NCBI GenBank assembly: GCA_021734245.1 | Contig: JAIPJH010000020.1 | Coordinates: 1-34,825, forward strand | Direction: 5' to 3' | DNA: 34,825 nucleotides | DNA from: Candidatus Cloacimonadota bacterium | Lineage (GTDB): Bacteria; Cloacimonadota; Cloacimonadia; Cloacimonadales; TCS61 | Shown here: positions 1-34,825 of the stretch, piece by piece | Position numbering within the stretch: position 1 is the first letter of the stretch | Layout of the letters: each line of letters starts with the position of its first letter | Notes under the pieces: model-generated | Seen by the model: only the letters and a program-made list of their open reading frames with translations | The model's database searches: none | What the model was told of the DNA's origin: nothing | Program-made: the position numbers and the translations under genes

Positions 1-2
1 CT

Positions 3-488
3 ATTTTTGGGAATGAACGAGATAAGGTCGATAGAGCTATGATCGAAGCTTTGGCAATAATGCAATATGCTCATCCTGAAGAAACTGAAATGATGCTGGC
101 AAAACTGGTGAATTCCTACACAGCAGCGGCAAATGAAAAATCCCGTAGATTCGTGTTGGAATTGAATCAGCAGTCCAAAACCGCTTTGCACCAGAAGTTT
201 AAAATTCTGCGGTCAAACGTTTTTCAGATCGACAAAAAAGGCAGAGAAGTTGAAATAAAAGATATCACGGAATTTGTGGATGGATTTTTAACAGGTTGGA
301 TTTATGCTGATTTTACCAGTGCCATTTTCGGTCGTTATCCGGCTTTCAGGAACGTGGCAAAAGAATGGATAGTCGAGCCGTTCACAGAACAATATGAAAA
401 AAAACCTTCCCGATTTTTTAAAAAATTGTTTGGCGAACTTTTTATAACGCTGCAGAATTTTGAGCCGGAAATTCCGGAATTTGAATAG
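3..488 (+). CDS. Hypothetical protein, 5' end cut by the window edge
   Basis: The reading frame is open from base 3, and codons upstream of the first in-frame ATG (base 39) are still coding-like, so the true start is probably outside the window. About 162 residues are visible, ending in TAG. The protein is soluble-looking, mainly helical, rich in Lys, Phe and Glu, with no membrane segment and an acidic C-terminus (EPEIPEFE). I recognise no family. The stop lies 11 bases before the next gene, and a GAGG motif in that gap serves the next gene, so the two are almost certainly co-transcribed. Its function may be linked to the DHH-like membrane protein that follows, but nothing in the sequence says how. 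Confidence 0.75.
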   Translation: MFGNERDKVDRAMIEALAIMQYAHPEETEMMLAKLVNSYTAAANEKSRRFVLELNQQSKTALHQKFKILRSNVFQIDKKGREVEIKDITEFVDGFLTGWIYADFTSAIFGRYPAFRNVAKEWIVEPFTEQYEKKPSRFFKKLFGELFITLQNFEPEIPEFE

Positions 489-499
489 ATGAGGTAAAG

Positions 500-2752
500 A
501 TGAAATTTGAATTTATCGAAAGCGGTGGAGTGGTTTCTCCTCAGAAAAATAAACTGTATCTGGATGTAGGAAACGATCTCTGTCTGGGAATTATCGATCA
601 TCATCACAATTTTGAAAAAACCTGTGCTGCCAGCCTGGCGCTGCAGCACAAAGATTACATTACCGCTTGGATTACCGACGTGCAAAACACCACTATCGTT
701 TTGCATGTCTGGCCCGATTTTGATTGCGTAGCTTCTGCCTATATTGCCGAAAAAATAATGCGAAAAGAAGATTCTGCGATTTCAAGCAAATTGCAGCTTC
801 TGGCAGATTATGCACTCAAAGTGGATCAGGCTTTGGAAATGGAAGCGATCAACTTAAACGATCCTTCACTTTACACGATCTTTGAAGTTGCCAAGGAAAT
901 GATCTTGAATGATCATACCAAAAATTTTGAAGCCAAAAACCTGGCAATTGTGCAAACCGGATATGAAATTTTTGATCATCTGATGAGTAAACTTTCTGGT
1001 TTCGACAAAAAAATTCCAGCCAATCTTTTTGCTGATACAAACCAGTTCGACGAGCAAAAAAACACGCTGAAAGAAGAGATAAACAAATATCTGTCAGATC
1101 GGGAAAACAAAGAAAAATTTCGGGAGATCGAAATTGAATTACCACTGGTAAAAACCAGGGAATTGACTAAAGTTGCCGGAGTTATCTATAAAGACCCTTC
1201 CTGCAGTTTGTTCAAGCTTCTCTTGCGCAAAGGTATCGATTCACAAGAGATGAATTTGCCGAAATACGTGTTTTCTCTGATAATTTTTTCAGCTTCGGAA
1301 TTCCACAGAAATACCAATTATATTCTCAGCGTCGATCCTGATCTTCCTGCCGAAGAACAAGTCGATCTGCTGGGTTTGGGAGATGCTCTGAACAGGAATG
1401 AAGAACAGAAATTTCGGGAAGCAAAGCAAAATCCTCTCACGCAGAAAGGTCCGCGTTTTACCGAATATCCGCTTTCCGATCCCTGGTACGACGGTCGCGC
1501 ACATCAATGGACGATCGTGGCCAGCCCCAGAAACGGAACCAAATTGAATCTTTCTGAAATCGAACAGATCATGCACGATTTTCCTTTTGCATTCAGTTAT
1601 TATGCAAATTCCGCTTCCAAATGCGATTTGATCTTTAAGATAAATTTGACAGAGCAGCCACAAATCCGTAAAAAATTTGCAGAATGGCAGGAAGTAATTC
1701 CTGAAAAAACTATCCTTTCTCAATCATTTCATAATTTCCTGGCTTGTTCCGATAAGAAAATGCTGTCGATCTATCAAAATCAAAATTGCCGTGTTTTCAT
1801 TCATAACGATAAGATCGCACTACTTTTTGTGGAATTGAGCTTTCCAGCTGCAAAATACAGTCTTTCCGATCTTTTTATCGAAAATAACAAATTCAACGAC
1901 AACCTGGAATTGCAATCTGTTCTGGATAAAAACACATGCTCGTTTCTATCTGAGATCAAAGCGGAATTGATCTACAAAAACTGGTTGTTTTCGCTGAAAT
2001 CTGCCAACGATATGAACACAGATTCGGACAGGAAACTTTTTCATCAAATCGTAAAGAATTTCGCAGCTGGTTCTTCCACGCCATACAAAACAAATTTCTC
2101 GCAACTAAATGTAGATGAAACGGTTTCCATTTCCCGATATTCATTTTGTCACATTCAACCTACCGGTATCACTTTTGCTGTTCGAGATAACGATCCTGAC
2201 CTGGAATTTTCGATTAGACGTCAATACAAAGAGCTTTGGTCGAACATTCTGCAATATGTTGTGTTCAATGGTCTGATGCTTTCTACTTCCTTAAATTTTA
2301 TTAAAGAATCGGTAACGGAAATAAATTATCACAATCAGAAACCGGGAAAAACCGTTAAGAAATTGAATCGACTGAAAGATTTCCTGATCAAACTGAAAAC
2401 CAGATCGGTGCTTTTCAATCTTACTTCCAATTCGCTGGTGAACGAGATCTGGGATAAATTTTTCCAGAAACTCAAGATCAAAGATATCAGTGAAAACGTG
2501 GATAATTCCATCACCGAATTGAATGATTATCTGCAAACCAAACGTCAATCGATCGTAGATCTGACGGTTTTCATCCTGTCGCTGGTTATCATTCCTTTCT
2601 CACTTCTGGGCGATTATTTCGGCGGCATGCTGATGGATACTTTTGGCAGTTGGGCAAAATTTACCTACATTGTTCTCATCGCCTATGGAGGTGCAATTGT
2701 GATTTCTTACGTACTGTACCGCATCATTCACAGCGTGAAGAAGATTAAATAG
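500..2752 (+). CDS. DHH-phosphoesterase-like membrane protein with motifs in permuted order
   Basis: The 750-residue product starts with DHH-superfamily-like motifs. LDVGN (D22) resembles motif II, GIIDHHH (D33-H36) resembles motif III, and HVWPDFDCVASA (H69, D73, D75, S79) resembles motif I. Canonical RecJ/GdpP-type DHH domains carry motif I first, so the order here is II-III-I. The middle 400 residues are unrecognised. The C-terminus has a long amphipathic helix (about 625-685) and two membrane helices (about 688-708 and 720-742) ending in a basic tail. This loosely recalls CorA-type stalk plus two-helix topology, but the GMN signature is absent (LLGDYFGG at that place). The start follows GAGGTAAAG. 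A phosphoesterase or pyrophosphatase acting at the inner membrane is an inference. The gene is certain; the family call is moderate. Confidence 0.65.
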   Translation: MKFEFIESGGVVSPQKNKLYLDVGNDLCLGIIDHHHNFEKTCAASLALQHKDYITAWITDVQNTTIVLHVWPDFDCVASAYIAEKIMRKEDSAISSKLQLLADYALKVDQALEMEAINLNDPSLYTIFEVAKEMILNDHTKNFEAKNLAIVQTGYEIFDHLMSKLSGFDKKIPANLFADTNQFDEQKNTLKEEINKYLSDRENKEKFREIEIELPLVKTRELTKVAGVIYKDPSCSLFKLLLRKGIDSQEMNLPKYVFSLIIFSASEFHRNTNYILSVDPDLPAEEQVDLLGLGDALNRNEEQKFREAKQNPLTQKGPRFTEYPLSDPWYDGRAHQWTIVASPRNGTKLNLSEIEQIMHDFPFAFSYYANSASKCDLIFKINLTEQPQIRKKFAEWQEVIPEKTILSQSFHNFLACSDKKMLSIYQNQNCRVFIHNDKIALLFVELSFPAAKYSLSDLFIENNKFNDNLELQSVLDKNTCSFLSEIKAELIYKNWLFSLKSANDMNTDSDRKLFHQIVKNFAAGSSTPYKTNFSQLNVDETVSISRYSFCHIQPTGITFAVRDNDPDLEFSIRRQYKELWSNILQYVVFNGLMLSTSLNFIKESVTEINYHNQKPGKTVKKLNRLKDFLIKLKTRSVLFNLTSNSLVNEIWDKFFQKLKIKDISENVDNSITELNDYLQTKRQSIVDLTVFILSLVIIPFSLLGDYFGGMLMDTFGSWAKFTYIVLIAYGGAIVISYVLYRIIHSVKKIK

Positions 2753-2795
2753 CGAGGAAAAATGCCGTCATCCTGACGTTTCTGTAATATTTAAT

Positions 2796-4520
2796 CTAAT
2801 ATCTTTTTTTACTTCTTCCTTTCTTGGAAGAACGGTTAAACCTTTTATCTTTATTATTTGATTTTCTGCCAGTACGAAAACTTCTTTTGCTGCGAATTTG
2901 ATCTTTTCCTTTCGCTTCCACGATAAGAGGTTTTTTGTCTCTTCCCTTTTTGCGGAAAGCATCGATGATGGCTTCAGCTTCTTCAAATGGTACATTGGCA
3001 AAAGAAAAATTATCAAACAGTTGCACATCTCTTATCAATTTCGCATCGACCATTGCTTCATTCTGGATCATCAGAGCCAATTTCTTTGGAGTTAGCTCAT
3101 CCTTCTTTCCCAAAGCAATAAAAAGTCGGGTTATTCCGGATTGATCGGGAGAATTGCTATTTCGATCTTTATGTTTTGATTTCTTTTCCCTCTGCGGTTC
3201 AAAAATTTCCACATATTTATCTGCCGAAAATTCATTTTTGTAGGCATGAGCCAGCAGCGCTGCTATTATTTTTTGCGGAGGATAATCCGAGAGAAGTTCT
3301 TCTGCCAGCTGCAGATTTTCCTGAAAACTTTTATCCACGATTATTTCATCAAGCTCTTCTGCAATTCGCGCTCTTTTCAGTTTGAGTAATTCTTTCACTT
3401 TGGGAAGTGATTCTTTGCGAATTTCCGATCTGGAAACATGCTGAATCTGCATTAACTTACGATATTCGGACGGCGTGATAAATGTGATCGCAGTTCCTTC
3501 TTTTCCTGCTCTGCCTGTTCTTCCGATGCGGTGAACATAACTTTCCGGATTTTGCGGAATGGAATAATTCAGAACGTGAGTAAGATCGTCTATATCGATT
3601 CCACGTGCCGCTACATCTGTTGCCACCAGAATATTGATGCGCTTGTTTTTGAACTGGTTCAAAATTCTTTCTCGTTGAGCTTGAGAAATATCTCCATGCA
3701 AAGCTGCTGCGTCATAACCACGATCGATGAGGGCATTTGCCACATGATCCACTTTAAGCTTTGTTCTACAAAAAACCAGAGCGTAAAATTCCTTTTCCAC
3801 ATCGATTATTCTGCACAATGCTTCAAATTTATCGGAAGCCCGTACTTCGAAATAAATCTGATCCGTCTGATCAACTGTAAGTTGTTTTGTATCGACTCTT
3901 ACAACTTGAAAGTCATCCATATAATTTTCTGCCAGGCTCAAAATTCGTTTAGGCATTGTAGCAGAAAACAGCAGAACTCTCTTTTCTTTGGGAGTTTTGG
4001 AAAGTATCAATTCGATATCTTCAATAAATCCCATGTTCAGCATTTCATCAGCCTCATCCAGCACGGCAAATTTTATATCATCTAAAACCAGTGTTCCACG
4101 TTTTATATGATCGATCACACGTCCGGGCGTTCCCACCACGATTTCCACACCTTTTTTCAATCTTCGCAACTGCTGATCGTAAGACTGCCCGCCATAAATC
4201 GGTAAAACTCCGATATTTCTTCCACCACGAAATGAGTTCATTTCTTCGGCAACCTGAACTGCCAATTCACGAGTTGGAGCCATAATCAATACTTGAATTT
4301 TACGGCTGTTTTCTTCTATTTGATCCATGATCGGCAGGCCAAAAGCAGCTGTTTTACCGGTTCCGGTTTGTGCCTGACCAACAATATCTTTTTCATTTTT
4401 TAAAAGTAAGGGAATTGTTAATTTCTGTATTGGTGATGGTTCTTCAAATCCTTTGTGGCCAATTGCCAGAAGAGATTTCTCGGATAATCCGAGTTTTTCA
4501 AATTTTTCTAAATTGCTCAT
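2796..4520 (-). CDS. deaD: DEAD-box ATP-dependent RNA helicase with DbpA-type RNA-binding domain
   Basis: This 574-residue helicase remodels structured RNA, typically in ribosome assembly, mRNA decay and cold adaptation. All core motifs are present: AQTGTGKT (50-57), PTRELAVQ (82-89), TPGR (131-134), DEAD (155-158), SAT (186-188), ARGID (305-309) and HRIGRTGRAG (330-339). Residues about 465-535 match the DbpA/CsdA RNA-binding fold (GITRLFIALGKKDEL onward). A Lys/Arg/Ser-rich tail follows, typical of DeaD/CsdA rather than RhlE. E. coli DeaD is about 630 residues, so this one is slightly shorter. The start is preceded by AGGA. It is transcribed alone, since a hairpin separates it from the htrA gene upstream, and it converges on the gene ending at 2752. 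The family is certain; the choice of DeaD over CshA-type naming is less so. Confidence 0.92.
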   Translation of the reverse strand: MSNLEKFEKLGLSEKSLLAIGHKGFEEPSPIQKLTIPLLLKNEKDIVGQAQTGTGKTAAFGLPIMDQIEENSRKIQVLIMAPTRELAVQVAEEMNSFRGGRNIGVLPIYGGQSYDQQLRRLKKGVEIVVGTPGRVIDHIKRGTLVLDDIKFAVLDEADEMLNMGFIEDIELILSKTPKEKRVLLFSATMPKRILSLAENYMDDFQVVRVDTKQLTVDQTDQIYFEVRASDKFEALCRIIDVEKEFYALVFCRTKLKVDHVANALIDRGYDAAALHGDISQAQRERILNQFKNKRINILVATDVAARGIDIDDLTHVLNYSIPQNPESYVHRIGRTGRAGKEGTAITFITPSEYRKLMQIQHVSRSEIRKESLPKVKELLKLKRARIAEELDEIIVDKSFQENLQLAEELLSDYPPQKIIAALLAHAYKNEFSADKYVEIFEPQREKKSKHKDRNSNSPDQSGITRLFIALGKKDELTPKKLALMIQNEAMVDAKLIRDVQLFDNFSFANVPFEEAEAIIDAFRKKGRDKKPLIVEAKGKDQIRSKRSFRTGRKSNNKDKRFNRSSKKGRSKKRY

Positions 4521-4643
4521 TTAAATCCTATTTTTTCCTATTTTTTTTGTAACAGCCAGAAAGAAATAAATTTGTTTCTGAAAATCACGTAAACTATAAT
4601 TTCTTAGGCAGTTATATTAGCAAGCTATTTGTTTGACAGATAA

Positions 4644-4684
4644 AAACCTTCCAGGTTTTGAAAGCCTGGAAGGTTTAAAAATTC
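4644..4684 (-). terminator. Rho-independent terminator-like hairpin after htrA
   Basis: A perfect 12-bp stem pairs AAACCTTCCAGG (4644-4655) with CCTGGAAGGTTT (4665-4676) across a 9-base loop. Read on the minus strand, the 3' arm runs into GGTTTTTATC, giving a five-U tract just downstream of the htrA stop. It could end htrA transcription and so insulate the helicase gene. The stem is strong but the U tract is short, so a dispersed palindromic repeat is the alternative reading. Confidence 0.6.
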
Positions 4685-4726
4685 TTACACCATTGTGAAG
4701 GTCAGAAGACCATTTGCAAGGTTCAA

Positions 4727-6166
4727 TTAATCTATCTTCACTGTAACATACTGATAATTTCCGCTGGAAGTTTTGATGTAGAGCAGAATCACATCTTCTT
4801 TGATATCGTCTGTTGACTGGCGGAAATCTTTCACACTATCTATTTTTTTCTGATCGATTTCCAGGATGATATCTCCTACTTTCAATTGAGAAGAAGCTGC
4901 CGGGCTGTCTGGTTCGATCTTGGTGATAATGACTCCTTCATCTTCATTAATGTTGTTCCTTCTGGCAAAATCACCGTTTACCGATTCCACTTGCAAGCCA
5001 AGTTCACTGGACTGTTTACTGTCATTTTCGCTGGCAGCGATTTCTTCCAGATCCGGTCTTGGAACAAGAGTTACTTTCAATTTCTTCTCTTTATTGTTTC
5101 TGATCACTTTTAGCGGATATTCTTTGCCGATCTCACTATTGGCAATCAAGATTCGGAATTTAGCCACATTCTCGATCTCACTTCCACCAAATTCAATTAT
5201 CACATCACCACGTTTCAAGCCAGCTTCCTCGGCAGGAGTATCTTCTTCTACTTTGGTTACCAGCACACCCTGAACTTTATCCAGATCCAAGCTTTCACGC
5301 AGATCAGAGTCGATTTCCTGTGGCAGAATTCCAATATAAGCTCGCACGACCTGTCCTTTTTCCATCAGATCTTGCGAAACTTTTTTTGCCAGGTTTACTG
5401 GAATGGCAAATCCAATTCCCACATTACCACCACTAGTACTTGTTATGGCTGCATTCACACCAATAACTTCTCCCTTCAAATTAAGTAGTGGTCCACCGGA
5501 ATTTCCCGGATTGATGGCTGCATCGGTTTGAATATAATCCTGATAAATGGGAGAATCCGATCCAAAATTAAGATTAGCTCTTCCTGTTGCAGAAATCACA
5601 CCGACTGTAACGGTTCGTTCCAAACCTAACTGACCAAAGGGATTTCCGATCGCTATCGCCCAGTCACCGATTTCCAGATTGTCGGAATTTCCCAACTCCA
5701 CAACTGTGATCTGTTCAAATTCTTCAACTTCGATCTTGATGACTGCCAGATCTGTTTCGGAATCCAAACCGACAATTTCAGCAGTATATTTTGCTTTATC
5801 GGCCAAAGTTACTGTGATCTCTCCATCTTCACCATTTTGCACAACGTGATTATTTGTAATGATATAAACATCCTGCCCCTGTTTTTCGAATATAAATCCA
5901 CTTCCCATACTCACGCTTTTACGGGGCTGCATCTGGGGCGGATTTGGAAAAAAGAATTTAAAGAAATCATCATTAAATGGTAATTGTCCCCTGGCATTAA
6001 AAGACTGTTCATATTCCACTTGAATATTTACGACCGATTCCCGAATGTTCTTTACCACATCCACAAAAGGGCTTTTTCCATCTGCAGTTACAGGATATTG
6101 TGCGTTTAGTGGTTGGATCGCTAAGGCTGCTGCGATCAGAACTATAATAAGAATTTTAAATTTCAT
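4727..6166 (-). CDS. htrA: HtrA/DegP-type periplasmic serine protease with two PDZ domains
   Basis: The 479-residue precursor begins with a Sec signal peptide (hydrophobic 5-17, likely cleavage after PLNA at 22). The trypsin-like domain carries the full triad: H107 (ITNNHVVQ), D139 (SETDLAVIK) and S223 (NPGNSGGP). PDZ1 spans about 275-365 and PDZ2 about 390-475. This is the DegP/DegQ architecture and usual length, acting on misfolded envelope proteins. The start codon follows TTTTGGAGGCAAC, a strong ribosome binding site. It sits between the DEAD-box gene and hsp20, all on the minus strand, with hairpins on both sides suggesting a single-gene transcript. No sigma-E or CpxR site could be recognised in the 117 bases upstream. 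Confidence 0.95.
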   Translation of the reverse strand: MKFKILIIVLIAAALAIQPLNAQYPVTADGKSPFVDVVKNIRESVVNIQVEYEQSFNARGQLPFNDDFFKFFFPNPPQMQPRKSVSMGSGFIFEKQGQDVYIITNNHVVQNGEDGEITVTLADKAKYTAEIVGLDSETDLAVIKIEVEEFEQITVVELGNSDNLEIGDWAIAIGNPFGQLGLERTVTVGVISATGRANLNFGSDSPIYQDYIQTDAAINPGNSGGPLLNLKGEVIGVNAAITSTSGGNVGIGFAIPVNLAKKVSQDLMEKGQVVRAYIGILPQEIDSDLRESLDLDKVQGVLVTKVEEDTPAEEAGLKRGDVIIEFGGSEIENVAKFRILIANSEIGKEYPLKVIRNNKEKKLKVTLVPRPDLEEIAASENDSKQSSELGLQVESVNGDFARRNNINEDEGVIITKIEPDSPAASSQLKVGDIILEIDQKKIDSVKDFRQSTDDIKEDVILLYIKTSSGNYQYVTVKID

Positions 6167-6283
6167 GTTGCCTCCAAAATTGTTTTTTGTTTAAATGATA
6201 ACCCTATCAAATGCAATAAGCTACCTCCATATTAAGGAATTTATCCTTTATAAAAAATTTTTATTTACACTTGATATAACGAA

Positions 6284-6322
6284 AAAGCCGTGAATGGTTT
6301 CACGGCTTTCTCGATTTTTTTT
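6284..6322 (-). terminator. Bidirectional-looking terminator downstream of hsp20
   Basis: An 11-bp perfect stem pairs AAAGCCGTGAA (6284-6294) with TTCACGGCTTT (6299-6309) around a four-base loop. On the minus strand it follows the hsp20 stop by about 17 bases and runs into GGCTTTTTCG. On the plus strand an eight-T run lies at 6315-6322. It therefore separates hsp20 from htrA. Confidence 0.75.
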
Positions 6323-6326
6323 ACTT

Positions 6327-6758
6327 TTATCCAATTTTAATTTCTTTGGAAGGTACAGGTTCTTTTTTGGGAATGTCCAGTTTCAGAACGCCATCTTCAA
6401 ATTTGGCGGCTATCTTGTTGCTGTCCACTTCGTCATTCAAACTGAGTACACGACGATAGCTGCCCTGATAACGCTCGCAACGGCAATAGGAACCTTTCTT
6501 TTCTTCTTTCTTTTCTTCTTTTTGAGCTTCGATGACAAGTTCGTTGTTGTTCACAGAAATCTTCACATCTTTTTTCTTGAAGCCAGGCAGATTTGCTTCG
6601 ATCACAAATTTGTCGTCTTCTTCCAGAATGTCGATTGCCATTGTTCTCTGCTTGTCCTGAACTTCTTCACCTTTGAAGAAGTCATCCACGAATTTGTCAA
6701 AAAGCGACATCATTGGATAAAAGTTTTTCCTGTTGTTGTTAAAAGGTACTACTTTCAT
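6327..6758 (-). CDS. Hsp20/alpha-crystallin family small heat-shock chaperone
   Basis: This 143-residue chaperone holds unfolding client proteins until ATP-dependent disaggregases take over. The alpha-crystallin domain spans about residues 45-140. It has the ANLPGFKKKDVKI segment and the late VLKLDIPK signature (usual form G-x-L-x-I/V-x-I/V-P), and the C-terminal IKIG resembles the I-x-I oligomer tail. Residues around 90-105 hold a short Glu/Lys run. An earlier in-frame ATG at 6794 exists, but I chose 6758 because GGAGGAGG lies just upstream of it. A CIRCE-type operator lies about 70 bases upstream, so HrcA repression is likely. ClpB is encoded about 1.5 kb away on the other strand and is a natural functional partner. 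Confidence 0.93.
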   Translation of the reverse strand: MKVVPFNNNRKNFYPMMSLFDKFVDDFFKGEEVQDKQRTMAIDILEEDDKFVIEANLPGFKKKDVKISVNNNELVIEAQKEEKKEEKKGSYCRCERYQGSYRRVLSLNDEVDSNKIAAKFEDGVLKLDIPKKEPVPSKEIKIG

Positions 6759-6828
6759 TTTTCTTACCTCCTCCAATTTTTTATCTGGAGACAATATAAT
6801 CGAGAAAGCAAATCGCGCAAGAATTTTT

Positions 6829-6855
6829 TTAGCACTCTTTTTAAAAGACTGCTAA
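6829..6855 (-). promoter_or_regulatory. CIRCE operator (HrcA binding site) upstream of hsp20
   Basis: On the plus strand TTAGCACTC (6829-6837) is followed by exactly nine bases and then GACTGCTAA (6847-6855). The CIRCE consensus is TTAGCACTC-N9-GAGTGCTAA, so one arm is perfect and the other has a single mismatch. The site lies just downstream of the predicted start point of the TTGACA promoter reading toward hsp20, a position suited to repression by HrcA. No hrcA, groE or dnaK gene is in the window. Confidence 0.88.
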
Positions 6856-6874
6856 TTTTCTTGTTGACATCGAT

Positions 6875-6903
6875 CAAAAGCTGATTAGTTTTTGTTTTGT
6901 CAA
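6875..6903 (-). promoter_or_regulatory. Candidate hsp20 promoter (TTGACA with AGCTTTTG box)
   Basis: On the minus strand TTGACA (6903-6898) is followed by 15 bases and AGCTTTTG (6882-6875). There is no TATAAT-like hexamer at the usual spacing. The CIRCE element begins about 20 bases downstream, where a repressor would block initiation. A similar TTGACA plus T-rich box occurs ahead of three other transcription units here. This is pattern evidence only. Confidence 0.45.
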
Positions 6904-7064
6904 AACCGTATAGAGTGAATATTGTGTGAATTTGTTGATTTTTTAAAATAATTCTCAATTTGTACCGGTTTTTTTAAATAAGGAATAAAGAATATTATTG
7001 CATTTTACAAGAAATATTTATTATTCTTCTATTTTCAGAAATTCAATTTATAAATGGAGGGATA

Positions 7065-7328
7065 ATGATAGTAAAGCTGGATAATCTGGGTGAAAAAGAA
7101 ATCCTGGATCGGGGAGTTCGTGATTGGCCGTCCTGGGAAAAAGAAGCATTTCAGGTTGATTGGTATTATGATGCAATCCAGGATTGTTTGATGTTGGAAG
7201 GTGAAGTATTAGTAAAAAATGATAAAGGACAATTAGAATTCAAAAAGCAAGGACCAGAATTAATTGAAAGTGGGAATGAAAAATTGATAATTAAGAAATT
7301 TTTTTTTCAAAAGATATTAGTAAAATAA
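7065..7328 (+). CDS. Small cupin-like protein (cupin_3/DUF861-like)
   Basis: The 87-residue product has the beta-rich pattern WPSWEKEAFQVDWYYDA followed by LMLEGEVLV (about 44-52). This resembles the N-terminal half of single-domain cupin_3 proteins, where an acidic/Cys residue and LEGEV form part of the barrel. The usual later GD-x-(V/I)-x-(F/I)-P-x-G stretch is not clear, and the ending (KKFFFQKILVK) contains a nine-T run at 7299-7307 where a frameshift could easily occur. The start has a strong GGAGG site. A nitroreductase-family gene follows 18 bases later with its own ribosome binding site, so the pair is probably one transcript. Metal binding cannot be judged. Confidence 0.6.
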   Translation: MIVKLDNLGEKEILDRGVRDWPSWEKEAFQVDWYYDAIQDCLMLEGEVLVKNDKGQLEFKKQGPELIESGNEKLIIKKFFFQKILVK

Positions 7329-7346
7329 TTTTAAGTAGGAGGTAAA

Positions 7347-7853
7347 ATGTTAATTCAAGCAATCAAAGATCGTTTTAGTGCAAGAAAATTCAAAGACAAA
7401 CCGGTGGAACAGGAAAAACTGGATGAAATTCTGGAAGCTGCTCGCTTGGCTCCTTCAGCAAGCAACAAACAAACCTGGAAATTTGTCGTAATCAGAGATA
7501 TTGAAAAAAGGAAACAACTCACTGAAATCTGTAGAGGACAGAAATTTGTTTCAGAAGCCCCAATTACAATTGCAATCTGCAACACAAACTTTGATTACGT
7601 TATGACTTGCGGGATGAACGCGCCGATTATTGATGGAGCAATCGCAGCTGAGCACATTGTTCTTCAGGCTGCTGAATTGGGTTTGGGAACCTGTTGGATC
7701 GGAGCATTCTATCACGATAAAATGGCTGAGTTGATCAATCTGCCGAAAGATTATAAAATTGTAGGATTGCTGCCACTTGGCTATCCCGATGTAGAAAAAG
7801 GCAAGCGCAATCTAAAACCAAAAGAAGAAGTAATCTTGTGGGATAGTTTTTAG
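7347..7853 (+). CDS. Nitroreductase-family FMN oxidoreductase
   Basis: The 168-residue protein belongs to the nitroreductase superfamily, which uses FMN and NAD(P)H to reduce nitro compounds, quinones and similar acceptors. Family hallmarks are FSARKF near residue 11, the FMN-phosphate region LAPSASNKQTWKFVVI (about 34-49), the internal GAIAAEHIVLQAAELGLGTCWIGAF helix-strand (about 92-116), and LPLGYPD near 148. It is shorter than NfsB (about 217 residues) but matches the compact subgroup common in anaerobes, where the physiological substrate is usually unknown. TAGGAGGTAAA precedes the start. Family confidence is high; substrate unknown. Confidence 0.9.
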   Translation: MLIQAIKDRFSARKFKDKPVEQEKLDEILEAARLAPSASNKQTWKFVVIRDIEKRKQLTEICRGQKFVSEAPITIAICNTNFDYVMTCGMNAPIIDGAIAAEHIVLQAAELGLGTCWIGAFYHDKMAELINLPKDYKIVGLLPLGYPDVEKGKRNLKPKEEVILWDSF

Positions 7854-8040
7854 TTTTGGAATTGCCCCAAAGCAAAGCTTGGGGGTAAGAACAAAAAAAG
7901 AAAATCCGTTTTCTAACTCAAGCCTTTGCAATAAGGCAAATCCGGGGTAGATTAATTTTCTCTTGTTGCAATGTTAACTTGAAAAGGCTTTAATTGGAAA
8001 AATTCTATCACTCAGCCTTTTCAATGATTTAGGGATCTTG

Positions 8041-8092
8041 TTCCTAAATTCCTGTTTGGGAAAATAAAAGCATACGAAACTCCTGTTTCGTA
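8041..8092 (+). repeat. Two adjacent hairpins with a TCCT loop
   Basis: The first hairpin pairs TTCCTAAAT (8041-8049) with GTTTGGGAA (8054-8062), with two wobble pairs. The second pairs TACGAAAC (8073-8080) perfectly with GTTTCGTA (8085-8092). Both loops are TCCT. A third, shorter AAAC-TCCT-GTTT hairpin occurs at 10969-10980 after clpB, beside an inverted repeat of GTTCCCAAA. The shared core suggests one small repeat family. Confidence 0.55.
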
Positions 8093-8110
8093 AAAATGTT
8101 AAAAAAAATC

Positions 8111-8210
8111 AGTTCCCTTTAAAGGGGGAATAAAAGGGGTTTTTCTCTTTAATGGACTTATTTTTCATCAACAAAACCCCTCTCGATCTCCCCTTACAAA
8201 GGGGAGCAGA
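8111..8210 (+). repeat. Nested palindromic repeat, copy 1
   Basis: Outer hairpins TTCCCTTTAAAGGGGGAA (left) and CTCCCCTTACAAAGGGGAG (right) flank a second inverted pair, AAAAGGGGTTTT on the left and CAAAACCCCTCT on the right, around about 25 unmatched bases. The same layout recurs at 27435-27540, and a right-half fragment lies at 11001-11030. This looks like a MITE or REP-like element with no coding capacity. Confidence 0.65.
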
Positions 8211-8243
8211 AAAGAATTTGAAATTATAGGTAGGAGGTAATTT

Positions 8244-10814
8244 ATGAACATAAACAGATTTACCATAAAATCTCAGGAAGCTTTGGAAAAGGCGCGTCAG
8301 ATCGCTGAAGATTTTTGTCATCAGGAGATAACTCCTGTTCACCTGTTTTCGGCACTGGTTCAGCAGGAAGAAGGATTTACCAAATCACTTCTCAAAAAAC
8401 TGGATATTGAAAGTTCAGCTGTAGAAGAAGATCTGAATTCTTTTCTGCAAAACCAGCCGAAAATCGAAGGTGTTTATCAGACCGGACTTTCCAGAGAGTT
8501 GAATACTGTTTTTTCTGAAGCTGAAAAAGAAGCCGGAAAACTGCAGGATGAATACGTAAGTGTGGAACATCTGCTATTGGCAATCCTGGAAAAAGGCAAA
8601 CTTCCTTCTTCTCTCAATAAATATGGTTTATCCAAAGACAAAGTATTGAAAGCTTTAAAAGAAGTTCGGGGCAATCAGAAGGTAAGCGATCAGAACCCGG
8701 AAGCAAAATATCAAGCCCTGGAAAAATATGCTCGTAACCTGACTAAACTGGCCCGGCTGGGTAAACTCGATCCGGTGATCGGTCGTAATGATGAGATTAG
8801 AAGAACAATCCAGACGCTTTCGCGTCGCAGGAAAAATAATCCTGTTCTGATCGGAGAACCTGGAACTGGAAAAACAGCGATAGTGGAAGGCTTGGCTCGC
8901 CGAGTTGTGGACTTGGACGTTCCCGAAAACTTGAAGCACAAAGATATAGTGGAACTTGATATGGGCTCACTTCTGGCCGGAGCAAAATTTCGCGGTGAAT
9001 TTGAAGAACGCCTGAAAGCTGTGCTGAAAGAAGTAGAAAAAGCGGAAGGCAAGATAATTCTCTTCATTGATGAAATTCACACTGTTGTGGGAGCGGGAGC
9101 TGCGGAAGGTGCTGTGGACGCTTCGAATATGCTCAAACCCGCTCTGGCGCGTGGAACGCTGCATTGTATCGGGGCGACAACGTTGGATGAATACCGCAAA
9201 TACATCGAAAAAGATGCAGCTCTGGAACGTCGTTTCCAGCCTGTTCTGATTGATGAACCGAACGTAGAAGATACTATTTCCATTTTGCGGGGAATCAAAG
9301 AAAAATATGAAGTACATCATGGAGTGCAGATCACAGATACTGCTCTGGTTTCGGCAGCGATGCTTTCCAACAGATACATCTCGGATCGTTTCTTGCCCGA
9401 TAAAGCTATAGACTTAATGGATGAAGCCTGTTCCAGCCTGAGAATGGAGATCGATTCCATGCCGCAGGATCTGGAATTGGTAGAAAGAAAACTGCGCCAG
9501 TTGGAGATTGAAAAACTTTCTTTAAAACGGGAAAAAGACAAAGTTTCCAAAGAAAGAATGGAACTGATCAACCAGGAAATGGCTGACTTGAAAGAAAAGC
9601 AGGCAAATCTTCGTGTCCGTTGGGAACATGAAAAAAATCTTCTCAAACAGATCAGCGAACTTTCCGAAAAGATCGATCAGATAAAAGCAGAAGCCGAAAT
9701 TGCCGAACGAAAAGGAGAACTGGATAAAGTTTCCCGACTAAAATACGGTGAACTGGTGGATAAACAGAAACAACTGGAAGATCTGAAAGCAAAAGTGCAG
9801 GAAATTCCCAAAGACCAGCAGCTGCTCAAGGAAGTCGTGGATGAAGAAATGATCGCCGAAGTGGTGGCAAAATGGACAGGAATTCCAGTTTCCAAACTGA
9901 TGCAGAGCGAACTTGCGAAACTGGTAAAAATGGAAGATGTGCTTTCCAACCGAGTGGTCGGACAAAAAGAAGGAATTATTGCGCTGTCCAATGCAATCCG
10001 CCGTTCCCGCAGCGGACTTTCCGATGCCGATAAACCAATCGGCTCGTTCCTGTTCATGGGGCCAACCGGCGTGGGAAAAACCGAACTCGCCAAAACCTTG
10101 GCGGAGTTCATGTTCGATACAGACCGAGCCATCATCCGCATCGATATGAGCGAATTCATGGAAAAGCATTCCGTGGCGAGAATGATCGGTGCACCCCCCG
10201 GTTACGTTGGTTATGAAGAAGGCGGTTACCTCACGGAAGCGGTGCGCAGAAAACCATATTCCATCATTCTGCTGGATGAGATCGAAAAAGCACATCACGA
10301 TGTATTCAATATTCTTCTGCAAATTCTGGATGACGGTCGTTTGACCGACGGAAAAGGACGTACAGTAGATTTCAAAAACACAGTCATCATCATGACTTCC
10401 AACGTTGCTTCGCAGTTTATCTACGAAATGGGCGATAAACCGGAAGAAGAGATCAAAGCCAACCTGAAAGAAGCTTTGCAGCAGTATTTCCGTCCGGAAT
10501 TTTTGAATCGTCTGGATGATATCATCGTTTTCCACAGGTTGGATAAAGAGCAGATTCGCCAGATCGTGAAACTGCAGCTTAAAATTCTGAATAAACGGCT
10601 GAAAGATAAAAATATCGAATTGGAATTTTCGGAAGCAGCGCTGGATAAACTCACCGAAATGGGATTCGATCCGCAGTTTGGTGCGCGACCTTTGAAACGC
10701 GTGATCCAGAAAGAGATTGAAAACAGATTGGCAATTGAACTTTTGGAAGGTAATGTGCTGCCAGGTCAGAAAATTAAAATTGATGTGGAAGGGGATGAGT
10801 TTAAATTTAGTTAA
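8244..10814 (+). CDS. clpB: ClpB protein disaggregase (Hsp100)
   Basis: The 856-residue AAA+ chaperone extracts polypeptides from aggregates together with DnaK and small heat-shock proteins. The Clp-N domain spans about 1-145. NBD1 has Walker A GEPGTGKT (204-211) and Walker B IILFIDE (271-277). A long coiled-coil middle domain (about 405-530), diagnostic of ClpB over ClpA/ClpC, follows. NBD2 has Walker [10 protein letters not shown] (from about 605), Walker B near [15 protein letters not shown], and the ClpB C-terminal domain with GARPLKR. Length matches E. coli ClpB (857). TAGGAGGTAATTT precedes the start. It stands alone between two repeat-rich gaps, although Hsp20, its usual collaborator, is nearby on the opposite strand. 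Confidence 0.97.
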
Positions 10815-10904
10815 CCCATCTGCAATCTTCCCTTAACCAGCCTTCGTGTTACTACGGCACGGCAGGCAGGGCAGAACGTAGAAAAGCAGGAAGAAGCGAC
10901 ACTT

Positions 10905-10967
10905 GTTCCCAAACTCCGGTTTATCGCATCGTAGTTCAGCGAAGTCGGATTTGGGAACTTTTTTTTT
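10905..10967 (+). terminator. Possible clpB terminator: inverted repeat followed by a T9 run
   Basis: GTTCCCAAA (10905-10913) and TTTGGGAAC (10950-10958) are perfect 9-bp inverted arms. The 3' arm runs directly into nine T residues (10959-10967). The 36-base loop is long for an intrinsic terminator, and the arm sequence resembles the TCCT-loop hairpins near 8041, so this may be a dispersed repeat serving as terminator. Confidence 0.45.
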
Positions 10968-11000
10968 GAAACTCCTGTTTTGTTTTTAACTCACTCTTGG

Positions 11001-11030
11001 CTCTCCCCTCTCTTACAAAGAGGGTACAGC
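11001..11030 (+). repeat. Partial copy of the nested palindromic repeat
   Basis: CTCTCCCCTCTCTTACAAAG followed by AGGGTACAGC parallels the right half of the element at 8111-8210 (CTCCCCTTACAAAGGGGAGCAG). The left half is missing. Confidence 0.4.
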
Positions 11031-11314
11031 AGGCAAAAGTCGGGAAATATTTTTCGGTAATATCAACGATCTTCATTTTTCACCTTCCTATTTTCAACAC
11101 TAATTTAGTGTAGAAAAGTGTCCAGTGTAATCTTGGCACAGAGGGGCATTCCAAGTATAATAAAGAAGAAGTAATATTGAAGTTTTTCAGCAAGTAGTCA
11201 CGAAATCAATGTAAGCTATGAATATTAAAAAAGTTACACAAAAAGTGCTTGACAGATAAGCCAGCATAAAAAAAAACAAGTACCGATGATTAATTTATAA
11301 GGAGATATAAAGTT

Positions 11315-11611
11315 ATGACAAAAGCAGATTTAGTAAGAATCGTATCAGCAGAAACAGGCATCATTCGCAAAGATGTTGCTCTGGCAGTAGACGCTTTTCT
11401 GGAAGCAGTAAAAGATTCAATGAAAGATGGGAAACATATCGAGATCAGAGGATTCGGAACTTTCAAACTTAAAGAAAGAAAAGAAAGAATCGGCCGCAAT
11501 CCAAAAACAGAAGAAAAAGTTACAGTTCCTCGCCGTGTAGTTCCTACCTTCAAATTTTCAAGAGCTTTCAAAGACGAAGTGGATGAAGCCAACCAGAACC
11601 TGCTGAAATAG
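11315..11611 (+). CDS. hup: HU-family histone-like DNA-binding protein
   Basis: The 98-residue protein bends and compacts DNA as a dimer. It shows the HU/IHF pattern: a helical N-terminal half, then IEIRGFGTFKLKERKERIGRNPKT, which forms the beta arms with the RNP motif (about 48-72), and a C-terminal FKFSRAFKDEV helix. At 98 residues it is slightly longer than canonical HU (90). GGAGATATAAAG precedes the start. A TTGACA box lies 66 bases upstream without a recognisable -10. It is followed 11 bases later by a 31-codon microprotein gene and then a terminator, forming a short bicistronic unit. Confidence 0.95.
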   Translation: MTKADLVRIVSAETGIIRKDVALAVDAFLEAVKDSMKDGKHIEIRGFGTFKLKERKERIGRNPKTEEKVTVPRRVVPTFKFSRAFKDEVDEANQNLLK

Positions 11612-11622
11612 TTGGAGGATTA

Positions 11623-11718
11623 ATGCCCTGCGGAAAAAAAAGAAAAAGATACAAGATCAGTAATCACAAAAGAAAAAAACGTCTGCGTAAAAACAGACAC
11701 AAGAAAAAGGGTAAATAA
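11623..11718 (+). CDS. 31-residue AURKAIP1/COX24-type basic microprotein (probable ribosomal protein)
   Basis: GGAGGATTA precedes an ATG opening a 31-codon frame. It encodes MPCGKKRKRYKISNHKRKKR followed by LRKNRHKKKGK. More than half of the residues are Lys, Arg or His. This pattern matches the bacterial AURKAIP1/COX24-domain microproteins of FCB bacteria, related to the mitochondrial small-subunit protein mS38; I rely on memory of the family and have run no search. The gene is too short for most gene callers. Its position 11 bases after hup and before a terminator indicates co-transcription with HU. The ribosome association comes from the family; direct evidence here is only the sequence and the ribosome binding site. 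Confidence 0.85.
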   Translation: MPCGKKRKRYKISNHKRKKRLRKNRHKKKGK

Positions 11719-11745
11719 ATAATTATTAAGCTCTATTAATAAATT

Positions 11746-11778
11746 TGCCGGGAACTCAACTGAGATCTCGGCATTTTT
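11746..11778 (+). terminator. Rho-independent terminator of the hup-microprotein unit
   Basis: TGCCGGGA (11746-11753) pairs with TCTCGGCA (11766-11773) through eight pairs including one G-U. The loop can form a further CTCA/TGAG helix. Five T residues follow at once. It lies 28 bases after the microprotein stop. Confidence 0.8.
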
Positions 11779-11843
11779 ATTATCAGATGATCTTAGATTT
11801 ACGATTAACGATTTGAGATTTACGAAGTCTTAATAATAAATAC

Positions 11844-11918
11844 GCGTCATCCTGAGGAATCCTTTAGCCCGACTTGCGACTGTGTCCGGCGAAGCTCTGC
11901 GAAGACGGAAGGATCTCG
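11844..11918. repeat. Dispersed CGTCATCCTGAGG...GGAAGGATCT repeat
   Basis: The outer bases form a short inverted pair (ATCCT / AGGAT) around a GC-richer core containing GCGAAGCTCTGCGAAGACGG-like repeats. The 11-base word CGTCATCCTGA also occurs at 2766-2776 in another intergenic gap. Such sequences are common as non-coding dispersed repeats in many genomes. Confidence 0.5.
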
Positions 11919-12105
11919 TGAAATTCTGCAAGCTTTACTGCTAGCCGTTTAAAAGAATGTTGAACTTCACGTTTTGAGGAGTCTTTTCGTTCATTATCTA
12001 CGTCTTGAAAATTTTCAAATAACCGATAGTGGAAGATCAGCAAAAACATTAAGATTTATCGAAATGGTTAAAACCATTGTAAATTTTATTATCGGGATTA
12101 TGTTT

Positions 12106-12125
12106 CCCACGAATGAATTCGTGGG
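12106..12125. repeat. Perfect 20-base palindrome
   Basis: CCCACGAATGAATTCGTGGG forms a 9-bp stem around a two-base centre. It is followed by CTTTTGTG, too poor a T run for a good terminator on the plus strand. It could be a hairpin repeat or a weak terminator. Confidence 0.45.
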
Positions 12126-12175
12126 CTTTTGTGATTTACGAAGTCAAAAAAAAGCGATTATGATTTGAATCTTTT

Positions 12176-12240
12176 CTGAAGTCTGAAGTCTGAAGTCTGA
12201 AGTCTGAAGTCTGAAGTCTGAAGTCTGAAGTCTGAAGTCT
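12176..12240. repeat. 7-bp tandem repeat (CTGAAGT), about nine copies
   Basis: Nine perfect CTGAAGT units plus two bases run without interruption. Two degenerate units (AAACTCT, AAATTCT) follow on the right. It lies just beyond the 3' end of the DUF523 gene, outside any coding region. Perfect short repeats of this kind usually vary in copy number between strains. Confidence 0.9.
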
Positions 12241-12256
12241 AAACTCTAAATTCTAC

Positions 12257-12670
12257 CTACAATTCTTCTTCTGTAATAATCTCAATTCCATTTTCTGCCA
12301 GAAGTTCTGCTGTAATGCCGTTTCCAGATTTTATGATTCCACTGAATGAGCCATCGTAAATTTCACCAAATCCACAGGAAGGCGAACACTGTTTCAGGAT
12401 TGCCTTTTTACAACCGATCATTTGAGCGATTTTCAATGTTTCTTCTGCACCTTTTTGGAAGTTCTCAGTTACATCTATCTTGCGATTTGAAATGACTTGA
12501 TCACCTACAATTTCGGCTGGATTGCGCGGAGTGGAAAGTCCGCCAAGTTGTTCGGGACAAACCGGAATTGCCAAACCTTTCTTCACCAGCTCCACAACTT
12601 TATCGCACTTGTTGTCGCCACCGTCGTATTTACATTTAATTCCTGCCAGACAGGCACTTACCAGGATCAT
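12257..12670 (-). CDS. DUF523/TudS-like iron-sulfur protein
   Basis: The 137-residue product matches DUF523 throughout: SACLAG (C7) near the start, YDGG, then CPEQLGGLSTPRNPAE (C38 onward) and KQCSPSCG (C95, C99). Characterised members (TudS) bind a [4Fe-4S] cluster through three cysteines and remove sulfur from thiouracil; whether this one has that activity is unknown. A start 12 codons upstream exists, but 12670 is better. It gives the family N-terminus MILVSACLAG, has GGAG eight bases ahead, and lies one base after the stop of the preceding DUF3795 gene (TAAaATG), so translation is probably coupled. It is the last gene of the rho-mutS operon. Confidence 0.88.
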   Translation of the reverse strand: MILVSACLAGIKCKYDGGDNKCDKVVELVKKGLAIPVCPEQLGGLSTPRNPAEIVGDQVISNRKIDVTENFQKGAEETLKIAQMIGCKKAILKQCSPSCGFGEIYDGSFSGIIKSGNGITAELLAENGIEIITEEEL

Positions 12671-12671
12671 T

Positions 12672-13094
12672 TTATAACTCCAGCTTTCCCTTGAAATAAC
12701 GCTCACGGTTTTGCTTGGCTTTTTTTTCTGCCCATTCCGTTATTCCCAATTTTTTGATCTGACACAAATTAAAAAGCTTCAAATTATGTGGTCTTTTATC
12801 AGCCAGATCAGCAAAAGGATGAAGATTGTTACATGGCATTTCGTCACATTCAACGCAGGAATAAATTCCTTTTCCTGTGATACATCTAAACACTTTACAG
12901 GAACTGTTCATATCCAGAAATCCAATTTGCCCCTTTTCTGCCCGGCAACCTCGACAGGACACCTTTTCTTCCGGAATTTTCAATTTATCAGCTATCATTT
13001 TTTTTAGTTTTTCATTTTCTGCAGCTTGATAGATTAGACAATTCCAGCAGTCCAAACCGCAGGGAGCGGTTAATTGTTGATAATCGATATTCAT
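12672..13094 (-). CDS. DUF3795 cysteine-rich protein
   Basis: The 140-residue protein opens with TAPCGLDCWNCLIYQA and continues with SCRGCRAEKG, CKVFRCITGKGIYSCVECDEMPC. This is the DUF3795 arrangement, with about twelve cysteines in CxxC-type clusters suited to binding zinc or an Fe-S cluster. The family has no established biochemical role. Its ATG overlaps the mutS stop by one base (TAATG), with AGGAG upstream inside mutS. The next gene, also a cysteine-rich family, starts one base after its stop. Confidence 0.85.
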   Translation of the reverse strand: MNIDYQQLTAPCGLDCWNCLIYQAAENEKLKKMIADKLKIPEEKVSCRGCRAEKGQIGFLDMNSSCKVFRCITGKGIYSCVECDEMPCNNLHPFADLADKRPHNLKLFNLCQIKKLGITEWAEKKAKQNRERYFKGKLEL

Positions 13095-15745
13095 TATAAT
13101 TTCTCCTGAAGTTCCGATAGAATTTTTATTGCTTCCAGCGGAGTCATATTTTCCACATCCATGTTTCTAATTTCTTCTAGAATCTCATTTTTTTGATCTG
13201 ACTTTTCGATGATAGCTTCAAAAATATTCATCTGGCTGGAAGCTGATTTCAATTGTTTTCTTGCTGTTGCCGTCAAGCCTTGAGCGCTTAATTCATGCTC
13301 TTCCAGATTTTGCAGGATCTGCTTTGCTCTGGAAATAACACGCTTGGGAATTCCTGCCAGACGAGCTACTTGAATTCCATAACTTTGATCGGCAGTACCA
13401 CGTTCTATTTTGCGAAGGAAAATAATTTCGTCATTCCATTCTTTCACGACCACATTCAGATTTTTGACTTTATCCAGCACATTTTCCAATTCTGTGAGTT
13501 CATGGTAATGTGTGGCAAAAAGAGTTTTCGCGGATATTTTTTTGTTATTATGAATATATTCCACGATCGACCAGGCCAGACTCAAACCATCAAAAGTACT
13601 GGTACCACGCCCGATTTCATCCAACAAAATAAGCGAATTGGGAGTTGCAGAATTCAAGATATTGGCAGTTTCGATCATTTCTACCAGGAACGTGCTCTGC
13701 CCCATCGCCAGATTATCAGATGCACCCACGCGAGTGAAAACTTTATCGAAAACAGGAAGATCAGCACTTTCTGCCGGAATGAAACTTCCCATTTGTGCCA
13801 TTATTACCAGAAGTCCAACCTGGCGCAGATATGTAGATTTTCCTGCCATGTTTGGTCCAGTTATCAAGCTGATCATATTTTCATCGGAAATCTGCACATC
13901 ATTGGGAATGAACTCTTCATTTTCCAGGATTCGTTCAATGACTGGATGGCGGCTATTTATAATTTTTACAATTCCTTCATCATTGAACTGCGGACGGCAA
14001 TAATTGTTGTGATATGCCAGGTAAGCCAGGTTCGAAAGTGCATCCAGATTTGCCACCACTTCCACGAATTTCTGCATCATTTCCACTTTTTCATACAGCT
14101 CTTCCCGAATATCGGAAAAAAGTTCGTATTCCAGGCTTTTGATGCGTTCTTCCGCTCCCAGAACTTTTGCTTCATATTCTTTTAGTTCCGGACTGATGTA
14201 ACGTTCGGCATTTACCAGAGTCTGCTTACGAATATAATGTTCCGGAACTTTATCTTTGTGGGTTTTGGTAACTTCCAGGTAATATCCAAAAACTCGATTG
14301 TAACCTACTTTTAAAGAAGAAATTCCGGTACTTTTACGTTCTTCTTCTTCAAGTCGGAAAATCCAGCTTTTGCCGCTTTTACTGATCTCTCGCAGTTCAT
14401 CGAGATCTTTATTGAAACCATCTTTGATGATATTCCCATCTGTAATTTGCAGTGGTGCTTCTTCTTCGATAGCAGAATCGATAAGATCGATAATCTCAGA
14501 ATAATCTACGATCTGGGAATGCAATTCACTCAAAAGCTGATTATCCAGTTCTGAAATTATTTTTGCCAGAAGCGGTGCAGTATCCAGATAATTCCGTAAA
14601 GCAATCACATCACGTGGATTCACTCGCATCGAACCTATTTTACTGAGAATGCGGCTCAGGTCACCGACATTTTTCAGGATCGAGCGAATATCTTCTGTCA
14701 GCAGGAATTCTTCTTTTAAAATCTGCACAGCATCGAGCCGTTTATTTATCTGCTCTGCATCAATGAGAGGATTCAGCAGCCATTCTGTTATTTTACGAGC
14801 TCCCATCGCTGTTTCAGTTTTATTCAAAATCGAGATAAGACTGCCAAAACTGGTGCCGTAGCGCATCGATTTTAGAAGTTCCAGATTTCTGCGAGTCGTT
14901 TCATCCAGCTGCATATAGTTTTCCAGAGAATAAAATCGCAAGTTGCTAATATGCTTAAGATTATCATTCTTTAAAGATTTAATGTAAGAAAGCGCAACTC
15001 CGGCAGCTGTTCTACCAAGCGGTTTATGACGTGCTCCCAGACCTTCCAGAGTTGTAATTCCAAAGTGTGATTTCAAGGTTCGATCTGCCTCTTCCGTGTC
15101 GAAATACCAGTTGTCGAAAACTGTGATCGTGGGTTGCGGTTCCAATTTCAGCTTTTGGATATCTACTTCCATTTCTTCATTTTGAACGATAATTTCTTTA
15201 GTTTGAAAACGGATAAGTTCATTGGCAAGTTGATCATTTTCCAATTCCGTAAACAGAAAATCTGCTGTAGAAACATCCAGCAATGCAAGACCGGTTTTTG
15301 ATTTATTTTCTGGTTTATAAATTACTGCCAGATAATTATTTGCCGTCGATTCGATTAGATTGCCATCGATTATCGAACCAGGCGTGATGATATCGACAAT
15401 GTCACGTTTCACTAAACCTTTTGCCAATTTGGGATCTTCCATTTGTTCACAGATCACAATCTTCATACCGGCTTTTACCAGTTTATCCAGATAATTGTTG
15501 AGTGCATGATGCGGAAAACCAGCCAACGGAATCGGGTCATCGGCTTTTTTATCGCGGGCTGTCAGCGTGATCCCCAGAATTTTGGATGCAGTTTTAGCAT
15601 CTTCAAAAAAGGTTTCGTAAAAATCTCCCATTCTAAAAAGCAGCAGTTTATCGGGATGTTTATCTTTGATCTGCATAAACTGCTTCAGCATCGGTGTAAG
15701 TTTTTTCTTTTTTGTTTTCTCGGGTTGAGTTTTTTTTGTCTTCAT
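13094..15745 (-). CDS. mutS: DNA mismatch repair protein MutS
   Basis: The 883-residue protein recognises mismatches and small loops and recruits MutL. The mismatch-reading F-Y-E is at residues 42-44 (RMGDFYETF). The connector, lever and clamp domains occupy about 130-560. The ATPase domain has Walker A GPNMAGKST (about 629-637), LLDEIGRGTSTFDG and FATHYHEL. The C-terminus ends with the helix-turn-helix dimerisation segment plus a tail. Length is slightly above E. coli MutS (853). The N-terminal 17 residues are a Lys/Thr-rich extension. The start lies one base after the preceding stop and lacks a clear Shine-Dalgarno sequence, so it probably depends on translational coupling. Confidence 0.97.
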   Translation of the reverse strand: MKTKKTQPEKTKKKKLTPMLKQFMQIKDKHPDKLLLFRMGDFYETFFEDAKTASKILGITLTARDKKADDPIPLAGFPHHALNNYLDKLVKAGMKIVICEQMEDPKLAKGLVKRDIVDIITPGSIIDGNLIESTANNYLAVIYKPENKSKTGLALLDVSTADFLFTELENDQLANELIRFQTKEIIVQNEEMEVDIQKLKLEPQPTITVFDNWYFDTEEADRTLKSHFGITTLEGLGARHKPLGRTAAGVALSYIKSLKNDNLKHISNLRFYSLENYMQLDETTRRNLELLKSMRYGTSFGSLISILNKTETAMGARKITEWLLNPLIDAEQINKRLDAVQILKEEFLLTEDIRSILKNVGDLSRILSKIGSMRVNPRDVIALRNYLDTAPLLAKIISELDNQLLSELHSQIVDYSEIIDLIDSAIEEEAPLQITDGNIIKDGFNKDLDELREISKSGKSWIFRLEEEERKSTGISSLKVGYNRVFGYYLEVTKTHKDKVPEHYIRKQTLVNAERYISPELKEYEAKVLGAEERIKSLEYELFSDIREELYEKVEMMQKFVEVVANLDALSNLAYLAYHNNYCRPQFNDEGIVKIINSRHPVIERILENEEFIPNDVQISDENMISLITGPNMAGKSTYLRQVGLLVIMAQMGSFIPAESADLPVFDKVFTRVGASDNLAMGQSTFLVEMIETANILNSATPNSLILLDEIGRGTSTFDGLSLAWSIVEYIHNNKKISAKTLFATHYHELTELENVLDKVKNLNVVVKEWNDEIIFLRKIERGTADQSYGIQVARLAGIPKRVISRAKQILQNLEEHELSAQGLTATARKQLKSASSQMNIFEAIIEKSDQKNEILEEIRNMDVENMTPLEAIKILSELQEKL

Positions 15746-15746
15746 T

Positions 15747-16706
15747 TTAGTCGTATTTTTTTACCAGGAAAGATTTTATGCCGTTCTTTTCCAACTTTTT
15801 CATGGCACTTGTCAGTTTTGTTTCATCCGGAAAAGGACCGACCATGACCACATTTAGTTTCTTACTATTTTTTATCTTGGTAAAAACAGAATAACTGTAA
15901 CCGATAGTTTTAATTTTGCTTCCCAGTTTATTGGCATTTTGCCTGGAACTGAACGCTCCAACCTGGAGATAAAGTTTGTTTTCATTTTGATTTTGATCAG
16001 GTGGTTTCTTATTAGGATCGACCAGTAAATAGGAACTGAAAGCGGAAAGATCAATGTCGATTTTATCTTCATTTTTTAGTTTATAAATTCGTTCTTCTGC
16101 CATGTAGCTGTATTGATGATAAGGAAATTCCTGTTTCAATTTTTTGTAATAAACCAGTGCTGAAGTGAAGTCGGAAAGCAGTTCCTGGCAATTTCCCAAT
16201 TTGAAATAAAGCAGTGGAATATTGTCGCTTATATACTTGGAAACACGTAATTCTTCCAAAGTTTCATACGCTTTTTTGTAGTTACCTTTCATCAGATAAG
16301 CTTCCGTCATCAGGAAAAAAGCAGATTCTACTTTATGAAAATCTTCCGAATCAGCAATATAAATTTGAGCGGAAATAATTGCCAGCTGATACTGCTCATT
16401 TTTCAGATAGGCTTTTGCCAGCCAATATTGTTTATCTTCGATTAGTGGAGAATAAATCTCTTTAAGGTAGGAAACAGCTTCAGCATAATTTCGATCCAGC
16501 AGATTCAGTTTTGCCAGATCAAGCAAGGCGAATTGTCCGTATAGACTGTCTTTGCAGGAAGTTGCCAGATCAAGTAGTTCAGGCTCAAATTTCTTTCTAT
16601 CCTGCTGATCGATTGCTTTCTTATATTTTGTTTCCAGGGCAGATTTCGCACAAAATATTTGTGAACAAAACAGCAAACATACAGCTATAAAAATTCCCGA
16701 TCTCAT
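15747..16706 (-). CDS. Secreted TPR protein with C-terminal SPOR domain
   Basis: The 319-residue precursor has a signal peptide (hydrophobic about 4-18, ending FCAKSA). Tetratricopeptide-like helical pairs fill about 25-215 (for example YAEAVSYLKEIYSP, LMKGNYKKAYETLEEL, and FTSALVYYKKLKQEFP). The C-terminal SPOR domain (about 240-317) starts LYLQVGAFSSRQNANKLGSKI and ends VMVGPFPDETKLTSAMKKL. SPOR domains bind denuded glycan strands at division septa, so an envelope or cell-division role is likely. The ATG overlaps the stop of the U32 gene by one base. Confidence is high for architecture and low for specific function. Confidence 0.85.
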   Translation of the reverse strand: MRSGIFIAVCLLFCSQIFCAKSALETKYKKAIDQQDRKKFEPELLDLATSCKDSLYGQFALLDLAKLNLLDRNYAEAVSYLKEIYSPLIEDKQYWLAKAYLKNEQYQLAIISAQIYIADSEDFHKVESAFFLMTEAYLMKGNYKKAYETLEELRVSKYISDNIPLLYFKLGNCQELLSDFTSALVYYKKLKQEFPYHQYSYMAEERIYKLKNEDKIDIDLSAFSSYLLVDPNKKPPDQNQNENKLYLQVGAFSSRQNANKLGSKIKTIGYSYSVFTKIKNSKKLNVVMVGPFPDETKLTSAMKKLEKNGIKSFLVKKYD

Positions 16707-17917
16707 TATCCTTTATCACAACCAACTTTTTTTCTTAGGATTCCATGAGCAGGCACTTTTTTTGGCAAGATAATTTTAATAATCGTATTTGGTTTGGTAA
16801 ATTCCAAGGGATTATCTTCTTCATCTAAAATATTATCTACTATCCACTTCATGTCGTCTTTTCTGTTTGGGAAGATGATCTCTATTTCATCTCCCACTTT
16901 GAATTTAGCGCGCATCGCAGCTTTTATTTTATTGCCGCTTGTTTCGATGATATTTCCCAGGAATTGATGAGTTCGAATATAGGCAGAATCTCCGTGATAT
17001 TGAGTTTGTGAAGAATCGAATACATCAAAGAAAGCTTCTGAATAATGCCGATGACTGATCTTATCAAGTTCAGCGATTAATTCTTGATCAATGGATTTAT
17101 TTTGTTCAATTCTTCCTAAAGCTTCGCGATAAATTCGCGTAGCATTTGCCACATAATAGAGGCTCTTCATTCTGCCTTCGATCTTTATGCTGGAAATTCC
17201 CGCTTGTCTGATTTCCAACAATCGTTCAATCAAACGAAGATCTTTGGAATTCATCAGATAAGTTCCTTGTTCATCTTCCGAAATATTGAAAAATTCTCCC
17301 GGACGGGAAGGTTCGGAAAGATGATATTCCCAACGGCAAGGTTGTGTGCATTCACCTTGGTTGGCAGATCGCGCATTCAAATAAGAACTGAGCAGGCAAC
17401 GGCCAGAATAGGACATACACATGGCACCATGAACAAACATTTCCAGTTCAACTTCTGGTACTTTTTCATGAATTTCTCTAATTTCGGAAATCGTTAATTC
17501 CCGAGCTAAAATTATTCGTTTTGCTCCCTGTTTATACCAGAATTCAGCAGATTTCCAGGAAGTTACGTTTGCTTGAGTGCTGATATGAATTGGAATTTGA
17601 GGAGCAAACTCTTTTGCCAATGAAAATACTGCAGGATCGGAAATAATAAGAGCATCAACTTTGATATCTTGCAAGAATTTTAAATATTCAGGTAAATCAT
17701 CGATATCAGAGTTGTGTGCAAAAATGTTTACGGTAATGTAGATTTTCTTATTTTTGGAATGGCAAAAATCAACAGCTTCGATGAGTTCTTCTTTCGAAAA
17801 ATTTGTGCTTTTTGCACGAAGTCCAAAATTCCTTCCTGCTGCGTAAACAGCAGCGGCACCGTAATTTATTGCGTATTTAAGTTTTTCTATATTTCCTGCT
17901 GGAGATAGAAGCTCCAT
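16706..17917 (-). CDS. U32 peptidase-family protein, probable RNA hydroxylation factor (TrhP/RlhA type)
   Basis: The 403-residue protein carries the U32 signature EMFVHGAMCMSYSGRCLLS (159-177) plus GECTQPCRWEY, with C167, C174, C190 and C194 as likely metal or cluster ligands. The N-terminus ([21 protein letters not shown]) is a TIM-barrel-like start typical of YegQ/YhbU/RlhA. Despite the name, characterised bacterial members act in RNA hydroxylation: TrhP in tRNA 5-hydroxyuridine formation, RlhA on 23S rRNA. True peptidase activity is not expected from this sequence. The size fits single-domain TrhP. Its ATG overlaps the rho stop (TAATG). I cannot tell whether the target is tRNA or rRNA. Confidence 0.85.
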   Translation of the reverse strand: MELLSPAGNIEKLKYAINYGAAAVYAAGRNFGLRAKSTNFSKEELIEAVDFCHSKNKKIYITVNIFAHNSDIDDLPEYLKFLQDIKVDALIISDPAVFSLAKEFAPQIPIHISTQANVTSWKSAEFWYKQGAKRIILARELTISEIREIHEKVPEVELEMFVHGAMCMSYSGRCLLSSYLNARSANQGECTQPCRWEYHLSEPSRPGEFFNISEDEQGTYLMNSKDLRLIERLLEIRQAGISSIKIEGRMKSLYYVANATRIYREALGRIEQNKSIDQELIAELDKISHRHYSEAFFDVFDSSQTQYHGDSAYIRTHQFLGNIIETSGNKIKAAMRAKFKVGDEIEIIFPNRKDDMKWIVDNILDEEDNPLEFTKPNTIIKIILPKKVPAHGILRKKVGCDKG

Positions 17918-19179
17918 TAACGACTCATCACCCTCAGTAATTCAGCATTGCTTTTGGTTGCCTGCATTTTGGTTTTCAGCATTTCGATACCTTTGAGTGG
18001 ACTCATTCCTTTCAGGAATTGACGCAGTACGAACATACGCTGAACTTCTTCTTTGGTAAGTAGTAATTCTTCTCTTCTTGTACCAGATTTAACCAGATCA
18101 ACAGCTGGATACATGCGCAGATCACTGATGGAACGATCCAGAACAAGTTCCATATTTCCTGTTCCTTTAAATTCTTCAAAGATAACCTGATCCATTCTAC
18201 TTCCGGTATCCACCAGAGCTGTTGCGATGATCGTTAAGCTTCCCTGTTCCAAGGTATTACGTGCAGCTCCGAAGAATTTCTTTGGTCTATGAAGCGAACC
18301 TGCATCCAAACCACCGGAAAGAACTCTGCCACTGGACGGTTGAGCCATGTTATAAGCTCGAGCTAAACGTGTGATACTATCCAGCATTATCACAACATCA
18401 TGACCCTTTTCCACTTTTTTCTTGGCTTTTTCAATTGCCATTTCTGCCACTTGAATATGATTTCGTGGCTGCTCATCAAAAGTAGAACTGACAACTTCCG
18501 AATTTTCGGGAATAAGTATTTTCCTCATTTCGGTCACTTCTTCGGGTCGTTCATCTACCAAGAGCACTATCACATAAACTTCTTTGTGATTTGTAAGAAT
18601 TGCGTTTGCAATATTCTGCATCAGAACAGTTTTACCGGTTCTTGGTGCAGCAACTATCAGCCCTCTCTGTCCTTTTCCAATCGGTGTAAATAGATCTATG
18701 ACACGAGTGGAAATATTATCTTTATCTGTTTCCAATATCAGTCTTTCTTCAGGATAGTAAGGTGTTAATTTATCAAAATAACGAACATCACGAACTTCTT
18801 CAGGATCTCCCTTATTAATAGAATCAACTCGAATAAGTGCAAAATATTTTTCTTCATCTTTTGGTGCACGAGCCGGACCTGCAACCATGTGGCCCTTTCT
18901 TAGTCCGAATCTCTTTATCTGAGAACTGGAAACGTAAATATCGTTACGTCCATGAGTATAATTATTCTTCTTGAATCTAAGAAAACCATAACCATCATCA
19001 ACAACCTCTAAACAGCCATAAACAAAAGCCAGGCCTTCCTGAGTTGCTTCCATTTCAAATATTTTATGTAGAAGATCATTCTTTTTCAAACCCGTTATAT
19101 CTTCTATTTCTAATTCTTTGGCCAATTTCTTTAATTCAACCATTGTCCATTGAAAAAGATTTCTTTCTTCGTCAATCAT
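17917..19179 (-). CDS. rho: Transcription termination factor Rho
   Basis: The 420-residue hexameric RNA translocase matches E. coli Rho in length (419). The N-terminal helical domain (1-45) is followed by the cold-shock-like RNA-binding domain with GYGFLRF (63-69). Walker A is APRTGKT (178-184), where E. coli has PKAGKT. The Q/R-loop region is [20 protein letters not shown], followed by GAARN. The catalytic segment ends [27 protein letters not shown] lies seven bases before the start. It heads the six-gene operon. No autoregulatory leader was recognised in the 213 bases upstream. Confidence 0.97.
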
Positions 19180-19328
19180 TTTGAACTCCTTTAAAAACTT
19201 GTTAATCCACGCTTGAAATTCTAATTATTGTATTTTGATCAAAAAACTTTTTCGAAGCCGTGATGTCAAGAATTTTAAATTGTAAGATCGTGATGGTAAC
19301 TGACTCTAAAAAAAGAACGATAAAGAGC

Positions 19329-19357
19329 TTGACATTTATTTACACAAAAAGCTTTTA
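19329..19357 (+). promoter_or_regulatory. Candidate promoter for the secreted OB-fold gene
   Basis: TTGACA (19329-19334) is followed by 15 bases and AGCTTTTA (19350-19357), close to the AGCTTTTG box at the same spacing ahead of hsp20. It lies 64 bases before the start codon. Confidence 0.4.
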
Positions 19358-19392
19358 ATAATTGTGAAAAAAATAAATTTACGGAGGGAATT

Positions 19393-20370
19393 ATGAAAAA
19401 AAGTCTATTATTAATTGGTTTGTTGGTCTTTTCTGCTGTAGCATTTGCTACCACAATTTACGATATCCAGTATACGACCGATCCAGGTCCTGACGGATTT
19501 TATCCTTCTCCAATGGAAGGTGAAACCGTAACTGTTACAGGAATTGTTACAGGAGAAAATTATAATCAAGATAACAAATTTTTTATGACAGATCCGGGTG
19601 GCGGAGCCTGGCATGGAATTTATGTCTATGATTACCAAGTTGGACCATCTTTAGGTGATGAAGTAGAAGTTACCGGTACTGTAACTGAATATTACGGATT
19701 AACAGAACTTGGATATTGTACGATCAATATTCTAAGCCAGGGTAATGACGTACCAGATCCAATCCAAGTTTCTACTTTAGATTTAGTTGTTCCAGCCTTA
19801 GCCGAACAATATGAAGGTTGCCTTGTTTCGGTATCTGATGTAGAAGTTACAGCCGAACAAGATGATTACGGTCAGTGGTACATCGATGATGGCAGTGGAG
19901 AATGCCAGGTAGATGACGGCTTTTTCTATTTGGATTCAGTAACTCCACCGATAGTTATCACAATGGGTATGACCTGGGATATGATTATTGGTTGTGTAGA
20001 TTTCAGTTATGATGAATATGGATTAAATCCCAGAACTCCGGACGACCTGATCGAAGTTCTATCTACACATCCAAATAGTATTCCGAATAACAGCGAATTT
20101 GTAGGTTGCTATCCAAATCCGTTCAACCCACAAACTACTGCTTATCTCAATCTTGGCGAAGATGCACATATTTCTCTTTCAGTTTACAATTTGAAAGGTG
20201 AAAAAGTGAGAACTCTGGTTAATGAAAATTTAACTGCAGGAGAGCATCACATTTCCTGGAATGGCAAGAATGACAACAATCGCGAAGTAACAAGCGGCAT
20301 GTATTTTATGCATGCAGAATCAAATAACAGCGATTTCACAAGCGTTAAGAAAGTCATCTTATTAAAATAG
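19393..20370 (+). CDS. Secreted OB-fold protein with C-terminal sorting (FlgD-Ig/T9SS-like) tail
   Basis: The 325-residue precursor has a signal peptide (1-19, AVAFA cleavage). Two beta-rich repeats follow, about 28-110 (GETVTVTGIVTGENYNQDNK ... LGDEVEVTGTVTEYYGLTEL) and about 120-220 (YEGCLVSVSDVEVTAEQDDY ... WYIDDGSGECQVDD). They resemble the OB-like domains that precede extracellular nucleases of the YhcR/ExeM kind, but no nuclease domain is present. The tail (about 235-325) begins CYPNPFNPQT and ends SGMYFMHAESNNSDFTSVKK plus VILLK, the sorting/FlgD-Ig-like domain of FCB exported proteins. GGAGG precedes the start. Surface display or release is inferred. The next gene follows 30 bases later. 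Confidence 0.8.
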   Translation: MKKSLLLIGLLVFSAVAFATTIYDIQYTTDPGPDGFYPSPMEGETVTVTGIVTGENYNQDNKFFMTDPGGGAWHGIYVYDYQVGPSLGDEVEVTGTVTEYYGLTELGYCTINILSQGNDVPDPIQVSTLDLVVPALAEQYEGCLVSVSDVEVTAEQDDYGQWYIDDGSGECQVDDGFFYLDSVTPPIVITMGMTWDMIIGCVDFSYDEYGLNPRTPDDLIEVLSTHPNSIPNNSEFVGCYPNPFNPQTTAYLNLGEDAHISLSVYNLKGEKVRTLVNENLTAGEHHISWNGKNDNNREVTSGMYFMHAESNNSDFTSVKKVILLK

Positions 20371-20400
20371 TAGAAATATGAAAATATTGAGGAGGAACTT

Positions 20401-20967
20401 ATGAGTAAATTTTTCAAAAAAATAATGATCGGATTATCTCTTTCAGCTGTAGGATTTCTGGCTTTTAAGATCTATAAATTCATCAAAGAAGCCATCGAAT
20501 TGGAAAAGATGCTTCCTCAATATCTGAAAACGCAATTTGGTGAAAAACCAGATATTAATTTGATGATCAATTTTGGGTCTACTACACTCACAGCCAAATT
20601 CTCCAAAGAAGTTCTGCAGAAAAAAGACAACATCGAGAAAGACATCAAGGAATATGTAGAAAACTATTATCCCTGTTTACAAAAGCAAAAATTCAAAGTT
20701 GTACTGGAAGAAAAAGTGGATGCTTCAGCTGCCGAAAAAGAGCAGCAATTAAAGGAAAGAATTCTTCGCGCTGAAGAAAAGATAAATTCCTTGAAAAATG
20801 ATACTCCCAAACCAAAAAAGAAAACAACAAGGCAGCAACAAACTAACCCAAACAACAAAAAAACCAGTAAAAAACCAACTGAGAAAACAGAGCCTACGAA
20901 ACAACCCCCCAAAAAGAAAACAACCAGAAGAAGAACACCAAAGAAAACCACAAAAAATTCTGAATAA
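20401..20967 (+). CDS. Membrane-anchored protein with a histone-H1-like basic tail
   Basis: I recognise no family for this 188-residue protein. An N-terminal membrane helix (about 8-24, flanked by Lys) is followed by a mixed domain (about 30-110) with a short coiled coil near 108-131. From about 135 to the end the chain is almost entirely Lys, Thr, Pro, Arg, Gln and Asn, ending KKKTTRRRTPKKTTKNSE. The tail composition resembles histone-H1-like or AlgP-type bacterial tails. Nucleic-acid or polyanion binding at the inner membrane is an inference only. TTGAGGAGGAACTT gives a strong ribosome binding site. It shares a transcript with the OB-fold gene and ends at a strong terminator. Confidence 0.75.
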   Translation: MSKFFKKIMIGLSLSAVGFLAFKIYKFIKEAIELEKMLPQYLKTQFGEKPDINLMINFGSTTLTAKFSKEVLQKKDNIEKDIKEYVENYYPCLQKQKFKVVLEEKVDASAAEKEQQLKERILRAEEKINSLKNDTPKPKKKTTRQQQTNPNNKKTSKKPTEKTEPTKQPPKKKTTRRRTPKKTTKNSE

Positions 20968-20981
20968 AAAAGAATAGATAG

Positions 20982-21016
20982 AAAAAGCGGAGCACGAAAA
21001 TTGCTCCGCTTTTTTT
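20982..21016. terminator. Strong bidirectional terminator
   Basis: A 13-bp perfect stem (20982-20994 with 21002-21014), containing AAAGCGGAGCA/TGCTCCGCTTT, closes a seven-base loop. T residues follow on the plus strand. On the minus strand the 3' arm continues CGCTTTTTCTATC, so it can also end the convergent TonB-dependent receptor gene. Confidence 0.9.
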
Positions 21017-21031
21017 GTTAACTATTCTTAA

Positions 21032-24000
21032 TTAGAATCTGTATTCAATCGTAAGAAAAATATTTAACAATGGAGATGGACTAAGATAAGGATAATAGCC
21101 GCCACCTTCACTGTTGCCACTGGAAGCTCCTTCACCAAAAACAACGTCATCATCACTTCCATCTTCCTGAATGATTGTCATTCCATAAGCCCTGCCAATA
21201 TATGCTTTTGAGTAATTATCATCTTTGTTCGTGATATTATTTACATTAAGTTTAATTGAAGCACTATTGTCTCCAATAAAAAAGTCATAGCTGATAGAGC
21301 CATTAAGTTCAAAGAAAGCAGGTAGTTTAGAACTTCTTAAAATCCATTCTCTATCATATTCTCCTCCACTTTGAACGTAAAAATACTCTTCTGTATCAGG
21401 ATTGTAATTATAAGCACCATCACCATCAGGATTTTCTACAAAAGTATGTTCACCAATGGAAACGAAATCACCGTTGTCATCATAGTAATAGAGTTGTTTA
21501 CAATAAACATTATCATAAGTGGTATAATATTCATCAGTCCATTTAGAATTTAATCCTATTCGCAGTTTTCCAACCAAAGGCATTTCATGGAAGGTGTAGC
21601 CAATTCCGCCAGCAGCCATTCTTTCAGGAGAAAATGGTACAACTTTTCCTTCCACATCATCTGCATTTTCATAAAAGATTTCCTGATACTTATCATTCAG
21701 TTTTCCCCATCTATTTTTGGAAAATGTAGCTGAAGAATTATAATCCCAGTTTCCGATCTCACCTTTTAAAGCAAGTTCTAAACCTTGGTGAGTCGCTTCT
21801 CCCACATTCAAAGTTGCACTATTTGTTTGCTCACCCTGACCTATTGTTGCACTTTCAATCTTATCTGTGTAATATGCATGATAATAAGTTGCATCAAATC
21901 TAAATGAGTCACTTTTAAAACCTAACCCACCTTCTATTGTGGCACATTTTTCCGGCTTCAATTCATAGATGATATTGCCAAACTCATCTGCCTGGTTCAT
22001 GCCAGGACCTTCGTCTCGATCATACCAATCACTCACACGAGGTTCTTTGTATACAATTGAGTAATTAGTTAAAACATTCCAATTTTTGTTTAAATTTACA
22101 TTTAATCCAAACTTAGGAGAGAAAAATTTAAAAGTGCGATTATAATCATCTTTATCGAATTTATTTACCCAAACTTGAGTAGAATCGCCGCCGGGTTCAT
22201 AAACCCATTCAGAAACCTGAATATCCTTTGTTTTGTAATATCCTTCATCCAGATATTCACCGGCAATGGGATCGTAATAGCGAATCAAGTTTTCATCAAC
22301 TTCCGAATAATAAACTGCATATTGACCATCTAACATCAAATTCATACTTTGAATACCCGAATCAAAAGGAATTTTGAGCTTTGTTCTGGCAAAACCTGAA
22401 GTGTTTAAAACAACAGATGAATAGTCGTAATCTCGCATGTAATTACCCAAACTGGAAACAGAATCCGGATCTGTCGGGTCATAATACAGAAAATCTGATC
22501 CTTCTTTATAATGATCTGCCATCCAATATCGTCCTTCAATTCCTGCAATCAGATTCAAATTTTCTGTAAAATCTTTTTCCAGATATGAATTAAGTCCTAA
22601 CTGTTTGTGCTTGTTATAGCTGGACATACGGCTTGTATGATCTGTGTCATCAGTTAATTTATCTATTCCAGTATAAATATTTTGAACTTCTCCACCCCAA
22701 TCGAAAGTAGCGTATTCATAACTACCAGCATCAATTATTTCCAGTCCTTCTGTCATATAACCGGTTTGATTGTAAAGCCAATAAGCATATCGGCCAAAAA
22801 GTTTTCTTTCCAGATCTGCAGTTTGCAAATCACGTTCTAAAATTTCTCCATTTCGGGCATTAAAAACAATGTTATTGGCATAACTGCCGTAACCATTTCC
22901 GCTGGTTGCAAAAATATTAGTCATCAAATAAGCATCAGGAGAAAACGACCAGCGATCACGTATAGAAAGCTGCGGCTTGAAATAACTGTTTTCCTGCCAT
23001 TTATGATTTGTGAAATTGAATTCTCTTCCCAAAAATTTACCAAGTTCCGGATCGTAAGTGGAACGCGCCTGGTTATGACTTTGCGGAGCAGCAATAAAAC
23101 TTGTGTTTATCACATGATCAGCGAGTCTGTTTTCTGCTTCAAAACCAAAAGACCAACCATCATATTCTGTACCTCGAATATAATAATCTCCTGCTTTTCT
23201 TTCCACCGTAACATCAAATTTGAATTTATCATTATAAAGTAAACCGGAAGCATATTTCAGCATCAGATTATAATTGATCGGATTGTAATCTTCCATTTCA
23301 CCTTTTGAGGTTGCTGATTTTCCGTCGGTAGTATAATAACCGGAAGATGATCTGATTGTGAATTCGGAATTATTTGCCGTTCCCATTGTTTCAATATTTA
23401 CCGATCCGCCAAAAGCTCCTGAGCCATACAAGGAAGCACCTGCACCTCTTTGTACTTGAACAGATTTCACATTGGAAGAAAGTCCTGTCCAGTTACTCCA
23501 GTAAACAACCTGGCTTTCAGGATCATTCACAGGGATTCCGTTAATCAATACCTGAATTTTATTGGCATCAAAACCTCGCATTGTAATTTCGGCTTCTCCC
23601 ATTCCCGATGTTGTGGAAAACAATCCTGGAATATCATCCAGCATTTGAGGCATATCACCGGTCGTATATTTTTCTTTTATCGTTTCCTCACTGATATCGG
23701 TAAACGAAACTGGAGTTTCTCGTGCGATAGCTCTATTTGCCGATACTTTCAAGCCTTCAATCTTAACAGCACTTCTTTTGAGTGCAAAATTGACAACTGT
23801 TGTGAGATCATCATCGATCTCGATAGTTTTTGTTTGCTGTGCATAACCCATCAGGCTTACGAAGAGATTATATTCTCCAACTGGAATATCGGTGATAATA
23901 AAATTTCCCTTTTCCTGAGTATAAGTTCCTATTTCGGTGTCTTCCAAGAAAACAGAAACACCTTCCAATGCATTACCGGAATCTTCGGCAGTTATCTTTC

Positions 24001-24079
24001 CTGCCAGTTTACCTGTTTGAGCTATCAACAACGATGAACAAATTAATAAAAAACATAAAACTAAAAGTCTATTCTTCAT
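21032..24079 (-). CDS. TonB-dependent outer-membrane receptor with carboxypeptidase-regulatory-like domain
   Basis: The 1015-residue precursor transports an unknown ligand across the outer membrane using TonB energy. From the chosen start it has a signal peptide (1-about 20, ending LLIAQ), a CarboxypepD_reg-like domain (about 22-105; EGVSVFLEDTEIGTYTQEKG, then MGYAQQTKTIEI), a plug domain (about 120-230; LIPVNDP-like INGIPVNDPESQVVYW and RGAGASLYGSGAFGG), and a 22-strand-type barrel ending EYRF with terminal Phe for BAM recognition. An upstream in-frame ATG at 24127 was rejected because GGGGAGGACCT sits directly before 24079. No SusD-like partner, TonB or transporter adjoins it, so the substrate cannot be guessed. 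Confidence 0.92.
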   Translation of the reverse strand: MKNRLLVLCFLLICSSLLIAQTGKLAGKITAEDSGNALEGVSVFLEDTEIGTYTQEKGNFIITDIPVGEYNLFVSLMGYAQQTKTIEIDDDLTTVVNFALKRSAVKIEGLKVSANRAIARETPVSFTDISEETIKEKYTTGDMPQMLDDIPGLFSTTSGMGEAEITMRGFDANKIQVLINGIPVNDPESQVVYWSNWTGLSSNVKSVQVQRGAGASLYGSGAFGGSVNIETMGTANNSEFTIRSSSGYYTTDGKSATSKGEMEDYNPINYNLMLKYASGLLYNDKFKFDVTVERKAGDYYIRGTEYDGWSFGFEAENRLADHVINTSFIAAPQSHNQARSTYDPELGKFLGREFNFTNHKWQENSYFKPQLSIRDRWSFSPDAYLMTNIFATSGNGYGSYANNIVFNARNGEILERDLQTADLERKLFGRYAYWLYNQTGYMTEGLEIIDAGSYEYATFDWGGEVQNIYTGIDKLTDDTDHTSRMSSYNKHKQLGLNSYLEKDFTENLNLIAGIEGRYWMADHYKEGSDFLYYDPTDPDSVSSLGNYMRDYDYSSVVLNTSGFARTKLKIPFDSGIQSMNLMLDGQYAVYYSEVDENLIRYYDPIAGEYLDEGYYKTKDIQVSEWVYEPGGDSTQVWVNKFDKDDYNRTFKFFSPKFGLNVNLNKNWNVLTNYSIVYKEPRVSDWYDRDEGPGMNQADEFGNIIYELKPEKCATIEGGLGFKSDSFRFDATYYHAYYTDKIESATIGQGEQTNSATLNVGEATHQGLELALKGEIGNWDYNSSATFSKNRWGKLNDKYQEIFYENADDVEGKVVPFSPERMAAGGIGYTFHEMPLVGKLRIGLNSKWTDEYYTTYDNVYCKQLYYYDDNGDFVSIGEHTFVENPDGDGAYNYNPDTEEYFYVQSGGEYDREWILRSSKLPAFFELNGSISYDFFIGDNSASIKLNVNNITNKDDNYSKAYIGRAYGMTIIQEDGSDDDVVFGEGASSGNSEGGGYYPYLSPSPLLNIFLTIEYRF

Positions 24080-24254
24080 AGGTCCTCCCCAATCTATTTT
24101 TTCCAAAAAATAAAATTCTAAAAGCATCTATTTAGTGTCAAGTTTACTTTGAAATGAATTTATTAAAAGTTTCTTAAATATTTTTATCACTTGACTTGGA
24201 AAGGACTTCTCACATCATTGCTGTTAAGTTATTTTTTGAAGTTATGGAGATTTA

Positions 24255-27200
24255 ATGGCAAAACTTTTTGGGAAAGAATTTCATATACATTCCAATTCCT
24301 GGTTTTTCAAAAGCAGCGTCATCAAGTTGCAGTTTCGCGAATTGAATTATCGCAAATATCTGGATGAAGAAGAAAATGTAGTATTCAAATTTGAACCCAT
24401 TCCAAGAAAGAAGAATATTTTCACAGCAAAAATGGAAATAGTTTACGATAAGAAAAAACGTAAGATCGCTTCTCATTATTGTTCTGAATGCGGTGATGAT
24501 GAGTGCAAACATTTTCTTTCTGTTATTAATTATGCTTACAATTATTTGAATACCGACATGCTGGAAAAGGAAGTTGTTCAGACCTATCACACCAAGTTGA
24601 TGGAATATAACGAATATTGGCAGCGCATCGTTTTGAATGCAAAAATCGAGATTGGAGATATCTACAATCAAAGTACAGACAAAATTAGATTTTACCTGAA
24701 AAGTTATGGAGATCTGAAAATTCGAATCATTTCGATTCTGGCTGCCAATCAAGAGATAAAAGCAGAAGATCAGCAAGCAGTCCCTCTGGCAGAAAAACAA
24801 ATGAAAGCACTTTCCGACATCGAAATTGAACTACTTAAAACTCTTCAAAAAAATAAATGTTCATTCAGTAGAAAGGGAAAGTTCTTTTCTATTTATAAAA
24901 CCAAATTTGTAAAATTTTTCCCAATTCTCAGAAATCTACAATCCAAAGTTTTCATCAAAGAAACAGGTGATAAACTGGAATTTTCCGATGAAGAATTCCG
25001 CATCAATTTTCAGATAAATAAATTAGAAAAAGATAAATACCTCTTAAAAACTTCCAACGCTGAACACATTTCTGCGGTATATGTAGGAAAAACAACTTTC
25101 GTTCTGAAAAAAAATATCGTTTATAATATCAGTCTGCCATTTTCCCAAACCGTAACACAACAAATCTTTACTACCGGATACAACCTCAAAGAAGCAGATC
25201 TGGTCTATCTTTCTTCAGTTGTAGCCAGGCAGTTGGGATTGATGAAATGTTACCTGGATTTTGAAGAAGGAATTGAACTGCCGGAAGTTTATAACAATAC
25301 TCCTGTTATTACTTTTCTGCTGCACAAAGAAGATGAAAAGATCATCATGAAAGGAATGCTGAAATATGATGATGATGTATTTGTTCCAATGTCGGTAATC
25401 CGCTATCCTGTGGAGTTGGTAAGATACGATCAGGATGATAATCCCAGCTGGTTCTACATTCCCCCGCAATCCAAATACGAGATCATGGAATTTGTTCAGA
25501 AATTCCCGCAATCTCAAACCAATAAACTGGCAGATGAATCGAAGCTGATCTTTGAAGGAAAGGAAAATATCGCCGAACTGAAAAAAGTAATTTTTGAGCA
25601 TTCCGATCCTTCCTGGAATGTTCAGCTTTCTGACGACCTGAAAAAGGAATTTGTTTATAAGGTTACTCTCAAACCGGTTATCAGAACCCGAAGTAAAGGT
25701 AAGATAAACTGGTTTGAATACGATGTGGAATACAATTACAAAGATATCAGTTTTTCGCATGATGAACTGAAGAAATTCTTCAAAACCAAAGAAAAATTCC
25801 TGCGTTTGGAAGATGGCCGTCTTTTATATTTTGAAAATAAAGAAGCCTTCAATACGATTGAAGAAGTCTTGAAAAAAAGCGACAAACTTCCTGATGAAGG
25901 CTATAAACTTTCAATTTATAATTTGCCGTATGTTTATCAACTAAATACAGTTAACAACGGTATTCGTGTAATTGGAAATGAATATCTGGATGGCATGTTC
26001 GATGCTATACTGGCACGAAAAATGAAAGAGAGAAATCCACTTCCTCATCTTTTAAATTCTGTAATGAGAAGTTATCAGAAATCGGGATTTCACTGGTTGA
26101 AGATGTTGGAAAATTATGAATTCAACGGCATTTTGGCAGATGACATGGGATTGGGAAAAACCGTGCAGGCAATTTCTGTTCTTTCCAGTTTGAATTCAAA
26201 TTTTAAAGCAATAGTGATCTGTCCTAAAACTCTGCTTTTTAACTGGGCAGCCGAGATCGAAAAATTTAATAAAAGCCTTACTTATGTTTTATATGAAGGT
26301 AATCTGAAAGAGCGAAAACAAATATTGGAAAATTTGAATGTGAACATCCTTTTTGCTTCTTATTCCATTATTCAAAACGACATCAAAGAGCTTGCCAAAA
26401 TAGAATTTGATTACGTTATTCTGGATGAAGCGCAACACATTAAAAATGCTTCTGCGTTGCGAACCAAAGCGGTAAAGAAGCTGAACGGACGTCATAAGCT
26501 GGCACTTTCTGGTACACCGATCGAAAATAATCCAACTGAACTCTGGTCGATCTTCGATTTTTTGATGCCGGGCTATCTGCCTTCACTGCGGAGCTTTAAA
26601 AGCAAATACATGAACGAAAAGCAGAAAGATGCTCACGAAAATTTGAAACTGCTGGTTTCTCCCTTTATTTTGCGCCGTAAGAAAAGTGATGTTCTCATTG
26701 AACTTCCTGACAAACAAGAACAGATAGCGTATTGTAAACTTACAGGAATTCAGGAAAAAATGTATCTGCAGATTCTGGATAATGTGAAGCAGAATTTCCT
26801 GCAACCGGATCAGGATATAAAATCAAATTATATGCATATTTTAGCTGCTCTTACACGACTACGTCAAGTTTGTGATCATCCCGCTTTGATCGACAAAAAC
26901 GTAAAGATCAAAGATGAGATTTCCGGCAAGTTGGATTTGTTGAAAGAAATTGTGGTCGATGCTGTGGAAAATGGTAAAAAACTATTAATTTTCAGTCAAT
27001 TCGTGCAGATGATGCAGGTGATAAAACAGATGCTGATAAAAGAAAAGATCACTTTTGAATATATGGATGGTTCCACCAAAAATCGCCAGCAGGTGATAGA
27101 TAATTTCAATAATAATAATAACATTCGTTCTTTTTTGATCAGTTTAAAAACTGGTGGTTATGGTTTGAATTTAACAGCTGCCGATACAGTAATCATTGTC

Positions 27201-27431
27201 GATCCGTGGTGGAATCCGATGGGAGAAAATCAGGCGATAGATCGTGCCCATCGCATCGGGCAAACTAAAAAAGTGATGGTTTATAAAATAATCACAAAAG
27301 GGACCATTGAAGAAAAAATATTGGCATTGCAGCAAACAAAACGCGAAATGTTTGAATACATTATCGACGGTGGACAGAGCGTTCTGAAAGGTATGACTAC
27401 CGAAGAATTGCAGAAACTGTTGGAGTATTGA
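24255..27431 (+). CDS. SNF2-family helicase/ATPase with N-terminal SWIM zinc finger
   Basis: The 1058-residue protein is a double-stranded DNA translocase of the bacterial SNF2/RapA-like superfamily 2 group. A SWIM-type finger (CSECGDDECKH; C76, C79, C84, H86) lies near the N-terminus. A large family-typical middle region (about 100-600) follows. The SNF2 ATPase has Walker A DDMGLGKT (about 630-637), DEAQ (724-727), LSGTPIENNPTELWSIFDFL, and the helicase C domain with LKTGGYGLNLTAAD, DPWWNP, QAIDRAHRIGQTKKV. Bacterial homologues are poorly characterised; chromatin-like remodelling or RNA polymerase recycling are suggested roles. GGAG lies nine bases before the start. A nested palindrome repeat follows immediately downstream. 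Confidence 0.93.
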   Translation: MAKLFGKEFHIHSNSWFFKSSVIKLQFRELNYRKYLDEEENVVFKFEPIPRKKNIFTAKMEIVYDKKKRKIASHYCSECGDDECKHFLSVINYAYNYLNTDMLEKEVVQTYHTKLMEYNEYWQRIVLNAKIEIGDIYNQSTDKIRFYLKSYGDLKIRIISILAANQEIKAEDQQAVPLAEKQMKALSDIEIELLKTLQKNKCSFSRKGKFFSIYKTKFVKFFPILRNLQSKVFIKETGDKLEFSDEEFRINFQINKLEKDKYLLKTSNAEHISAVYVGKTTFVLKKNIVYNISLPFSQTVTQQIFTTGYNLKEADLVYLSSVVARQLGLMKCYLDFEEGIELPEVYNNTPVITFLLHKEDEKIIMKGMLKYDDDVFVPMSVIRYPVELVRYDQDDNPSWFYIPPQSKYEIMEFVQKFPQSQTNKLADESKLIFEGKENIAELKKVIFEHSDPSWNVQLSDDLKKEFVYKVTLKPVIRTRSKGKINWFEYDVEYNYKDISFSHDELKKFFKTKEKFLRLEDGRLLYFENKEAFNTIEEVLKKSDKLPDEGYKLSIYNLPYVYQLNTVNNGIRVIGNEYLDGMFDAILARKMKERNPLPHLLNSVMRSYQKSGFHWLKMLENYEFNGILADDMGLGKTVQAISVLSSLNSNFKAIVICPKTLLFNWAAEIEKFNKSLTYVLYEGNLKERKQILENLNVNILFASYSIIQNDIKELAKIEFDYVILDEAQHIKNASALRTKAVKKLNGRHKLALSGTPIENNPTELWSIFDFLMPGYLPSLRSFKSKYMNEKQKDAHENLKLLVSPFILRRKKSDVLIELPDKQEQIAYCKLTGIQEKMYLQILDNVKQNFLQPDQDIKSNYMHILAALTRLRQVCDHPALIDKNVKIKDEISGKLDLLKEIVVDAVENGKKLLIFSQFVQMMQVIKQMLIKEKITFEYMDGSTKNRQQVIDNFNNNNNIRSFLISLKTGGYGLNLTAADTVIIVDPWWNPMGENQAIDRAHRIGQTKKVMVYKIITKGTIEEKILALQQTKREMFEYIIDGGQSVLKGMTTEELQKLLEY

Positions 27432-27434
27432 GAA

Positions 27435-27540
27435 GCTCCCCTTCGTAAGGGGAGAAGAGAAACGAAGTTTCGAAGAAGGGTTTTGTAAGTTTAATGATCG
27501 AATAAAACCCCTTTAGTTCTCCCTTATGAAGGGGGACTTA
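27435..27540. repeat. Nested palindromic repeat, copy 2
   Basis: Hairpin AGCTCCCCTTCGTAAGGGGA at the left and TCTCCCTTATGAAGGGGGA at the right flank an inner inverted pair, AAGGGTTTTGT with ATAAAACCCCTTT. This is the same architecture as 8111-8210. This copy carries an extra GAAACGAAGTTTC hairpin in the left half. It begins three bases after the SNF2 stop and ends 23 bases before the yigZ start. Confidence 0.65.
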
Positions 27541-27563
27541 TAAAGAATATTTAAGAGAAATCT

Positions 27564-28163
27564 ATGGAATATTTTTATTCAGTAAATAAAGATAGAAAAA
27601 TTGAACTAAAGATCAAAAGATCGAGATTCATAGCGCATTTGCGTTACGTGGAAACGATCCAGCAGGCAAAAGATTTTATTTCCGAAATTTCAGCAGAACA
27701 TAAAACCGCCAATCACAATTGCTGGGCTTACATCGTGGGAGAAAAGGGTGAAACTTTTCACAGTTCGGATGCCGGTGAACCAAGCGGAACAGCCGGGCAA
27801 CCAATGCTGAATGCGTTAAAAAAACATGAAATAACAAACGTGGCAGCAGTTGTAACCCGTTATTTTGGTGGAGTAAAACTGGGAATTCGTGGTCTTATCG
27901 AAGCATACGGGCAGGCAGTGAAAGAAGCGATCAATTCCAAACCTTTGAAAAAACTGGTTAATTATAAAAATTACAATATTTCCACAACTTACGATTTTGC
28001 AGAAATCCTAAAACATCGCATCACAAATATGAAGGCTGAAATTTTGAATGCGGAATATACAGCAGAAGTTAACTTGCAAATCCAAATTGAAGAACATCTG
28101 AAGAAAGAACTGGAAAATTATTTGAATGAAATGTATAAAGCTGGAAAGATAGTTTTTAGTTAA
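27564..28163 (+). CDS. yigZ: YigZ/IMPACT family protein
   Basis: The 199-residue protein has the IMPACT (UPF0029) N-terminal domain with the signature KTANHNCWAYIVGE, SSDAGEPSGTAGQPML and VVTRYFGGVKLGIRGLIEAYG (about 55-120). A DUF1949-type C-terminal domain (about 135-197) follows. Length matches E. coli YigZ (about 204). The eukaryotic relative IMPACT modulates translation stress signalling; the bacterial role is not settled. The ribosome binding site is weak (AAGAGA). The gene converges with the lipoprotein gene, leaving one base between stops. The repeat upstream probably separates it from the SNF2 gene. Confidence 0.92.
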   Translation: MEYFYSVNKDRKIELKIKRSRFIAHLRYVETIQQAKDFISEISAEHKTANHNCWAYIVGEKGETFHSSDAGEPSGTAGQPMLNALKKHEITNVAAVVTRYFGGVKLGIRGLIEAYGQAVKEAINSKPLKKLVNYKNYNISTTYDFAEILKHRITNMKAEILNAEYTAEVNLQIQIEEHLKKELENYLNEMYKAGKIVFS

Positions 28164-28164
28164 A

Positions 28165-28626
28165 TCACTCCCATTCTGTTCCTGGTAATTTTCCTGCAAC
28201 TACTATTGTCTGATTAAAAGTCCAGATTTTTATATCAAACCCTTCGCGACTGTCGAATAGCCATTCTTCATCGCTGTTAGGCTTACCGTACCTTTCTTTT
28301 GCCAAAAAAGGTACATTTACATTTGACTGATATTCAATAATGAATTCATAGAGAATCTGCGGTTTTTCTTTCGTAAAATAATAAGTAACTTCTTTGATTT
28401 CTGCATCTTTGAATTTTTCGGCATATTCAACCCTGAAATTAAAAGCATCATATTTTTCTAATTTCTCCAAATCCTTGATCTTCGAAAAATCTGCTAACTC
28501 CATACCCAGATAGAAGTTCCTTAAAGTTTTGGGTAACAGTGTTTTTTGATAAGAATGTTTAGCTATAAAACCGCATGAAACTATTGTAATCAAAACAATT
28601 ACATTTAGTAGTATTCTCTTTTTCAT
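28165..28626 (-). CDS. Small predicted lipoprotein, unknown function
   Basis: The 153-residue precursor begins MKKRILLNVIVLITIVSC, with IVSC fitting the lipobox and the cysteine at 18 as the expected lipidation site. The mature part is a soluble alpha/beta-looking domain with a conserved-looking LRNFYLGMELADFSKI start and a KERYGKPNSDEEWLFDSREG stretch. The composition is typical of small envelope lipoproteins in FCB genomes. No family recognised. GGAGG precedes the start. It lies 20 bases downstream of queE on the same strand, so it is probably in the same transcript. Confidence 0.75.
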   Translation of the reverse strand: MKKRILLNVIVLITIVSCGFIAKHSYQKTLLPKTLRNFYLGMELADFSKIKDLEKLEKYDAFNFRVEYAEKFKDAEIKEVTYYFTKEKPQILYEFIIEYQSNVNVPFLAKERYGKPNSDEEWLFDSREGFDIKIWTFNQTIVVAGKLPGTEWE

Positions 28627-28646
28627 AAAACCTCCATTTTAATTAA

Positions 28647-29285
28647 TCAAACTCCTCTTTGATCTTTTTCCCAGATATATTTATGAAGCTGCAACTGCAG
28701 GCGAACCGGCAATTTATCTTCAATGATCCATTCTGCCAATTGACGAGGTTGCAACGAACTGAGCACTAATGAAAACAGAACTTTATGATCTTGTAGTTTG
28801 TTGTTTTCAATGAAATTTTTTGACCAGGTATAATCGAAGCGATCAGAGATCACAAACTTTATCTGATCTTTATCCTTCCTCAAATAATCCAGATTCTCTT
28901 GCAAGAAGCTGTCTTCAAATCCACTGCCGGGAGCTTTTACATCCACGATCTTGGTTACAAAATCCTGTACTCTGTTCAAGAAAACAGAACCATTAGTTTC
29001 CAATAAAATTTTATATCCCAGTTTATGAAGTGTATCAAAAAGTTCATAAATATCATCTTGCAGAAGCGGCTCGCCACCTGTAACTTCCACTAATTTTATC
29101 GGATCGTATTTTTTGATTTCATTAATAATTTGCTCGACTGATAATGAATAACCTTCCTGGTAGCTGTAAGTTGTATCGCAATATTTACAGCGCAGATTAC
29201 AGCCGGCTGTTCTTATAAAAATACAAGGCAGCCCCGCAAATGTAGATTCACCTTGAAGACTGTAGAATATTTCAGTTAGCTGCAT
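28647..29285 (-). CDS. queE: 7-carboxy-7-deazaguanine synthase (QueE), radical SAM
   Basis: The 212-residue enzyme converts 6-carboxytetrahydropterin to 7-carboxy-7-deazaguanine, an intermediate in making queuosine. EIFYSLQGES at the N-terminus is the QueE signature, and C29-N-L-R-C33-K-Y-C36 is the radical-SAM CxxxCxxC cluster motif. TGGEPLLQ (about 69-76) binds SAM. Other queuosine genes (queC, queD, queF) are not adjacent. There is no Shine-Dalgarno sequence before the start (GTTGATAAAAT). The upstream DNA is a decayed mobile-type segment that ends about ten bases before the ATG and may have removed the original leader. No preQ1 riboswitch was recognised. Confidence 0.93.
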   Translation of the reverse strand: MQLTEIFYSLQGESTFAGLPCIFIRTAGCNLRCKYCDTTYSYQEGYSLSVEQIINEIKKYDPIKLVEVTGGEPLLQDDIYELFDTLHKLGYKILLETNGSVFLNRVQDFVTKIVDVKAPGSGFEDSFLQENLDYLRKDKDQIKFVISDRFDYTWSKNFIENNKLQDHKVLFSLVLSSLQPRQLAEWIIEDKLPVRLQLQLHKYIWEKDQRGV

Positions 29286-29656
29286 ATTTTATCAACACAG
29301 TGAAACTGAGACACTGTGATCACAGAGGTGAATTTTGAGTACTTCTTATTCATCATATCCATTGATAATTCGTTCCCAACCATCTATTAATTTTGGTAAA
29401 ATAAAGGAACAGCAACTTGAGTTTGATTTTGCATGTTTTTTAAAGATAATTCCTTACTCCAGCATTTTTAGTAAACCCTTTCCAACAAACCAAGTCCTAA
29501 ATTTCTATGAACTTCGATGGCACAATCCAGTACAACCTTGCTGGTTTTATTCAAATCTTCTAACTTCATAATTTTTTAATTTTGTTAACGTAACTCCCAA
29601 CTCTGTTTCTCTGCCCGTCACGCCGAAGTGTACGAAGGTGGATGTCTCTGTGTTTT
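29286..29656. other. Relic segment between the amidohydrolase and queE
   Basis: This 371-base gap lies inside an otherwise tight minus-strand unit. It contains a disrupted GxxExxY-family gene (29387-29569). The left edge has CACAGTG...CACTGTG (29294-29316) followed by CACAGAGG, and the right edge has GTCTCTGTG (29644-29652), which is the inverse of CACAGAG. The region reads as a decayed insertion. No intact gene is present; a 78-codon frame on the plus strand has no ribosome binding site or family features. Confidence 0.65.
29387..29569 (-). pseudogene. Decayed GxxExxY-family gene
   Basis: Reading from ATG at 29569 on the minus strand gives MKLEDLNKTSKVVLDCAIEV followed by HRNLGLGLLERVY. This contains the family-naming motif G-L-L-E-R-V-Y after the typical IEVHRNLG. 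A TAA (29470-29468) then stands where the family has Glu (VYE). The same frame continues KCWSKELSLKNMQNQTQVAV, PLFYQN and stops at 29387, matching the family up to its Q..VP..Y segment. The C-terminal half is gone; a short out-of-frame LIDGWERIINGYDE further on may be a remnant of the end. Intact members are about 125 residues. The function of the family is unknown. Confidence 0.75.
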
Positions 29657-30865
29657 CTAAAACGGCAGATACGGAAAATCCTTATGATAACCTAAAATCT
29701 CATCAATTTTCTTATTTATACTATCAGGATGACCCAGCACGAATTTCTCAATTCCATCAACCTCAAAATAGGAATAATCTTCTTTATCAATATCAAAAAT
29801 CTGCAGGAATTCAAGATCGCCATAAACTGGTTTCTCTTTATACATAAGGAAGGCAACATCGGCAATATCGGTATGAACAATGTTATCAAAAACATCATCA
29901 TTATTTTTACGCAGCAAAAGTAAATTGGAAGTCTCTGATTCCAATTCAGCATAAGTTTGCGGTAAATAAAGTGCTCTGGCAGCATTTTCTGTAATCATTC
30001 GAAAGATCTCTTTCATGGGAAAATCCGGGAATTTTTGATGGGCATATTTTATTTCGGAAAGCAAATTAATGCCGCCGGACATGGTGGAATCTGTTCCCAG
30101 AACCACATTTACTCCAAATTCCATGCAGGAATTAATATCCAATGTTTGTCCGATCAGGAAGAAGTTAGATTCGGGGCACCAGCAGATCGTTGTTCCATGA
30201 TCTACACATTTTTTAAGTTCATCTCGGGAAAGTGCAATGCCATGAATTATCATTGTGTTTGGTTGCAGAAGACCCAATTTTTCTAAAGCAGGAAAACATT
30301 TTTTAGCGGCTTGGTCGGTGCCTTCTCCCAAATGAACAATAAAAGGCATTTTGCCTTTCGTTTTTTTCCATTCGGTTACAGCATCATCTCCACCCCACCA
30401 GTTTCCCATTTCCAAAGAGTGACACTGACCATAATTTTTCATGATCGTAATTGGCTTATTCGTATAATATTCATCTTTTTGTTTGGAAATATGATCTTGA
30501 ACTACAACACAACCGGAAAATAGATTTTTATAAATTCCCAATTGTGTGATAAGTGGTGCATTTCCTTTTGTCAGATCGAATGAACCGTCATTGATCCAAA
30601 CCTGATTGCGTTCCAGAAATGGTGGAGTTTCACGCATTTCTACAACCCACTTACTGACATTTGAATATGGTTTCCCTTCACCGGCTTTAGGATACCAGTT
30701 GCTGATCAGATGATCGTGGCAATTTATAAATGGTGGATAAGCGATCAGATTTGAGCAATCAATTTCTTTTTGGTTAGTTTTAATTAAATCGCTTATTAAG
30801 CTAATCTTGTCATCAAAAATAACGTTATCGGCATTTTGTACACGGGCAAGTACTTTTATCTGCAT
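29657..30865 (-). CDS. Amidohydrolase-superfamily metal-dependent hydrolase
   Basis: The 402-residue protein shows the amidohydrolase metal-site series: H50-D-H52 (NCHDHL), H178 (IVHLGEGT), H208 (IIHGIALS) and D259 (LGTDSTMSGG). The single-metal pattern without a bridging Lys resembles the deaminase/chlorohydrolase branch (SsnA, TrzN, MtaD), so a purine or related heterocycle is a plausible substrate, but nothing fixes it. Its start lies five bases after the etfA stop and its AGGA ribosome binding site overlaps that stop, so it is translated from the etfA transcript. Role in an electron-transfer operon is unknown. Confidence 0.85.
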   Translation of the reverse strand: MQIKVLARVQNADNVIFDDKISLISDLIKTNQKEIDCSNLIAYPPFINCHDHLISNWYPKAGEGKPYSNVSKWVVEMRETPPFLERNQVWINDGSFDLTKGNAPLITQLGIYKNLFSGCVVVQDHISKQKDEYYTNKPITIMKNYGQCHSLEMGNWWGGDDAVTEWKKTKGKMPFIVHLGEGTDQAAKKCFPALEKLGLLQPNTMIIHGIALSRDELKKCVDHGTTICWCPESNFFLIGQTLDINSCMEFGVNVVLGTDSTMSGGINLLSEIKYAHQKFPDFPMKEIFRMITENAARALYLPQTYAELESETSNLLLLRKNNDDVFDNIVHTDIADVAFLMYKEKPVYGDLEFLQIFDIDKEDYSYFEVDGIEKFVLGHPDSINKKIDEILGYHKDFPYLPF

Positions 30866-30870
30866 AATTC

Positions 30871-32049
30871 CTACTTGAACATTTTTGTAACTTGAGGAAT
30901 AACCTCAAATAAATCTCCTACCAATCCCAAATCGGCAATTTTAAAGATCGGAGCGTCAGGGTCTTTATTGATCGCAATGATATAATCGGCGGATTGCATT
31001 CCAGCTAAATGTTGAATTGCACCGGAAATTCCAACTGCGATATAAACTGTGGGTTTAATTGTTTTTCCCGTTTGCCCAACCTGATGTGGATAAGGAATCC
31101 ATTCTGCATCAACTGCTGCACGGGAAGCTCCGACAGCTGCATCGATCTTATCTGCCAATTCTTCTAATAAAACAAAATTTTCTTTCTTCTTTAGTCCGCG
31201 ACCACCGGAAATCACGAAATTTGCTTCGGTAAGATTTACGGTTTGAGTTTCATCTTTTTCAAATCCCAGATATTCGGAATCATCTTTCAGATTTGAAAAA
31301 TCTATTTTTTCTTCAATTATTTCACCTTTACGAGTTTCATTGCGAGGAAAAGGATCCATAACTTTATGACGAACTGTTGCCATTTGCGGCAAATGATTGG
31401 GAGTAACGATCGTCGCCATGATGTTTCCACCAAAAGCCGGACGGGTTTGATGTAAATTTCCTGTGTTATCATCTATTTTCAATCCTGTACAATCTGCTGT
31501 GAGGCCTGTTTTAAGTTCAATTGCTACACGAGGAATGAACGACCTTCCCATAACAGAAGCACCGGAAATTATTATCTCCGGTTTATACTTTTTTGCAAGT
31601 TCAGTGAGAGCTTTGGCGTACGGTAAATCTAAAAAATTCTCCAATTTTTCATCTTCAGCAACAATAACTTTATCCGCTCCAAAATAGATCAATTCCTGAG
31701 CCAGATCTTTGATATTATATCCCAGAATAACGGCTGTTAAGTCAGTTTGAAGATGATCTGCCAGATCTCGACCTTTTCCCAGAAGCTCAAAAACTACAGG
31801 AGCAATTTCACCTTTTTTCTGTTCAGCAAAAACCCAAACCCCTTTATGTTGACTACGATCTACTTTTATCTGTCCAAATTTACGAATTATAATTGCATCA
31901 AAAGAACATGCGCTCACACAAGCTCCGCAAAGTGTACACTTATCCATATCTACTTCGGCTAATTTATCTACTACTTGAATAGCGTCATAAGCGCAGGCTT
32001 TCAAACAAAGTTTACAGCCTACGCATTTATCTCTGATAACTTCTATCAT
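30871..32049 (-). CDS. etfA: Electron transfer flavoprotein alpha subunit with fused 2x[4Fe-4S] ferredoxin domain
   Basis: The 392-residue protein begins with a bacterial-type ferredoxin domain: C9, C12, C15, C19 and C38, C41, C44, C48 in two CxxCxxCxxxC motifs. An ETF alpha N-terminal domain (about 68-250) follows. The FAD-binding C-terminal domain is complete: GRGLKKKENF, GASRAAVDAEWIP, HQVGQTGKTIKPTVYIAVGI, SGAIQHLAGM and INKDPDAPIF. Such Fd-EtfA fusions occur in anaerobes, often in electron-bifurcating or membrane-linked complexes. ETF works as an alpha/beta pair, yet no etfB adjoins it: upstream is a 157-base gap and divergent lepA. Ribosome binding site AAAGGA is distant (about 13 bases). 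Confidence 0.95.
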   Translation of the reverse strand: MIEVIRDKCVGCKLCLKACAYDAIQVVDKLAEVDMDKCTLCGACVSACSFDAIIIRKFGQIKVDRSQHKGVWVFAEQKKGEIAPVVFELLGKGRDLADHLQTDLTAVILGYNIKDLAQELIYFGADKVIVAEDEKLENFLDLPYAKALTELAKKYKPEIIISGASVMGRSFIPRVAIELKTGLTADCTGLKIDDNTGNLHQTRPAFGGNIMATIVTPNHLPQMATVRHKVMDPFPRNETRKGEIIEEKIDFSNLKDDSEYLGFEKDETQTVNLTEANFVISGGRGLKKKENFVLLEELADKIDAAVGASRAAVDAEWIPYPHQVGQTGKTIKPTVYIAVGISGAIQHLAGMQSADYIIAINKDPDAPIFKIADLGLVGDLFEVIPQVTKMFK

Positions 32050-32157
32050 CTTTATAAAAATTTCCTTTTCTCATTTTTTCGATTTAACTTAAATTTCAAC
32101 AATTTGTCGTCAAGTTTAAATTTATTCTTATATAAGACAGATTCGCGCAGGAATTTG

Positions 32158-32187
32158 TTGACACATAGAAAGATACTAAAGTTTTTG
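32158..32187 (+). promoter_or_regulatory. Candidate lepA promoter
   Basis: TTGACA (32158-32163), 16 bases, then AGTTTTTG (32180-32187). The predicted start point would leave a leader of only about 15 bases, which still includes the CGGAGG ribosome binding site. Confidence 0.4.
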
Positions 32188-32206
32188 AATGCTTATCGGA
32201 GGTTAG

Positions 32207-34006
32207 ATGAACAGAGAGTTAATCAGGAATTTTTGCATAATCGCTCATATTGATCATGGCAAATCGACTCTGGCAGACAGATTGCTGGAATTCACCAATG
32301 TGGTCGACAAAAACATGAAAGTTGCCCAGATTTTGGATGATATGGATCTGGAAAGAGAACGTGGCATAACTATAAAATCTCATGCTATAAGAATGGAATA
32401 TAATAATGATGGAAAAAAATATGTGCTAAACTTAATCGACACACCTGGTCATGTGGATTTCAGCTATGAAGTTTCTCGCAGCCTTGCTTCTTGTGATGGT
32501 GCACTACTTCTGGTTGATGCTTCTCAGGGAATTGAAGCCCAAACGATGAGTAATCTTTATCTGGCAATGGATAATGATTTGGAAGTGATTCCCGTCATCA
32601 ATAAAATCGACCTTCCCAAAGCCGATGTGGAAGGTACTGAACACGATATTATCGAAAATATTGGTATTGGATCGGAACATATTTTTAGAGTAAGTGCCAA
32701 AGATGGTACGGGAATCGAAGAACTGATGAAGGGAATTATTGATTATATTCCAGCTCCGGAAGGCGATCCAAGCAAGCCGGCAAAAGCACTGATATTTGAT
32801 TCTTATTTCGATAAGTATCGTGGTGTAATTGTGCTGATTAGAATGGTAGATGGTGTTTTGAAGCAAGATGATCAGATCAAACTTTTTTCTACCGAGAAAG
32901 AATATTCGATAGAAGAAATTGGCTATTTAAGTTTGAAGCATCAGAAAACAAAACAACTTTCCGCAGGAGATGTTGGATACATAATAGGCAATATCAAAGA
33001 AGTTGCCGATGCTCGTGTAGGCGATACTATAACTTCAGCAAAAGGTGGCTGCCAGAAAGCAATGCCTGGTTTTGAAGAACCAAAACCAATGGTTTACAGC
33101 GGTGTATTTCCGCTCGATAAAGAAGATCATGAAAACCTGCGTGACAGCTTGGGAAAATTGAAATTGAATGATGCTGCACTTACCTACGAACCAGAAAGTT
33201 CTTTGGCTCTCGGTTTCGGTTTTCGTTGTGGTTTTTTGGGAATGCTGCATCTGGAAATTGTAAAAGAACGCCTTTTTAGAGAATATAACGTTCCAATAAT
33301 AACTACAACTCCAAGTGTACGATTCAACATAAATTTAGCCAATGGAACTCAAAAAGTAATTTACAATCCTGTTGATATGCCAGACCCGGCTGATATTGAA
33401 AATATCGAAGAACCATTCATGAATGTGGAAATAATTGTTCCTTCCGATTATTTGGGCAATATCATGAAACTTGTTCAGGAACGTCGCGGAATTCAAAAAG
33501 ATATCCAATACATCGATGAAAAACGTATGTCTATCCATTATGAAATGCCATTAATTGAGATCATTTTCGATTTTTATGATAAACTTAAATCTGTAAGTCG
33601 AGGATATGCTTCATTAGATTATTCCTTCGAAGAATACAGAATTTCAGAAGTTGTAAAGGTTGATATCCTGATAAATGGTGATAAAGTAGACGCTATGTCT
33701 TTCATTTGTCATGCAGATAAAGCCTACCAATGGGGAAAAAGTGTGACCGAGAAATTGAAGGATGTAATTCCTAAACATCTTTTCAAGATAGCACTTCAAG
33801 CCAGTATTGGCTCAAAAATCTTGGCACGAAGTACTATCACTGCTATGCGTAAGAATGTAACGGCAAAATGTTATGGTGGAGACATTACCAGGAAAAGAAA
33901 ATTATTGGAAAAACAAAAGGAAGGAAAGAAAAGAATGAAAGAAGTGGGAAATGTAAATGTTCCGCAGGAAGCCTTTCTGGAAGTATTAAAAGCCGACAGG
34001 AGTTGA
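32207..34006 (+). CDS. lepA: Elongation factor 4 (LepA)
   Basis: The 599-residue translational GTPase back-translocates or remodels stalled ribosomes and affects 30S assembly. GTPase motifs are complete: G1 AHIDHGKST (13-21), the switch-I region ERERGITIKS, G3 DTPGHVDF (78-85) and G4 NKID (132-135). LepA-specific features include the GFRCGFLGMLHLEIVKERL elongation-factor domain and the C-terminal domain with AKCYGGDITRKRKLLEKQKEGKKRMK. Length equals E. coli LepA (599). CGGAGG precedes the start. It is divergent from etfA and followed by the tRNA-tuf unit, which has its own promoter-like sites. Confidence 0.97.
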   Translation: MNRELIRNFCIIAHIDHGKSTLADRLLEFTNVVDKNMKVAQILDDMDLERERGITIKSHAIRMEYNNDGKKYVLNLIDTPGHVDFSYEVSRSLASCDGALLLVDASQGIEAQTMSNLYLAMDNDLEVIPVINKIDLPKADVEGTEHDIIENIGIGSEHIFRVSAKDGTGIEELMKGIIDYIPAPEGDPSKPAKALIFDSYFDKYRGVIVLIRMVDGVLKQDDQIKLFSTEKEYSIEEIGYLSLKHQKTKQLSAGDVGYIIGNIKEVADARVGDTITSAKGGCQKAMPGFEEPKPMVYSGVFPLDKEDHENLRDSLGKLKLNDAALTYEPESSLALGFGFRCGFLGMLHLEIVKERLFREYNVPIITTTPSVRFNINLANGTQKVIYNPVDMPDPADIENIEEPFMNVEIIVPSDYLGNIMKLVQERRGIQKDIQYIDEKRMSIHYEMPLIEIIFDFYDKLKSVSRGYASLDYSFEEYRISEVVKVDILINGDKVDAMSFICHADKAYQWGKSVTEKLKDVIPKHLFKIALQASIGSKILARSTITAMRKNVTAKCYGGDITRKRKLLEKQKEGKKRMKEVGNVNVPQEAFLEVLKADRS

Positions 34007-34163
34007 CCTTATACAATATTCTGATAAGATTTTTCTTTTAACTTTTACACAAAGTACAAGTTATTAAAATTTCTTGAATTTGTTTGTTTATGATTTTTCC
34101 GATTTTATTACAAACCTAACAGATTGTTTTTAAAGAAATTATATAAAGTATTTAATAAAATAA

Positions 34164-34193
34164 TTGACACATATTAAAGAACAAAATTTTTTG
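34164..34193 (+). promoter_or_regulatory. Candidate upstream promoter of the tRNA-tuf unit
   Basis: TTGACA (34164-34169), 16 bases, then ATTTTTTG (34186-34193). The left arm of the inverted repeat lies inside the spacer. A second TTGACA (34242-34247) sits 38 bases before the first tRNA and may be the main start. Confidence 0.4.
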
Positions 34194-34222
34194 GCAATTC
34201 CGTTTATTTAGGTTCTTTAATA
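34172..34222. repeat. Perfect 11-bp inverted repeat ahead of the tRNA-tuf unit
   Basis: TATTAAAGAAC (34172-34182) and GTTCTTTAATA (34212-34222) are exact reverse complements separated by 29 bases. There is no T run to make it a terminator. It could be a regulator-binding site or a paired DNA structure between the two TTGACA boxes. Confidence 0.5.
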
Positions 34223-34284
34223 AATAATAATGTGAAAATAATTGACAGTAAAAATAGTAATTTTTTTCTGTCTCGACTTTTGAA

Positions 34285-34359
34285 GCCGACGTGGCTCAAC
34301 GGTAGAGCACTCGACTTGTAATCGAGCGGTTGTGGGTTCGATTCCTACCGTCGGCACCA
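34285..34359 (+). tRNA. tRNA-Thr (UGU anticodon)
   Basis: Acceptor GCCGACG pairs with CGTCGGC, discriminator A and an encoded CCA. Anticodon stem CTCGA/TCGAG closes the loop CTTGTAA, giving anticodon TGT. T-arm GTGGGTTCGATTCCTAC is standard. First of four tRNAs ahead of tuf. Confidence 0.97.
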
Positions 34360-34377
34360 TTTAAAGTCATAAAGTGT

Positions 34378-34463
34378 GGAGGGGTTCCCGAGCGGCCAAA
34401 GGGAACAGACTGTAAATCTGTCGTCAGACGACTTCGGAGGTTCGAATCCTCCCCCCTCCACCA
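34378..34463 (+). tRNA. tRNA-Tyr (GUA anticodon)
   Basis: Acceptor GGAGGGG pairs with CCCCTCC, discriminator A and encoded CCA. Anticodon stem ACAGA/TCTGT closes CTGTAAA, giving GTA. The long variable arm (CGTCAGACGACTTC) marks a class II tRNA, as expected for bacterial tRNA-Tyr. Confidence 0.97.
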
Positions 34464-34489
34464 TTTAATATATTCAAAACGATTTGGAT

Positions 34490-34565
34490 GCGGGAGTAGC
34501 TCAATTGGTAGAGCATTAGCCTTCCAAGCTAAGGGTCGCGGGTTCGAACCCCGTCTCCCGCTCCA
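34490..34565 (+). tRNA. tRNA-Gly (UCC anticodon)
   Basis: Acceptor GCGGGAG pairs with CTCCCGC, discriminator T and encoded CCA. Anticodon stem TTAGC/GCTAA closes CTTCCAA, giving TCC. D-arm and T-arm are standard. Confidence 0.97.
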
Positions 34566-34581
34566 TTTTTTTTGGTTATAT

Positions 34582-34657
34582 GCTCATGTAGCTCAGTCGG
34601 TAGAGCACATCCTTGGTAAGGATGAGGTCACCGGTTCAAGTCCGGTCATGAGCCCCA
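34582..34657 (+). tRNA. tRNA-Thr (GGU anticodon)
   Basis: Acceptor GCTCATG pairs with CATGAGC, discriminator C and encoded CCA. Anticodon stem CATCC/GGATG closes TTGGTAA, giving GGT. It ends 35 bases before the tuf start. Confidence 0.96.
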
Positions 34658-34692
34658 TAAATGAAAATTAAAAAAAAGCCAAGGAGGGAGAA

Positions 34693-34825
34693 ATGGCTAA
34701 AGCAAAATTTGTAAGAAGTAAACCCCATGTAAACATAGGAACAATCGGACATGTTGACCATGGAAAGACGACTCTTACAGCGGCTATTACGCTTTACCTC
34801 AGCAAAACAGGTGCAGCCGAATTTC
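34693..34825 (+). CDS. tuf: Elongation factor Tu, 3' end cut by the window edge
   Basis: Only the first 44 codons are visible: [20 protein letters not shown], then [20 protein letters not shown]. The P-loop GHVDHGKT is intact and the N-terminus is that of EF-Tu, which delivers aminoacyl-tRNA to the ribosome. AAGGAGGGAGAA precedes the start. Location directly after Thr-Tyr-Gly-Thr tRNAs matches the tufB operon of Proteobacteria and supports co-transcription with the tRNAs. Confidence 0.97.

Follow-up and report, generated by a model that had tools for sequence, protein, structure and literature searches.

The window analysed here is a stretch of 34,825 nucleotides that constitutes the entire contig C20 of a Candidatus Cloacimonadota genome (G000, 98.5% complete). 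At its 5′ end, two adjoining genes lie on the forward strand: the terminal part of a predicted NACHT/STAND NTPase gene (1..488, read in the frame from base 3), which is cut because the window begins at the contig end, and an open reading frame of 750 amino acids (500..2752) encoding a predicted membrane protein with DHH-type motifs near its N-terminus and a CorA-like C-terminal tail (hereafter, the DHH-CorA protein). The latter frame starts with ATG and has a good ribosome-binding-like stretch (AGGTAAAG). Directly 5′ of it, an in-frame TGA (482-484) excludes any additional N-terminal DxD motif upstream, so that a canonical first motif has not been cut off. From position 2796 onward, the genes have an ordinary housekeeping look when their translations are inspected by eye (DEAD helicase, HtrA-like, ClpB, MutS, Rho, and LepA), and a cluster of four tRNA genes (Thr-TGT, Tyr, Gly, and Thr-GGT) is located near the window end at 34285-34657.

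A homologue of the DHH-CorA protein is encoded in a second Cloacimonadota genome (G009), with 61% identity over residues 126-748 and 63% over residues 1-35, the intervening residues 36-125 being interrupted by a contig gap. The fractions of differing bases between the two genes are 0.33, 0.18, and 0.54 at codon positions 1, 2, and 3, respectively, indicating purifying selection. The best conserved part of the protein comprises residues 206-350 (1115..1549, forward strand), within which residues 316-344 are identical without a break (KGPRFTEYPLSDPWYDGRAHQWTIVASPR). The distribution of the protein is rare and patchy: it is present in 2 of 125 genomes of the phylum (G000 and G009), and the DNA pattern for WYDGR[AG]H is found in the same two genomes only, out of 123. 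Neither two scans of genome contigs nor a profile search across the phylum revealed a homologue beyond G009, and none was detected in phages and plasmids by tblastn or in viral contigs by protein search, where the DNA patterns for DPWYDGR and PWYDGR[AG]H matched unrelated proteins only. The best weak extra match of the phylum profile search, in genome G049, was rejected as a CoaBC-like flavoprotein (by eye) that contains FPDFDC by chance.

Two clusters of DHH-type motifs are found in the N-terminal part of the protein. Motifs II and III (LDVGN-x5-IIDHH, residues 21-35, LDVGNDLCLGIIDHH; 560..604, forward strand; 13 of 15 residues identical in G009) precede motif I (HVWPDFDCVAS, residues 69-79), giving the order II-III-I in place of the I-II-III order of the DHH superfamily and bearing out the reversed order reported in an earlier, sequence-only reading of this DNA. 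Among 100,000 shuffled versions of the protein, the motif II/III pattern appeared 7 times, the motif I pattern twice, and both together not once; neither cluster is a product of chance. For motif I, which lies in an NrnA-like segment including HVWPDFDCVASA (644..781, forward strand; residues 49-94), several comparisons converge. The Pfam DHH model aligns with residues 65-143 when the whole protein is searched (E=0.021) and reaches E=5.9e-4 with residues 1-200, where its 20.6 bits fall short of the curated cut-off (28.1); positions 8-52 of a profile built from 22 NrnA-length DHH proteins of relatives align with residues 49-93 at 10.1 bits, a score that none of 3000 shuffles equalled. Additionally, the best matches in a PDB sequence search, the DHH "exopolyphosphatase-related" structures 3w5w and 4py9 (E=1.1), fall on the same segment. 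On the basis of these matches, the motif I half is in all likelihood homologous to DHH proteins, and the presence of DHH-like motifs, also claimed earlier, is thereby backed for motif I. With NrnA and other DHH-DHHA1 phosphoesterases (3w5w and 4py9), the protein thus shares the motif I segment and the helix before it; it differs from them in having motifs II and III before motif I, in lacking a recognisable DHHA1 domain or GGGH-type motif, and in carrying a membrane tail.

The evidence for motifs II and III is of another kind. Residues 1-61 score 1.1 bits against the NrnA profile, a value equalled by 70 of 3000 shuffles (about 2%), and since neither this profile nor the Pfam DHH model recognises the two motifs, they represent a local pattern match. 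Together with the non-canonical order and the lack of a GGGH-type motif, this would fit a decayed or non-catalytic remnant in a protein whose sole role is that of a membrane pore or anchor triggered by STAND. Such an explanation appears rather improbable, given that no canonical metal-ligand type (D, D, DHH, H, D, and D) is missing and that, among the first 35 residues, those of motifs II/III are kept best between the two genomes. The sole homologue, in G009, with its gap over residues 36-125, preserves YLDVGN-LC-GIIDHH, including D22, D33, H34, and H35, while the flanking and preceding residues diverge, which argues for a function of these motifs.

Two other DHH proteins of G000 match the Pfam DHH model over nearly their whole length and therefore have the normal motif order. 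The sequence-only reading had considered a circularly permuted active site, a proposal that found no support in its strict form: rotations at every fourth N-terminal residue, compared with the NrnA profile, gave no preferred cut, and rotating the N-terminus into the canonical order left the profile scores within noise. Two AlphaFold models based on three sequences had pLDDT values of 35 and 33 and were unusable for fold assignment because alignment depth was lacking. In a secondary structure prediction of very low confidence, some 130 residues after motif I are helical, and the rearrangement may hence be a transposition that brought the strands carrying motifs II and III to the start of the protein, and not a simple circular permutation. 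No evident description of a permuted DHH domain was found in the literature, as judged by title and abstract.

At its C-terminus (2318..2731, forward strand; about residues 607-744), the protein is predicted to form a long stalk helix followed by two transmembrane helices, a feature of the CorA/MIT family that is shared with CorA Mg2+ transporters. Hydropathy places the two hydrophobic helices at about residues 683-709 and 721-743, and the PADLOC CorA models PDLC01174 and PDLC01043 match the C-terminus with E=1.5e-6, a real but weak similarity in line with the membrane pair "loosely like CorA" noted earlier. The GMN signature at the end of the first transmembrane helix is replaced in both genomes, by GGM in DYFGGMLMD (G000) and by SGL in DYFSGLLMD (G009), and ordinary CorA-length proteins of relatives match the same PADLOC models equally well. 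For these two reasons, the tail is, by its sequence, CorA-like but not CorA. Besides the substitution of GMN by FGGM or FSGL, the protein differs from CorA Mg2+ transporters in its unrelated soluble part, and no Pfam CorA match was obtained anywhere in it.

The upstream gene encodes the C-terminal 161 amino acids of a protein whose homologue in G009 (locus L004) is at least 1451 amino acids long, with 63% identity to residues 1290-1450 of the latter. The G009 protein contains Walker A (AESGAGKTT) and Walker B (FIIIIDGINES) motifs and matches Pfam NPHP3_N at 32.7 bits (cut-off 24.8) and NACHT at 23.9 bits (below the cut-off of 26.7). By homology to this protein, which supplies the Walker motif evidence as the NTPase part of the G000 gene is missing from the assembly, the upstream partner is the end of a NACHT/STAND NTPase. 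The earlier description of a two-gene unit with an unrecognised partner therefore holds in its first part, since the STAND gene adjoins the DHH-CorA gene in both genomes at a distance of 10-11 bases (10 in G009), but not in its second, the partner being recognisable. Downstream, the neighbours differ (a DEAD helicase in G000 and a pyruvate-kinase-like ORF in G009), which points to a mobile two-gene cassette. In the N-terminal domain of the STAND protein, an RxxxxH HEPN-like motif (RNDYVH or RNEWFH) is aligned in five STAND proteins as RN[DE][YW][VF]H; the Pfam HEPN model gives no match at this domain. No known defence genes were found beside the DHH-CorA locus of either genome, and the STAND-DHH-CorA pair has no evident description among the papers listed in literature searches. 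Were the tail taken at face value, the protein might be a cation transporter of the CorA type, with a housekeeping role and a regulatory nucleotide domain, that came to lie beside a STAND gene by accident. This is highly improbable in view of its presence in only 2 of the 125 genomes, the loss of GMN, the separate ordinary CorA-like genes in many relatives, and the STAND neighbour that both genomes share despite their different flanks.

Avs and NACHT proteins provide an established basis for inferring a sensor-effector pair. Considering the STAND partner together with the phosphoesterase neighbours of related STAND genes (see below), we read the DHH-CorA protein as a candidate membrane phosphoesterase effector of a STAND module. 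It may tentatively be viewed as the effector, or effector and limiter, of a NACHT/STAND conflict module, most likely an anti-phage one, a reading that is quite possible and derives from sequence and gene order only. In this scheme, the STAND protein would sense an intruder via its C-terminal repeats, bind ATP, oligomerise, and activate the DHH-CorA protein, whose DHH-type metal site would hydrolyse a nucleotide or another phosphoester, while the CorA-like tail would form a multimeric pore or anchor the enzyme in the membrane. Bacterial NACHT/STAND defence proteins (Avs and bNACHT) resemble this arrangement in their central STAND NTPase, long C-terminal region, and adjoining effector-type gene, and a relative in genome G021 matches Avs2. 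Unlike in those systems, the effector candidate here is a separate membrane protein, and the STAND family has no close PADLOC model, with Pfam matching the NTPase core only.

The nearest known design is the NrN-CorA fusion found in type III-B CRISPR systems that signal through SAM-AMP. There, the messenger believed to open CorA is degraded by the DHH enzyme, and Aliarcobacter butzleri and its relatives encode nrn and corA as a fusion (Chi et al. 2023, PMC10600005). The N-terminal site of the DHH-CorA protein might likewise degrade a nucleotide messenger that gates the tail, the protein being a stray or repurposed relative of NrN-CorA. The two have the same general plan, namely one polypeptide that combines a DHH-type phosphodiesterase with a CorA-like membrane tail of two helices, and a predicted immune role; the PADLOC CorA models match the tail. 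Set against this are the differing motif order (II-III-I), the large unrelated middle (residues 95-600 of the soluble part have no match to CorA models), a STAND partner in place of Cas10, and the equally good matches of ordinary CorA proteins to the same models. Furthermore, the Cmr2-type Cas10 model TIGR02577, the one Cas10 model searched, has no match in the contigs of the 98.5% complete G000, and membership in a type III CRISPR CorA-NrN system is accordingly not supported. As a whole, this alternative seems unlikely; it is possible that the DHH-CorA protein works similarly to NrN-CorA.

The candidate role as a STAND-associated effector gains context from related STAND loci in the phylum. 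Genomes G115 and G108 encode full-length STAND homologues with 68-69% identity, and G114 encodes a fragment. In G115 and G108, a membrane-anchored EEP phosphatase/nuclease gene (PF03372, 4.6e-8) lies directly upstream of the STAND gene and no DHH-CorA gene follows it; seen from the STAND gene, the partnership is therefore not obligatory. At these loci (L040:3164-8609 and L041:7901-13343), the EEP-family gene is 1 base upstream of the STAND gene, and an LPP20-domain protein comes next. In G021 and G006, more distant STAND genes (27-31% identity) are flanked by a gene for a PAP2 phosphatase on one side and one for a zinc-dependent phospholipase C-like protein on the other (PF00882, 6.7e-9, with Pfam applied to the G021 genes alone); a gene for a membrane AAA_16-TPR protein comes after the latter. 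These last two are kept in G003 as well, and the STAND protein of G021 matches PADLOC Avs2 at 5.5e-5. This four-gene unit, observed at L043:2625-11906, L044:421-9708, L045, and L046, with the later genes in two copies in G003, resembles a conflict or lipid-signalling module not described before. The recurrence of EEP, PAP2, and zinc phospholipase C beside related STAND genes suggests that the common output of these loci may be hydrolysis of a phosphoester, either nucleotide or lipid, at the membrane.

In its most complete form, the proposal would be that a DHH phosphoesterase with transposed catalytic strands (II-III-I), fused to a CorA-like pore, serves a NACHT/STAND immune module as its switchable membrane effector, and that this module belongs to a broader set of Cloacimonadota STAND systems recruiting DHH, EEP, PAP2, and zinc phospholipase C proteins; taken as a whole, this combination is doubtful. 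If right, it would extend the outputs of bacterial NLR-like (NACHT/STAND) proteins by a fusion of metal phosphoesterase and channel, show that DHH and CorA, a combination known until now from SAM-AMP CRISPR signalling, also pair where Cmr2-type Cas10 is lacking, and provide a well-studied active site in rearranged form. The related STAND loci offer a natural comparison of interchangeable membrane phosphoesterases.

A simple replacement of the DHH-CorA gene by the EEP gene was also considered. G009 has both genes, but its EEP gene (62% identical) stops 91 bases short of a contig edge and no STAND gene begins in these last bases, so that this EEP gene is at most a candidate neighbour of the STAND gene. 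Near the G108 locus, a relative of the G021-type AAA_16-TPR protein is recognisable by eye. Contigs of G000, G009, G111, and G114 terminate inside or beside the STAND operon (window:1, both ends of L004, L058:1-91, the end of L059, and L042:3458-3562). In G114, neither the EEP gene nor the first half of the STAND gene is present between the upstream neighbour and the remaining STAND sequence, an absence that could reflect a real deletion or an assembly join; this gap and the contig ends suggest strain-level variability at the STAND operon.
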